Shown one piece after another: positions 1 to 64,000 of a stretch of DNA of 64,000 nt (position 1 is its first letter; each line of letters opens with the position of its first letter). A program made the position numbers and the translations under genes. The notes under the pieces are model-generated. The model did no database searches, was not told where the DNA came from, and was given only the letters and a program-made list of their open reading frames with translations. Origin of the DNA: Chitinophaga pinensis (GTDB lineage Bacteria > Bacteroidota > Bacteroidia > UKL13-3); assembly GCA_945860865.1 (NCBI GenBank), contig CAMARW010000001.1:400294-464293 (forward strand). Reading direction: 5' to 3'.

Positions 1-486
1 AAAGGTCGTTTTGATTATGTTAGGTCTGACAATGGTATCATTGGAATTGTAGACTATGCGCATACACCCGATGCGCTTGAGAATGTACTAAAAACCATCA
101 ATGAGGTTCGCAGCGGAAACCAACAACTCATCACAGTAGTGGGTTGTGGAGGTAACAGAGACAAGGCTAAACGACCTATTATGGCGGAAACTGCCTGCGA
201 ATTAAGTAGTAAAGTTATACTTACTTCAGACAATCCGAGGGAGGAAAATCCAGAAGATATTTTAAATGATATGCAAGCTGGCGTGCCTGCCCTTCATTTT
301 AAGAAAACCCTACGAATAAGCGATCGCAGAGAAGCTATAAAAACAGCTGTAAGTATTGCCAATAGCGGAGATGTAATCTTAGTTGCTGGTAAAGGGCACG
401 AAAATTATCAGGAAATAAAAGGCGTTAAATACCCTTTTGATGATTGCGCAGAATTGAGTCAATTTTTCAAACTATTTCAATCTTAA
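1..486 (+). CDS. murE: UDP-N-acetylmuramoyl-L-alanyl-D-glutamate ligase (MurE), 3' part; 5' end lies outside the window
   Basis: Frame 1 is open from base 1 and reads ...[17 protein letters not shown]...[15 protein letters not shown]..., typical Mur ligase C-terminal domain; directly upstream of mraY. Confidence 0.93.
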
Positions 487-499
487 TTAAAGTAATTAT

Positions 500-1756
500 A
501 TGTTATATTATTTATTTGATTTTTTAAATAACGAATTAAACTTCCCGGGAGCAGGGATGTTTCAATACATCTCTTTTAGGGCTGCTATGGCCATTATTTT
601 ATCGTTATTTATCTCATTAGTATACGGAAAAACACTTATTAATAAACTTAGAAAACTTCAAGTAAGTGATGAGATAAGAGACTTAGGCTTGGCCGGTGAG
701 CAGCAAAAGAAAGGTACGCCAACTATGGGAGGCTTAATTATTTTAGCCGCTATTGTTATACCTACACTCTTGTTTGCGCGTATAAATAACGTTTATATTA
801 TTCTCATTTTAATCTCTACAATTTGGTTAGGCTTGGTAGGGTTTTTAGATGATTATATAAAGGTTTTTAAAAAGAATAAAGAGGGTTTAGCTGGTAGATT
901 TAAAATTCTGGGACAAGTTGGTTTGGGTTTTATTGTGGCCACTACCTTGTATTTCAATCAGCATGTTAAAACCAAGGAGTTTTACCACCCAAGTGAGGTA
1001 AATGCTGCTTTTATTCAAGAACATAATTTAAATCCACAAGTAATAAGCGGACAAGTTATGTTGGTGCGTGATAACAAGGCCACCACTACTACTATTCCTT
1101 TTTTTAAATCGAGTGAGTTCGACTATGCAAATTTAATGCGTTTTGTTGGGGAGAGTTACAAAGATTTTAATTATATTATATACTTATTAGTTGTAATTTT
1201 TATTATAACAGCAGTTTCTAATGGGGCAAATATTACAGATGGAATTGATGGTTTAGCTGCAGGTACTTCTGCCATTATTTCTTTTGTATTGGGCATTTTT
1301 GCCTACATAAGTGGCAATATTATTTTTGCCAAATATTTAAATATTATGTACATCCCTCATTTAGAGGAGATGGTAATATTTGCAGGCGCCTTGGTGGGTG
1401 CATGTATTGGTTTTTTATGGTACAATGCCTATCCCGCTCAAGTGTTTATGGGCGATACCGGAAGCTTGGCCTTAGGAGGCATTATTGCTGCCTTTTCTAT
1501 AATGGTTCGCAAAGAATTGTTGATACCTATTTTATGTGGAATATTCTTAGTTGAGAACTTGTCTGTAATGATTCAGGTAACTTATTTTAAATATACCAAA
1601 AAGAAATATGGAGAAGGCAAAAGGGTGTTTTTAATGTCGCCACTCCACCATCATTATCAAAAATTAGGCTTTCATGAAACAAAGATTGTAACCCGTTTCT
1701 GGATCATAGGAATTTTGCTTGCTATTATCACCATTATTACTTTAAAAGTTCGCTAG
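500..1756 (+). CDS. mraY: Phospho-N-acetylmuramoyl-pentapeptide transferase
   Basis: Polytopic membrane protein with [24 protein letters not shown] and HHHYQKLGF motifs; dcw order. Confidence 0.97.
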
Positions 1757-1757
1757 T

Positions 1758-3104
1758 ATGAGCCAAAGAATTGTAATATTGGGTTGTGGCGAAAGTGGCG
1801 TGGGTGCTGCTATGTTGGCCAAACAAAAAGGCTTCGACGTTTTTGTTTCTGATGGAGGTAAAATTGCCGAAACATTTAAGTATGAGTTATTACAATTGGG
1901 CGTTGCCTATGAAGAAGGTACACACACCGCTGGTTTGATCCTAAACGCTGATGAAGTAATTAAAAGTCCAGGTATACCCGAAAAAAACGAGTGGGTTCAG
2001 GCTTTAAGAGAAAAGAATATTTCTATTATCAATGAGATAGAATTTGCTAGCAGGTATACAGAAGCAAAACTTATTTGTATCACAGGTACTAATGGGAAAA
2101 CAACTACCACATCATTGGCTTACCATTTGTTAAAAAAGGGTGGTTTAAATGTAGCTGTTGCGGGCAATATTGGTGTAAGCATGAGCAGAATGGTGGCTAC
2201 AGGCAACTACGATTATTTTGTATTAGAGATTAGCAGTTTTCAGCTAGATGATATGTATCAATTTAAAGCTGATATAGCTGTTTTATGTAATATCACACCT
2301 GATCATTTGGATAGGTATAACTATAACCTTGATAATTATATCGCCTCCAAGTTTAGGATCAGCCAGAACCAAACAGCTGATAGTTTATTTATTTACTGTG
2401 CCGATGATGTTCTTACCACAGATAACATTAGCCTCTGCAAAGGACAAGGCCGTATGTTACCCTTTTCACTCAACCATAAAAATGTTCCAGGGGCTTGGAT
2501 TGCCGAAGATCAAATTTTTATTCAACTAAACGAAAATCAATCAAATCAATTTACTATGTATACTTCAGAATTAGTCTTAAAAGGGCGTCACAACGCCTAC
2601 AACTCAATGGCAGCAGCTATGTTGGCAAATGCTCTTGAGGTTCGCAAGGATATAATCCGTGAGGGTTTATCTGATTTCCAAAATGTAGAACATCGTTTAG
2701 AGTATGTGGCTACCATTAGGGGCGTAGATTTTATTAACGATTCTAAGGCTACTAATGTAAATGCCGCTTGGTATGCATTAGAGTGCATGGATAAACCAAC
2801 AATTTGGGTTGTGGGTGGTGTAGATAAAGGCAATGATTACGAAATGTTGAGAGAGTTAGTGAAAGATAGAGTTCGCATTATTGTATGCCTGGGTATTGAT
2901 AATATGCGCATTCATGAAGCCTTTGGCAAAGATGTAGATATGATTATAAACACCAGCAGCGCGCAAGAGGCCGTGCATGTTGCGGCTAAATTATCTAAAC
3001 CAGGTGAAACTGTTTTGCTCTCTCCTGCTTGTGCCTCATTTGACTTATTTAAAAATTACGAAGACAGAGGTAGGCAATTTAAGGCAGCTGTTAAAAGTTT
3101 ATAA
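1758..3104 (+). CDS. murD: UDP-N-acetylmuramoylalanine--D-glutamate ligase
   Basis: ITGTNGKTTTTSL P-loop, NDSKATN motif, dcw position. Confidence 0.96.
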   Translation: MSQRIVILGCGESGVGAAMLAKQKGFDVFVSDGGKIAETFKYELLQLGVAYEEGTHTAGLILNADEVIKSPGIPEKNEWVQALREKNISIINEIEFASRYTEAKLICITGTNGKTTTTSLAYHLLKKGGLNVAVAGNIGVSMSRMVATGNYDYFVLEISSFQLDDMYQFKADIAVLCNITPDHLDRYNYNLDNYIASKFRISQNQTADSLFIYCADDVLTTDNISLCKGQGRMLPFSLNHKNVPGAWIAEDQIFIQLNENQSNQFTMYTSELVLKGRHNAYNSMAAAMLANALEVRKDIIREGLSDFQNVEHRLEYVATIRGVDFINDSKATNVNAAWYALECMDKPTIWVVGGVDKGNDYEMLRELVKDRVRIIVCLGIDNMRIHEAFGKDVDMIINTSSAQEAVHVAAKLSKPGETVLLSPACASFDLFKNYEDRGRQFKAAVKSL

Positions 3105-3157
3105 TAAAAACAAATCATTTGTTTGTTTACCACCAAGCAAATGATTTTTATAGTAAG

Positions 3158-4345
3158 ATGAATTGGTTTAGTTGGGAAAATTTAAGGCCTAAGGGCGATA
3201 AAATTATGTGGGGCGTTATTTTTGCGCTCTCCATATGGGGCTTGTTGGCTGTTTACAGTTCCACAGGCGCTCTTGCGCACCAAAAACAAGGAGGAAGAAC
3301 AGAAGTATATTTGGTTCAACAACTGTGTTTCTTACTGGGTGGAATCATGGTTATGTTGGTTACTCATTCTGTACATTATAAATTTTACCTCAAATTTTCT
3401 AAACTGTTATTATATTTTGCCTATGGTTTATTAATACTAACCTTCTTTTTCGGTGCTAATTATAATGATGCGCAACGCTGGTTGAAAATACCTTTTATTG
3501 GTATTACTTTTCAAACATCTGATGTGGCTAAGGTGGCTTTAATATTATATGTAGCGCGTGAGTTAGCCATGAGGCAAGAAGACATAAAAGATTTTAAAAA
3601 AGGGTTTCTTCCTATTATTTTACATGTAGGCATCACGAGTTTATTAATAGCCCCATCTAATTTATCTACTGCACTAGTACTTTTTAGCACTTGTATGGTA
3701 ATTATGTTTATGGGCAGGGTAAGTATTAAGCATATTATATATATGGGTGCGCCCATTTTAATTGTATTATTTTTGGCTATTCTTTTGGTGTTGAATACAC
3801 CCGACAAATATTTAAAAAATGCTGGCAGGGTTTTAACTTGGAAACACCGCATAGAGAACTATCAAACACGCTCCACCAATTCAGATGAAACCTACCAAAA
3901 CGACCATGCTAAGATTGCTATTGCCAATGGTGGATTAATTGGCGTGGGACCGGGCGGGAGCACAGAAAGAAATTTTTTACCCCAAGCCTATTCCGATTTT
4001 ATCTATGCCATTATAACCGAAGAATACGGTTTTTTTGGCGCCGTTTTAATGATGGGGCTTTACCTCCTTTTTATGTACCGCGCCTTTAGAATAATTTTTA
4101 AAAGTCCGAAAGCATTTGGCGCCCTATTGGCAGTTGGATTAAGCTTTGCACTGGTTTTACAAGCACTCATAAATATGGCCATTGCAGTTAATTTAGTGCC
4201 CAATACGGGTTTAACCTTGCCCTTGGTTAGTAAGGGTGGAACTTCCATAGTGATCACGAGTTTTGCCTTTGGTTTAATTATGAGTGTTAGTCGCTATGTG
4301 GAAGAGTATGAACCCAATGAAGCTGAAAATAAAATAGCCAGTTAA
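3158..4345 (+). CDS. ftsW: FtsW/RodA/SpoVE family lipid II polymerase/flippase (FtsW)
   Basis: SEDS protein with PNTGLTLPLVSKGGTS. The ORF track starts at 3119 (TTG); ATG 3158 (MNWFSWENL) is preferred because 3119 lies inside a hairpin. Confidence 0.93.
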   Translation: MNWFSWENLRPKGDKIMWGVIFALSIWGLLAVYSSTGALAHQKQGGRTEVYLVQQLCFLLGGIMVMLVTHSVHYKFYLKFSKLLLYFAYGLLILTFFFGANYNDAQRWLKIPFIGITFQTSDVAKVALILYVARELAMRQEDIKDFKKGFLPIILHVGITSLLIAPSNLSTALVLFSTCMVIMFMGRVSIKHIIYMGAPILIVLFLAILLVLNTPDKYLKNAGRVLTWKHRIENYQTRSTNSDETYQNDHAKIAIANGGLIGVGPGGSTERNFLPQAYSDFIYAIITEEYGFFGAVLMMGLYLLFMYRAFRIIFKSPKAFGALLAVGLSFALVLQALINMAIAVNLVPNTGLTLPLVSKGGTSIVITSFAFGLIMSVSRYVEEYEPNEAENKIAS

Positions 4346-4356
4346 GGTCAGATAGA

Positions 4357-5469
4357 ATGATGAATAATACAAATAGAAAATTACGTATAATTATAAGTGG
4401 TGGTGGCACTGGTGGGCATATTTATCCTGCTATTGCGGTGGCGCAAACTTTACAAAAAAGATTGCACAATGAGGTTGAGTTTTTATTTGTGGGTGCCAGC
4501 GATAGAATGGAAATGGAAAAGGTGCCCAAAGCAGGCTTTGCCATTGAGGGCTTATGGATTAGTGGCTTACAAAGAAGCTTAAGCATTAAAAACATTTTAT
4601 TCCCGGTTAAGGTGATTGCTGCCGTAGTAAAATCTATCGCTATCATTCAAAAATTTAATCCAGATTTAGCAATTGGTTTTGGTGGCTATGCTAGTGGGGC
4701 CATGATGTTTGCCGCAACGCTTAAAGGCATTCCAAGTATGATTCACGAGCAAAATTCATATGCGGGTATTACCAATAAAATTTTGAAAAAGAGAGTCCGT
4801 AAAATTGCAGTGGCCTATGATAATATGGATCGATTTTTCCCAAGTAATCGTATCGTTAAAACAGGCAACCCTGTGAGGTTAGATATCTGCAATATTACCC
4901 ATAAAAAAGACCAAGCACTTGCCTTTTTTGGTCTGAACCCAAGCCGAAAAACAATTTTAATTATTGGGGGAAGCTTGGGTGCAAGAACAATTAACCAAAG
5001 CATTGAAAAAGATTTAGATTTGTTAATTGCCCAAGATGTAAATGTGATTTGGCAAACGGGTAAGTTGTTTACAAGTGCGCGTTCAAATCAAATACCTGAA
5101 TCATTTAAACTTTATTTATCGCCATTTATTTATGAAATGGATTTGGCCTACGCCGCTGCCGATATAGTTATTTCTAGAGCAGGTGCGCTTTCTATTGCAG
5201 AATTAGCTATTGCTGCCAAACCTTGCATTTTAGTTCCTTCTCCTAATGTTAGTGAAGATCATCAAACAAAAAATGCCATGGCTTTAGTAAACAAAGAGGC
5301 CGCTGTTTTAATTACAGATGCAGCGGCTAGAGAGCAATTGGTTCCGGCATTAATTAGCTTATTAGAAGATTTGCCAAAGCAGGAACAATTGGCGGCTAAT
5401 ATTGCCCAATTGGCTATGCCCAATGCTGCAGAATTAATTGTAGATGAGTTGTTATCATTAAAACCATAA
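4357..5469 (+). CDS. murG: UDP-N-acetylglucosamine--MurNAc-(pentapeptide) transferase
   Basis: SGGGTGGHIYPAIAVA N-terminus, HEQNSYAG, dcw position. Confidence 0.97.
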   Translation: MMNNTNRKLRIIISGGGTGGHIYPAIAVAQTLQKRLHNEVEFLFVGASDRMEMEKVPKAGFAIEGLWISGLQRSLSIKNILFPVKVIAAVVKSIAIIQKFNPDLAIGFGGYASGAMMFAATLKGIPSMIHEQNSYAGITNKILKKRVRKIAVAYDNMDRFFPSNRIVKTGNPVRLDICNITHKKDQALAFFGLNPSRKTILIIGGSLGARTINQSIEKDLDLLIAQDVNVIWQTGKLFTSARSNQIPESFKLYLSPFIYEMDLAYAAADIVISRAGALSIAELAIAAKPCILVPSPNVSEDHQTKNAMALVNKEAAVLITDAAAREQLVPALISLLEDLPKQEQLAANIAQLAMPNAAELIVDELLSLKP

Positions 5470-5471
5470 AG

Positions 5472-6866
5472 ATGAATTTAGCCAATATAAAATATGCTTA
5501 TTTTTTAGGAATTGGTGGCATAGGCATGAGCGCCATTGCGCGCTATTTTAACCATATTGGGGTGCAAGTTTGGGGTTATGATAAAACAGAAACTCCGCTT
5601 ACACAAAATTTAGTTGCAGAAGGTATATCTATTCATTACACCGAGGATTTAAACCTCCTACAAGCCTTGCCCATTTCTACCCAAAATACTTTAGTTGTTT
5701 TAACGCCCGCTATTCCAAAAGCGCATCAAGAGTGGGCCTGGTTTATACAAAAACAATTTACTATTCAAAAGCGTGCAGAGGTGCTGGGCATATTAAGTCA
5801 GTCTTCTTTAACTATTGGTATTGCCGGTACACACGGCAAAACAACTACTTCTTGTTTATTAGCCCATTTATTAACGCAAAGTAGTATAAAGTGCAATGCA
5901 TTTTTAGGCGGTATTGCCAGCAATTATGACAGTAATTTGTTGTTACACCCACAAGCAGATAGTTTGCCTTTAAATAAACAATTTACGGTGGTTGAAGCAG
6001 ATGAGTTTGATCGCTCTTTTTTAACCCTTACGCCATATTTTGCTGCAATAACCTCAACAGACGCTGATCACTTGGATATCTATGGAAATCACTCCGAAAT
6101 GCAGGAGTCTTTCTTAGCTTATGCCAACAAATTACGAAGCGATGGCACTCTATTGGTAAAATATGATTTAGGTATTATTGCTCAATTATCGGGTAATTTT
6201 AAAACATACGGTCTGAACCCAAACGCGCAAATTTATGCGCATAATATCCGTATCAATGAAGCAGAACATTTATTTGATTTGGTGCTCGAAAATGGAGTTA
6301 TCATAGAAAATTTGTCTTTGGGTATACCCGGTTTACATAATGTTGAAAATGCAGTTGCAGCCTCCGCCATCGCATTAATGTGTGGCGTTAATGAGGAGGA
6401 GTTGCGTTTTGGCTTAATGTCGTTTAAGGGCGTAAAACGTAGGTTTGAGTACAGAATAAAAAATGAAAAGCAGGTGTTTATTGATGATTATGCGCACCAT
6501 CCAACCGAGATAAGGGCCATTTTAAATTCGGTTAAGAAAATGTACCCGCATAAAAAGTTAGTGGTGGCTTTTCAGCCTCATTTATTTAGCAGAACCCGTG
6601 ATTTTATGGATGAATTTGCTGATTCTCTATCTCTGGCCGATGCTGTTTACCTTTTACCTATTTACCCTGCAAGAGAATTGCCTATAGAAGGTGTAAACTC
6701 TGATTTATTGTTAGATAAGATTTCTTGTAAAGAAAAGGCCTTGTTAGATAAGCCATCTTTGATTGACAAGATTGTTGGTTTAAATCCTGAATTATTTGTT
6801 TGCTTAGGAGCGGGTGATATAGATGCTTTGGTTCAGCCAATTGAGAGAGGATTATTAAATAGGTAA
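5472..6866 (+). CDS. murC: UDP-N-acetylmuramate--L-alanine ligase
   Basis: GIGGIGMSAIA and GIAGTHGKTTTSC motifs. Confidence 0.97.
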   Translation: MNLANIKYAYFLGIGGIGMSAIARYFNHIGVQVWGYDKTETPLTQNLVAEGISIHYTEDLNLLQALPISTQNTLVVLTPAIPKAHQEWAWFIQKQFTIQKRAEVLGILSQSSLTIGIAGTHGKTTTSCLLAHLLTQSSIKCNAFLGGIASNYDSNLLLHPQADSLPLNKQFTVVEADEFDRSFLTLTPYFAAITSTDADHLDIYGNHSEMQESFLAYANKLRSDGTLLVKYDLGIIAQLSGNFKTYGLNPNAQIYAHNIRINEAEHLFDLVLENGVIIENLSLGIPGLHNVENAVAASAIALMCGVNEEELRFGLMSFKGVKRRFEYRIKNEKQVFIDDYAHHPTEIRAILNSVKKMYPHKKLVVAFQPHLFSRTRDFMDEFADSLSLADAVYLLPIYPARELPIEGVNSDLLLDKISCKEKALLDKPSLIDKIVGLNPELFVCLGAGDIDALVQPIERGLLNR

Positions 6867-6867
6867 G

Positions 6868-7653
6868 ATGAGTCCGAATTTGAAAATAGCGCTTAAAAAA
6901 ATTGCCCGAATAAGTCTTTGGGTAATGCTAATTGGCATTGCATTATTTGCATTAGCTTTTTCGCATAAACAGGCGCAAAGTGCACTTTGTGTGCGCGTAA
7001 ATGTGAGGGTTTATCCTGCCGAAATTGGGTTCTACAACCGACAGAAAATTTTAGAGCAGTTGCGTCTCAATTTACCTAGTGGCAAAAAAGCTATTGGATT
7101 GCCCTTGGGTGACATAGCGATTAATAATGTTGAAAACCATTTGAAAGGTTTAGATTTCATTGAAAATGCAGAGGCTTATGCAGATATGCAAGGAGAATTG
7201 TATTTGAATGTATGGCAGCGTAAGCCTATTGTTAGAATAATGCGTTTTGATGGCACGCAATTTTATGTAGATCAATTTGGCATTAAAATGCCTCTAAATG
7301 AATATTTTACAGCACATGTTCCATTTGCTAATGGAAATATCTTTGAAAGGTTTGAAAAAAGTGATTCAGTGTACTCTTTTGTAGGAAATGAGGTGTTCAA
7401 AATAGCCTCTTATGTTGATAAACATCCGTTTTACAAGGCATTAATTGAACAGATATTTGTAAATGCCGATAATGAGTTAATACTGGTTCCTAAAATTGGA
7501 AATCAGGTGATTGTTTTTGGTGATACCAATAAAATGGAAATCAAGTTTAAAAAGCTTCTAGCTTTCTACAGAGAGGGCCTTAGTAGGATAGGTTGGAGCA
7601 AATATAAACGCATAGATTTACGATTTGATGGTCAGGTAATTTGTAAAATATAA
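6868..7653 (+). CDS. ftsQ: Cell division protein FtsQ-like
   Basis: Single N-terminal TM, POTRA-like region, between murC and ftsA. Confidence 0.82.
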   Translation: MSPNLKIALKKIARISLWVMLIGIALFALAFSHKQAQSALCVRVNVRVYPAEIGFYNRQKILEQLRLNLPSGKKAIGLPLGDIAINNVENHLKGLDFIENAEAYADMQGELYLNVWQRKPIVRIMRFDGTQFYVDQFGIKMPLNEYFTAHVPFANGNIFERFEKSDSVYSFVGNEVFKIASYVDKHPFYKALIEQIFVNADNELILVPKIGNQVIVFGDTNKMEIKFKKLLAFYREGLSRIGWSKYKRIDLRFDGQVICKI

Positions 7654-7664
7654 AGGGAAATATA

Positions 7665-8981
7665 ATGTTGGTAGAATCCAAAATAATTGTGGGACTTGAT
7701 ATTGGTACAACCAAGGTTTGTGCCATTGTGGGTAAGCGCAACGAGCATGGTAAAATTGAGGTATTAGCCATGGGCAAAGCTGAAAGCCTTGGGGTAATTA
7801 GGGGTGAAGTTAGGAATATCGAAAAAACAGTTCGTGCTATTAATGAGGCTATTGAAAAAGCACGTTTGTCTTTGCTTAAAAATAAAATTCAATTAGAGAT
7901 TCACAATGTGCATGTGGGTATAGCGGGGCAGCATATTAAGAGTTTGCAACATAGAAATAGTATAAGTTTAGGTGCCAGAGATGAGGAAATAAGCAAAGAA
8001 GATGTAATACGTTTAATTAAAGATACCAATAAGCTAGCCCTTGCTCCTGGAGATGAAATTATACATGTTTTACCGCAAGAATATACAGTAGATGATATTA
8101 ATGATGTATACGATCCGGTGGGTATGACAGGTGTGCGATTGTCGTCTAATTTTCATGTTATTACTGGAAATATAGATGCCATAAAAAACATAAATAAAAG
8201 TGTAGAAAGATCGGGTTTAAAAGTAGCAGATTTAATTTTAGAACCTTTGTCGTCTTCCGAGGCAGTGCTTACGCCAGAGGAGTTAGAAGCAGGGGTTTGT
8301 TTAGTAGATATTGGTGGTGGAACTACGGATGTGGCCATATTTAAAAATGGTATTATTAGGCATACCGCTGTTATTCCATTTGGCGGAAATATTATTACCA
8401 AAGATGTGGAAGAGGGTTGTAATGTTTTACGTAACCAAGCCGAAGCTTTAAAAGTAAAATTTGGTTCAGCCTTAGCCGATGAAAATAAAGAAAATGAAAT
8501 TGTTAGTATCCCTAGTTTTCATGGCAGGCCTCCCAAAGAAGTAAGTGTTAAAAACCTAGCTATGGTTATTCAGGCTAGGGTTGAAGAGATTTTTGAAACC
8601 GTACTTTTTGAAATAAAAAGCTCTGGTTTAGAAAAGAAATTAAACGCAGGAATTGTTATTACTGGTGGTGGTTCGCAACTTAAACACCTAGATAAATTAG
8701 TAGAATATGTAACCAGTTTAGATACCCGAATTGGATATGCTAACGAGCATTTGGGGGCCTCAGAAGTAGATGAAATTAAGAGCCCAATCTATGCAACCGG
8801 GGTTGGATTAGTTTTGAAAGGATTTAAAGAATTGGAGGAAATGGAAAAAATAAACGCAATTCCAAATCCGAAAGAAAGAGAAAAGGCTAAAGAGGAAGTA
8901 AAACAAGCAAATATTTTGTCGCGTTTGTATAACCAAGGTAAGAAATGGTTGATTGAAGAAGATGATTTAAATGATTTTTAA
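7665..8981 (+). CDS. ftsA: Cell division protein FtsA
   Basis: VGLDIGTTKVCAIVG, CLVDIGGGTTDVAIF; immediately before ftsZ. Confidence 0.96.
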   Translation: MLVESKIIVGLDIGTTKVCAIVGKRNEHGKIEVLAMGKAESLGVIRGEVRNIEKTVRAINEAIEKARLSLLKNKIQLEIHNVHVGIAGQHIKSLQHRNSISLGARDEEISKEDVIRLIKDTNKLALAPGDEIIHVLPQEYTVDDINDVYDPVGMTGVRLSSNFHVITGNIDAIKNINKSVERSGLKVADLILEPLSSSEAVLTPEELEAGVCLVDIGGGTTDVAIFKNGIIRHTAVIPFGGNIITKDVEEGCNVLRNQAEALKVKFGSALADENKENEIVSIPSFHGRPPKEVSVKNLAMVIQARVEEIFETVLFEIKSSGLEKKLNAGIVITGGGSQLKHLDKLVEYVTSLDTRIGYANEHLGASEVDEIKSPIYATGVGLVLKGFKELEEMEKINAIPNPKEREKAKEEVKQANILSRLYNQGKKWLIEEDDLNDF

Positions 8982-9007
8982 GTAGTACAAAGAGTAAATA
9001 TAAGGAT

Positions 9008-10582
9008 ATGGAAAACAGTGCATTCAAATTTAATATGCCCAAAGAAAAATCATCCATCATAAAAGTTTTGGGTGTAGGCGGCGGCGGCGGCAACGCTGTA
9101 AACTACATGTTTTCGAAAGGAATAAAGGGAGTAGATTTTATTATCTGTAATACTGATTTGCAAGCGCTAGAGAATAGCCCAATTCCAAATAAAATTCAAC
9201 TGGGCGCAAGCTTAACCCAAGGTTTGGGTGCAGGTGCTAATCCAGAGGTTGGCAGAAACTCAGCCATGGAAGCCATAGAAGATATTATTGATACGCTAGG
9301 CGTTAATACTAAAATGCTCTTTATAACAGCAGGTATGGGCGGAGGAACTGGAACTGGAGCTGCACCCATCATTGCTAAAACAGCCCGCGAAATGGGTATT
9401 TTAACGGTAGGTATTGTTACAACTCCCTTTTCTTTTGAGGGTAAAAAGCGCCAAGAATTTGCCACAGAGGGAATCGAAGCTTTAAAAAATGCAGTAGATT
9501 GTTTGCTTATTATCGGCAATGATAAAATTAAGGAAATGTATGGAAATTTACCCATGCGCGCAGCATTTGGTCATGCCAATGAAATTCTAAATACTGCCGC
9601 TAAAGGTATTGCTGAGGTTATTACTTTTCCTGGTGAAATTAATGTAGATTTTGAAGATGTTAAAACTGTAATGAAATCAAGCGGGGTTGCTCTCATGGGA
9701 TCTGCAACCGCTAAAGGTGAAAATAGAGCCATCGAGGCGGTTAAAATAGCGCTTTCTTCTCCATTATTAAACGCCAGCAAAATTAAGGGTGCTAAAAATA
9801 TTTTATTAAATGTTAGCTCGGCAAGTGGCGACCATGAATTATTGATGGGCGAGTTTGAAGAAATCAATAATTATGTGCAAGAAGAAAGTGGTTTTACTGC
9901 CGAAATGATTATTGGTACTAGTTATGATGAATCTCTTGATGATGCCTTGTCTGTTACTTTAATTGCCACCGGTTTTGATTCTATTCCTAAAGAAAATAAA
10001 ATCATTATTGGCAATGTTAATGCAATTGATGCTGCACCAATAACCAATACTTCAAAAACGCTTTCGGTTCAACCCATAGTGCCTAAATCTATAATGCCTG
10101 AACCTACTAAATATAGCTTAGAAGAGGAGCGGTTTGAACCAAAAAAACCAGAGCCAAATGCAACTGATATTGAACTGAGCTTGCGGATTGAAGAGGAAGC
10201 TGATTTGAATTTAGAGGCAGAAGATTTTTATCCTGAAATGGAGGAGCAAAATATATTCACAATGAATGATGAGCCCGAAATTACTGCAGAAACAACCATT
10301 TTTAATTTAATGGATAATTTAACCGTTGAAGACCAAGAAAAAAAAATTGAAAAGCACATTCAACGTATTAAAACTTTAAAGGATTTAAATATTAGCATTA
10401 ATTCTCCTCAGGGTTTACGTGATTTGGAAAAAGAACCAGCTTATAGGCGTAAATTAAAGCGTTTAGAAGATGTTCCGCACTCTTCTATAACGCAAGTAAG
10501 TCGCCTTAGTTTATTTGAAGATAGTACCGGTAAACCAGAAATTAAGAGCAATAATTCCTTTCTACACGATAATGTAGATTAG
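9008..10582 (+). CDS. ftsZ: Cell division GTPase FtsZ
   Basis: GVGGGGGNAVNYM, GGGTGTGAAP tubulin signature. Confidence 0.98.
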   Translation: MENSAFKFNMPKEKSSIIKVLGVGGGGGNAVNYMFSKGIKGVDFIICNTDLQALENSPIPNKIQLGASLTQGLGAGANPEVGRNSAMEAIEDIIDTLGVNTKMLFITAGMGGGTGTGAAPIIAKTAREMGILTVGIVTTPFSFEGKKRQEFATEGIEALKNAVDCLLIIGNDKIKEMYGNLPMRAAFGHANEILNTAAKGIAEVITFPGEINVDFEDVKTVMKSSGVALMGSATAKGENRAIEAVKIALSSPLLNASKIKGAKNILLNVSSASGDHELLMGEFEEINNYVQEESGFTAEMIIGTSYDESLDDALSVTLIATGFDSIPKENKIIIGNVNAIDAAPITNTSKTLSVQPIVPKSIMPEPTKYSLEEERFEPKKPEPNATDIELSLRIEEEADLNLEAEDFYPEMEEQNIFTMNDEPEITAETTIFNLMDNLTVEDQEKKIEKHIQRIKTLKDLNISINSPQGLRDLEKEPAYRRKLKRLEDVPHSSITQVSRLSLFEDSTGKPEIKSNNSFLHDNVD

Positions 10583-10592
10583 GGATAGTATA

Positions 10593-11612
10593 ATGAATAG
10601 AAATTTAACTGATGGCATTAACTTTATCTCTAAACTTAATGCAGGGAGAATAGGTAATGCAGTGCAATTATACCTAAGTTATTTACTGTCGCGGGTATTT
10701 TGTAAGCCCATACATTGGGGTATGCCCGTGGTTATGGAAATTGAACCTACTACCAGCTGTAATCTTCGTTGTCCGCAATGCCCCAGTGGTTTAAGAGAGT
10801 TCTCTCGCAATACGGGTATGTTAGATTTGCCTCTGTATAAAAAATTGATAGACGAGTTACACCCTAATCTAGTTTATTTAATCCTGTATTTTCAGGGCGA
10901 ACCCTTCTTAAATAAACAGTTTTTAGAATTTGTAAAAATTGCAGCAGAAAAAAATATTTATACAGCAACTTCCAGTAACGCTCATTATTTTACAGATGAA
11001 ATGGCCAAAGCAACCATTGAATCTGGCTTAGATAGACTCATTGTTTCTATTGATGGCATTACACAAGATACTTATGAAAAATACCGTAAAGGAGGTAATT
11101 TAGATAAGGTTTTAGCAGGAACCAAAAACCTGGTAAAGTGGAAGAAAAAATTAGGGAAAAACACCCCACATATTATTTGGCAGTTTATTGCTTTTAAACA
11201 CAATGAACACCAAATTCCTGAACTTAAGAAAATAGCTAAAGAAATTGGTGTAGATGAGTTGGGTATTAAAACTGCTCAAATTTACGATTACCAGAATACA
11301 GATGAGCTTATTCCAGAATCAGAGGAGTTAAGTAGATACAAAAAAACAGAAAATGGTTACGAGATAAAAAACGAACTCCTCAATCAATGCTGGCGATTGT
11401 GGCGCGGTAGCGTAGTAACTTGGGATGGATTAGTGGTGCCGTGTTGCTTTGATAAAGATGCTACACACAGATTTGGCGATGTTAGCAAAGATAGTTTTGC
11501 CAAAGTTTGGCGTTCAGAACCCTATCAAGGATTTAGAAGGGCCATTTTAAAATCGCGCAAAGAAATTGATATCTGCACCAATTGCACCGAAGGCACCAAA
11601 GTGTGGGCCTAG
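10593..11612 (+). CDS. Radical SAM/SPASM domain protein
   Basis: TSCNLRCPQCPSG (CxxxCxxC) and a C-terminal cysteine region (CCFDKD..., DICTNCTEG). Confidence 0.88.
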   Translation: MNRNLTDGINFISKLNAGRIGNAVQLYLSYLLSRVFCKPIHWGMPVVMEIEPTTSCNLRCPQCPSGLREFSRNTGMLDLPLYKKLIDELHPNLVYLILYFQGEPFLNKQFLEFVKIAAEKNIYTATSSNAHYFTDEMAKATIESGLDRLIVSIDGITQDTYEKYRKGGNLDKVLAGTKNLVKWKKKLGKNTPHIIWQFIAFKHNEHQIPELKKIAKEIGVDELGIKTAQIYDYQNTDELIPESEELSRYKKTENGYEIKNELLNQCWRLWRGSVVTWDGLVVPCCFDKDATHRFGDVSKDSFAKVWRSEPYQGFRRAILKSRKEIDICTNCTEGTKVWA

Positions 11613-11663
11613 TTTGGCCATTTTCAAAATAAGTTTGCATAAACTGATAAAAAAGTTACTTTT

Positions 11664-11768
11664 GCGCTCGGGTGAGCCCTGTACGATCAGCTCCCTCTAA
11701 TCCCCCAGGACAGGAATGTAGCAAGGGCGTGAGGTTGTAGCGGTGCGATGCAGTAAGCTTGCCCTTTT
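11664..11768 (+). ncRNA. ffs: Small signal recognition particle RNA (4.5S/ffs-like); ends approximate
   Basis: GGTGAGCCCTGTACGATCAGCTCCCTC...CCCCCAGGACAGGAATGTAGCAAGGGCG...GCGGTGCGATGCAGTAAGC, the conserved SRP helix-8 layout, followed by a T-run. Confidence 0.85.
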
Positions 11769-11785
11769 TTTATGCTTAGCCCTTA

Positions 11786-11885
11786 TATAACTCGCTAAAT
11801 CTACTAATTTTTACGAACATTTAGCGAGTTATAAATTTATAACTTGCTAAATATACTATTTTTTGTATACTTGCAGCGAGTTATA
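11786..11885. repeat. Four iterated, alternately oriented copies of TATAACTYGCTAAAT / ATTTAGCGAGTTATA upstream of the ATPase gene
   Basis: TATAACTCGCTAAAT 11786-11800; ATTTAGCGAGTTATA 11819-11833; TATAACTTGCTAAAT 11838-11852; partial GCGAGTTATA 11876-11885; ATG at 11897. Confidence 0.9.
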
Positions 11886-11896
11886 ATATTAATAAC

Positions 11897-13324
11897 ATGG
11901 CGCAAATAATTGGTAGATATCCTGAAATTGAGTTCCTTAATAATATTCTGAAACAAAAGGAGTCTGTTTTTCTTGTAGTTTACGGCCGACGAAGAGTGGG
12001 GAAGACTTTTTTAATTAGAGAGGCGTATAAACATTCGTTCGATTTTCATTTAACGGGTTTGGCCAATGCGAGTTTGGCGGATCAATTACTTAATTTTTAC
12101 ACTGAGCTTGTACGATTTAATAAAAGTAATAAGGTTTTTCCAAAACCTTGTTCTTGGTTTGAGGCATTTCAACAGTTGCGCGAGGTATTGGAACAATCTA
12201 AATCTAACAAAAAAAAGATATTTCTAGATGAAATGCCTTGGTTAGATACGCCTAAGTCGAAATTTATTTCTGCCTTAGAGCATTTTTGGAACAGTTGGGC
12301 GGCAGCTAGAACAGATATAGTGCTTATTGTATGTGGCTCTGCCGCCTCTTGGATGGTAAATAATTTGTTGAACAATAAAGGTGGATTGCACAATAGGGTT
12401 ACACATAAATTGTTGGTTCAGCCATTTACTTTAAAAGAAACCGAAACGTTTTTAGCTTATAAAGGAGTAGATTGGAATCGCTATCAAATATTAGAAATCT
12501 ACATGGCTTTGGGCGGAATTCCCTATTATTTAAATGGCATAGAAAAAGGCAAAAGTGCCGCACAAGCCTTGAATCAATTGTTTTTCTCTGAGCAAGGTTT
12601 ATTAGCCAATGAGTTCGATAATTTATATGCAGCGCTGTTTAAAAAATCTGATAACCATGTTGCCATAGTTGCTGCTTTAAGTAAAAAAATGAAGGGATTA
12701 AGCAGAGAAGAAATACTCGAATCAGCTCAAATTGCAAATGGTGGCGGCGCTACAAAGGTTTTGCAAGAACTAGAATTGAGCGGCTTTATAAGAAAGTATA
12801 TTCCTTTTGGTAAACAAGTAAAGGATACGCTTTTCCAATTGGTTGATTTTTACTCGTTGTTCTATTTTAAGTTTCTGCATAAAAGGAAAGGCTTAAATTC
12901 AGATTATTGGATGAATATATATGATACGCCAACCCAAAAAGTTTGGCAAGGCTATGCGTTCGAGATTCTTGTGCTTATGCATTTGCCCCAGCTAAAACAT
13001 GCTCTGGGTATTTCTGGCATACAGAGTAGCATTGGCTCTTGGCGCGGTAAAACAAACGAGTCTGCCACGCAAATTGATTTATTAATAGATAGAAAAGACC
13101 AAATTATTGACCTAATTGAAATGAAATTTTCTTCGGGAGAGTTTATCATTGATAAAAAATACGCAGAAAACTTACGCAATAAACGAACGGTTTTTAAGGC
13201 CAATGCTAAAACCAAAAGTGCCGTACACTTGGTAATGGTAACGCCCTATGGCACCCAAGAAAATGCTTATGCCACCGAATTATTGCAGCATAACTTGAGC
13301 ATGGATTTTTTATTCAATTTATAA
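11897..13324 (+). CDS. Stand-alone P-loop ATPase (ATPase_2-like) with wHTH-like middle and DUF234-like/PD-(D/E)xK C-terminus
   Basis: VVYGRRRVGKTFLI Walker A, KKIFLDEMPW Walker B, C-terminal AFEILVLMHL...QIDLLIDRKDQIIDLIEMKFSSGEF. Confidence 0.85.
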   Translation: MAQIIGRYPEIEFLNNILKQKESVFLVVYGRRRVGKTFLIREAYKHSFDFHLTGLANASLADQLLNFYTELVRFNKSNKVFPKPCSWFEAFQQLREVLEQSKSNKKKIFLDEMPWLDTPKSKFISALEHFWNSWAAARTDIVLIVCGSAASWMVNNLLNNKGGLHNRVTHKLLVQPFTLKETETFLAYKGVDWNRYQILEIYMALGGIPYYLNGIEKGKSAAQALNQLFFSEQGLLANEFDNLYAALFKKSDNHVAIVAALSKKMKGLSREEILESAQIANGGGATKVLQELELSGFIRKYIPFGKQVKDTLFQLVDFYSLFYFKFLHKRKGLNSDYWMNIYDTPTQKVWQGYAFEILVLMHLPQLKHALGISGIQSSIGSWRGKTNESATQIDLLIDRKDQIIDLIEMKFSSGEFIIDKKYAENLRNKRTVFKANAKTKSAVHLVMVTPYGTQENAYATELLQHNLSMDFLFNL

Positions 13325-13648
13325 TTTAGCATTCTCTTTATGTCGGGTTGCATCGCGCTTGGTTTTTTTAGCCATATTGCGTTCAAATGCCTCCGTTAAA
13401 TTAATGCCTGTTTGGTTGGCTAAACATATTAATACCCACATTACATCGGCCATTTCATCCGCCAAATCTACTGTTTCGTCTGATTTTTTAAATGATTGTT
13501 CGCCGTATTTTCTGGCCATAATGCGCGCCACTTCTCCTACTTCTTCCATTAAAATGGCCGTGTTGGTTAGCTCGTTAAAATACCTCACGCCAATGGTTTG
13601 TATCCATTGGTCTACCTGCTTTTGTGCTTCTTCTATTGTTAAACTCAT
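13319..13648 (-). CDS. MazG-like nucleotide pyrophosphohydrolase
   Basis: [19 protein letters not shown]...[18 protein letters not shown] MazG-type acidic motif; start moved to MSLTIEEAQ. Confidence 0.85.
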
Positions 13649-14097
13649 TGTTTGTTTTTTGTGTCTATCCAAATAGTAACCGGACCATCATTGATTAATT
13701 GTACTTTCATATCGGCTCCAAACTGCCCGCATTGTATGGGTTTTTCTAAATCTGTTGCAAGCCGACTTTTAAACTGTTCGTATAAAGGAATAGCGATATC
13801 TGGCTTGGCTGCTAAAATAAAAGACGGACGGTTGCCCTTTTTAGTTTCAGCGTGTAAGGTAAACTGACTAACCACTAAAATATCGCCGGCTATGTCTTTA
13901 ACAGATAGGTTCATTAAGCCTTGTGCATCATTAAAAATGCGAAGGTTACAAATTTTATTAGATAGCCAAACAATGTCTTCGTGGCTGTCTGCCGCCTCAA
14001 CTCCCACTAAAATAAGCAAACCATTTTGTATTGAACCAATAACATTTCTATCTACCGTAACGGCTGCCTCAGAAACCCTTTGTAATAAAACCCGCAT
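13645..14097 (-). CDS. dtd: D-aminoacyl-tRNA deacylase
   Basis: [40 protein letters not shown] motifs. Confidence 0.95.
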
Positions 14098-14098
14098 C

Positions 14099-15034
14099 TT
14101 ATTCGTAAATGTCTTCTTTGCTTAAAATACTTAAATAGCTGCTAAATCTTTCTATACTAATAGCTCCTTCATTTACTGCTGCTTGAATAGCGCATTCAGG
14201 CTCATTTATATGCTTGCAATTGTTAAACTTACAATTGCCAATATAAGGCTGCATTTCTTTAAAATAATGACTAACCTCGGCGTCTTCAAAATCTACTAAG
14301 CCAAACTCTCTTATGCCCGGCGTGTCAATAATGTAACCGCCAAAACTTAGCGGGTGCATTTCGGCAAATGTGGTGGTATGTTGCCCCTTTAAAGAGTAAC
14401 TAGAAATAACAGTAGTTTTTAAATCTAAAGCAGGTTCTATGTAATTTAAAAGCGTAGACTTACCCACCCCAGAATGCCCGCTTAAAAGCGATATTTTGTT
14501 TGTTAAAGTATCTTTTAATGCATTAATGCCTTCTCCAGTTAGCGTAGAAGTTTTAAGGCAAACATAGCCCATTTTTTGATAACGTTGTATGGTTTCATCT
14601 ACTATCTCGGCCCATTCGCCTTGCATTAAATCTATCTTGTTAAAAACTAAAATAGCCGGTATATGATAAGCTTCTGCACTCACCAAAAACCTATCGATAA
14701 AACCCAGTGATGTTTTAGGAAAAGCAAGCGTTATAATAAGTAAACTTTGATCTAAATTACTGGCAATAATATGCGTTTGTTTACTCATGTTATTCGCCTT
14801 TCTAATGATGTGGTTTTTTCTTTCGTAGAGCTTATGTATTACGCCATTGTCTGAACCTATCTCTAACTCAAACGCCACATTATCGCCAACAGTGATAGGA
14901 TTAGTGTGTTTTATACCTTTTAACCTAAACTTACCTTTGAGCCGGCAGGGATGTATATCGCCACTTTCGGTTCGAACCAAATACCAAGAGCCTGTAGATT
15001 TTATGACTATACCTTCCATGAATATTGGCTGCAA
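14099..15034 (-). CDS. rsgA: Ribosome small subunit-dependent GTPase A
   Basis: Circularly permuted GTPase: NKIDLM ... [14 protein letters not shown] ... DTPGIREF, zinc-binding [17 protein letters not shown]. Start may be the internal Met at 15019. Confidence 0.95.
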
Positions 15035-15118
15035 TTTATTGAATTTTATTGGATAATTTACTTATGGATTTTAAGGAATTTTTGACTTTTTGTGAGCCTT
15101 ATATTAAGTATTTTTGTA

Positions 15119-16801
15119 ATGATGAACAAAATAATGCTAAGCCTTTTTTTAGTATGTTTGGGTGGTTTTGCTTTAGCACAACAAACCCATTTTTATGCTA
15201 AAGCTACGGGTAATTTATATACTATGAGTACTTGGGGTTCTAACCCAAATGGGTCTGGCACTGCACCTTCTTCGTTTAGCATGAATAATGCCGTTTTTCA
15301 TTTTCAAAATAGGATTTCATTTCAGCTTTTTGCTGCAGGAAACTTGGTAGTAAATGGTTTAAACAGCGGTATTGTTATAGGAAACGGACTAACCTCAACT
15401 ACTTTAAGTGTTCCAATTGGTTATTCTTTATCTGTTGATTCTATATTTATTGATAGTGCTTCACAGCTTACCAATGCGGGTAATGTAAATTGGAATAAAA
15501 GTAATTTCTCTTTTTTTAGCACAGTTGTTTATAGCGATACCAATACATTTCAATTGGTGCGCGGTGGGCAGTATGGTCGGCTAAATTTATTAGGTGGTTC
15601 AACAACGCGTTTTTGGCCAGATACCAGAACCAAGCGATTAACAGGCAATGTAGTTGTGGCAAATAGATTGTTTCTTAGTTCCTTCGTTTACTGCGATTCT
15701 TTTGATATTACTTTGGGACTCTCATCGGTTCAAACAGGCGTTTTAAGTTATGATCAGTTTATTCCTTATGGCGGCATTATTGGGAAGTTTTACAGGTGGA
15801 TGCCCATGGGACCTGTTGGCTTTGCTCAGGGTTTTTTTCCTATGGTAAGTTTAAATAGAAAATTCAACTTTTTAACCATAACCACTACCCAAGATCCTTT
15901 GTTTGGTGGATTGGTTTCTGTGGAGTATTTAAACTATTGGCCAGGTAATTTTGGCTTGCCCATATATGATTCTGCCTCTGTTATTCCGTTGCAAATAAAT
16001 AAGGTGGATCAGGGCTTTTTTAAGGTAGTTACCCATAATGGTTTTGCTGGCGGTAGGTACTCTATTAATGCCAATCCGCTTAATATGGGTGGCATTAACT
16101 GGGAGGGCGGACTTAGGCTTTTAAAGCGTTTAAATACGAGTACTCCATGGGTTATGGATAGCGGCAGTTATGGAGGCGGGCTCAGTGCACATAATCCACA
16201 AACAGGCATTTTAAATAGGCCTTTTTTGGATGGAGATTATGCCATTGCAACAGATTCTACCATTAATTTTTTACCTATAAAATTGGCCTTTTTAAATGGT
16301 AGTTTTAATGGCTCACAGGTGCAAGTAAACTGGGCCAGTTTAAGTGAAATAAATGCAGATTATTATCAAATTTCTTGTTCAGATAATGTTTCATTTAGTG
16401 AGGTAAATACTTTGAAAGCAGCTGGGAACAGCCAGGTTAAAAGGTTTTATACAAGTAGCTTTTATTATCCCAATCATGAAAAAGATATTTTTGTTACATT
16501 AGAGGCTTTTGATAGAGATGGAAGCAAAAGTTATTCAAAAAAAATAAGGCTCAGTAAGGATCAAACTAATCCTCAAATATCTTTTGTACCCAACCCTTTT
16601 TCTAATTTTCTAACCATAGAGCAAAACCTAGCTGAACCTATATTTATTCAGATTTTTAACCAATATGGGCAAATGATTTGGCGAGGAGAAAAAACAATGA
16701 GTAATGCACTTATTGAAACACATGATTTTTTACCTGGCATTTACTATATCGAAGCGAGCTTTGCTGGTCAAAAATTTTATTTTAAACAAGTGAAAAACTA
16801 A
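15119..16801 (+). CDS. Secreted protein with C-terminal T9SS type A sorting domain
   Basis: Signal peptide MNKIMLSLFLVCLGGFALAQ; C-terminus PNPFSNFLTIEQ...IFNQYGQMIW...LPGIYYIEASFAGQKFYFKQVKN. ORF track starts at 15092. Confidence 0.8.
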   Translation: MMNKIMLSLFLVCLGGFALAQQTHFYAKATGNLYTMSTWGSNPNGSGTAPSSFSMNNAVFHFQNRISFQLFAAGNLVVNGLNSGIVIGNGLTSTTLSVPIGYSLSVDSIFIDSASQLTNAGNVNWNKSNFSFFSTVVYSDTNTFQLVRGGQYGRLNLLGGSTTRFWPDTRTKRLTGNVVVANRLFLSSFVYCDSFDITLGLSSVQTGVLSYDQFIPYGGIIGKFYRWMPMGPVGFAQGFFPMVSLNRKFNFLTITTTQDPLFGGLVSVEYLNYWPGNFGLPIYDSASVIPLQINKVDQGFFKVVTHNGFAGGRYSINANPLNMGGINWEGGLRLLKRLNTSTPWVMDSGSYGGGLSAHNPQTGILNRPFLDGDYAIATDSTINFLPIKLAFLNGSFNGSQVQVNWASLSEINADYYQISCSDNVSFSEVNTLKAAGNSQVKRFYTSSFYYPNHEKDIFVTLEAFDRDGSKSYSKKIRLSKDQTNPQISFVPNPFSNFLTIEQNLAEPIFIQIFNQYGQMIWRGEKTMSNALIETHDFLPGIYYIEASFAGQKFYFKQVKN

Positions 16802-16804
16802 GTT

Positions 16805-17707
16805 TTACTTTCGTCCTCTGGGGTGAAATTGAACCACCGTCTCGTGCAAGTATGCCCGGTCTAAATGGGTGTAAATTTCTGTAGTAGTAATACTTTCGTG
16901 TCCCAACATTTGTTGCACCGCCCTCAAATCTGCACCCGCTTCTACCAAACTGGTAGCAAACGAATGCCGCAGGGTATGCGGACTAATATCTTTTTGGATG
17001 CCAGCTGCTAGTGCTAAATCTTTAAGGATGTAAAATATCATTTGTCGGCTAAGCTTGCCGCCTCTGCGGTTTAAGAAAAGAATATCATTGCAGCCGGGCT
17101 TGGGGTTTTGGTGGAAGCGTATTTCTTTAAGGTATAAATCTATTAGTTGTAATGCTATTTTGCCAATAGGAACCAACCTTTCTTTATTGCCTTTGCCTGT
17201 AACTTTGATGTATTTTTCTTGAAATGAAATGTGTGAAATTTTGAGGTCGTTGGTTTCACTTACCCGCAAACCACAGGCAAACATGGTTTCTATGATAGCT
17301 TTGTTTCTTAGGCCTTCTGCTGTGCTCATATTAATGCAAGCAATCATGGCATCAATTTCATGTATGGCCAATACATCAGGCAGTTTTCTGCTTAGTTTAG
17401 GTGCTTCCAAAAGTTCGGCCGGACTAACCTTAATTTCATCTTCCAATAAAAGGTAATGGAAGAAAGATTTGAGTCCAGAGATTATTCTAGCCTGACTATT
17501 ACCTGCAAGGCCTAATTGGTTTAGGTAAACAATAAACTGCCTTAGGTGATTTAGTTTTATTTGCGTGGGGCCAAGGTTTGGATGGTCTATTTGAAGAAAC
17601 TGCACCAGCTTTTCAACATCATGTAAATAAGCCTCTAGCGAGTTTGCTGCTAGCGATTTCTCTAGTTGTAAATATAGTTTAAATCCGCTGATATAGGCTT
17701 GCCACAT
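16805..17707 (-). CDS. Tyrosine recombinase XerC/XerD family
   Basis: HTLRHSFATSLVEAGADLRAVQQMLGHESITTTEIYTHLD catalytic region. Start placed at MWQAYISG because the upstream extension runs into a terminator hairpin. Confidence 0.92.
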   Translation of the reverse strand: MWQAYISGFKLYLQLEKSLAANSLEAYLHDVEKLVQFLQIDHPNLGPTQIKLNHLRQFIVYLNQLGLAGNSQARIISGLKSFFHYLLLEDEIKVSPAELLEAPKLSRKLPDVLAIHEIDAMIACINMSTAEGLRNKAIIETMFACGLRVSETNDLKISHISFQEKYIKVTGKGNKERLVPIGKIALQLIDLYLKEIRFHQNPKPGCNDILFLNRRGGKLSRQMIFYILKDLALAAGIQKDISPHTLRHSFATSLVEAGADLRAVQQMLGHESITTTEIYTHLDRAYLHETVVQFHPRGRK

Positions 17708-17725
17708 GGGTTTGAATATAAAAAA

Positions 17726-17760
17726 AAAGACCGACTCTTTTGGAGCCAGTCTTTTTAAAA
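17726..17760 (-). terminator. Rho-independent terminator for the 17773-18594 gene
   Basis: Minus strand AAAGACTGGCTC-CAAAA-GAGTCGGTCTTT then T-run; two pairs are G:U only on the minus-strand transcript. Confidence 0.8.
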
Positions 17761-17772
17761 ACAAAAATGAAA

Positions 17773-18594
17773 TTATTTTAATTTGATAGTAGTACTGTTG
17801 TTGATGGTATATTGATTTCCAGATTTTTTCCAGATAATAACCATGATTGAACAGTTCTCTTTTTTGAATGTAGGCTGAATGAAAAAATTCATAGTAGACT
17901 CAAAAGTTTGATCTTTCTTAGGAGCTGTTGCAAAAACTTCACCTAAGATATTATCACCAAATTTAGCACGTAAAACATCATAATGAATGTTTTTCTCGAT
18001 GCTAGCATCAGAAGCTTGTGTGTAATTTAACTTGCCTTCTAATAAATAACCACCGATTGTATACTCATCAGTTCCATCTACAAAGAATTTACTGTTAGCT
18101 TTAACGGTAATTAAACCATCATTGTTATCTGTAGCAGTTAAAATTAAATTTGCTTTAGCTGTTTTAGCTAATTGTGTGTTAACATTGTTTAAAGCAACCG
18201 AAGGATTAATACCTACCATTGCCATAATTTGATCATCACTAGCACCAATGTACATAGCAGGTACACCTGCTGGTTTAAAAACGCCATTCATGGCATTTGC
18301 ATCAGCATTTGTCATTGGATCGTTACCTATTTGGCAAGACATAATGTTTGCTTTTCCAGGATGTGCAGCTTTAATTTGCTCTTTAGCTGGTTTACCTGCA
18401 GAACCACATGGAGGGCACCAAGTACCACCAAAATAAATTACAGTAGCTTTTTGCTCTTGTGGAATTACTAATCCACCATTACCACCATTGTTGTTGTTGT
18501 TTTCACCACTAGCTGGTTCGTCTTTTTTACAGCTTACAACTGTTAAAGAAATACCAATTAAAATAGCTAATGAACTTTTGAATAAATGCTTCAT
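17773..18594 (-). CDS. Omp28-related lipoprotein with thioredoxin-like CPPC motif
   Basis: Lipobox ...SLTVVSCKKDEP, FGGTWCPPCGSAGKPAKEQI. Confidence 0.8.
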   Translation of the reverse strand: MKHLFKSSLAILIGISLTVVSCKKDEPASGENNNNNGGNGGLVIPQEQKATVIYFGGTWCPPCGSAGKPAKEQIKAAHPGKANIMSCQIGNDPMTNADANAMNGVFKPAGVPAMYIGASDDQIMAMVGINPSVALNNVNTQLAKTAKANLILTATDNNDGLITVKANSKFFVDGTDEYTIGGYLLEGKLNYTQASDASIEKNIHYDVLRAKFGDNILGEVFATAPKKDQTFESTMNFFIQPTFKKENCSIMVIIWKKSGNQYTINNSTTIKLK

Positions 18595-18698
18595 TTTTTT
18601 ATTGTTTTAAATTGTGTGTTTTTTATAAAACAAATATTAGCAAAAAATTCAGAAAACAAAATGAAATTTTTAAGAAAATCAATTTAAACTTACAAATG

Positions 18699-19553
18699 CT
18701 AATTTTCAACTTGCATGCTCAGGTCAATGCGCTCTGCAGAATGTGTTAGTGCTCCAACCGAAATAAAATCTACTCCACTTGCGGCATATGCCTGAATATT
18801 AGCTAATGTAATGCCTCCACTAGCTTCAGTTTCAAATTTTTTATCTATTAATGTGATGGCCTCAGCCAATAATTCTGGGCTAAAATTATCCAACATAATT
18901 CGGTTAATTTTTCCTATTTTTATTACTTCTTTTACCTCTTCCATGTTTCTTGTTTCTACTTCAATGGGTAGGTTCAGACCTTTAAATTGCAAATATTGTT
19001 GGGTTTTTTCTATGGCTTTGGTAATGCCTCCTGCAAAATCTATGTGATTATCTTTGAGCATAATCATATCGTATAAGCCAATTCTATGGTTCTGGCACCC
19101 GCCCAATTTTACAGCCCATTTTTCTAATAAACGCATGCCGGGTGTTGTTTTGCGGGTATCTAAAACTGTAGTATGGTAATCTTTAAGTAATTCACTAATT
19201 TGTTGGCTTTGGGTAGCAATACCGCTTAACCTTTGCATAAAATTTAATACTAAACGCTCGGCTGTTAATATGCTAATGTCTGAACCCTTAATTTCGAAAA
19301 TTCTATCACCTACAGCTATTTTTTCGCCATCTTGTTTAAGGGGTAAAAATTGTAAACTAGGGTCTATGCGTTTAAATATATAGGCTGCTAGCTCAATACC
19401 CGCAATTACGCCCGCTTGTTTGGCTATGCAATAAGCTTTTCCTTGTTTATCAGACGGAATGCACGCTAAAGAGCTGTGGTCTCCACTGCCAACATCTTCT
19501 CTAATGGCAATTTCTATCACCTCTTTGATATCTTTGTTTTGGAATAACTCCAT
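18699..19553 (-). CDS. nadC: Nicotinate-nucleotide pyrophosphorylase (carboxylating)
   Basis: DTRKTTPGMRLLEKWAVKLGGCQNHRIGLYDMIMLKDNH motif. Confidence 0.96.
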   Translation of the reverse strand: MELFQNKDIKEVIEIAIREDVGSGDHSSLACIPSDKQGKAYCIAKQAGVIAGIELAAYIFKRIDPSLQFLPLKQDGEKIAVGDRIFEIKGSDISILTAERLVLNFMQRLSGIATQSQQISELLKDYHTTVLDTRKTTPGMRLLEKWAVKLGGCQNHRIGLYDMIMLKDNHIDFAGGITKAIEKTQQYLQFKGLNLPIEVETRNMEEVKEVIKIGKINRIMLDNFSPELLAEAITLIDKKFETEASGGITLANIQAYAASGVDFISVGALTHSAERIDLSMQVEN

Positions 19554-19589
19554 ATTTTAAGGTTTTTGTATATTTAATTGGAGGCTTTC

Positions 19590-21095
19590 TTACACCAACT
19601 CCTTTTTAGAAATAAAATCAATCGTATTCATTATATCGGTATGCAAATACCTGTCGTTAATTAATCTAGGCACTATTTTTCTATATGCTTCCAAGGTGCT
19701 TTCTATTAAATTAGCGCTTTTTAAGGGTCTTCTAAATTCAAGTGCTTGTGCGGCATTCATATATTCTATGGCCAATATGGTTTCCACATTTTTGCATATT
19801 TTTAATAATTTAGTTGCCGCATTGGCTCCCATGCTCACATGGTCTTCTTGGCCGTTGCTGCTTACTATGCTATCTACACTAGCAGGGGTGCATAATTGTT
19901 TGTTCTGACTAACAATACTGGCGGCTGTGTATTGCGGAATCATAAAGCCTGAGTTTAATCCAGGGTTTTCTGTTAAGAATGGAGGCAACTCTCGACTACC
20001 CGAGATTAATTGGTAGGTTCTTCTTTCAGAAATATTGCCTAATTCTGCCAAAGCAATGGCCCAAAAATCAAAAGCCAAAGCTAGGGGTTGCCCATGGAAA
20101 TTTCCTCCGGAGATAATTGTATCTAGTGCTGGAAAAATGTTGGGATTGTCTGTAACGGCATTTACTTCTGTGCTCATTACATTGCTAAAGTAAGAGAAGG
20201 CATCTAAACTTGCACCGTGCACTTGCGGTATGCAGCGAAAGGAGTAGGGGTCTTGTACTTGTTTTTTAGTTTGTAAGCTAATCTCACTACCTGCCAAAAA
20301 ATCATTAATTAATTGAGCAGATTGTATTTGCCCAGCATGCGGTCTAATTTGATGCAAAGCAGGATGAAATGGCTCTGTTCGGCAATCAAATGCATCCAAT
20401 GAATTAGCTGCAATAAAATGGCTCCATTGTATGAGGTGCTTAGATTTTATCCAAACATAAGCCCCAATGGCACTCATAAATTGAGTTCCATTGATTAATG
20501 CCAATCCTTCTTTTGATTGCAATTGTATGGGTTCCCAGCCAAATTTTTTAAGTACCTCTGCTGCCGGCTGCTGCTCGTATTGTCCGTTTTGGTTTTTTAC
20601 CCAAAACATGCCTGCTCCAATTAAGGGTAAACACAAATGGGCCAGCGGAGCCAAATCGCCACTAGCACCCAATGAACCTTGCTCATACACCACGGGTAGT
20701 AAATCTGCATTAAAGAAATCTACCAACCGTTCTACCGTTTCTAAGGCAACACCACTGCTTCCTAAAGCCAATGATTGCACCTTTAACAAAAGCATAATTT
20801 TTACGATAGGATAATCTATAGTATCGCCTGTGCCACAAGCGTGAGAAAGCAGTAAGTTTTCTTGTAAAGTGCTTAATTCGTGCGGGGCAACAACCGTATT
20901 ACATAAAGAACCAAAGCCTGTATTGATTCCATAAATGGCCGCATTTCCCTCACTCATTTTTTTGTCTAAGTAGGCCCTGCAATGCTTAATATTTGCTTTA
21001 ACTTGGCTCGACAATTCAATTTGAAGATTGTCGTGCATAATATTTTTAATCTGGCTTAAATCCAGCTCATTGCTTATATAAAAAACAGGTTTCAT
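19590..21095 (-). CDS. hutH: Histidine ammonia-lyase
   Basis: MIO-forming GSLGASGDLAPLAHL, LLLSHACGTGD, SNGQEDHVSMGANAATK. Confidence 0.93.
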   Translation of the reverse strand: MKPVFYISNELDLSQIKNIMHDNLQIELSSQVKANIKHCRAYLDKKMSEGNAAIYGINTGFGSLCNTVVAPHELSTLQENLLLSHACGTGDTIDYPIVKIMLLLKVQSLALGSSGVALETVERLVDFFNADLLPVVYEQGSLGASGDLAPLAHLCLPLIGAGMFWVKNQNGQYEQQPAAEVLKKFGWEPIQLQSKEGLALINGTQFMSAIGAYVWIKSKHLIQWSHFIAANSLDAFDCRTEPFHPALHQIRPHAGQIQSAQLINDFLAGSEISLQTKKQVQDPYSFRCIPQVHGASLDAFSYFSNVMSTEVNAVTDNPNIFPALDTIISGGNFHGQPLALAFDFWAIALAELGNISERRTYQLISGSRELPPFLTENPGLNSGFMIPQYTAASIVSQNKQLCTPASVDSIVSSNGQEDHVSMGANAATKLLKICKNVETILAIEYMNAAQALEFRRPLKSANLIESTLEAYRKIVPRLINDRYLHTDIMNTIDFISKKELV

Positions 21096-22522
21096 GATTG
21101 TAAAAGTTTGATAAGTGTTTCAATTTCCATGGGCTGTTGTTCGCCACTTTCTAAGTTTTTAACTTGTAAGGTATTGCTATTTAATTCGGTTTCTCCAATA
21201 ATACACGCAAAGTTTATTTGTAGCTTATTGGCATACTCAAATTGCTTACCAATTTTCTTGGTTATTTCTGGGTAAACTTCTGCCGAAATATCGTTTTTTC
21301 TCAATTGTGCACACAAGCTAACGGCCTTCATTTGGGTTGCTTCGTCGAAATAACAAAAGAGTATTTTAGTTGTATTGGGCTTTAGGTAAGTTGGGAATAA
21401 ACCTTGTTCTTCCATTACATCATAAATGCGGTCTAAGCCAAATGAAACACCCACACCAGATATGCCCGGCATGCCAAAAATGCCTGTTAGGTTATCATAT
21501 CTTCCGCCTCCGCCAATACTTGATTTAAAGCTGCCAACGTTTGCCTGAACTTCCACAATAGCACCCGTATAATAACTCAATCCGCGGGCCAATGTAAAAT
21601 CAAATTGAATGGTATTAACAGGTTCTAAATGGTTCAAGAATTTTTGTAGTTGTAGGAGCTCTAAAATTCCCAAATTTCCCTCTTGAATATACTCAAGCAT
21701 TTCGGCCGCTGCTGCAATTGGGTTTTCTTCTTTGCCTAGGTTCAAGAATTTAATAATTTGTTCTATTTGCTCGCTATTTAATCCGGTTTGAACCAAAATG
21801 TCTGATACACCCGAAAGGCCAATTTTATCTAACTTATCTATGGCAACCGTAATAGCGGTAAAATGTTGTTCGGCTTTGATATAAGTAGCCAGGGCACTCA
21901 GGAGTTTGCGGTTATTAACTTTGATTATTACGGATAGGTTCAGCTGGGCAAAAACTTCGTCGTACATTTTAATTAGCTCAGCTTCGTTGAGAAGGCTGTC
22001 GCTTCCAATTACATCTGCATCGCATTGCCAAAACTCCCTATATCTGCCTTTCTGGGGTTTATCTGCTCGCCAAACGGTTTGCATTTGGTAGCGTTTAAAA
22101 GGCAGCGTTATGCTATTTCTGTTCATGGTAACGTAGCGCGCAAACGGAACAGTAAGGTCATAGCGTAAACCTTTTTCTGCTATGTAAGGAAGGCTTCTTT
22201 TGGCATCTAAGTTTTCTATGCTATTGTCAAATGAGGGAAGCAGGGTTTTGTCCATCTCCTCCTGCTCCATGCCTTGCGTTTGAAAAGCGGATAGTTTTTT
22301 TAAATAATCTCCTGTATTTAATATTTTATAAAGTAGCTGGTCTCCTTCTTCTCCATATTTACCGCTTAGGGTTGAAAGTTGCTCCATGGCAGGCGTTTCT
22401 ATTGGCATAAAGCCATATTTCTTAAATACGCTCTCAATAATTTGCAGAATGTATTTTCTTCTCTGAACCACAAGGGGTCCAAAATCGCGTGTGCCTTGCG
22501 GTAAACTTGGTTTTTGTGCCAT
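21092..22522 (-). CDS. hisS: Histidyl-tRNA synthetase
   Basis: PQGTRDFGP, class II motifs FKRYQMQTVWRADKPQKGRYREFWQCDAD, GGGGRYDNL. Confidence 0.96.
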   Translation of the reverse strand: MAQKPSLPQGTRDFGPLVVQRRKYILQIIESVFKKYGFMPIETPAMEQLSTLSGKYGEEGDQLLYKILNTGDYLKKLSAFQTQGMEQEEMDKTLLPSFDNSIENLDAKRSLPYIAEKGLRYDLTVPFARYVTMNRNSITLPFKRYQMQTVWRADKPQKGRYREFWQCDADVIGSDSLLNEAELIKMYDEVFAQLNLSVIIKVNNRKLLSALATYIKAEQHFTAITVAIDKLDKIGLSGVSDILVQTGLNSEQIEQIIKFLNLGKEENPIAAAAEMLEYIQEGNLGILELLQLQKFLNHLEPVNTIQFDFTLARGLSYYTGAIVEVQANVGSFKSSIGGGGRYDNLTGIFGMPGISGVGVSFGLDRIYDVMEEQGLFPTYLKPNTTKILFCYFDEATQMKAVSLCAQLRKNDISAEVYPEITKKIGKQFEYANKLQINFACIIGETELNSNTLQVKNLESGEQQPMEIETLIKLLQS

Positions 22523-22591
22523 AAGTACTGTCAGATATTGGTTTTGTTGTTATGCGTATTGAGCGAAAAAAGATGCTTTCTTTGAATGAAT

Positions 22592-23077
22592 TTAACGAAT
22601 TCTATCGGCACTTCTAATAAGCTCCTCATCTTTTTTGATTAGAAAAAATATTCGCACATTTAAATAGGCTACAAATAAAAACAAAGCTATACCAATAATA
22701 GAGGGCAACATCAGTTTCTCTGCATTAAAGCTTGGTATAAAATAATAGGCTTTGATAACAAATAATATAATCAAGGCTAAAATGGCCACCATATTAAAAA
22801 TGGTAAACTTCATTTGTGTGAGGCGATTTTTGTAATTCATTAATACAAAAATACTCAAACCTATAATAATGGATACTAAGAGAATTAATATAATTTGCAG
22901 CTCACTATCAATCAATAAACCATTTTCTAGCTTATTAAAATAGAATAAACTAAGCACGTATTCGGTAGTTTTTAAATTGGGTTCAACCTCTACCAAATGA
23001 ATAATGCTAAAACCGCACAGCGATGAGAGAATTATAACAATAAGGGCTAAAAAAACGGATTGGATGCGTTGTATCAT
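22592..23077 (-). CDS. DUF4293-type integral membrane protein
   Basis: MIQRIQSVFLALIV..., four predicted TM segments. Confidence 0.7.
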   Translation of the reverse strand: MIQRIQSVFLALIVIILSSLCGFSIIHLVEVEPNLKTTEYVLSLFYFNKLENGLLIDSELQIILILLVSIIIGLSIFVLMNYKNRLTQMKFTIFNMVAILALIILFVIKAYYFIPSFNAEKLMLPSIIGIALFLFVAYLNVRIFFLIKKDEELIRSADRIR

Positions 23078-23140
23078 AATGCAAAGAAAATTTGATTTTT
23101 GGTAAATGCAAAGGAATAAAGGTATGCGCTTTGCAATGAG

Positions 23141-23989
23141 TTAGTTGGGGTTCCATTTTTGAAAAGATTGGTAGATACTTTCATTTGTTTTTTTATTCTT
23201 TTCAATAGCTAAATCTTTTGAACTTTTTGCATTACCCAAATAATAATGCGGAATATAATAAACCCAAAAAAGTGCCGCTTGCGGCCAGTTGTAAAAATGG
23301 GCGGTAATTAAAAAGGCTCCCATAAGGCTCCCATTTAAAATAAAAGCATTGGCTGCATTGGAATAATTCTTTTGGTAAAGCTGACCCAAACCGGGCAAAA
23401 TGAGGCTCCCTATTTGAGCCTTTTTAATTGAAACAAATTGTGCATTTTGGTAATTAAAAAGAATACTATCTAACTCTTTTTGTTTCGATAAGTTTGCAAA
23501 TTTTTTTAATTGCTGCACGGTGTTTTGAACCGAATCATGTTGGCCTAATTTTAATTCACAAAGCAATTTAAAATAATACAAATTAGCTTCCAACTCGTTT
23601 AAAGAATCGGCTAAGTAATGGTCTACACTATTTAAACAATCTTCCCAGTTCTCTAAGTTAAAATGGGTTGCCACTTCCAATAATTTTTGGTCTGAACCAA
23701 AATTGGGTTCAGACCAGTTTTTAAGCGTATTTATAAGATATAGGCTACGGTTGTATTGTTCGCTTTTAAAGGCTGCATTGATGTAATTATGGGCAATTTT
23801 TTGTTGGGTTTTTGGGTCTGCAAAAAACCAAATTCTGTCGTATAAAAAATAGGCCGCCTCTATATCATTAGCTTGCCAAAGGCTGTCTGCTTTCTGTATA
23901 GCATTAGGAAGGTTTTGGGCCTGCGTAAAATAAAAATTACTCGCAATCAAAACGATAATAACTGGTATATAAATTCTTTTTAATTTCAT
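23141..23989 (-). CDS. Exported protein: helical N-terminal region plus hydrophobic C-terminal PGLGQLY-type (DUF5683/TM2-like) region
   Basis: Signal peptide MKLKRIYIPVIIVLIASNFYFTQAQ; GSLILPGLGQLYQKNYSNAANAFILNGSLMGAF. ORF track start 24115 is too far upstream. Confidence 0.7.
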   Translation of the reverse strand: MKLKRIYIPVIIVLIASNFYFTQAQNLPNAIQKADSLWQANDIEAAYFLYDRIWFFADPKTQQKIAHNYINAAFKSEQYNRSLYLINTLKNWSEPNFGSDQKLLEVATHFNLENWEDCLNSVDHYLADSLNELEANLYYFKLLCELKLGQHDSVQNTVQQLKKFANLSKQKELDSILFNYQNAQFVSIKKAQIGSLILPGLGQLYQKNYSNAANAFILNGSLMGAFLITAHFYNWPQAALFWVYYIPHYYLGNAKSSKDLAIEKNKKTNESIYQSFQKWNPN

Positions 23990-24749
23990 TTTTGATTGAT
24001 TGTAATTCAAAATTTTGCTTTCGCTGTGCGGTTTTATAGGTACCCCAAATATTGCCCCCATAGAAGCACATTCCCATAAATAAATTGGTATATCCAAATA
24101 CTGAGTTAGTGCCATATTTTTGAAAGCTATATACGCTTAAATAGGCGTGCGAGCCAATTAAAAAAAAATTTAACAAGCCTTCATAAGTGTTTCCTAAAAT
24201 CATTTTTCCGCTGCCAGGTAATAGGATAGCCGCTAGCAAATATTTTTTTTGAAAAGGGAATTGTGTTCGAACCATTTTTTGTAAAATTCCTTGGTAATAA
24301 GCGCTGTCCAATATCCATCGGTTTGAACCTAAATATTTTGACAAACTATCTGTATTGCCTTGTAAAATTAAGTACCTTATGGGCAAATCATCTGGCAATA
24401 TTTGCCAATGATTGCGCAAAAGATGCCCCGAATCTGATTCTAAGCATATGCTTGCAATTTGGTTTAAAATTGCCGTATCAAGGCTGTTTTTTTGCAGCAA
24501 TTCTGTTACTTTATTAAATAATTTTTCTTTGTAACCTTGCTGGTATAAACTGTGTAAATATAAGCTACTAAAAGTATCTGGTTTTTCTCTTGCCACAAAT
24601 GGTTCTATGGCTACAACAGCCTGCTCATAATAGCCATTGCACAGCAAATTCTTAGCATATTTATAGGTGTTTGCTTCATTAAATATATCCTGACCAATAA
24701 GCTTAAACGCGTTTAAGAGGAGGAGAGAAAGAATGAGCTTTGCTTTCAT
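23937..24749 (-). CDS. Exported protein, architecturally similar to its downstream neighbour (PGSGKMILGNTYEGLLNF C-terminal region)
   Basis: MKAKLILSLLLLNAFKLIGQ signal peptide; LLPGSGKMILGNTYEGLLNFFLIG. Start 24749 gives an ATGA overlap with the upstream gene. Confidence 0.7.
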   Translation of the reverse strand: MKAKLILSLLLLNAFKLIGQDIFNEANTYKYAKNLLCNGYYEQAVVAIEPFVAREKPDTFSSLYLHSLYQQGYKEKLFNKVTELLQKNSLDTAILNQIASICLESDSGHLLRNHWQILPDDLPIRYLILQGNTDSLSKYLGSNRWILDSAYYQGILQKMVRTQFPFQKKYLLAAILLPGSGKMILGNTYEGLLNFFLIGSHAYLSVYSFQKYGTNSVFGYTNLFMGMCFYGGNIWGTYKTAQRKQNFELQSIKNEIKKNLYTSYYRFDCE

Positions 24750-25090
24750 GGACGGTCTATGGCTTTTCCAGTTTCTGTTGTAAAGTGGTCGTCTGCTCTG
24801 CCATTGCATCTTAACAATCTATCTGCACTTAAAAATAGGCCAATCGGAAAAGGATATTTTTGAATAGCTAATTTCGCATAATGCGAGCAGGAGGGCGTAA
24901 ATTGGCAATTGGCTCCATCTTGAGAAGAAATATATTTTTTATAAAAGCCGTGTATTCCTGTATAATGTGCGGATTCTGTTGTTTTGTTTTTGTTGGAAAT
25001 TAGGGTTTTGTGTAATACTATATCTTGCGCTATTCCATTTTGGATTGTTAACACAAAATTAAAAATTGCAAGCAATATAAATTTGTACAT
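24746..25090 (-). CDS. YidD-like protein carrying an N-terminal signal peptide
   Basis: FYKKYISSQDGANCQFTPSCSHYAKLAIQKYPFPIGLFLSADRLLRCNGRADDHF matches the YidD core; preceded by MYKFILLAIFNFVLTIQNGIAQ. Confidence 0.85.
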   Translation of the reverse strand: MYKFILLAIFNFVLTIQNGIAQDIVLHKTLISNKNKTTESAHYTGIHGFYKKYISSQDGANCQFTPSCSHYAKLAIQKYPFPIGLFLSADRLLRCNGRADDHFTTETGKAIDRP

Positions 25091-25127
25091 TTTTTTATAT
25101 TTATTGCAATAAAATTAAAAACCTGAT

Positions 25128-26786
25128 ATGAAAAAAGTTTTACTTATTTGTTTTAGTATTTTCTTTTTAAACTCACTTTTTGCTCAAGACCAAGCAAAAT
25201 TGGAGCTAGATGCAGAAAATGCTGTAAATAATAAATTTTACACTTACCCTGTTGGAGAAAATGGGGTAATTTTGATGTACCAGCCCGCAGGAAAAGAAAA
25301 AGGAAAAGTGAAAGAGGTAACTTTTACCCTTAAAAAATATGATGTTAACTTCAAAGAATCTGGGAAAGGTTCTTTTATGCCTCCAAAAGGTTTTACATTA
25401 GATCAAGTTGTGAGCGATGCCAATTATTTGTATGCAATGTTTTCGCCAACAATTAATTTTAAAAAATATGTTGTTTTTAAAATTGACAAAGCCACGCTTA
25501 AATCCACACAATTTCAAGGAGAATATCCGAAACATCTTTCTTTTAAAGCTATGGAGGTGATGAATGGTGTAGTTTACTTGGGGTTTGTTTCGGGACCTAG
25601 TGTACAAACCGTTCAGGCAATTGTATGTTTATCAATGCCTTTATGTTTTATTCCCATGTTATTCTATAAACCTAAGTATTATACCATGGTTACTACCATT
25701 GATTTTAGTAAGCGCACGGCTTCTAAAAAAGATTTTCAGTTGGGAGGAGGCAAAGGACTTTCAGTTAATTTTATAGATATGTCTAAAAATGATTCACTTA
25801 ATAAAGTGGATTTATTACTCTCTCTTGTAGGTAAAAAAGAAACTAAAAACATTGTTCGTGAAATTAATGGAACTACTTTAGATAAAGAGAAGGCGTTTAA
25901 ATTAACGTCAGGTAAAGATATTGCTACAGGTAAGGTGTTTAGTACAAGTTCAACAAATAAAATATTAATTGGACAATACAAAAATAAGCCTGGTAAAAGT
26001 AGAAGGGAAAGAAAAGAGGCCGCCAATAAAGCGCCAGGTGGAATTTTTATTAGTGGGGTAGATAATGGCAAACAAACTTTTACCAAATTAGTGCCCTTTA
26101 CCTCTTTTAAAAACTTTACTATAAGTATTCCTAAAGACCCTAGAAAGAAAGGTAAAACAAACAATAAGCGTGAGGCTGCAAGAAGCATGGGTTTACAAAG
26201 TATTATTTCTTTCACCTTTCACGAAATTTTGATTAGAGACAATGAAATCTTAGTTTTTGCCGAGCCTTATTACCCAACCTATCATACAGAAACAAGGGTT
26301 GTTTATGTAAATGGAAGGGCAACCACGCAAACCGTTACTGTTTTTGATGGCTATAAATTTTTGGGTGCCATGGTAATGGCTTTTGATTTAGAAGGCAACA
26401 TGGTTTGGGAAAACGGATTTAAAATTGCCGATGGTCCGCTTTCTTTCTCTACCAGCAGAAAATTTGATTTTTACGAAACAGAGGATGATGGAATAAAAGT
26501 TGTGTATAATAATGCAGGTTCTATTTTCTCAAAAGTAATTTATGATGATAAGGTTGAATCTGAAGTGGAGCTCATGAAGGTGAAAACTGCTACCAATGCC
26601 AAAAAGGTTAAAAACCTAGATTCTAGGTACACGGAGGTAAATGGTACCGAGTATTGGTATGATAATTTCTACCTTGCTTTTGGTATGCAAAAAATCACAT
26701 CTGACACCAAAGCTAAAGACAGGGCAAAGGATGAGAAGAAGAATAAAACTATTTTCTATCTCAATAAAATAGAAATTGAAGAATAA
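25128..26786 (+). CDS. Secreted protein of unknown function
   Basis: Signal peptide MKKVLLICFSIFFLNSLFAQ; no recognised domain. Confidence 0.75.
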   Translation: MKKVLLICFSIFFLNSLFAQDQAKLELDAENAVNNKFYTYPVGENGVILMYQPAGKEKGKVKEVTFTLKKYDVNFKESGKGSFMPPKGFTLDQVVSDANYLYAMFSPTINFKKYVVFKIDKATLKSTQFQGEYPKHLSFKAMEVMNGVVYLGFVSGPSVQTVQAIVCLSMPLCFIPMLFYKPKYYTMVTTIDFSKRTASKKDFQLGGGKGLSVNFIDMSKNDSLNKVDLLLSLVGKKETKNIVREINGTTLDKEKAFKLTSGKDIATGKVFSTSSTNKILIGQYKNKPGKSRRERKEAANKAPGGIFISGVDNGKQTFTKLVPFTSFKNFTISIPKDPRKKGKTNNKREAARSMGLQSIISFTFHEILIRDNEILVFAEPYYPTYHTETRVVYVNGRATTQTVTVFDGYKFLGAMVMAFDLEGNMVWENGFKIADGPLSFSTSRKFDFYETEDDGIKVVYNNAGSIFSKVIYDDKVESEVELMKVKTATNAKKVKNLDSRYTEVNGTEYWYDNFYLAFGMQKITSDTKAKDRAKDEKKNKTIFYLNKIEIEE

Positions 26787-29043
26787 ATTTCTTTGCATTT
26801 TGTGGCTGAGCTTATGCTCAGCTTCTTTGCAAGCTCAAGAGTATAAATCTTGGTTTAAAACCATAGCCCCTTTAGGCGCAGAGTTTACCGATAGAAAATC
26901 TGTTTTAGCTAACATGGAGTTAGATAAACCAGCCAAAAGATCAAAGGTAGATATTAAAGCATTTAAAGAATCGAATGATTATTTTATTGATCGTTTCTTA
27001 AATTCTGGAAAAGTTGTAGCCTATAGTAAGGCTAATATTTATTTGGATAGGGTTGCAGATAAGTTGCTGGCGCATGATCCTGGTTTGCGTGCTAAAGTAA
27101 AATTTTACTTAGTTAATACTTCCGAGGTTAATGCCTTTACTTTCACTAATGGAATGATTTTCGTTAACATTGGCTTGTTTGCGCGTTTAGAAAACGAAGC
27201 TCAACTAGCCTTTATTTTGGCACATGAAATTGCCCATTACACAGAAAAACACGCTTTTGAGCGCTATAAGTTTGCTTCAGAATCTGAAGTAGAGGATATG
27301 GGCGAGGAAGAATTTTTAGAGGTAGTTCTGAGTAAATTTTCGCGCACGCAAGAGTTTGAAGCAGATAAAATAGGTTTCAATATTTTTAAAAAATCTGGTT
27401 ACTCACTACCCGAAGCAACCAAAGTTTTTGATATTCTAAAAATATCGGAATATCCTGTTGAAAATAAAAAAATCGATAAGCAGGTATTCGAAGGTCCCTA
27501 TTTAAAAGTACCAGTAGCTTTTTATCCAGATTCTGCTATTCAAATCGTAATCAATGAGGATGAAAATGATTCTACCCATACACACCCAAGTTCTAGCAAA
27601 AGACAAACAGTACTGAGCAAAGAAATAGATGCCTATACCAGCAGAACAGGTGAGGCTTTTGTGGTAGATAAAAATGATTTTGAAGGTTTAAAACTGGCTT
27701 CCCAATTTGCCTTGAGCGAAGTACTTATTCAAGAGAAAGATTATGTTAGTTCACTTTACAATACAGAACTACTCTTATCTAGGTTTCCTCAACACGAAAC
27801 ATTACTTACTCTCAAAGTAAAGGCCTATTATTTTTTAGTTGCCAATATCAATTCAGGAACAGGCTCTAGTGTGATTAAAAAGCCTAAGAAAATAAATGGC
27901 GAAATTAAAAAGTTTCATCAACTTTTTAAGAAGTTAAGTATTAAAGAAACCAATACTTTGGCTTTGCGTATCTCTTGGGATATATATTTAAGCAACCCTA
28001 AAAACGATGAATTAAAGGCTTTTACTCATGCTATTACCAAGCTGTTTGCCTATAGCGTAGAAACAGATTTGAACCAATTTGCCAAATTGCCCGAGTATAA
28101 TGAAGAATTAATTGCCTCTTTTTACCTTCAAGATACTTCCCAAGAATTTACCAAACGCAAAAGATATAATTCTGGAAAGGGTGCAGTAGTTAGAAAAGTT
28201 AAATCTAAATCAAACGAGAGCTTTGTAAAATACGCAATTCCAGATCTTATTGAAAATAGTCAGTTTAGATCTGTATTTTACGAAATTGCCAAAGAAGTAA
28301 AAGAATATCAGGATGCGCATCCCAATACCATTGCGCAAGAAGATGGGGGCGATGAAGAAAAGGAGAGCTATAATCGTCCGCCCCAAAAAGAAAAAAAGAA
28401 GAAAAAACGTGGCTCTGCCAAAAAAGAGCTTGAAGCCAAAGCACCTTTTAAAACAGATAAGATTTTAATTATAGATGTAAGCAATGTAAAACTTGATTTG
28501 AGCTCGGGTAAACCGGTTAAATTTTTCTCTATCAAACAAAAACAAAAGGAATTGGTAAATACCATACAAACCTGCGCTGCATTAACTGGTATGAATGTAA
28601 CGGTTTTTAATCCTGTAGATTTAATTGCTAACGACTCACAGTTTTATAATGATAGAAATACGTTAGAAACTTGGAAAATGGAGCGTATTACTAATCGCCA
28701 CATGGAAGAGGTTTTGCCTTCTAATTACCAAGAAATAAAAGAATTGTGCGAGCGATACGGAACTAAATATGTATGTTTTATTAGTACTCGTAGTATTATT
28801 TTACCCATTAATCAGGCTCAAATTTTTACAAATCTGTTGTATACTATTTATAATCCACCGCTATTTGTTATTGCCATGTACAGTGCTTTTAGATACAAAA
28901 GATACAGCGCCATTTACATGCCTGTATTTGATATTACAACGGGTAAGGTAATGGTAGATTATTCGAGCGAATACGACTCTCCCGATCATGCAGATTTAAT
29001 GAAAGCTGAGTTTTATTACTTCCTAAATTCAATTAAAAAATGA
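26776..29043 (+). CDS. Secreted M48-family metalloprotease with long C-terminal extension
   Basis: FILAHEIAHYTEKHAF (HExxH), EFEADKIGF; signal-like N-terminus; Lys-rich linker and a C-terminal domain of about 200 aa. Confidence 0.85.
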   Translation: MKNKFLCILWLSLCSASLQAQEYKSWFKTIAPLGAEFTDRKSVLANMELDKPAKRSKVDIKAFKESNDYFIDRFLNSGKVVAYSKANIYLDRVADKLLAHDPGLRAKVKFYLVNTSEVNAFTFTNGMIFVNIGLFARLENEAQLAFILAHEIAHYTEKHAFERYKFASESEVEDMGEEEFLEVVLSKFSRTQEFEADKIGFNIFKKSGYSLPEATKVFDILKISEYPVENKKIDKQVFEGPYLKVPVAFYPDSAIQIVINEDENDSTHTHPSSSKRQTVLSKEIDAYTSRTGEAFVVDKNDFEGLKLASQFALSEVLIQEKDYVSSLYNTELLLSRFPQHETLLTLKVKAYYFLVANINSGTGSSVIKKPKKINGEIKKFHQLFKKLSIKETNTLALRISWDIYLSNPKNDELKAFTHAITKLFAYSVETDLNQFAKLPEYNEELIASFYLQDTSQEFTKRKRYNSGKGAVVRKVKSKSNESFVKYAIPDLIENSQFRSVFYEIAKEVKEYQDAHPNTIAQEDGGDEEKESYNRPPQKEKKKKKRGSAKKELEAKAPFKTDKILIIDVSNVKLDLSSGKPVKFFSIKQKQKELVNTIQTCAALTGMNVTVFNPVDLIANDSQFYNDRNTLETWKMERITNRHMEEVLPSNYQEIKELCERYGTKYVCFISTRSIILPINQAQIFTNLLYTIYNPPLFVIAMYSAFRYKRYSAIYMPVFDITTGKVMVDYSSEYDSPDHADLMKAEFYYFLNSIKK

Positions 29044-29768
29044 GAAAGCTAAATAGAGCTGTTTTTATAATAATTTCTTTGCTTGGATTGCAAAAAGTGC
29101 AGGCGCAAAATGTGGCTGGTTATATGGGTAAGCGCTTTTTTGTTGGTATCCCTGTTTCTTATATGCCCAATATCTATGGTTTTGTAAATGAGGATACAAA
29201 TATTGATTTTAAAGGGAATTCCCAATTTTACATGTTAAATACCCCCAAAATTGGGGGAAGTATTGGGTATGTGGTGAGCAATTTGAGATCTATTGTGGTG
29301 GATGTTGAGTTTCAAAATATGGGTGTGAATAATAACCCTGATTTCGAAATAATTAACGGGCAGATTGTTAATGAATATTTGTATGGTAGAAGCAGGTTAT
29401 CTAGTTACAAATTAAGAATGCAAAAAGCATTTCAACATTGTGCCCCAATAGGCGGTTACAGAGGGATTACCTTGGGTTTGGTTAATTTCAATAACTCCTA
29501 CATTGATAAATCTGGTAACGAGGTAGATTTCGGTAAATCTACAGATTACTCTATTGGTTATGCCGGTGGCCTTCGTCGTGTATTTAAAGATAAAATTATT
29601 GTAGATTTAAGCTTAGAATACAATATGCATTTGAAAGCTATCAGCAATTTATTTGATTTCGAAATGGATAGTAAGCCAAGCAGAGAGCTTGTGGCTCATT
29701 ATGCTACAAATAAAAATGGGCTCAATAATATACTTGTTTGTAGAGCCGCAGTTTATTTTTTGCTTTAA
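29040..29768 (+). CDS. Secreted/outer-membrane beta-barrel-like protein of unknown function
   Basis: Signal peptide ending VQAQ; beta-rich repeats; start overlaps the preceding stop (ATGA). Confidence 0.65.
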   Translation: MRKLNRAVFIIISLLGLQKVQAQNVAGYMGKRFFVGIPVSYMPNIYGFVNEDTNIDFKGNSQFYMLNTPKIGGSIGYVVSNLRSIVVDVEFQNMGVNNNPDFEIINGQIVNEYLYGRSRLSSYKLRMQKAFQHCAPIGGYRGITLGLVNFNNSYIDKSGNEVDFGKSTDYSIGYAGGLRRVFKDKIIVDLSLEYNMHLKAISNLFDFEMDSKPSRELVAHYATNKNGLNNILVCRAAVYFLL

Positions 29769-30455
29769 TTACTTCTTCCTAAACTGCTCGCCAAATACTT
29801 TTTCAAACTTTTCTAGTTTGGGTGCAATAACATATTGGCAATAACCTTGTGAGCTGTTTTGGTTGTAGTAATTTTGGTGGTAATCTTCGGCATTGTAAAA
29901 CTTGCTTAAAGCTGTTATTTCTGTCAAAATGGGTGCGTCAAATGCACCACTTTTATCGAGTTCTGCTTTAATCTGTTCCGACAATGTTTTCTGAACTTCA
30001 TTCACATAAAAAATTGCCGAGCGGTATTGGGTTCCAATATCATTACCTTGCCTGTTTAAGGTAGTGGGGTTATGTGTTTGCCAAAATACAGACAACAGGG
30101 TTTCAAAAGAAACTTCCTTGGGGTTGTATACCACCATCACTACTTCTGCATGGCCTGTATTTCCCTCACAAACTTCTTTATAAGTTGGGTCTATAGTTTG
30201 GCCTCCACTATAGCCAGATACCAGCTTTTGCACGCCTGGAACTCTCTGAAAAACGGCTTCTACGCACCAAAAACAGCCCGCACCAAAAATGGCCGTGTCT
30301 GTTTCTATTGGGTTAATTTGATCTGTCATTTGTTTGTTTTTTATGTTTTTGCTAACTTTTTCTGTTTGTGATTGACAAGCAACACTCGCCAAAATGAAGC
30401 AAGTTAATACCCATTTTTGGAGCTGGTTTGTTTGGTTAATTATTAACTTTTGCAT
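29769..30455 (-). CDS. msrA: Peptide-methionine (S)-S-oxide reductase
   Basis: TAIFGAGCFWCVEAVFQRVPGV; lipoprotein-like N-terminus. Confidence 0.95.
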   Translation of the reverse strand: MQKLIINQTNQLQKWVLTCFILASVACQSQTEKVSKNIKNKQMTDQINPIETDTAIFGAGCFWCVEAVFQRVPGVQKLVSGYSGGQTIDPTYKEVCEGNTGHAEVVMVVYNPKEVSFETLLSVFWQTHNPTTLNRQGNDIGTQYRSAIFYVNEVQKTLSEQIKAELDKSGAFDAPILTEITALSKFYNAEDYHQNYYNQNSSQGYCQYVIAPKLEKFEKVFGEQFRKK

Positions 30456-31056
30456 AAGGCAGTCTCTCCATTTTTTCGGCTTTGTAATAAGTCTCTAATC
30501 CGTGCACTAAAATAGTTTTTAGTTTGTTTAAATCAATAAAACCTGCTGCTTCAATTAAATCTGCTTGCACTATTATCTCCTCAACGCTGCCTACCAGCAA
30601 TATTGTGCCATTGCTCTTTATAGGAATAATCTCTGCTATTTTAAGTCCAATCTTAAGCGGACTATCTTTCACATAAGGTGCTAGAACGGTGTTTGTAAAA
30701 GCTGGTTCAAAACCACATTGTTCAAACTCGCTCTGGCTTCTTGAATAGCTTGCAGAGGTTTGGTGCGCCGCTTTAAACTTATCTGCTGCCACATGGTTGA
30801 GGGTAAAAAAACCATTAGCCAAAATATTTTCGTAAGTGTGTTTTTCTACACTAACGGGTCTGTGCAAAATTCCCATCATAGCGGGGTTGGCTCCAATGTG
30901 CACTATTTGCGAAAAAATAGCCAAATTGTTTGTGCCATCTGCTCCTCGAGTACCTACCAATAAGGCAGATTTTATTCCGCCTAAACCATTTATTAAATTA
31001 GTACGGTATTGCTTTTCAAAGGAGGCTATATCTGCCGCATAAATATGATTTTCCAT
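30436..31056 (-). CDS. Flavin reductase-like (FMN-binding split-barrel) protein
   Basis: PRPVSVEKHTYENILANGFFTLNHVA-type flavin reductase motif. Confidence 0.8.
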   Translation of the reverse strand: MENHIYAADIASFEKQYRTNLINGLGGIKSALLVGTRGADGTNNLAIFSQIVHIGANPAMMGILHRPVSVEKHTYENILANGFFTLNHVAADKFKAAHQTSASYSRSQSEFEQCGFEPAFTNTVLAPYVKDSPLKIGLKIAEIIPIKSNGTILLVGSVEEIIVQADLIEAAGFIDLNKLKTILVHGLETYYKAEKMERLPYAKVNN

Positions 31057-31057
31057 C

Positions 31058-31750
31058 TTAGCTTCCTATGCTACTCATGCCGCCATCAACCGCTAAAATT
31101 TGTCCGCTTACCCAAGTAGCATTTAACAAATACAAAGCGGCTTCGCTAAGATCTTGCACCGATCCAATCTTTTTGAGGGGATGCCTCTCTGCCGCCGATG
31201 CCATTTTGGTTTCGCTATTCAATAGTTTTTCGGCAAGGGGAGTTTCTGTTAAGGAAGGTGCAATGGCATTTACCCTAATTTTAGGTGCAAACTCAGCAGC
31301 CAATGATTTGGTTAATCCTTCAATAGCTCCTTTAGCCCCGGCAATGCTAGCATGAAAAGGCATTCCTTTTTGCACAGCCACCGTGCTAAACAATACAATA
31401 GATGGGGCAGTGCTTTGCTGCAATTGAGGCAAATATTTTTGAATGGTTTTTACCGCACCTAAATAATTTATTTGCAAATCATTCATAAAATCTGCCTGTT
31501 TAAGGGCTCTAAACGGACGTAAATTGATACTTCCTGGACAATATATTAATCCGTCTATTGGTTCTGTTATCTCCGGAAATTGCACCACTTCCTCTGTTAT
31601 ATCTATGCTACTAAATGTAATGTTTTGTGGCATTTCTGCTTCTTTCCAACTTCTGCTCAATACCTGCACTTTGTTTCCTGCTAAGGCCAATGTTTTAGCT
31701 AAATGTAAACCAATGCCACTGCTTCCACCAACAATTAAATAATTTTTCAT
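31058..31750 (-). CDS. Short-chain dehydrogenase/reductase
   Basis: GGSSGIGLHLA Rossmann motif; ASIAGAKGAIEGLTKSLA. Confidence 0.92.
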   Translation of the reverse strand: MKNYLIVGGSSGIGLHLAKTLALAGNKVQVLSRSWKEAEMPQNITFSSIDITEEVVQFPEITEPIDGLIYCPGSINLRPFRALKQADFMNDLQINYLGAVKTIQKYLPQLQQSTAPSIVLFSTVAVQKGMPFHASIAGAKGAIEGLTKSLAAEFAPKIRVNAIAPSLTETPLAEKLLNSETKMASAAERHPLKKIGSVQDLSEAALYLLNATWVSGQILAVDGGMSSIGS

Positions 31751-31780
31751 ATCTAATAAACATCACCTATGGTAAATTGT

Positions 31781-32932
31781 TTAAAAGCGTTTTCCGTGGG
31801 TAAGGCTAATTATTTTCCTAAGCAACCATGGAAAGGGTTTTAACATGGCAATAATGAGCCATGTTATTTGGGTTGAACCAAAAAGTTTTTGGAAGATTCG
31901 TCCAACAAGTAACCTAGTTGCAAAATTTTTGTTCCAAGCTTGGCGGTAAAGTGTTTCAAATTGATGGCGGGAATTTTCATCTGCCGCATTATCTGGAAAT
32001 AGTTTGCTTATAATATCTGCCGCACGCATAGCCATACTCATACCATTCCCACATAGCGGTGCTATTAATCCGGCAGCATCTCCCAACATAATAATGTGCT
32101 GCTCTATCAATGGTTTTGGTTCAAACCGAATTTGAGAGATAACAAGTGGTTTTTGAAAACGCATGCTTGCTGTTGAAAATATCTGTTTTAGGTGTGGATT
32201 TTTAAACAAAACGGCCTCTTCCATAGCTTTAATCTGATTGCCATGTTTGCTTAAATTTTCTTGGGTTGTGAGGTAGCATAAACAATAATTATTTTGGTCT
32301 ATTTTAGAGATGCCGCAATAGCCATCTTTAAAATTATGTAGGGCAATGTAATTGTCTGGAAAGTCTATGTTTATATGGTATTTTACGCCTATGTAGTTTT
32401 GTTTGCCTTGCTTTATTTCTTGGGTAAATTTTCTATTGAGTTGAAGGTCTAAATTGCTTTTTTTGCCATAAGCACCAAAAGCATAATGGCTTTTAAAATT
32501 TCCTTTATCGCTATTTATTTCAAATTGATTGCCATTAAATGTAACGTGTTTTACCTTGGTGTTTTGTAGTGCTTTAACACCCACTTTAACCGCTTCCTCA
32601 AAGAGCAATTGATCAAGTGTAAAACGCGCTATGCCAAAACCACCTAAATCAAGTGATTGCTTCAGGGTATATCCATTAGGTGCGCTAATTTTTAATTGAG
32701 TAATAAGTGGTAAATTTAAACTAGTTAAGGGAATGCCACAAGATTCAATGAATTGCCAACTTTCTAGCGAGATGTACTCCCCGCAAACTTTGTGAAAGGG
32801 ATACGTTTCTTTTTCAAGTAAAATTACTTTTTTACCTTTTTGTGCCAGTTTAATGGCTAATGTTAATCCACCTAAACCGCCTCCAATAATGGCCGCATCG
32901 TATGTTTCTTCATTATGCATGTTTAAAAACAA
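31781..32932 (-). CDS. FAD-dependent oxidoreductase (geranylgeranyl-reductase/halogenase-like fold)
   Basis: DAAIIGGGLGGLTLAIKLAQKGKKVILLEK, LGDAAGLIAPLCGNGMSMAM. Confidence 0.88.
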   Translation of the reverse strand: MFLNMHNEETYDAAIIGGGLGGLTLAIKLAQKGKKVILLEKETYPFHKVCGEYISLESWQFIESCGIPLTSLNLPLITQLKISAPNGYTLKQSLDLGGFGIARFTLDQLLFEEAVKVGVKALQNTKVKHVTFNGNQFEINSDKGNFKSHYAFGAYGKKSNLDLQLNRKFTQEIKQGKQNYIGVKYHINIDFPDNYIALHNFKDGYCGISKIDQNNYCLCYLTTQENLSKHGNQIKAMEEAVLFKNPHLKQIFSTASMRFQKPLVISQIRFEPKPLIEQHIIMLGDAAGLIAPLCGNGMSMAMRAADIISKLFPDNAADENSRHQFETLYRQAWNKNFATRLLVGRIFQKLFGSTQITWLIIAMLKPFPWLLRKIISLTHGKRF

Positions 32933-33617
32933 TTAACCACCTAAAAGCCCATTTCCAATGTATCTTAATATCTTTAAAAGTATTATGTGGTAATAATTGT
33001 TGGAGTTCGGCCAAAGAAAAACCCCTCCTTACCGAAAGGCAGGCATCATTTTTTACAAGGTAACTAGATGAAAATATTTGGGTAAGCCATTTAATGCTGT
33101 AATAGGCTAGGGGATGTCTGTGGAGATCATTTATTAAAAATCCGATTTTAGATTTTTGTTGCATATAACCAAATAACTCTTGTAGGGCTTTTTCTTTAAA
33201 ATGATGGCAAAAAAGCGCAGTAATAGTAATATCGTATTGTGTATGGTTTTGCAAATACATTTTATAATCCATGCAAACAAAACTTATTTCTGGATAGTTA
33301 GCGCAGTGTTTTTGGGCAAACTCTATGCAATCTGCTTTTAAATCTACCCCTACTAATTGAAGGTTTAATTTATTTTTTCTTCCCCATTCGGCAATGCTTT
33401 TGAGGTTATCTCCGCCACCACAGCCAATGTCTAAAAGGGTATAAGTTTGGTGAGTTAATAAACCAAAAGAGGCCATGCCGTTTAAGGTAACTGCATGGCC
33501 TCCTAAATAGGTATTAATGGTATTTAACTCACGCAAGTTTAGGTATAAATCTTGGGCAGGTATAATGGCCTCATCCAATAACTCTATATCGTAGCAGCGC
33601 TTGCTAAAGTTGGGCAT
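32913..33617 (-). CDS. Class I SAM-dependent methyltransferase
   Basis: TLLDIGCGGGDNLKSIAEWGR motif I. Confidence 0.88.
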   Translation of the reverse strand: MPNFSKRCYDIELLDEAIIPAQDLYLNLRELNTINTYLGGHAVTLNGMASFGLLTHQTYTLLDIGCGGGDNLKSIAEWGRKNKLNLQLVGVDLKADCIEFAQKHCANYPEISFVCMDYKMYLQNHTQYDITITALFCHHFKEKALQELFGYMQQKSKIGFLINDLHRHPLAYYSIKWLTQIFSSSYLVKNDACLSVRRGFSLAELQQLLPHNTFKDIKIHWKWAFRWLIVFKHA

Positions 33618-33626
33618 GTTTTTTAA

Positions 33627-34637
33627 TTATGCCTGGTTTTTTTTAATTTTCAGTATGCTAAAATTGGAAGCTTCTTCGCAAATGGTATTGCTTAACCTGC
33701 CCAATCCATCAATTTCCATTTCTACCACATCACCTGCTTGTAACCATTGTGGTTTAAAACTTTTATCATTAAGCAAGCCAGTTCCGTTTAATTCTAAGAA
33801 GCAACCAGTTCCAACCGTTCCAGAACCAATTACATCGCCAGGTAATATATCAACGCCGTATGCGCAGCGTTCAATAATTTCTGCAAAGGTCCAATCCATA
33901 TCACCCACACTACCTTGGCTTACCAAAACACCGTTTACCCAGCATTTCATGGCTAAGTTGTAGCTATTTCCAACATGGCCAGCTTTTGCAGGAACTTTAT
34001 ATGATTCTAATTCGTCTGCTGTTACAAAATATGGACCAATTACGGTAGAGAAATCTTTGCCCTTGGCCGGACCTAAATTTAAGAGCATTTCTTCCATTTG
34101 CAGGGTTCTTGCACTCATATCATTCATAATCATGTAACCTGCAATGTAGTTATCGGCTTCTGCTGCGGTAATATTTCTTCCTTTTTTGCCAATTACAATA
34201 GCTGCTTCTAATTCAAAATCGAGTTTTTGAAAATGGTCTGGCATGCAATAAATTTCACCTGGACCCTGAATGGCATTGTGATTGGTGAAATAAAAGATGG
34301 GATATTGGTCAAATTCTTCTATCATAGGTACACCGCGATTTCTTCTGGCGGCGGCCACGTGTTGCCTAAAAGCGTACCCATCTCTGCAAGATGTTGGGTT
34401 GGGAACAGGAGCTTCCAATTTTACTTCAGCAACCTTAATAGGTACGGCCAAATTTGGATTGATTTTTAGTTGTTGGTCTATTGTTTTGGCCAGTTCCATT
34501 ATGCTTTCCCCACCTTGTAAAAAAGCAAGCATATTGTTTGGTAATGCACTGTTAAGTTGCTGTGTTGGCCAAATATTATCGTTTTGTATTATGCCTAATT
34601 GTGTGGCGCCGGCATAGGTATATGTTACTAATTTCAT
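33627..34637 (-). CDS. Fumarylacetoacetate hydrolase family protein
   Basis: LDFELEAAIVIGKKGRNI, GDVIGSGTVGTGCF. Confidence 0.9.
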   Translation of the reverse strand: MKLVTYTYAGATQLGIIQNDNIWPTQQLNSALPNNMLAFLQGGESIMELAKTIDQQLKINPNLAVPIKVAEVKLEAPVPNPTSCRDGYAFRQHVAAARRNRGVPMIEEFDQYPIFYFTNHNAIQGPGEIYCMPDHFQKLDFELEAAIVIGKKGRNITAAEADNYIAGYMIMNDMSARTLQMEEMLLNLGPAKGKDFSTVIGPYFVTADELESYKVPAKAGHVGNSYNLAMKCWVNGVLVSQGSVGDMDWTFAEIIERCAYGVDILPGDVIGSGTVGTGCFLELNGTGLLNDKSFKPQWLQAGDVVEMEIDGLGRLSNTICEEASNFSILKIKKNQA

Positions 34638-34638
34638 A

Positions 34639-35025
34639 TTATAATTTTGGTAAGTTTATTTTATCAGGAACTATTAAAATTTGACCATATTGTTTTTGCA
34701 ATTGCTGGTACATAGATTGTGATTCAATTAAGTTTCTATAATCGCCAACCCGCAATTTAAAATAGGGCTGTTGGTAAATAAGGTAAATTTGTTCGGTAGG
34801 AAAATCAGCCAAAAATTTGGCCCGCAATGCACTCGCATTGATTCTATCCGAACCAGTAAATATTTGAATTCTGTACCCATCTATATGCTGACTAGCTTTA
34901 TTAATTTCTATATTTTTGTTTACCAAAGAATCCAATAAAGGGTCTGAAGATAAAACTACTTTATTTTGAGCATATCCAAAATTATAAGCCAACAGAAATA
35001 GGAATATAAAGCGTATCTTTTTCAT
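34639..35025 (-). CDS. Exported SPOR-domain protein
   Basis: Signal peptide MKKIRFIFLFLLAYNFGYAQ; YRIQIFTGSDR...YFKLRVGDYRN SPOR signature. Confidence 0.75.
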   Translation of the reverse strand: MKKIRFIFLFLLAYNFGYAQNKVVLSSDPLLDSLVNKNIEINKASQHIDGYRIQIFTGSDRINASALRAKFLADFPTEQIYLIYQQPYFKLRVGDYRNLIESQSMYQQLQKQYGQILIVPDKINLPKL

Positions 35026-35032
35026 AAAATAA

Positions 35033-35689
35033 TCAATCTGCCTGAACCAATTCGATACTAGCTGAAGAGCCAATTCTAGTAGCACCAGCAGCTATAAGTT
35101 CTTCTGCAAATGCTTTTGATTTAATACCGCCTGCTGCTTTAATTTTTATTTTTGCAGGCAAACATTTTCGCATAATTTTAACAGCTTCAACAGTAGCTCC
35201 TTCCGATCCAAATCCGGTTGATGTTTTCACAAAATCTGCTTCACAATCTGCACAAATTTTACAAAGTAATTTAATTTCTTCTTCATTAAGGTAGCAAGTT
35301 TCAATAATTACCTTTACCAATTTATTTTGCAAATGGCAGGCCGTTACAACAGCCTGAATATCGTTTTGAACAGTGGCTATATCACCGCTTTTAAAGGCCG
35401 AAATATTTGCCACCATATCCACTTCATCTGCCCCCGAGTTAATAGCTTTTTTGGTTTCTTCTACTTTGCTTGAAACAGTATTATAGCCAAACGGAAATCC
35501 AACTACACTTATAATTTTAACTTCCGATTTTTTAAGCGTTTTCTTGGCAAGTTGAACAAAATAAGGTGCTACGCATACGCCATAAAAACCATGCTCCATG
35601 GCCTCATTGCATAGTTTTATAATTTCTTCATTAACCGCATTTGGCTTAAGGTTGGTGTGTTCTATTTGGTTTGCTAGGTTCATTGTCAT
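35033..35689 (-). CDS. deoC: Deoxyribose-phosphate aldolase
   Basis: IEHTNLKP, VVGFPFG, ADFVKTSTGF, KAAGGI motifs. Confidence 0.95.
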   Translation of the reverse strand: MTMNLANQIEHTNLKPNAVNEEIIKLCNEAMEHGFYGVCVAPYFVQLAKKTLKKSEVKIISVVGFPFGYNTVSSKVEETKKAINSGADEVDMVANISAFKSGDIATVQNDIQAVVTACHLQNKLVKVIIETCYLNEEEIKLLCKICADCEADFVKTSTGFGSEGATVEAVKIMRKCLPAKIKIKAAGGIKSKAFAEELIAAGATRIGSSASIELVQAD

Positions 35690-38600
35690 TTAATTTAATT
35701 CTTCCTTGCCATGGCAAGATTTATATTTTTTGCCACTACCGCACGGACAAACATCGTTTCTGCCAATTTTTACTACGCCTTTAATTTGAGCTGGCTTTTG
35801 AGGCTCTTGGGCACCTTGGGCTGCTTGTTGGTTATTTTTTTGCAACTCGGCTAAATCATCTGTTCTCGATGTTTTAAGTTTGCTTGTATCAACCCTTCTA
35901 GGTTGCTCGGCTTGTTTTACTTCTGCAGCGTTTTCTACCGGAATAAATCCCTTAAATAGCATCCCTAATACTTGCTTGTGAATGCGTGATAACATGCTTT
36001 TAAACAAATTAAAAGACTCTAATTTGTAGATTAACAAAGGATCTTTTTGCTCAAAAACCGCATTTTGTGAACTTTGTTTTAAGTCGTCCATCTCGCGCAA
36101 ATGTTCTTTCCAATCGTTGTCAATTACAAACAACGACGCAAATTTTTCGTATGTTTTGCTAATTTCTTTAGCTTCTGTTTCAAAGGCTTTTTCCAAATTT
36201 ACAGGTATCTGCATGTTGTGTATGCCATCTGTAAGTGGTACAGAAATCGATTCAAATTGAGAGCCTTTATTGCTGTAAACATCTTGTATTACCGGCCAAG
36301 CCATTTTGGCCATGTCGGCTGTTTTTTGGTAATAGTGAGCCAATAATTCATCAAATAATCTATCGCTAATAATCGCTAATTTACTTCCTAAAAAGGTTTC
36401 TTCATCAATGCTTGTATCGTGCGCAAACAGGCGCATAACCTCAAATTTAAATTCCGAATAATTCTTCTGTTCTTGATAGGTTTCAACCAATTCTTCGCAA
36501 GTATCAGCCAACATATTGCTTATGTCTAACGCTAACTTGTCTCCATATAGTGCATTTCTACGTTTGCTGTAAATTACTTCGCGTTGCGAGTTCATTACAT
36601 CATCATACTCTAGTAATCTTTTACGAATACCAAAATTGTTTTGTTCTACTCTTTTTTGGGCGCGCTCAATATTTTTGGTAATCAAAGAATGTTCGATATT
36701 TTCACCTTCTTTCATCCCCAATTTATCCATAATGCCCGCAATTCTCTCTGAACCAAATAAGCGCATTAAATCATCTTCCAATGAAACAAAAAACTTAGAT
36801 GAACCTGGGTCGCCTTGTCTACCTGCTCGTCCACGTAACTGTCTATCTACCCTTCTGCTCTCATGACGCTCTGTGCCAATAATAGCTAAACCGCCCACTT
36901 CTTTTACACCTTCACCAAGCTTAATGTCGGTTCCTCTACCAGCCATATTTGTTGCAATAGTAACAGCACTTTTTTGTCCTGCTTCTGCTACCACATCAGC
37001 TTCTTTTTGGTGTTGTTTTGCATTTAAAACATTGTGCCTTATCTTACGCATGGTTAACATTCTGCCCAATAGCTCACTTACTTCTACAGAGGTTGTTCCC
37101 ACCAAAACAGGTCTGCCTGCCTCTGTTAACCTTACAATTTCATCAATAACGGCATTGTATTTTTCGCGCTTTGTTTTGTAAATTACATCCTCATCATCTT
37201 TTCTCGAAATAGATCTGTTGGTTGGAATTTCAACAACATCTAATTTATAAATTTCCCAAAACTCACCTGCTTCGGTGGTTGCCGTACCGGTCATACCGCA
37301 AAGTTTGTGGTACATTCTAAAAAAGTTTTGTAGGGTAACTGTAGCATATGTTTGGGTAGCCGCCTCCACTTTTACATTTTCTTTTGCTTCAATGGCTTGG
37401 TGCAATCCGTCACTGTATCTTCTGCCATCCAACACACGACCCGTTTGCTCGTCTACAATTTTTACTTTGCTATCCTGAATAATGTATTCTACATCTCTTT
37501 CAAACATACAATAAGCCTTTAAAAGCTGATTGATAGTATGAATGCGTTCAGATTTAATAGTAAATTCAAGCATTAACTGCTCTTTTCTCTTGAGCTTTTC
37601 TTCTTCAGGTAGCGAAGATTTTTCTATTTCGGCTATTTCTGAACCTACATCTGGAATGATAAAAAAATGTGGATCTTCGCCAGATGAGGTAATGAATTCG
37701 GCTCCCTTTTCTGTAAGGTCTACCGAATTTAATTTTTCATCAATCACAAAATACAAATCGGCATCTACTTTATGCATTTCCTTTTGTTGATCTTGCAAGT
37801 AGTAGTTTTCCGTTTTATTCATAATCTGCCTGGTGCCAGATTCTCCTAAAAACTTTATTACTGCCGAGCTTTTAGGTAAGCCTCTGTATGCCTGAAATAA
37901 CTTAAACCCGCCTTCTTTTTCATTGTTGGCTGCAATTAGTTTCTTGGCATCTGCTAATGCGGTGCTTAAATAAGTTTTTTGTGCGTTTACCAATTTTTCA
38001 ATCCTTGGTTTAAGGGCATAAAATTGCTGGTCGTCTCCACGTGGTACCGGGCCAGAAATAATTAAGGGAGTTCTGGCATCATCAATTAATACAGAGTCAA
38101 CCTCATCAACCATGGCAAAATGGTGTTTGCGTTGTACCAACTCATCCAAACTGTTGGCCATGTTATCGCGGAGGTAATCAAAACCAAATTCGTTGTTTGT
38201 TCCGTAGGTAATGTCTGCTTGGTAGGCTTTTCTTCTCTCGGCCGAATTGGGTTGATGGTAATCTATACAATCAACTGAAATACCATGAAACTCAAACAAA
38301 GGAGCATTCCATTCACAATCTCTTCGGGCCAAATAGTCATTTACGGTTACAATATGTACTCCTAAACCAGCCAATGCATTGAGGTAAGAGGGTAGGGTAG
38401 ATACCAATGTTTTACCTTCACCCGTTGCCATTTCAGATATTTTACCTCTGTGAAGCACCATACCGCCAATTAACTGTACGTCGTAGTGAATCATATTCCA
38501 AGTAATCATCTGCCCTGCAGCTTCCCACGAATTAGACCAAATGGCTTTATCACCTTCAATTTTCACAGGTTTTTTAATCCTGGTTCTGGCACTTAATTCT

Positions 38601-39019
38601 TTGTCGAATGGAGTTGCCACAACCACTAATTGCTTGTTTTCACTGAGTCGTCTGGCTGTTTCTTTCATTACAGCAAAAGCCTCTGGTAAAATTTCTAATA
38701 ATACAACCTCTAACTCTTGGTCGCGCTTCTTCTTTAAAGCATCAATCTCTTTAAACAAATCATCTTTTTTTACAAGGTCTATTTGATCTGTTTTGGTTTC
38801 TTCTAAAATTTCTGAAATCGTATCGTCTATTTCTTTTAATCTATGTTGAATAGTGTTTTTAAACTCAGCTGTTTTGCCTCGCAATGCATCATCGTTCAAT
38901 AAACTCAACTGAGCATAAACAGCATTAATTTCTGTAACTATAGGATATAATTCTTTTAAATCGCGGTCGGCTTTACTCCCAAAAATTTTAGTAATTCCTT
39001 TAAAAATGCTTCCAATCAT
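35690..39019 (-). CDS. secA: Preprotein translocase subunit SecA
   Basis: [42 protein letters not shown]-terminal zinc motif [14 protein letters not shown]. Confidence 0.98.
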
Positions 39020-39217
39020 ATGTGTAGGTTTTCTATGGTGTAGGTATGCAATTAAGCATAACGCTGTAAATTTATGTTATTTTTCAGTATCGGCATAAAT
39101 TAATCCAATATCAAATTTTGTCAATATGACATATAAAAGATTAAATCTGATTGTAACCCCCTTAGTTTATCAGCTAAAATTCAATCTATTTGTCAGGATT
39201 TATTTTTTTTGAGTGAA

Positions 39218-39904
39218 TTAGTCTGGCATATCTTGCGCACTCTGACTCCTAAAACCCAGTAATTTTGATGTTGGCATGCCACTGCTGTAGCTCATTAAGT
39301 TTTTTTGTTCTAATGATATATAGCTCATAGCTTCCATTGGCGGTGCTGTTAAATCAAAAGTTAAGCAATAATACATCGCTTCTGTTAAAATTGTGTTAAT
39401 ATTAGTGGTATTAATGCAGCAGGTTCCAATATCATCAAACATAAAAGATAATGGCCTTTTGCCTTCAATAAACAAATGTTGTTCTTTATTAATATAAATC
39501 CTCGCCACTAAGTATCCTAAATCCCCTTCTCTATTAAACTTAATACTATCAGCTAAAAAATTATAAATCTGAATCATTCCACAAAACTCACGCAAGGGAT
39601 CGGCCTTAATGTAGGCATTGTTTTTTATGAAATGTCCTGGTGGAAAATCAAAAATGTTGGTATGCATCATAAAAACCAGTGTATCCCCACTAAATTTTAA
39701 ATGCATTTCGTAGTCTCCTTTTTCGAAGTATTTTATTTCTACTTTCGATTCTTTAGGATTTATCTCCAAACTTAATTGTTCTGCCAATTCTTTGGCAGCC
39801 ACTTTAAGCATATTAAAAACCTCAAGTGTACTTCTGTAAGCCAGTTGTTTGGTGGCAGATTTTTGAAGCAGTAACTCTTTTATTTTCTCTAATTTATTCT
39901 CCAT
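39218..39904 (-). CDS. Conserved hypothetical protein
   Basis: Long ORF with coding-like composition between secA and proS; no domain recognised. Confidence 0.7.
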   Translation of the reverse strand: MENKLEKIKELLLQKSATKQLAYRSTLEVFNMLKVAAKELAEQLSLEINPKESKVEIKYFEKGDYEMHLKFSGDTLVFMMHTNIFDFPPGHFIKNNAYIKADPLREFCGMIQIYNFLADSIKFNREGDLGYLVARIYINKEQHLFIEGKRPLSFMFDDIGTCCINTTNINTILTEAMYYCLTFDLTAPPMEAMSYISLEQKNLMSYSSGMPTSKLLGFRSQSAQDMPD

Positions 39905-39921
39905 GAGATTACTAAAATAGG

Positions 39922-41397
39922 TTAATACGCTCTTGCAAAAAGTACGCGTTCTTTAGACTCATTTCCGGTTAGAATACATTTTCCAAATTCTTGAGTATTA
40001 TTCAAAGGAATACACCTTATAGTTGCTTTAGAGCGCTCTTTTATTTTTTCTTCTGTTTCTGAACTACCATCCCAATGCGCGCTCACAAATCCAGTTTTGT
40101 TTTCTAAGGCATCCATAAATTCTTCCCAAGTATCAACCGTATGAATATGTTCACTTCTATAATCTAGTGCTCTTTGGTAAATATTCTGTTGTATCTGCTC
40201 CAATAAATGCTCAATTTTATGTTCTAAATCGGTTGCACTCATCACTTGCTTTTCTTTGGTGTCTCTGCGGGCAACTTCAACTGTTTCGTTTTGAACATCT
40301 CTTGGTCCAATAGCTATTCTTACTGGTACGCCTTTTAACTCATAGTCGGCAAATTTATAGCCTGGACTTAAATGATCTCTGTCATCTAGCTTAACTGATA
40401 TGCCTTGTTTTTTAAGCAGTTGAAAATAAGCATCTGCTTTTTCCATAACGAGCACTTTTTCTTCTGCTTTTCTAAATATGGGCACAATTACTACTTGGAT
40501 AGGGGCCAATCTTGGAGGTAAAACCAGTCCTTCATCGTCGCTATGGCTCATAATTAAAGCTCCCATTAAGCGAGTAGAAACGCCCCAAGAGGTTGCCCAA
40601 ACATATTCAGATTTATTCTCTTTGGTTACGTATTTTACATCAAATGCCTTTGCAAAGTTCTGACCCAAAAAGTGTGAGGTGCCCATTTGTAGCGCCTTGC
40701 CATCCTGCATCAAGCCTTCAATACAATAAGTATCTATGGCGCCAGCAAATCTTTCATTGGCAGATTTTACGCCTTTTATAACCGGCACCGCTAATATATT
40801 CTCAGCAAAATCAGCATATACCTCCAACATTTTGCGGGTTTCTTCTATTGCTTCCTCCGCCGTGGCATGAGCAGTATGTCCTTCCTGCCACAAAAATTCG
40901 GTGGTGCGCAAAAATAAACGCGTACGCATCTCCCATCTTACCACATTTGCCCATTGGTTCAATAAAATGGGTAAATCACGGTAACTCTGAATCCAACTTC
41001 TATAGGTATTCCAAATAATGGTTTCGCTGGTTGGACGGACAATTAGTTCTTCTTCCAATTTGGCATCGGGATCTACCACTATTTCTTTTGTTATAGGGTC
41101 AACTTTTAATCTATAATGCGTCACAACTGCGCACTCTTTAGCAAAACCATCTACATGACTAGCCTCTTTGGTGAAAAAAGATTTGGGTATAAAAAGCGGA
41201 AAATAAGCATTGGAGTGTCCAGTCTCCTTAAATCTTCTGTCTAATTCTGCCTGCATTTTTTCCCATATCGCATAACCATATGGTTTTATTATCATACAAC
41301 CTTTAACATCTGAATGCTCTGCTAAGTCTGCATTTTTAACGAGATTATTGTACCAACCACTATAATCTTCGCTTCTTTTTATTTTTTTTATTTCCAT
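39922..41397 (-). CDS. proS: Prolyl-tRNA synthetase (short, eukaryote/archaea-like type)
   Basis: [41 protein letters not shown]. Confidence 0.95.
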
Positions 41398-41492
41398 ATC
41401 CTGCTTTTTGGAATAGTATTTGTTTTTGTTGAAATATAGTACAAAAATACTTTTTAGTTGTTACTTTGTATAAGGAATAAAAATCCATTGTT

Positions 41493-43022
41493 ATGAAAAA
41501 TACATATTCCCTTTTTTACATGCTGTTAATGTTGGCATTAGCTTCGTGTAGTAGCCAAAATTTTACTTCTTTTAATCAGGTTAGTGATGATACTTACTGG
41601 TCTGAAAAAGACGATGTGCGCACTCCAGGGGAAAACATCAAGGCAGTGGAGCCTTGGAGCAACGAAAAAAATAATGGGGTAAAACCTGCGCCAAGTAGAT
41701 ATAATGATGAGCCAGCAAATAATGCTACAAATGATACGTACGAAGATGAGCGTGGCAAACGTGCAAGGCAAAATTGGGAAAACCAACGTTTCAATGAAGG
41801 TGCCCAAACACAAAGGGCTGACGAAAATTTTGATGAATCAGAAAATTTTAATCAAGAAAATTTCGATACCCGCCAAGAGGAAAGAGATGCCAGAAGATTT
41901 GGTTCGAACCGAAACTTTTATTACGACGATCCATATTTCCAAGCATTGAGTCCCAGTTGGGGTTGGACAAGCCTCTTCAACCCTGTTGTTCGTCCGGGTT
42001 TTTATAATTGGGCACCAGGTTGGAATGTAGGGTTAAGTTTTAATAGTTTTAATGGATTTGGCGTGGGAATGGGCATGCAATATGGATATGGATTTGGCTA
42101 CAACCCTTTTTTTTACGACCCTTGGATGATGGGTGGTGGCGGTTTTGGTATGGGTTTTCATAATCCTTGGCATATGAATATGTATAATCCTTATTCGCCT
42201 TGGGGCTTCAATCCTTGGTATAATCCTTACAGGTTTGGTTTTGGATGTGGTGGTTTTTATAATCCTTGGGGCTTTAGAAATCAGCATCATTTTGGCGGTG
42301 TTGGGGGAGATATTGTTACTAATAGGCCGCTTATGCAGCCCAGAAATTCAATGGGATCTTCTATTCCTTCTAGTGTTGGAACCAATAGACCCAATAATCA
42401 AAATTTTGATGGAAAATCTATCAGAGATAATAGGCCCAATCAAGGTGTAAATGCAAATGAAAATGGTGTAAACCCAGTTGTGAGGCCCGAGAGAAATATC
42501 AGGTATACGCCCAACAGACCTCCAGTTGGAACCCAAACACCGGGTACCAATAGGCCAGGTGGAGACTTGGCGCCAGATCAAAATGGTAGGCCTACTTATG
42601 TTTCTCCTAATAACAATCCATCAAGAGGATCAGATCAAGCAGCTCCTAGTAGCAGGCCAGGCGGCGAATTAAGAGATGGCCGTGATGGTCGCCCTGTTTA
42701 TGTGCCACCTAGCAGAGGCAGAAACGATGGCAATGAAGGCCGACCAAGTTTTAACAATGATAGGCCTTCTAGAAGCTATGATGGTGGCAGCACTAATCCA
42801 AGTAGGAACCCTGGAAATAGCGCACCAAGCACAAATCGCCCAACTTTTGATAGCCCAAGAAACAGAGGAAATAGTGGGTCATACTCGCCACCACCTCAAC
42901 AATCTGCACCAAGCCGTCCTAGTTATTCTGCGCCTAGTAGGCCCGCTCCAAGTGCGCCTAGCGGACCAAGCCAATCTGCGCCTAGCAGGCCTGCTGGTGG
43001 CGGAGGGATGCGACCAAGGTAA
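41493..43022 (+). CDS. Low-complexity lipoprotein (Gly/Met/Phe/Trp/Asn-rich middle, Pro/Ser/Arg/Asn-rich C-terminus)
   Basis: Lipobox LALASCSSQ; GVGMGMQYGYGFGYNPFFYDPWMMGGGGFGMGFHNPW..., then PSRPSYSAPSRPAPSAPSGPSQS. Confidence 0.8.
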   Translation: MKNTYSLFYMLLMLALASCSSQNFTSFNQVSDDTYWSEKDDVRTPGENIKAVEPWSNEKNNGVKPAPSRYNDEPANNATNDTYEDERGKRARQNWENQRFNEGAQTQRADENFDESENFNQENFDTRQEERDARRFGSNRNFYYDDPYFQALSPSWGWTSLFNPVVRPGFYNWAPGWNVGLSFNSFNGFGVGMGMQYGYGFGYNPFFYDPWMMGGGGFGMGFHNPWHMNMYNPYSPWGFNPWYNPYRFGFGCGGFYNPWGFRNQHHFGGVGGDIVTNRPLMQPRNSMGSSIPSSVGTNRPNNQNFDGKSIRDNRPNQGVNANENGVNPVVRPERNIRYTPNRPPVGTQTPGTNRPGGDLAPDQNGRPTYVSPNNNPSRGSDQAAPSSRPGGELRDGRDGRPVYVPPSRGRNDGNEGRPSFNNDRPSRSYDGGSTNPSRNPGNSAPSTNRPTFDSPRNRGNSGSYSPPPQQSAPSRPSYSAPSRPAPSAPSGPSQSAPSRPAGGGGMRPR

Positions 43023-43051
43023 TTTTTTGAAACCATAATTATAATAAACGA

Positions 43052-44551
43052 ATGAAACACATTATAGCCATTGGCCTAGGTGCTCTGTGCTTGCAGGTAT
43101 CGGCCCAAAATCATGCAGATATTCTCCGGTTTAGCAGCAGAGGTATGGTAGGTTCGGCCAGAACTATGGGTTTGTCTGGTGCTTTTGGGGCGGGCGGTGC
43201 CGACTTAAGCGCTGCTTCCATAAACCCAGCGGGGTTAGGCCTGTATAGAAGTAATCAATTTTTACTGAGTTCTGCTATTACTTCTACTTTAGCCGAGGCA
43301 AATTATACTGGAAATCTACAAAGCGATAGCCGAACCAATTTTAATATTCCTAATATTGGTATTGCCCTCAACAATACGAGTAACTATATGGGCAAACCTC
43401 GCACAAAAGGAATTGTGAGCGGCACGCTAGTTTTTGGCTTGAACCGACTCAATGATTATAGCGCTAATATACAATACAACGGAGTGGTTAAAAACACAAC
43501 AGTAGGAGATTATTTGGCTGAGCGAGCCAATGGTATTAATTTTAATGTTTTAAACCAGAGTTCTTTCGATAATTATTTAGCTGCTCAAGCTTGGCGGGTT
43601 GCTCTAATAGATTCTGTAACGGGCACAAATAACTACGTTTCTATTCAAGATTTATTGGGCGATTCTGCCTATGCTGTTGGCCAATTTCAGCAAATAAAAA
43701 ACCAAGGTAGAATGCAAGAATGGTATTTTGGCGGTGGCGTAAATGTTTCTAATTTCTTGTACTTAGGTGCAACTATGGTTATTCAACAAGCGTCTTACGA
43801 AACCGATTTAATTTATAGAGAAACACTCAAAGAATCGAGCGTAAAAAATAATCCTTATAGCGCTGTTTCTATAAATCAGAGTTTAGAAACAACGGGCTCT
43901 GGTGTGGGTGGTAAGTTTGGTTTTATTTTACGTCCGGCTAAATTTATTAGGATAGGGGGTGCTTACCATACGCCAGTTAGGTTAAGCATGACAGATAACT
44001 ACCAAAACTCATTAACCATGCGTTACAGCAATGGTGGCGTTTTTACTGCACCCGAGCAATTGCGCCAAGATTATTACGAATACCAAATTGTAACTCCCGG
44101 AAGATTGCTTGCCAATGCTGCCATAATTGTAGGCAAATCTTTTCTGTTTACAGCCGATTACGAGCGAATAGACTACCGAAAAGGTAGGTTGCAAGCCACC
44201 AATGATTTAGCCGATTTTGTTGAAGGTAATGCCAATAATAAATTGTTACATGATGTGGCCGAAATTTACCGCGCTGGTATTGAATTTAATTACGACTATC
44301 TGCGCTTACGTGCCGGATATGCTTACATTGGAAGTCCGTATAATGATGATTATATTGCCAAGAATAATGGCAAGAAACAGTTAATTAGTGGTGGTTTAGG
44401 TTGGGTTTACGACAATACCATTTTCTTTGACTTTGCGGTAAGTAGTTTATTAGGCACTCAATATCACGTTCCTTTTCGCGGTAATCCAGAAAATGCCGCC
44501 ATAAGTGTAAACAAGCTAAATTTTATGCTTGGTGCAGGATTTAAATTTTAA
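43052..44551 (+). CDS. OMPP1/FadL/TodX-family outer-membrane transporter-like protein
   Basis: Signal peptide; ARTMGLSGAFGAGGADLSAASINPAGLGLYRSNQF. Confidence 0.82.
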   Translation: MKHIIAIGLGALCLQVSAQNHADILRFSSRGMVGSARTMGLSGAFGAGGADLSAASINPAGLGLYRSNQFLLSSAITSTLAEANYTGNLQSDSRTNFNIPNIGIALNNTSNYMGKPRTKGIVSGTLVFGLNRLNDYSANIQYNGVVKNTTVGDYLAERANGINFNVLNQSSFDNYLAAQAWRVALIDSVTGTNNYVSIQDLLGDSAYAVGQFQQIKNQGRMQEWYFGGGVNVSNFLYLGATMVIQQASYETDLIYRETLKESSVKNNPYSAVSINQSLETTGSGVGGKFGFILRPAKFIRIGGAYHTPVRLSMTDNYQNSLTMRYSNGGVFTAPEQLRQDYYEYQIVTPGRLLANAAIIVGKSFLFTADYERIDYRKGRLQATNDLADFVEGNANNKLLHDVAEIYRAGIEFNYDYLRLRAGYAYIGSPYNDDYIAKNNGKKQLISGGLGWVYDNTIFFDFAVSSLLGTQYHVPFRGNPENAAISVNKLNFMLGAGFKF

Positions 44552-44553
44552 CC

Positions 44554-44590
44554 AAAAAAGGCTGAGTAAATAATTTACTCAGCCTTTTTT
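44554..44590. terminator. Bidirectional terminator between convergent genes
   Basis: AAAAAAGGCTGAGTAAAT-A-ATTTACTCAGCCTTTTTT: 18-nt perfect arms around one central base. Confidence 0.93.
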
Positions 44591-44612
44591 AATGCTATTA
44601 TTTTGATAAATC

Positions 44613-45299
44613 TTATTCTGATTTAGAGAATGACTTAGAAATGGTTTTAGATCCTTCTTTAAAACGTACAAAGTAAATTCCTTTTTGTAGGTCGCTAATG
44701 TTTATTTCTGTTTCAAAACCAGCGTGCTGAATAGATTTTATTTTAGACCCTAATACATTATAAATATCCATAGAAATTGGTTCGCGCGATTGAGATTGGT
44801 ATTTAACAACCAGGCGTTCTTTGGCAGGATTTGGAAACAAACTAAATTCTCTACTTACAACGTTTTCTTTGATTGAAGTTACCCAAGCATTTAAAATAAA
44901 TTCCACGGTATCTCTAATACTTGGATTGCTTTTTAAATAGCAAACCACTTTTCCAGAGCCATTACCACTTTTCTCGTTTAAAACAAAATCGCCTTTAAAT
45001 TCACCTGTTTTACCTGGGGCTAATACAAATTCTGCCTTTGAACCAACCTTTAAATTAACTAGGCAATTTCCTGGATCACACAAGCCAAACTCCCACTCTG
45101 TGCGGGTTGAAGAAATTTCAATAACCTCCCACTCAAATACGCTATCGCTGGTATTGTTGGTAAAGTTAGATTTAGCATCTAATTGGTAAAAAGTGCTTGG
45201 CCCTTGGCTTTTACTTACTTTTGGACTAAATGAAACAGATTGAGCAAATAAACTTGGGGCAATTATTAAGGCCAAGAAATAAAGTATTAGTTTTTTCAT
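44613..45299 (-). CDS. Secreted protein with T9SS type A sorting domain
   Basis: Signal peptide; C-terminal FSLFPNPAKERLVVKYQ...IYNVLGSKI...LQKGIYFVRFKEGSKTISKSF. Confidence 0.85.
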   Translation of the reverse strand: MKKLILYFLALIIAPSLFAQSVSFSPKVSKSQGPSTFYQLDAKSNFTNNTSDSVFEWEVIEISSTRTEWEFGLCDPGNCLVNLKVGSKAEFVLAPGKTGEFKGDFVLNEKSGNGSGKVVCYLKSNPSIRDTVEFILNAWVTSIKENVVSREFSLFPNPAKERLVVKYQSQSREPISMDIYNVLGSKIKSIQHAGFETEINISDLQKGIYFVRFKEGSKTISKSFSKSE

Positions 45300-45398
45300 A
45301 TCGTTAAATTTTCAACTCAAATGAGTAGTTTTGTTACTTATTAATTATAATTTACTGCAAAAGTATAGCTATTTTTCTTAAAAAAGCACTAAAATAAG

Positions 45399-45812
45399 AT
45401 GAAAATTATCATAATAAACGGTCCTAACCTGAATTTATTGGGTGTTAGGGAAAAGGAAATATATGGAAACCAGGCTTTTGATGCTTTGTTTTTACTATTA
45501 AAAGAGAAATTTTCTAGTATTCAGCTAGAATTTTTTCAAAGCAATATTGAGGGCGAAATAATTGATTGTTTGCATCAAGTTGGATTTTCTTATGATGGAA
45601 TCATACTCAATGCAGGCGCATATTCGCATACATCCATTGCTATTGGCGATGCCGTTGCAGCCATAAGCACACCAGTAGTAGAGGTGCATATTAGTAACTT
45701 GGCTGCTAGAGAAGAATTTAGGCATAAAACATTTGTTGCCCCGCATGCCAAAGGGGTTATTTTTGGTTTTGGTATGGCCGGTTATGATTTGGCTATTCAG
45801 TCTTTTTTGTAA
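45399..45812 (+). CDS. aroQ: Type II 3-dehydroquinate dehydratase
   Basis: IINGPNLNLLGVREKEIYG, NAGAYSHTSIAI, EVHISN. Confidence 0.95.
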   Translation: MKIIIINGPNLNLLGVREKEIYGNQAFDALFLLLKEKFSSIQLEFFQSNIEGEIIDCLHQVGFSYDGIILNAGAYSHTSIAIGDAVAAISTPVVEVHISNLAAREEFRHKTFVAPHAKGVIFGFGMAGYDLAIQSFL

Positions 45813-46869
45813 TTTTATTTTGGTTCAGCCCAATAAATTGGGTAATGTTGGGTAATTTGCCAAAGGCATTTATTTTGTTTAGAAAGTGCGCAAACACAAT
45901 GCTTTTGGGGTAAATTCCGTATAGGTCTTGAACTGATTTTTGGGGCGATACGGATTTACGTTTTTTCCACCATTTGCCCCACTTAAAAAAGAAATGAGAG
46001 TGAGCAAGATGCACGGCTTTTGAGTCTTTAAAATTGCCGCTTTTAATAAAGTAAAAAGAGCTAAGCAAATCGAGTGTTGAACGAACTGGAATTAGCCAAA
46101 AAAGTGTAAAGGCCGAGCTGTTTTTTAACAGCATTTGCAGGGAATTTCTGAAGTTTAAATAGGTTTTTTTTGGGTTGCCTTGCTGCAAGGTGCTACCACC
46201 CAAATGGTATACGGTACTTGCACCTACATACCAATTTTGGTAGCCTGCTAATTGCAATCTCCAGCATAAATCTACCTCTTCCATGTGGGCAAAAAAGTGT
46301 TCATCAAAGCCACCTACCTCGTGAAAAGCATTTGCTTTTACAAATAAACAGGCGCCACTGGCCCAAAAAACGGGTATGTTATCGTTGTACTGACCTAAGT
46401 CTTGTTCCGTTTTCTCGAAAATTCTGCCTCTGCAAAATACGTATCCGAGGTGGTCCATAAAACCACCTGCAGCTCCAGCATATTCAAAATAGCTTCTGTT
46501 GTTGTATTGCAATAATTTGGGTTGGGCGGCCGCAATTTTCGGGTTTTTGTCCATCCATTCAATTACAGGCTCTATCCAATTGGTTGTTACTTCTACATCA
46601 TTGTTTAATAATATATAATAATCAGCCTGAACCAATTTTAATGCCTGGTTATAACCACCTGCATAACCAAAGTTTTCATGCAATTGGATAACTTCAACCG
46701 TGGGGAAGTTTTTAAATAGGTATGAAACTGAATTATCTGTTGAGGCATTATCTGCTACAATTATTTTTAAATTTGGGTAGGTAGACGCTATAACACTTGG
46801 TAAAAATTGTTCTAATAATTCTTGTTTATTCCAATGTATTATAACTACAGCAACAGATGGATATTTCAT
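45793..46869 (-). CDS. Family 2 glycosyltransferase
   Basis: VVIIHWNKQELL...IIVADNASTDNSV...YYILLNNDVEV, HMEEVDLCWR. Confidence 0.92.
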   Translation of the reverse strand: MKYPSVAVVIIHWNKQELLEQFLPSVIASTYPNLKIIVADNASTDNSVSYLFKNFPTVEVIQLHENFGYAGGYNQALKLVQADYYILLNNDVEVTTNWIEPVIEWMDKNPKIAAAQPKLLQYNNRSYFEYAGAAGGFMDHLGYVFCRGRIFEKTEQDLGQYNDNIPVFWASGACLFVKANAFHEVGGFDEHFFAHMEEVDLCWRLQLAGYQNWYVGASTVYHLGGSTLQQGNPKKTYLNFRNSLQMLLKNSSAFTLFWLIPVRSTLDLLSSFYFIKSGNFKDSKAVHLAHSHFFFKWGKWWKKRKSVSPQKSVQDLYGIYPKSIVFAHFLNKINAFGKLPNITQFIGLNQNKITKKTE

Positions 46870-46874
46870 AGAAA

Positions 46875-47246
46875 TTAGTTGGTTTTTTTCTTATAGGGTG
46901 CATAAATAAAACGGGCATCACCTGGCGTAATAAATAAAATGCACATAAACTCTTTGGGGTTTTTATAATTGGCTTTAAAATCCGCTTCTCTTTCTGGAAG
47001 TACTAGTTTGCGATCTTTTAACTCTTCCAACGTGGTGGCATTTATGCTAAATTCTCTGGCATAATCTTCTTTTAGCAAAATTGGTTCACCCAATTTCACC
47101 TCGTGTTGGTGTGCCACAAAAACGGGATACTGGGTAAAATCTTCTTTTACCATTTCTACCGAAACTTCCTTAATCATGGGTCCGTAGAAGCCCAAATCAT
47201 CCTCTAGAACTTCCAATAATTTTTTTAAAATCTCCTCTTTTTCCAT
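46875..47246 (-). CDS. Conserved hypothetical protein
   Basis: Compact ORF abutting rlmD, same strand. Confidence 0.6.
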   Translation of the reverse strand: MEKEEILKKLLEVLEDDLGFYGPMIKEVSVEMVKEDFTQYPVFVAHQHEVKLGEPILLKEDYAREFSINATTLEELKDRKLVLPEREADFKANYKNPKEFMCILFITPGDARFIYAPYKKKTN

Positions 47247-48658
47247 TATTTTAAAATCAACAAGGCAATATTTTCTACATGGTGGGTGTGCGGAAACATA
47301 TCTACTGCTTGCACTTTGGCAACTTCATAAACCTCTGTCATTAATGCAATATCTCTGGCTTGTGTAGCGGGATTGCAGCTTACATAAACAATCTTCTTGG
47401 GCCTTACTTGTAAGAGTTGGTTAATAACATCTTCATGCATGCCAGCCCTTGGCGGGTCTGTTATAACCACATCTGGTTTGCCGTGGGTTTCAATAAAATC
47501 TTGGGTAAGCAAGTCTTTCATATCACCCGCAAAAAAATGGGTATGTTCTATTTGGTTCAGGGCGGCATTCTTTTTGGCATCTTCAATGGCTTGCACCACG
47601 TTTTCTATGCCCACCACTTTTTTGGCAAATTTAGAAATAAACAAAGCTATGGTTCCAACGCCTGTGTATAAATCGTAAACCAATTCTGTACCTGTTAATC
47701 CAGCAAATTCTCGGGCTTTTTTATAGAGTTCAATCGTTTGGTAGGCATTGGTTTGGAAAAATGATTTGGGGCCAATATAAAATTGCAGGTCTTCTAATTC
47801 TTCAATTAAATGGTCGTTTCCTTTATAAACCTTTATGTCTTGGTCGTATAAAGAATCGTTTTTCTTTTCATTAATTACATACATTAAGGCTGTAATTTGC
47901 GGGAAGTTTTGATGCAAATGATCCAACAAAGCCTCGCGTTTGGCCACATCTTCATGCCCAAAACTCATAATCAACATCCATTCTCCTTTGAGGTTGGTGC
48001 GCAGCAACATATTGCGCATAAAACCTGTTTGGCCATATAAATTATAGAAATCATAGTCGTTTGCTTTGCAAAAATCGCGCACGCTATTTCTAATTTCATC
48101 GTTTAATTGTGGCATTAAATGGCAGGTAAAAACCTCAAAAACTTTGTCGAATCTGCCTGGAATATGGTATCCAAGGCCCATGTTTTCTTCTTTACTCAGG
48201 GTGCCAATTTCCACTTTTTCTGTTAGCCATTTTCTATCTGTAAACGAGAACTCCACCTTGTTTCTATATTCTGTAGTTCTGGCTGAACCTAAAATGGGTT
48301 CAAGCGGAGGGAAAGGGAATTTGCCGATGCGTTCAAAGGCATCAAGCACTTGTTGTTGTTTATAGCGCAATTGGGCTGGGTACGACATTTGTTGCCATTT
48401 GCAGCCTCCGCAGGTGCCGGCATGTTGGCAAAAAGTATCTATTCTATCTTCCGAAGGTTTAACTACTTCAGTAATGGTGGCTATTTCAAACCTGCGTTTA
48501 TTTTGAACCACGCGTGCATTAACAATATCTCCCGGAACGGCGTATTCTACCATTACTACTTTGCCATCTGGTCTGGCTATACTTTTACCCTCGCTGCCTG
48601 CATTTTCTATCAATAGATTTTCATAGAAAATGGGTTCTTTTGATTTCTTTTTGCCCAT
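47246..48658 (-). CDS. rlmD: 23S rRNA (uracil-C5)-methyltransferase, RlmD/RumA family
   Basis: TRAM domain, CQHAGTCGGCKWQQ, VYDLYTGVGTIALF, ITDPPRAGMH, YVSCNPAT. Confidence 0.93.
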   Translation of the reverse strand: MGKKKSKEPIFYENLLIENAGSEGKSIARPDGKVVMVEYAVPGDIVNARVVQNKRRFEIATITEVVKPSEDRIDTFCQHAGTCGGCKWQQMSYPAQLRYKQQQVLDAFERIGKFPFPPLEPILGSARTTEYRNKVEFSFTDRKWLTEKVEIGTLSKEENMGLGYHIPGRFDKVFEVFTCHLMPQLNDEIRNSVRDFCKANDYDFYNLYGQTGFMRNMLLRTNLKGEWMLIMSFGHEDVAKREALLDHLHQNFPQITALMYVINEKKNDSLYDQDIKVYKGNDHLIEELEDLQFYIGPKSFFQTNAYQTIELYKKAREFAGLTGTELVYDLYTGVGTIALFISKFAKKVVGIENVVQAIEDAKKNAALNQIEHTHFFAGDMKDLLTQDFIETHGKPDVVITDPPRAGMHEDVINQLLQVRPKKIVYVSCNPATQARDIALMTEVYEVAKVQAVDMFPHTHHVENIALLILK

Positions 48659-48736
48659 TAGGGGTGCAATTTAAGAAATTGCCATTGAAACCACTCATTG
48701 CAGTTTAGTTAATATCTTAGAAATACAATTTTTGGA

Positions 48737-49753
48737 TTATATTAAATTAACTTCTGGGTTTATTGTAATCCCAAAAGTGTTTTGCACACTTTGTTGAATT
48801 TGCATGGCCAAGGCGTATATTTCGCTACCAGTTGCGCCGCCATAATTAACTAGAACTAGCGCTTGGTCTTTGTGAGAGCCAGTATTGCCAATACGTTTAC
48901 CTTTAAAGCCGCATTGCTCTATGAGCCATCCGGCGGGTACTTTTACTAAGTTGTTTTGTAGCGGGTAGCCCGGAATGTTTGGAAATTGCACTTTAAGTTT
49001 TTCGTACTGACTGGCTTCAATTTCCGGATTTTTAAAAAAACTACCCGCGTTGCCCAGCACTTTTGGATCTGGTAACTTAGATTTTCTTATTTCAATAACG
49101 GCATCACTCACTGCTTTAATACTAGGTTCGGCAATGCCTTTTTGTTGTAAGGTTTCTTTTATTGCGCCATATTGTATGTTTGTTTGCGCTTTTTTATGCA
49201 GTTTAAATGTAACAGAAACAATGATGTATTTATCTTTAACTTCATTTTTAAAAATGCTTTCACGGTAGCCAAACTTGCATTCTTCATTGGTAAATTTTAC
49301 CAGTTTTCCCGATTCAATTTCAACTGCATAGAGTTCCTCAAAGGTGTCTTTTATTTCGGCACCATAGGCACCAATGTTTTGCATAGGTGCTGCACCCACG
49401 CAACCCGGAATAAGCGATAAATTTTCTAATCCGCCCCAATTATGGTTAACGGCATACATCACTAAATCGTGCCAAACCTCGCCACTCATGGCTTTTACCC
49501 AAACAAAATCATCGTCCTCCTTAATTTTGTCCATTCCCTTTAGGTCTATTTTAACAGCCATGCCGTCAAAATCTTGGGTAAGCAGCAGGTTACTACCTCC
49601 TCCAAAAACGAGTTTTTTGCGTTCAGCCAAATTAAAGGCCGTGCAAAGAACCTGCAATTCTTCTATGCTTGTAACGGTAACAAACTGATTGGCTTGCACA
49701 TCAATCCCAAAAGTATTGTATGGTTTTAGCGATATGTTTTGATAAATCACCAT
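48737..49753 (-). CDS. murB: UDP-N-acetylmuramate dehydrogenase
   Basis: NTFGIDVQANQF, GGGSNLLLT, GCVGAAPMQNIGAYG, AGSFFKNPE. Confidence 0.96.
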   Translation of the reverse strand: MVIYQNISLKPYNTFGIDVQANQFVTVTSIEELQVLCTAFNLAERKKLVFGGGSNLLLTQDFDGMAVKIDLKGMDKIKEDDDFVWVKAMSGEVWHDLVMYAVNHNWGGLENLSLIPGCVGAAPMQNIGAYGAEIKDTFEELYAVEIESGKLVKFTNEECKFGYRESIFKNEVKDKYIIVSVTFKLHKKAQTNIQYGAIKETLQQKGIAEPSIKAVSDAVIEIRKSKLPDPKVLGNAGSFFKNPEIEASQYEKLKVQFPNIPGYPLQNNLVKVPAGWLIEQCGFKGKRIGNTGSHKDQALVLVNYGGATGSEIYALAMQIQQSVQNTFGITINPEVNLI

Positions 49754-49806
49754 CTTTGATTGGCAAGTAAAGAAATACTCTTGAAAAAAGCGATATATAA
49801 TTACTT

Positions 49807-51699
49807 TTGTTGATTAATTTTATGTTTTTAACAGTTCAAATACTAATTAAGAGATTCAGTCTTGCACTCGTAACGGCAAGTATATGTAGGGTTTTATTTC
49901 TTGTTCTAAATAAAGTTTTATGGGCATTTCCAGCTGCTCAATTAGCAGAATCCTTTTTTTTTGGATTGGCATATGATATTTCTTCATTGGTATACATCCA
50001 TGGAATTTTTATTGGATTACATCTTTTGCCAATTAAGATTTTTAATCGAGTTAAAACACAGCAATTCTTGTTTTCCTTGTTTATGCTTGGGCAGTTTTTG
50101 TTTATTTTTTTTAATTTTGTAGATATGGGATTATATCCCATAGTTGGCAGAAGAAGTGGGAGTGAATTATTAGCTATGGCCAATGAAACAGATGGTTTGG
50201 TGTTAAAGTATTTAACTGGATATTGGTACTTATTGGTTTTGCTTTTTGGTTTAGTATACCTCAATTACTTTGTCTATAAAAAAATTAAATACACAACAAC
50301 ATCAGCAGCAAATGAATCAGATTCATGGCTTTCTGCTATTTTACTTCGGTTTGGCGTATTGGTATTAGTTTTTGTTGGAGGCAGGGGCGGATTAAAATTG
50401 ATGCCTTTAAATCCTTTTGATGCTGCCTTAAATACGCGTGCAGAGCTTATCCCACTGGTTATAAATACCCCTTTTAATATGATTGTTAGTATGCAATCTG
50501 CTGGATTAAAAGAAAAAAAGTATTTTAATGATGAGGTGCAATTAATTGCAAATTTCAACCCAATTAAACAAGTTATACCTAAAGATAATTCTGCTTTAAA
50601 AAGAAATATAGTACTCATTATTGTAGAAAGTTTAGGGAAAGAATATGTTGGATTTTATAATAATGGCAAGGGTTATACGCCATTTTTAGATTCTTTAATG
50701 AAACATAGTGAAGTATTTATGCATGCTTATGCCAATGGTAAAAAATCTATTGAAGGAATACCTGCAATTTTATCTAGTATGCCTTCTTTAATGCAGGTTC
50801 CATACTTAAGCAGTAATTACCATAGCAATATTATTAGGAGTGCCGGGCATTATTTGCAAGAAATGGGATACACCTCAAGTTTCTATCATGGGGGTAAAAA
50901 CGGCACAATGAGTTTTGATAATTATATTGCCTTAAGCAATAGTGGAGAATATTTTGGTAAAAATGAATACCCAGTCAGCGCAGATTTTGATGGTTTTTGG
51001 GGCATTTCAGACAGGCCATACTTGCAATACGTGGCCAAGCAAATTGGGAATTCAAAATTCCCTTCTTTTACTAGTGTATTTACTTTAACATCACACCATC
51101 CCTATCAGTTGCCTGTTGCAGAGCTTTCCCGTTTTAAAGCGGGGTCGTTACCCATACACAAAACTATTGCCTATACAGATGATGCGCTAAGAGATTTCTT
51201 TAAAACCGCCTCTAAGCAAGATTGGTATGCTAATACCACTTTTATAATAACTGCCGATCACAGTGCAGAAAACGAAAACGCATATTATCAAACTCCTCAA
51301 GGTAAATTTGAAATTCCTCTTATAATGTATAGGCCCATGGAGGTTTTACCTAAAAAAAGATTTGAAACGGTATCGCAAACTGATATGCTTCAGCTAATTT
51401 TGGAAGAGACAAATTACCCTAAACCTTATTTTAGTTTTGGGTCAGGATTAAATACAGATAATACTGGTTGTGTGATGCAGTTTCATGATGGGTATCATCA
51501 AATTATTCAATGGCCATTTGTGTTAAATTTTGCGAATGATAAGGCTACAGGCTTATTCCATTTAGAGCAAGATTCGCTTATGAAAATAAATCAAATTGAA
51601 AATCCCTTGTATGTAAACAAAAGGGATAGTTTAACAATAAAAGCAAAAGCTATCATACAAACGTTTAATGGGCATGTTATTCATAATACAGCCCATTAA
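49807..51699 (+). CDS. LTA synthase family membrane sulfatase
   Basis: N-terminal TM segments; IVLIIVESLGKEYVGFYNN; FIITADHSAENE. True start may be MFLT (49822). Confidence 0.88.
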   Translation: MLINFMFLTVQILIKRFSLALVTASICRVLFLVLNKVLWAFPAAQLAESFFFGLAYDISSLVYIHGIFIGLHLLPIKIFNRVKTQQFLFSLFMLGQFLFIFFNFVDMGLYPIVGRRSGSELLAMANETDGLVLKYLTGYWYLLVLLFGLVYLNYFVYKKIKYTTTSAANESDSWLSAILLRFGVLVLVFVGGRGGLKLMPLNPFDAALNTRAELIPLVINTPFNMIVSMQSAGLKEKKYFNDEVQLIANFNPIKQVIPKDNSALKRNIVLIIVESLGKEYVGFYNNGKGYTPFLDSLMKHSEVFMHAYANGKKSIEGIPAILSSMPSLMQVPYLSSNYHSNIIRSAGHYLQEMGYTSSFYHGGKNGTMSFDNYIALSNSGEYFGKNEYPVSADFDGFWGISDRPYLQYVAKQIGNSKFPSFTSVFTLTSHHPYQLPVAELSRFKAGSLPIHKTIAYTDDALRDFFKTASKQDWYANTTFIITADHSAENENAYYQTPQGKFEIPLIMYRPMEVLPKKRFETVSQTDMLQLILEETNYPKPYFSFGSGLNTDNTGCVMQFHDGYHQIIQWPFVLNFANDKATGLFHLEQDSLMKINQIENPLYVNKRDSLTIKAKAIIQTFNGHVIHNTAH

Positions 51700-52055
51700 T
51701 AATCAGTTATTCCTGCTTCTTTTTTGACTTTTTTACTCAGGTTATTACAAACTAATTGATACGAATTATCTATTAAGTCTATGATTAATGCATGTGGCAC
51801 ATCTGCATTAAAGCTTACGGTATTCCAATGATTTTTATCCATATGAAATCCTGGTATAATTCCTGTGTAATTGGCTCTTAATTCTACTGATTTCTCTGGA
51901 TTGCATTTTAGGTTACAGGTATTGGGTTGAGCAATACTTATTAAACAAAACATTTTACCGGCAACCTTAAAAACTAAGGTATCATTATCAAATGGAAAAT
52001 GCTCACTTACTGCTTGTTTTGAAAGGCAGTATTCGCGAAGTTCTTCAATGTTCAT
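51696..52055 (-). CDS. MmcQ/YjbR family protein
   Basis: EHFPFDNDTLVFKVAGKMFCL, MDKNHWNTV. Confidence 0.88.
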   Translation of the reverse strand: MNIEELREYCLSKQAVSEHFPFDNDTLVFKVAGKMFCLISIAQPNTCNLKCNPEKSVELRANYTGIIPGFHMDKNHWNTVSFNADVPHALIIDLIDNSYQLVCNNLSKKVKKEAGITDY

Positions 52056-52667
52056 TTACAGCAAGCTGTAAAGTTTTAAACCTACTTGTAAGGTAACCAT
52101 CTTATTTTGAAGGGTAGGGGCAATTCCTTGATAACTAAAAGCTGATCCCATGTCGCTGGTATTAAAGTCATATTTTAAATCTACACGTAACTTCAAGATA
52201 TCTAAGCCTGCTCCCACTTGAAAGCCAGTAGTGCGATCTTTCAAATTTTCTAATTTGAAATCTTTGTTATCAGGAATATCTGTAATTTGTTTCAATAAAA
52301 ACTGGAAGTTTGGTCCAGCATACAAACGAAATGTTTTTAAAACTCTCCAGCCCACTAAAACGGGAACATCCATGTAGTTTGCGGTATGACTGAATGCTTG
52401 CAATCCTGCGATGTCTATTTTAAAATTACTACCTCTTCTATTAAACACAGCTTCTGGCTGAAGGTACAAACCAAATGGTGTGCTTAGTCTTAAATAGGCC
52501 CCAATATTTACAGTGGTATTTGCTTCTACTTTAGCAGATAAATTTTGAAGCTCTTTTAGATCAATTTTGTCTCTATTTAATCCAGCTTTTATTCCTATTT
52601 CGAGGTTTTGTGCTTTAGCAGTAAAAAGAGTGGAAATTAGACAAAGGGTTGTAATAAATTTTTTCAT
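52056..52667 (-). CDS. Porin-family outer-membrane beta-barrel protein
   Basis: Signal peptide; LEIGIKAGLNRDKI; alternating beta pattern. Confidence 0.75.
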   Translation of the reverse strand: MKKFITTLCLISTLFTAKAQNLEIGIKAGLNRDKIDLKELQNLSAKVEANTTVNIGAYLRLSTPFGLYLQPEAVFNRRGSNFKIDIAGLQAFSHTANYMDVPVLVGWRVLKTFRLYAGPNFQFLLKQITDIPDNKDFKLENLKDRTTGFQVGAGLDILKLRVDLKYDFNTSDMGSAFSYQGIAPTLQNKMVTLQVGLKLYSLL

Positions 52668-52711
52668 GGTTTGGGTATTTATTATGCACCAAAGTTACTG
52701 AAATTTTTGGC

Positions 52712-52746
52712 AAAAAAAATCTGGCCTACTTGGCCAGATTTTTTTT
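52712..52746 (-). terminator. Terminator downstream of the M49 peptidase gene
   Basis: AAAAAAAATCTGGCC-TACTT-GGCCAGATTTTTTTT perfect stem. Confidence 0.9.
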
Positions 52747-52749
52747 GAA

Positions 52750-54807
52750 TTAATTTTTAATGGGTAAAAAGCTATACTTTTTACTGCGTTCTAATTGGTC
52801 TTGCAACCAGTTGTTTGGATAGCTAACTTTTACATCCACTATCTTATTATCTTTCATTACTGGAGTAAGCACAGGTTGCACAAATCCTTTGTAGGCAGCC
52901 ACGTTTAGCTTTTCGAAGCGTTCTTTTACTTCTTTTAAAAGAGCTTGGTCTACTTTAACGCCATAGTTTTCTACCAAGGCCTGACCCGCTTTAAAATCTC
53001 CTTCCGATTTTATGCGTTGTATTTCGCGCAGAAGTTCGCCAAATAACTCTCTTAACCTTTCGTAGTTATTTACTTTTACGTAGGTTTTACCGTTTTCTTT
53101 AAAGAAGCTAATTACGTTTTCGCTCTTACCTTTTTCATAAGCCCACATAGCATTTAGCTGGCGGTTACGCATGTGTGCTTCTTCTAAGTTTTCGCCCAAG
53201 TTTAAGCGGGTTAATTGGGTAATTAACCCGTTACGTATATAACCATCATATTCTGTTTTGCCCACTTCTAAACTGGGCATAATTCCCATCTCTACTGGTT
53301 TAGGGTCGTAAACATAATATAAAGCAACTAAATCTGCGCGGGCTTCTTCTAGTGTACTTGCGTAGTTTTTAAGTGTTTGGTCGGGGTCGCCAATACCTTG
53401 GTTTATAATGCCAGAGGCGTGCCCAATTACTTCGTGCATATCGGTGTGTAAATCGGCCGCCAAAGCGCCGTATTTGGTATTGCGTTCTATCTCTTCTGCC
53501 GAGTTACAAAACTCTTTCATCATGGGGCTCTTAGCACCTACAATATTGTATGCGTGTACAATGTTTCCTAACGATACAGATTTAGAGCCATGCTCTTGTC
53601 TGATCCAATTTGCGTTGGGTAAGTTAATACCAATGGGAGTGCTTGGCGAGCTGGCGCCGGCTTCTTGTATAACGGTAATTACTTTGGCCGTAATACCTTT
53701 TACACTGGCTTTTTTGTGCTCCGGTAAAATGGGAGAATTGTCTTCAAACCATTGGGCTTCTTTGGCAATGGCAGCAATGCGTTTGGTTGCTTCCATGTCT
53801 TTTAAACTTACCACCGATTCAAAAGATGCGCGCTTGCCAATTGCATCATCATATACTTCTATAAATCCGTTTACCACATCTAGTCTACTTTCGGTATCGT
53901 TTACCCAAGCAATATTGTATTCGTCCCAAATTTTTAAATCGCCGGTTTTGTAGTACTGAACTAATAATTCTAATGCTTTTTTCTGCTTATCGTTTTCTGC
54001 AACTGATACAGCTTTTTCAAGCCAAAATACTATTTTTTCTATCGCAGCCCCATACATGCCACCCACTTTCCAAACCTGCTCTTTAAGCACGCCATCTACT
54101 TTTACCATTTTGCTGTTCAAGCCCCAAGAAATTGGTTTTCTATCTGTGGTATCTATTCTTGTGGCATAATAAGCCTCTACTTCTTTAGCCGTAACACCCT
54201 CATAAAAATTATTTGCCGATGCCGCTATATTGTCAATATCAGAAGCTAGGTTAACCAATTTTGCATCAAAATTTGGGTCGAACCAAACCTGTTGCATATT
54301 ACCTATAAACTGTTCCACCGTTTGATTGTTTAGCGGTAGGAGTGTTGCATCAGATGATTTGATTAGTTGGTTAAAGTAGGCTGGACTGCAGGCTGGCACA
54401 AACTTAATATTTGAGTAGTGGTGGTGAATGCCATTAGAAAAAAACACTCGCTTGGCATAGGTTTCAAATTGCAACCATTCTTCTCCGCTGCGCTCGCCTG
54501 TATAGCTATTTAAAATAGCTTCTAGGGTTTTTCTGATGCTTAAATTGTGTTTGTATTTTTGGTCGTAATAAATATCTCTACCGCAATTGGCTGCTTCAGA
54601 AAGGTAGTAGGCCAATTCTTTTTGTTGTGGCGTTAGATCTTCAAATCCTGGTATTTGATAGCGTAAAATTTGTAAGTCGGCAAAGTTATCACAGTTTACT
54701 TCAAATTCAGTTTTGTTAACATCAGCTGTTTTGTTATCGCTGTGGCAGGCAGTTAAACTAAGCACTGCGCCCATTGTACCGTAAGTAATCATTTTTCTAA
54801 TATTCAT
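52750..54807 (-). CDS. Dipeptidyl-peptidase III-like (M49) lipoprotein/exported peptidase
   Basis: HEVIGHASG (HExxGH-type) and EEARADLVALYY; lipobox-like LSLTACHSD. Confidence 0.87.
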   Translation of the reverse strand: MNIRKMITYGTMGAVLSLTACHSDNKTADVNKTEFEVNCDNFADLQILRYQIPGFEDLTPQQKELAYYLSEAANCGRDIYYDQKYKHNLSIRKTLEAILNSYTGERSGEEWLQFETYAKRVFFSNGIHHHYSNIKFVPACSPAYFNQLIKSSDATLLPLNNQTVEQFIGNMQQVWFDPNFDAKLVNLASDIDNIAASANNFYEGVTAKEVEAYYATRIDTTDRKPISWGLNSKMVKVDGVLKEQVWKVGGMYGAAIEKIVFWLEKAVSVAENDKQKKALELLVQYYKTGDLKIWDEYNIAWVNDTESRLDVVNGFIEVYDDAIGKRASFESVVSLKDMEATKRIAAIAKEAQWFEDNSPILPEHKKASVKGITAKVITVIQEAGASSPSTPIGINLPNANWIRQEHGSKSVSLGNIVHAYNIVGAKSPMMKEFCNSAEEIERNTKYGALAADLHTDMHEVIGHASGIINQGIGDPDQTLKNYASTLEEARADLVALYYVYDPKPVEMGIMPSLEVGKTEYDGYIRNGLITQLTRLNLGENLEEAHMRNRQLNAMWAYEKGKSENVISFFKENGKTYVKVNNYERLRELFGELLREIQRIKSEGDFKAGQALVENYGVKVDQALLKEVKERFEKLNVAAYKGFVQPVLTPVMKDNKIVDVKVSYPNNWLQDQLERSKKYSFLPIKN

Positions 54808-54929
54808 TCTATATTGTTTTTAACTAAACAAATATATTGATTCAAACTTGTGAAACAATTGGGTAATTATTTCTGTAAAAAATAATTAAATTGAAGCGCA
54901 AAAATTAGTCATAGAAACTATAACTTTTC

Positions 54930-55766
54930 ATGTTTAAAAATAGAAAATTAATCATTGCTACCAAGCACCAAAAAGAAAAAGTAATAGCACCTTATTTAGA
55001 AAAAGAATTGGGTATAGTTTGTTTAGTAGACCCCCATTTTGATACAGATGTTTTTGGCACCTTTTCTGGCGAAATAGCCCGTGCGCATAGTCCGATAGAA
55101 ACACTTAGGCAAAAATGCTTAACGGCCATGCAGGCTAATCAATGTGATTTAGGTGTAGCTAGTGAAGGCTCTTTCGGGCCGCACCCAAGTATTCCTTTTG
55201 TAACAGCGGATGATGAGCTATTAATTTTTATTGATTTGCGGCATAACATAGAGCTAGTGGTAAGAGAGCTTAGTTTGGCTACAAATTTCAATGCTCAAAC
55301 CGTTCATTCTTATGATGAGTTGTGTAAATTTGCTCAGCAGGCCCAATTTCCTTCACATGGTTTAATTTTGCGCCCAGCCCCAAATGCGGCCTCAGATATT
55401 TACAAAGGAATTACAGATAACAATACCTTAATAAATACCTACACTAAATTGGCTCAAGCACATGGTTCTGTATATGTAGAAACAGATATGCGTGCCCAGT
55501 TTAACCCAAGCAGAATGGAGGTAATTGAACAGGCTACTAAAAAATTAGTTGCGCAACTTTTGGTTCATTGTCCGCATTGCCAGTTACCCGGCTTTGCTAT
55601 TAATGAGCGAATATTAGGTTTGCCATGCGAACTTTGCAAATTGCCTACAGCATCTGTGTTAGGCTATATTTATAAATGCAAACATTGCAACTATGAGCAA
55701 GTGGCCAATTACCCTAATAAAAAGGAATTTGAAGACCCAACCTATTGCAACTTTTGTAATCCTTAA
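54930..55766 (+). CDS. DUF6671-like protein with C-terminal zinc-ribbon cysteines
   Basis: ATKHQKEKVIAPYL...CPHCQLPGF...CELCK...CKHCN...CNFC. Confidence 0.7.
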   Translation: MFKNRKLIIATKHQKEKVIAPYLEKELGIVCLVDPHFDTDVFGTFSGEIARAHSPIETLRQKCLTAMQANQCDLGVASEGSFGPHPSIPFVTADDELLIFIDLRHNIELVVRELSLATNFNAQTVHSYDELCKFAQQAQFPSHGLILRPAPNAASDIYKGITDNNTLINTYTKLAQAHGSVYVETDMRAQFNPSRMEVIEQATKKLVAQLLVHCPHCQLPGFAINERILGLPCELCKLPTASVLGYIYKCKHCNYEQVANYPNKKEFEDPTYCNFCNP

Positions 55767-55783
55767 AGTGTTTCTTTTTATAC

Positions 55784-56551
55784 TCAGAATCCTTCAAAAA
55801 TACCTAAACCAAAAAGAGCAAAATCGTATTTAACGGGGTCTTTCGGGTCTAGTTTTCTTAGCACCAAATCTAGCTCTTGCACCGCTTTGGCATCGTTTTG
55901 TTTTCTGTGCAGCAAGCCTAATTTGCGGGCTATATTGCCTGAGTGCACATCTAGTGGAATGCTGAGTTGCGCGGGAGATAGTTGAGCGTTCCAAATGCCC
56001 AGATCTACACCGCATTTATCTTTTCTAACATACCAGCGCAGCATCATATTTATTCTTTTGGCGGCTGAACCCTTTGCTGGGTCTGAAATGTGTTTTTCTG
56101 TTCGGTTAGGGTGCGGTATTTCGAAAAAATTGGCTTTAAATTTAGAGATTGCTTCTTGCAAGTTCTGGGGTTCTGCATGTTTAATAAATAAGGCTTCCAT
56201 GCCATTGTGCTTGGAGTAAATGTGGCGTAAACCTTTTAGAAAGAATATTAAATCTGTGCCATTAAAGGTGCGGTGCACAAATGTTTGCAGTTTTATTAAA
56301 TCTTTTTCACGAAAGCTTTGCACAAAATCGTAGGGAGATTCACCCAAATAGTCGAGCATTTTATGCCCGTTTTGCACAATTATCTTGCGGTTTCCCCAAG
56401 CAATAGTTGCGGCTAAAAAGCCTGCAATTTCTATGTCTTCTTTGCGCACAAAACGATGCGGAATACTAATTGGATCGGGCTCAATAAATTGGCTATTATT
56501 GTATTGATATACTTTTTCTTCTAAGAATAATTTAATTTCTTGATTTACCAC
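55784..56551 (-). CDS. TIGR02757/DUF2400 family protein
   Basis: IPHRFVRKEDIEIAGFLAATIAWGNRKIIV...DVHSGNIARKLGLL. Confidence 0.88.
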   Translation of the reverse strand: MVNQEIKLFLEEKVYQYNNSQFIEPDPISIPHRFVRKEDIEIAGFLAATIAWGNRKIIVQNGHKMLDYLGESPYDFVQSFREKDLIKLQTFVHRTFNGTDLIFFLKGLRHIYSKHNGMEALFIKHAEPQNLQEAISKFKANFFEIPHPNRTEKHISDPAKGSAAKRINMMLRWYVRKDKCGVDLGIWNAQLSPAQLSIPLDVHSGNIARKLGLLHRKQNDAKAVQELDLVLRKLDPKDPVKYDFALFGLGIFEGF

Positions 56552-56553
56552 CC

Positions 56554-56799
56554 TTACAACATTTTATAAATTTCTTTGGCCTTGTTTATCACATGTAGGA
56601 ATAAAAAAGCTGGCCAAATGAGGGCACTTTGGTTGTTATAGCTAATGGCAATAATGGTGGCTAAAACAGCCAAGAAAAAGGTTGCTACAATTACATAAAT
56701 TAATTGAAACTTAAGGTTGCCTGTTTTAATAAAAGATAGAATGCCAAAAACGAGCAGCATTAAAATAGAAAAGATAGCCACAAAATATACAATGTTCAT
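56554..56799 (-). CDS. Small integral membrane protein
   Basis: MNIVYFVAIFSILMLLV..., hydrophobic helices; start moved to the internal Met. Confidence 0.55.
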   Translation of the reverse strand: MNIVYFVAIFSILMLLVFGILSFIKTGNLKFQLIYVIVATFFLAVLATIIAISYNNQSALIWPAFLFLHVINKAKEIYKML

Positions 56800-56903
56800 T
56801 GGTTTTAATTTGTTATTGGTTGGTTTTTGTTGTGCGAACAAAGTTAAAAATTTGCAAAGTTTTCATTTAATTAAATAATTTGTGCCTGAAATAAAACGAA
56901 AGC

Positions 56904-58364
56904 ATGAATTACACCATACATATAGCTAATGCCACAGACCATTTTGTGGGCCTTACGGCACAAATAGAAACCCTAGGCGCCCCCTTGCTACAACTACAAT
57001 TGCCTGCATGGCGCCCGGGAAGGTATGAGTTAAGTAATTTTGCAAAAAACATTCGCAAGCTAAACATTACAGATAGCAAAGGTGTTCCCTTGGAATTTAA
57101 TAAAATTAGCAAAGACTGTTGGGAGGTAAACTGTTTGAACCAAACAGAAATAGTGCTTAGGTATGAATATTATGCCAACCAACCCGATGCAGGCGCTTGT
57201 TTTGTTAGTGAGCATTTACTTTATGTAAATCCGGTACATTGTTTTATGTATGCAGTTGGCAGGGAAGCGGAAAGCTTTTCTGTTCAATTAGATGTGCCCA
57301 TGCACTGGCAAATTGCTTGTCAGTTACCTGCTAAAAATCATAAACTACAAGCCCAAAATTTCGACCAGCTCGCGGATAGTCCATTTTTTGCCTCTCCAAA
57401 CTTGGTTCACCATTCTTTTCTGTTGAACCAAACTACTATTCATTTTTGGTTTGAAGGTGGTGTGGTAGCAGATATTGCTTTGTTGGCAGAGCAAACACGC
57501 AAATATGCCTTGGTTCAGACCGAAATATTTGGCGAGTTGCCCTTAGCGCATTACCACTTTTTGTACCTGTTGCTACCCAATACCTATAGGCACGGCGTAG
57601 AGCATGCAGATTCTACAGTGATAGCCATGGGGCCGGCAGCGGCCATCAACGAGCCAGCGTTTTACAATGATTTTTTAGCTATTAGTTCGCACGAATTGTT
57701 TCATTTATGGAATATAAAACGGATGCGTCCGGCTGAGATGTTGCCTTATGATTTTACCAAAGAAAATTACTCGCGCTTGGGTTATATTTATGAAGGCATT
57801 ACCACCTATTATGGCGATCTTACCTTATTACGCAGCGGAGTATGGGATTTTGAAACATACGCCAAAAGTTTGGCGGGCGATTTAGAGCGGCATTACAATA
57901 ACCTAGGAAGGTTTAATTATTCGCTAACAGCGTCTAGTTTTGATACTTGGTTGGATGGATATGTGGCCGGGGTAAAAGGGAGAAAAGTATCCATTTATAT
58001 AGAGGGTTTAATTGCTGCATGGGTAGCAGATATAGCAATTTTGGTTCGAACCAATGGTGCCAGCCGTTTGGATGATGTTTTGAGGAGAATGTATCAGGAT
58101 TCTTATCAATTGGGGCTTGGATATTCACAGGAAATATATAAAAATCTGCTTGAAAGTGTTAGTGGGGTTAATTTTGATTCCTATTTTGAAGAAATTATTG
58201 AAGGTGCTGGACACTGGGAAAAGTATATTCAGAAAACATTAGAACATATTGGATTAGAACTGATTATACGCGAGAAAGAAGATGGGATTTTAAGTTGTGA
58301 AATAAAGAAAAAGCAGGAAATTAACGAATTGCAAAATTCGCTTTTTGAATATTGGATAAAATAG
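56904..58364 (+). CDS. M61-family metallopeptidase
   Basis: SSHELFHLWNIKRMRP (HExxH) and N-terminal M61 fold residues. Confidence 0.88.
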   Translation: MNYTIHIANATDHFVGLTAQIETLGAPLLQLQLPAWRPGRYELSNFAKNIRKLNITDSKGVPLEFNKISKDCWEVNCLNQTEIVLRYEYYANQPDAGACFVSEHLLYVNPVHCFMYAVGREAESFSVQLDVPMHWQIACQLPAKNHKLQAQNFDQLADSPFFASPNLVHHSFLLNQTTIHFWFEGGVVADIALLAEQTRKYALVQTEIFGELPLAHYHFLYLLLPNTYRHGVEHADSTVIAMGPAAAINEPAFYNDFLAISSHELFHLWNIKRMRPAEMLPYDFTKENYSRLGYIYEGITTYYGDLTLLRSGVWDFETYAKSLAGDLERHYNNLGRFNYSLTASSFDTWLDGYVAGVKGRKVSIYIEGLIAAWVADIAILVRTNGASRLDDVLRRMYQDSYQLGLGYSQEIYKNLLESVSGVNFDSYFEEIIEGAGHWEKYIQKTLEHIGLELIIREKEDGILSCEIKKKQEINELQNSLFEYWIK

Positions 58365-58403
58365 CCTTACTTTGGTTAAAATGAATTATCCAATTATTTT
58401 TAT

Positions 58404-59114
58404 ATGCAAAAAATACATTTAGATTGTAATAATTGCGATTCTAAAGCAGTGTCGTTTTTAACTTATTGTACTAACGAAGAGTCTGAGATGGTAATGGCTG
58501 CTAAATCATGCGGTCATTATAAAAAAGGCCAGTCTATTTTTAATGAAGATAATATTCCATTAGGTATATATTGTTTGAGTAAAGGGGCAATTAAACTTAC
58601 CCGATCTAATAAAGATGGGAAAGAGCAAATTATTAGGTTTGCAAGAGAAGGTGAATTTTTAGGATACCGAGCATTAATTGCAGATGAGCGGCTTGTTGCT
58701 ACCGCAACTTGCATTGAAGACACTATTTGTTGTTTTATACCTAAAAATGTTTTTCTAGCATTGCTCGAAAAGAATTCGCAAATAAATAAATACATGCTAA
58801 AATCTCTTTGTCACGATTTGGGTATTGCCGATGAGCGCATTCAAAGTTTGGCTCAAAAAAGCGTAAGAGAAAGATTAGCCGAAACATTGTTATTCTTACA
58901 AATAACATTTCAAGACGAAAATACTTTAGATGAAAGTTTAATATCTGTTACTTTACCCAGAGAAGATATTGCCAATATTGTTGGAACCGCTACCGAAACT
59001 GTGATTCGATTATTATCTGAGTTTAAAGCGGATAAATTAATAGACATGGAGGGTAAAAAAATTAGAATACTCAATAAAACTGGTTTAGAGCGTATTTCGC
59101 ATGCTTCTGTTTAA
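58404..59114 (+). CDS. Crp/Fnr family transcriptional regulator
   Basis: cNMP-binding-like fold and C-terminal HTH LPREDIANIVGTATETVIRLLSEF; N-terminal CNNC. Confidence 0.92.
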   Translation: MQKIHLDCNNCDSKAVSFLTYCTNEESEMVMAAKSCGHYKKGQSIFNEDNIPLGIYCLSKGAIKLTRSNKDGKEQIIRFAREGEFLGYRALIADERLVATATCIEDTICCFIPKNVFLALLEKNSQINKYMLKSLCHDLGIADERIQSLAQKSVRERLAETLLFLQITFQDENTLDESLISVTLPREDIANIVGTATETVIRLLSEFKADKLIDMEGKKIRILNKTGLERISHASV

Positions 59115-59130
59115 ACTTTAAAACACTTTC

Positions 59131-59166
59131 ATGATATTTATCATGGCTAGTTTTGATATTGGTCAT
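59131..59166. promoter_or_regulatory. Two candidate FNR-like boxes
   Basis: ATGAT-ATTT-ATCAT (59131-59144) and TTGAT-ATTG-GTCAT (59153-59166), compared with the FNR consensus TTGAT-N4-ATCAA. Confidence 0.55.
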
Positions 59167-59301
59167 GTTTTACCATTTTTCTTCTATCTACTATTGAGGG
59201 CGCATAATTAAGGGTTGGTAGAAACCGGCTTTTTAACTTATTATTTTGTTAAAAATATCAGACAAATGGCTCATGCTATTTTTTGGATAAACAAATAGCC
59301 C

Positions 59302-61731
59302 ATGAAAGTTTTAGAAAAAAACATCCAAACAGCTTGTTTTCATTGTGGTGATAACATTAATGGTAAAGCCCTTTTATTTAATCAAAAATCTTTTTGCTGT
59401 GTAGGCTGCCAAGGGGTTTATAACTTACTCTCACAGCATAATTTATGTGATTATTATAGTTTAGAATCTTCACCCGGTTTAAGTCAGAAAAACCCAGTAT
59501 CTAAAGTAAAGTTTAGTTATTTAGAGGAAGAAGAAATTCAGAAACAGCTTATTCAATACCGCAACGAGCATACATCTCGCATTAGCTTTTATATGCCAAC
59601 TATGCATTGCAGCAGTTGTATTTGGTTGTTAGAAAGTTTATATAAAATAGAGCCAGGTATTATCCACTCGCGGGCAGATTTTTTGAAAAAGCAAGTGAGT
59701 ATAAGCTTTAATCACGGTATTTTAAGTTTAAGGCAACTGGTTGAGTTGTTGAGTTCATTAGGGTATGAGCCATCCTTAAGCATGCATGATTTAAGCAAGA
59801 AAAAAGAGCAGTACACTAACCGTCGTTTGCTCTATCAAATGGGGGTTGCAGGCTTTGCATTTGGCAACATTATGCTCATTAGTTTTCCAGAGTATTTTGG
59901 TCTAGATAGTTTTTCGCGCCAGTCTTTCTCGCGTTTGTTTGGGTATTTAAATCTGGTTTTGGCCATTCCAGTTTTTTTGTATGCTTCTCAAGATTATTTT
60001 ATTTCTGCTTACAAAAGCATTAAAAGAGGCATTATAAATATAGATTTTCCGCTGGCATTAGGCATATTGGTTATGTTTTTTAGAAGCTCCTACGAAGTAA
60101 TTTCTCAAACAGGAATTGGTTTTTTTGATACTTTGTCGGGTCTAGTTTTCTTTTTATTATTGGGTAAATGGGTACAACAAAGAACCATAGACACACTTTC
60201 ATTTGAACGCGATTACACATCTTATTTCCCAGTTGCTGTTTCTGTTTTAACGGGTGATTTTGAGCGCACAGTGCCCGTAACCCAACTCAAAATTGGCGAT
60301 CGAATTTTAATTAGAAATAATGAGATTATTCCGGCAGATGCTATTTTACTTAAAGGTACCGCACAGATAGATTTTAGCTTTGTTACAGGCGAAAATAATC
60401 TGATTTCTAAGGTTTTTGGAGAGGTGATTTATGCAGGAGGCCGACAAGTAGGGGGATCGTTGGAGTTAGAAGTTTCTAAAAGTGTTTCGCAAAGTTACCT
60501 CACACAACTCTGGAACAGTGATCATTTTTCTAAGCAGACAGAGAGTAAAATTCAATCATTTCAAACCATCGTAAGTAAATATTTTACAATTACTTTATTG
60601 ATTTTAGCGCTGGGTTCAGCCCTTTTTTGGCTTTGGTTTGATCCTAGTAAGAGTATGGCTGCTTTTACATCTGTTTTAATTATCGCTTGCCCCTGTGCAT
60701 TGGCACTTTCTTCACCTTTTGCACTTGGCAATGCGATGCGAATGCTGGGAAGGGCTAAGTTTTATTTGAAATCGCCTGGAGTGATAGAAAAAATGGCTAA
60801 AATAAATCATTTAGTATTCGATAAAACGGGCACCTTAACGCAAACATCAATAGCCCAAATAAATTTTGAGGGCGCCATATTGAGTAAAAATGAATCACAA
60901 AAAATTGCGGCACTTTGCCAGCATTCTGTGCATCCATTAAGTAAACAAATTCTACATTTTTTGGGGTCTTCTAATTCTTCAAGATTATTGGTAGATGATT
61001 TTGCTGAGGTACCTGGAAAAGGCCTAATGGGAAAAATTCAGGGAGTTTTAATTTTTATAGGTTCAGCCAGTTTTGTGGGTGTTAACTTGCCATCTAAAAC
61101 CAACGGTTTAAATACCCATGTTTTTGTAAAAATAGGTGAGAATTTTTTGGGTAAATTTATTTTTGCCAATACCTATAGAGCTAATTTGTCTGAGGTTTTA
61201 AATGGCTTAAGTGTGCGGCATAAGTTGAGTTTACTGAGCGGCGATAATGATTCGGAGCGCTTGCGTTTAGCAGCTTTATTCCCATTGGATGCGCAAATGT
61301 TGTTTGAGATGAGTCCGGCTGATAAAATGATGTACATACACCAACTAAAGGAAAATGGCGAGCGTGTTTGTATGATTGGGGATGGTCTTAATGATGCAGG
61401 TGCTTTGAAGGTGGCCGACATTGGAATTTCTGTTTCTGAGGATACCGCTCATTTTTCTCCAAGTAGTGATGTTATTATGGATGCTCGTTCATTTGAAAAA
61501 TTGAGCAGGATTTTTCAATATGCCAAAAATACTTTGAGCGTAATTTATGCGAGTTTTGCTATTTCACTACTCTATAATTTGGTGGGTTTAAGTTTTGCAG
61601 TTCAAGGCAAATTGTCTCCAATTATTGCTGCTGTTTTAATGCCTATTAGTAGCATTAGCGTAATCTTATTTACTACGCTTGCAACTTATTTGCTTGCTAG
61701 AAAAAACAAACTATTTAATAACTTGATATGA
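59302..61731 (+). CDS. ccoI: Heavy-metal P-type ATPase, CcoI type
   Basis: N-terminal CFHCGD...CCVGCQGVY metal-binding region, MHCSSC, CPC (ACPCALAL), DKTGTLT, GDGLNDAGAL; followed by ccoS/ccoNO. Confidence 0.93.
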   Translation: MKVLEKNIQTACFHCGDNINGKALLFNQKSFCCVGCQGVYNLLSQHNLCDYYSLESSPGLSQKNPVSKVKFSYLEEEEIQKQLIQYRNEHTSRISFYMPTMHCSSCIWLLESLYKIEPGIIHSRADFLKKQVSISFNHGILSLRQLVELLSSLGYEPSLSMHDLSKKKEQYTNRRLLYQMGVAGFAFGNIMLISFPEYFGLDSFSRQSFSRLFGYLNLVLAIPVFLYASQDYFISAYKSIKRGIINIDFPLALGILVMFFRSSYEVISQTGIGFFDTLSGLVFFLLLGKWVQQRTIDTLSFERDYTSYFPVAVSVLTGDFERTVPVTQLKIGDRILIRNNEIIPADAILLKGTAQIDFSFVTGENNLISKVFGEVIYAGGRQVGGSLELEVSKSVSQSYLTQLWNSDHFSKQTESKIQSFQTIVSKYFTITLLILALGSALFWLWFDPSKSMAAFTSVLIIACPCALALSSPFALGNAMRMLGRAKFYLKSPGVIEKMAKINHLVFDKTGTLTQTSIAQINFEGAILSKNESQKIAALCQHSVHPLSKQILHFLGSSNSSRLLVDDFAEVPGKGLMGKIQGVLIFIGSASFVGVNLPSKTNGLNTHVFVKIGENFLGKFIFANTYRANLSEVLNGLSVRHKLSLLSGDNDSERLRLAALFPLDAQMLFEMSPADKMMYIHQLKENGERVCMIGDGLNDAGALKVADIGISVSEDTAHFSPSSDVIMDARSFEKLSRIFQYAKNTLSVIYASFAISLLYNLVGLSFAVQGKLSPIIAAVLMPISSISVILFTTLATYLLARKNKLFNNLI

Positions 61732-61901
61732 CAATCTTATTTATGCTTATAGGAATAAGTCTTTTAATGGCTTTGGGTTTTTTAATAGCCTTTGTTTGGT
61801 CGGTTAAAAGCGGACAAATGGAAGATGATTACACCCCCTCTGTGCGCATCTTATTTGAGGATAAACCTCATATAAAACCTGATAAAAGTCAGTCTGAATA
61901 A
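61728..61901 (+). CDS. ccoS: cbb3-type cytochrome oxidase assembly protein CcoS
   Basis: MTILFMLIGISLLMALGFLIAFVWSVKSGQMEDDYTPSVRILFED; ATGA overlap with ccoI; too short for the ORF track. Confidence 0.9.
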   Translation: MTILFMLIGISLLMALGFLIAFVWSVKSGQMEDDYTPSVRILFEDKPHIKPDKSQSE

Positions 61902-61968
61902 TAAGCAATGTCATTTTTTGGCGAAAAAAATCCAGCCATAATTGCTCAACTAATTCAAGATAGCACCT

Positions 61969-64000
61969 ATGCAAGTGGAAAACTTTAACTATGACAACCG
62001 TGTAGTCAGAAACTTTATTATTGCCTCTATTATTTTTGGTGTGGTAGGCATGTTGGTGGGGTTAATGGCTGCCATACAACTTTATTACCCAGCCTTTAAT
62101 TTTAATTTACCATATACTTCATTTGGTAGAATAAGGCCTTTACATACCAATGCAGTAATTTTTGCCTTTGTGGGTAATGCCATTTTTGCTGGTATATATT
62201 ATTCTTTACAACGTTTGTGTAAAGCAAGATTATTCAGCGATTTTCTTAGCAATTTCCATTTTTGGGGCTGGCAAACAATTATACTAGCCGCCGCTATTAC
62301 CTTACCTTTAGGATTAACAACTTCCAAAGAATATGCAGAATTAGAATGGCCAATTGATATTGCTATAGCTTTAGTTTGGGTTGCATTTGGGGTTAACATG
62401 ATAGGTACTATAATTAAACGCAGAGAACGCCATATGTATGTGGCCATTTGGTTTTACTTGGCTACTTTTTTAACAGTTGCTGTACTCCATATTGTAAATT
62501 CTTTTGAATTACCGGTTAGTTTATTTAAAAGTTATTCGCTTTATGCAGGTGTTCAAGATGCCTTGGTTCAGTGGTGGTACGGACATAATGCGGTTGCCTT
62601 TTTTTTAACCACTCCCTATTTGGGAATGATGTATTATTATTTGCCAAAGGCTGTTAATCGTCCGATTTACTCTTATAAATTATCTATTTTACATTTTTGG
62701 ACATTAATATTTTTATACATTTGGGCAGGTCCACATCATCTATTGTATTCTAGTTTACCAGATTGGGCTCAATCTCTAGGTGTAGTATTTTCAATTATGC
62801 TAATAGCACCATCTTGGGGAGGTATGATAAATGGTTTACTTACTTTGAGAGGTGCATGGGACAGGGTAAGGGATGAGCCTGTACTGAAGTTTTTTGCAGT
62901 GGGGGTAACTGCCTATGGGATGGCTACTTTTGAGGGACCCTTATTAAGTTTAAAAAATGTAAATGCCATAGCACATTTTACAGACTGGATTGTAGCGCAC
63001 GTGCATACTGGTGCTTTAGGTTGGAATGGTTTAATGACATTTGGTATGTTTTATTGGTTGGTTCCTAGGATTTATGGCACAAAGTTATATTCAAATAAAT
63101 TGGCTAATACCCATTTTTGGATTTCTACTTTAGGTATTTTATTTTATGCCATTCCTATGTATTGGAGTGGATTTGCTCAAGGTATGATGTGGAAAGAGTT
63201 TTTACCAGAAGGTATGTTAAAGTACCCTAATTTCTTGGAAACTACCTTGCAAATTATTCCTATGCATGTGATGCGTTCTATTGGCGGTACTTTGTTTTTG
63301 AGCGGATTGTTTGTTATGATTTACAATTTAACTAAAACTGCATTAGCAGGTAAGTTAATAGCAAATGAAGCAGCTTCTGCGCCCGCGTTAGAGAAAAATT
63401 ATACACCTCAAGGTGCTAATTCATATTGGCATAAAATTTTTGAACGTAAGCCAATTGCTTTTGCCGTTTTAACAGTAATTGCGGTGCTAATTGGTGGTAT
63501 GGTTGAGATTATTCCCATGCTTACTATTAAATCTAATGTAGTTACCATTAGCAGCGTAAAGCCTTATACGCCGCTTGAATTACAAGGTAGAGATATATAC
63601 ATACGAGAAGGTTGTGTGGGTTGTCATTCTCAAATGATTAGGCCTTTTAGGAGCGAAACAGAGCGTTACGGAGAATACTCAAAAGCCGGGGAATATGTTT
63701 ACGACCATCCTTTCTTGTGGGGCTCTAAACGAACGGGTCCAGATTTAATGCGTTTGGGAGGTAAATATCCAAACAGCTGGCATTACAATCATATGATTGC
63801 CCCAAGGTCGATGTCGCCAGGCTCTATTATGCCTGCCTACCCATGGCTGGCAGAAGATAACTTAAACACTAGCAATACAGCTGATAAAATAAATGCCATG
63901 CGGGCATTAGGAGTTCCATACGAAAAAGGATTCGACCAAATAGCTGAAGCACATTTAATGGAACAAGCTAAAAAAATAGCAGGTGATTTAACCAAAGAGG
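61969..64000 (+). CDS. ccoN: Fused cbb3-type cytochrome c oxidase subunit I/II (CcoN-CcoO), truncated by window end
   Basis: MQVENFNYDNRVVRNFIIASIIFGVVGMLVGLMAA...; continues in frame into the CcoO domain GCVGCHSQMIRPFRSETERYGEYS. Open to base 64000. Confidence 0.93.
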   Translation, partial: MQVENFNYDNRVVRNFIIASIIFGVVGMLVGLMAAIQLYYPAFNFNLPYTSFGRIRPLHTNAVIFAFVGNAIFAGIYYSLQRLCKARLFSDFLSNFHFWGWQTIILAAAITLPLGLTTSKEYAELEWPIDIAIALVWVAFGVNMIGTIIKRRERHMYVAIWFYLATFLTVAVLHIVNSFELPVSLFKSYSLYAGVQDALVQWWYGHNAVAFFLTTPYLGMMYYYLPKAVNRPIYSYKLSILHFWTLIFLYIWAGPHHLLYSSLPDWAQSLGVVFSIMLIAPSWGGMINGLLTLRGAWDRVRDEPVLKFFAVGVTAYGMATFEGPLLSLKNVNAIAHFTDWIVAHVHTGALGWNGLMTFGMFYWLVPRIYGTKLYSNKLANTHFWISTLGILFYAIPMYWSGFAQGMMWKEFLPEGMLKYPNFLETTLQIIPMHVMRSIGGTLFLSGLFVMIYNLTKTALAGKLIANEAASAPALEKNYTPQGANSYWHKIFERKPIAFAVLTVIAVLIGGMVEIIPMLTIKSNVVTISSVKPYTPLELQGRDIYIREGCVGCHSQMIRPFRSETERYGEYSKAGEYVYDHPFLWGSKRTGPDLMRLGGKYPNSWHYNHMIAPRSMSPGSIMPAYPWLAEDNLNTSNTADKINAMRALGVPYEKGFDQIAEAHLMEQAKKIAGDLTKE

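Follow-up and report, generated by a model that had tools for sequence, protein, structure and literature searches.

YidD proteins are widespread, and their mode of action is barely understood. The locus described here raises the question of what a YidD domain would do when it is preceded by a predicted signal peptide and encoded in an overlapping operon with two putative membrane proteins. The operon lies in a 64,000-nucleotide stretch of Chitinophaga pinensis DNA, which we refer to as the window.

A YidD paralogue with a predicted export signal

The product of gene A scores above the curated cut-offs of both YidD models, with 59.8 bits for PF01809 (cut-off 27) and 62.8 bits for TIGR00278 (cut-off 40). 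The matched domain (residues 48–97) sits behind a hydrophobic leader and an extension, with Q22 following the leader, and the original prediction of a YidD core behind a signal peptide is thereby borne out at the level of sequence. Q22 is invariant in 11 of 11 aligned A homologues, and the remainder of the leader varies. Cleavage of Bacteroidota signal peptidase I substrates usually leaves such a glutamine (the Q-rule; PMC5837995). The leaders of A, B and C follow this rule and all three proteins are predicted to be exported; the same pattern is found in the LolA-type proteins of other Bacteroidota. In the WOR-3-type members of the A family, the N-terminal hydrophobic stretch is short. No solved structure of A was found by sequence search.

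The genome containing the window has two genes for YidD proteins, and the one that matches better immediately follows rnpA on a different contig (G000:C2:198227); A is therefore an extra paralogue. That A is remote from rnpA and yidC, as first claimed, holds, since the rnpA-linked yidD is a separate gene; it is also the second, canonical yidD that had been envisaged elsewhere in the genome.

A shares with canonical YidD (PF01809/TIGR00278) the domain itself, the CxxxxxCS motif, an arginine and a third cysteine. It differs in having a signal peptide, an SSQDG segment ahead of the first cysteine and a location away from rnpA/yidC, and its tail reads DRLxRCNG where that of canonical YidD reads KRIxRCNPWGGxGxDPVP. 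Canonical YidD is short, lacks a signal peptide and is found at the cytoplasmic face, whereas A carries a leader, an extension and a predicted Q-rule site. The CxxxxxC[ST] motif is matched in all 79 exported YidD homologues (the motif search takes the wrong cysteine pair in L069), and the third cysteine is present in 76 of them. When 79 exported and 19 canonical sequences are placed in one tree (83 columns, canonical rows from this phylum only), a single branch with support of 100/99 splits the two groups. Since A scores high enough to be called by the canonical YidD equivalog model, automatic annotation likely hides the exported form.

Operon layout and the paired partners

Features of the operon are collected in Table 1. 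The outer limits originally given for the operon are right, but the starts of both partner genes are internal to the open reading frames that had been listed mechanically: start codons followed by proper leaders lie downstream of the listed ones for B and C, and the longer B frame beginning at 24809 is not required. The predicted overlaps are present. The TGA of A and the ATG of B overlap as ATGA, and the last 53 bp of B are shared with the beginning of C.

Table 1. Features of the A-B-C operon in the window
Feature	Position	Strand	Comment
Gene A, exported YidD paralogue (export predicted)	24746–25090	-	114 aa; PF01809 and TIGR00278 matches
Gene B, signal peptide, TPR-like helices, PGxG membrane domain	23937–24749	-	270 aa
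Gene C, paralogue of B	23141–23989	-	282 aa
Signal-peptide region of A, residues 1–21	25028–25090	-	Predicted cleavage before Q22; Bacteroidota Q-rule
YidD core of A, residues 48–97	24800–24949	-	Pfam match; SSQDGxxC-x5-CS and DRLLRCNG
PGSG motif of B	24207–24218	-	Read directly
TPR solenoid of C, residues 27–181	23447–23911	-	AF2 helices; TPR matches by profile and fold
C-terminal membrane domain of C, residues 188–282, DUF5683/TM2-related	23144–23428	-	PF18935 match below cut-off; hydropathy
PGLGQ motif of C	23381–23395	-	Read directly

Both partners have signal-peptide-like leaders and C-terminal motifs as described in the original prediction, PGSGK in B and PGLGQ in C. Profiles begun from B and from C end up collecting the same proteins, which makes the two paralogues, in agreement with the earlier suggestion of a duplication. 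The proline and second glycine of the PGxG motif are shared by all 60 partners compared.

AF2 models C (pLDDT 93.6) as a TPR solenoid followed by a small helical membrane domain. A Foldseek search with this model listed TPR-type helical-repeat proteins and nothing else, all of them at E 0.001 or above. The partners resemble DUF5683/TM2 proteins in their PGxGQ-type hairpin motif, and 31 of 60 partner-family members match DUF5683 weakly (E<=0.01). They differ in that the domain sits behind a TPR solenoid and in that C of the window falls below the family cut-off (PF18935, 20 bits against 26.7); B gave no match to PF18935. Since the hydrophobicity of the PGxG domain is no more than moderate (11-residue means peak at ~1.6), the membrane that it occupies may be either the inner or the outer one.

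Conservation of the cassette

In a scan using one genome per species, 260 relatives of A were found, of which the best 80 were kept and 79 loci analysed; the hits were picked by the exported motif, and the counts are thus no measure of how frequent the cassette is. The loci come from about a dozen lineages, including Bacteroidota, Poribacteria, WOR-3-type bacteria, Cloacimonadota, Thermodesulfobacteriota, Latescibacterota, Zixibacteria and Armatimonadota. Most are from metagenome-assembled genomes, and single taxon labels may be wrong; the A protein of one 'Rickettsiales' record is nearly identical to that of Marinoscillum.

A partner gene lies downstream of A in 73 of the 79 loci and two partners in 53, and the neighbourhood is thus conserved with the two PGxG genes, as anticipated. 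The gap between A and B is negative in 43 of the 73, and B and C often overlap by 20–60 bp. Poribacteria mostly have a single partner. The six remaining loci comprise two from Cloacimonadota with A alone (L096 and L112), one further locus with A only (L072), one at a contig end (L086), an A-B fusion (L107) and a TPR-YidD fusion (L080). In L101 and L107, the leader, YidD, TPR and PGxG domains form a single polypeptide; the L080 fusion has a TPR region and YidD but no PGxG domain. The linkage and the fusions rule out that B and C are unrelated neighbours. With homologous cassettes in so many lineages, the A-B-C pattern is far beyond chance.

Co-occurrence points the same way. Among the genomes of 60 relatives, counted by eye, 17 encode an exported A and all 17 also encode partners, where only partner matches reaching the C-terminal domain were counted because TPR cross-matches make the whole-genome profile noisy. 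A single further genome (G005) has partners, located at a contig edge. In Ignavibacteria-like families (family assignment inferred), A-B-C is present and A lacks the third cysteine.

In some genomes, the cassette is present twice, in diverged copies (L087:1788-8039, L100:1-7860, G034:C4 and C6); in L087 and L100, the copies are in opposite orientation within a few kb. In the WOR-3-type loci L061, L071, L075, L086, L094, L099 and L106, a probable RNase Y gene, judged by sequence, precedes A at a distance of one to four genes. A C39-peptidase ABC transporter was considered as a conserved partner and rejected, being near the cassette, upstream, in two loci only (L074 and L102).

Within the genus of the window genome, the cassette or part of it is present in 5 of 19 genomes. 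The DUF4293 gene that follows C in the window is kept in genus members without the cassette, mostly still beside hisS, and no match to A, B or C was found in their DUF4293 regions (up to ~1.5 kb on each side). The A-B-C core is therefore patchy in this genus, and it is dispensable. On the other side of the operon, divergently upstream of A (25128–29043, + strand), are genes for a 552-residue exported protein with no Pfam match and an M48 peptidase, in an order kept in the genus-mates L036–L038. Farther away (31058–33617, - strand), genes for an SDR, a FAD-dependent oxidoreductase and a methyltransferase follow one another and may form a small biosynthetic cluster.

LolA-fold and hairpin genes beside the cassette

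In 47 of the 79 loci, an additional gene family lies nearly always directly upstream of A, usually overlapping it by ~40 bp. It is found in 41 of 50 Bacteroidota loci and 5 of 6 Poribacteria loci. No match to the PDB was obtained by sequence, and we therefore judged its identity by fold. The AF2 model (pLDDT 93) has a predicted LolA fold, with Foldseek matches to the LolA-superfamily structures 3buu (E 2.3e-11, TM 0.56) and P. gingivalis LolA3 (E 5e-9). By sequence, some members match the lolA, LolA_like and LolB1_Flavo models weakly; with TIGR00547 (LolA), E<=0.01 is reached by only 3 of 25 members (0.00072 at best), and the member that was modelled gives no match. The family thus resembles the LolA superfamily (LolA, P. 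gingivalis LolA3, NE2245) in predicted fold, but few members are recognised by curated LolA models and the gene is linked to exported YidD rather than to lolCDE. In surveyed genomes, it occurs in 10 (E<1e-19), comprising 7 of 60 relatives (E<1e-20) and 3 of 248 genomes of the phylum (E ~1e-20 or lower), each time beside an exported YidD. The exception is a marginal partial match in G054 (E 3e-4).

This strict linkage, together with the predicted fold and the weak lolA-type matches, raises the possibility that the operon serves lipid or lipoprotein traffic rather than protein insertion, with the LolA-type carrier moving acylated cargo and A-B-C docking or unloading it. A precedent for LolA-type genes specialised to one locus is the LolA2/LolB2 pair of the F. 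johnsoniae flexirubin locus (PMC11885536), although that is a different locus and YidD is not mentioned in the text of the paper. We regard lipid traffic as possible but rather unlikely, given that in about 40% of the 79 loci, the window among them, A-B(-C) occurs with no carrier gene and that neither a LolCDE-like transporter nor a lipid-synthesis gene was found among the conserved neighbours of the cassette.

A second accompanying family (F1), of small exported hairpin proteins, is encoded nearby in 37 of the 79 loci. The proteins have a common N-terminal region and variable C-termini, which end in a hairpin or, in some of them, in a TM2 domain. A-B-C could be dedicated helpers of these proteins, which would build a pilin-like or pore-like envelope polymer. 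The shared N-terminal region with variable ends is consistent with this idea, as is the distribution of F1, which occurs in 3 of 60 relatives, every one a cassette carrier, and in 28 of the 40 carrier genomes that were searched for it. Extra F1 matches off the cassette contig occur in a few carriers (G313, G321, G310 and G052). A dedicated helper role is nevertheless unlikely, because no F1 was found in the window genome, in Poribacteria or in WOR-3-type carriers, and matches of F1 to pilin models are below cut-off.

Neither the LolA-type gene (family profile) nor the hairpin gene is present in the window genome or in those genus-mates that carry the cassette, and the core therefore does not require them. 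The window cassette is a reduced version of the operon.

A model for the cassette

A published listing (PMC8082313) has canonical YidD as a putative membrane protein insertion efficiency factor and gives cross-linking as the evidence. From the protein families, predicted folds, linkage, fusions, co-occurrence and export-type leaders described above, we infer a complex, its location and its client. In our tentative model, A would be exported by Sec, placing the YidD domain on the periplasmic side rather than at the inner membrane's cytoplasmic face. B and C would likewise be exported and attached to a membrane via their PGxG (DUF5683/TM2-like) domains, with their TPR arms extending into the periplasm, where they could hold A and bring in partners. 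In most Bacteroidota, the LolA-fold carrier from the same operon may bring or take hydrophobic clients, possibly including the small exported hairpin proteins encoded nearby, and the complex, acting from the periplasmic side, would help these clients to insert or assemble into an envelope membrane.

That A-B-C, with the carrier in most Bacteroidota, forms such an extracytoplasmic complex seems to us somewhat short of an even chance. Insertion or assembly of hydrophobic clients is, with similar reserve, the most economical reading. To our knowledge, the biochemical role of YidD is poorly defined, which counts against it. A more specific version, in which the exported YidD and the paired TPR/PGxG proteins take hairpin proteins from the LolA-type carrier and insert them from outside, possibly into the outer membrane, is doubtful.

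It is very improbable that A is a mere back-up of canonical YidD with its leader serving as a non-cleaved anchor and with housekeeping genes as unrelated neighbours: the short N-terminal hydrophobic stretch of WOR-3-type members would fit, but the invariant Q22 after the leader, the A-B fusions, the presence of a partner gene in nearly all loci, the lack of the canonical PWGGxGxDPVP tail and the separate branch all argue against it. An anti-phage defence system was also considered and rejected, as neither A, B and C nor a representative of either upstream family matched a PADLOC model. The original proposal of an envelope-localised system that repurposes YidD is thus supported as the best reading, with insertion or assembly of clients as its putative function.

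Implications

The searchable literature (subscription journals were outside its scope) yielded no description of an exported YidD or of this operon, and the A-B-C unit appears to be undescribed. A YidD paralogue with apparently inverted topology, fixed partners, fusions to them and a LolA-type carrier offers a handle on how the YidD fold acts. More broadly, the locus points to an undescribed envelope-biogenesis module common to Bacteroidota, Poribacteria, WOR-3-type and other bacteria.
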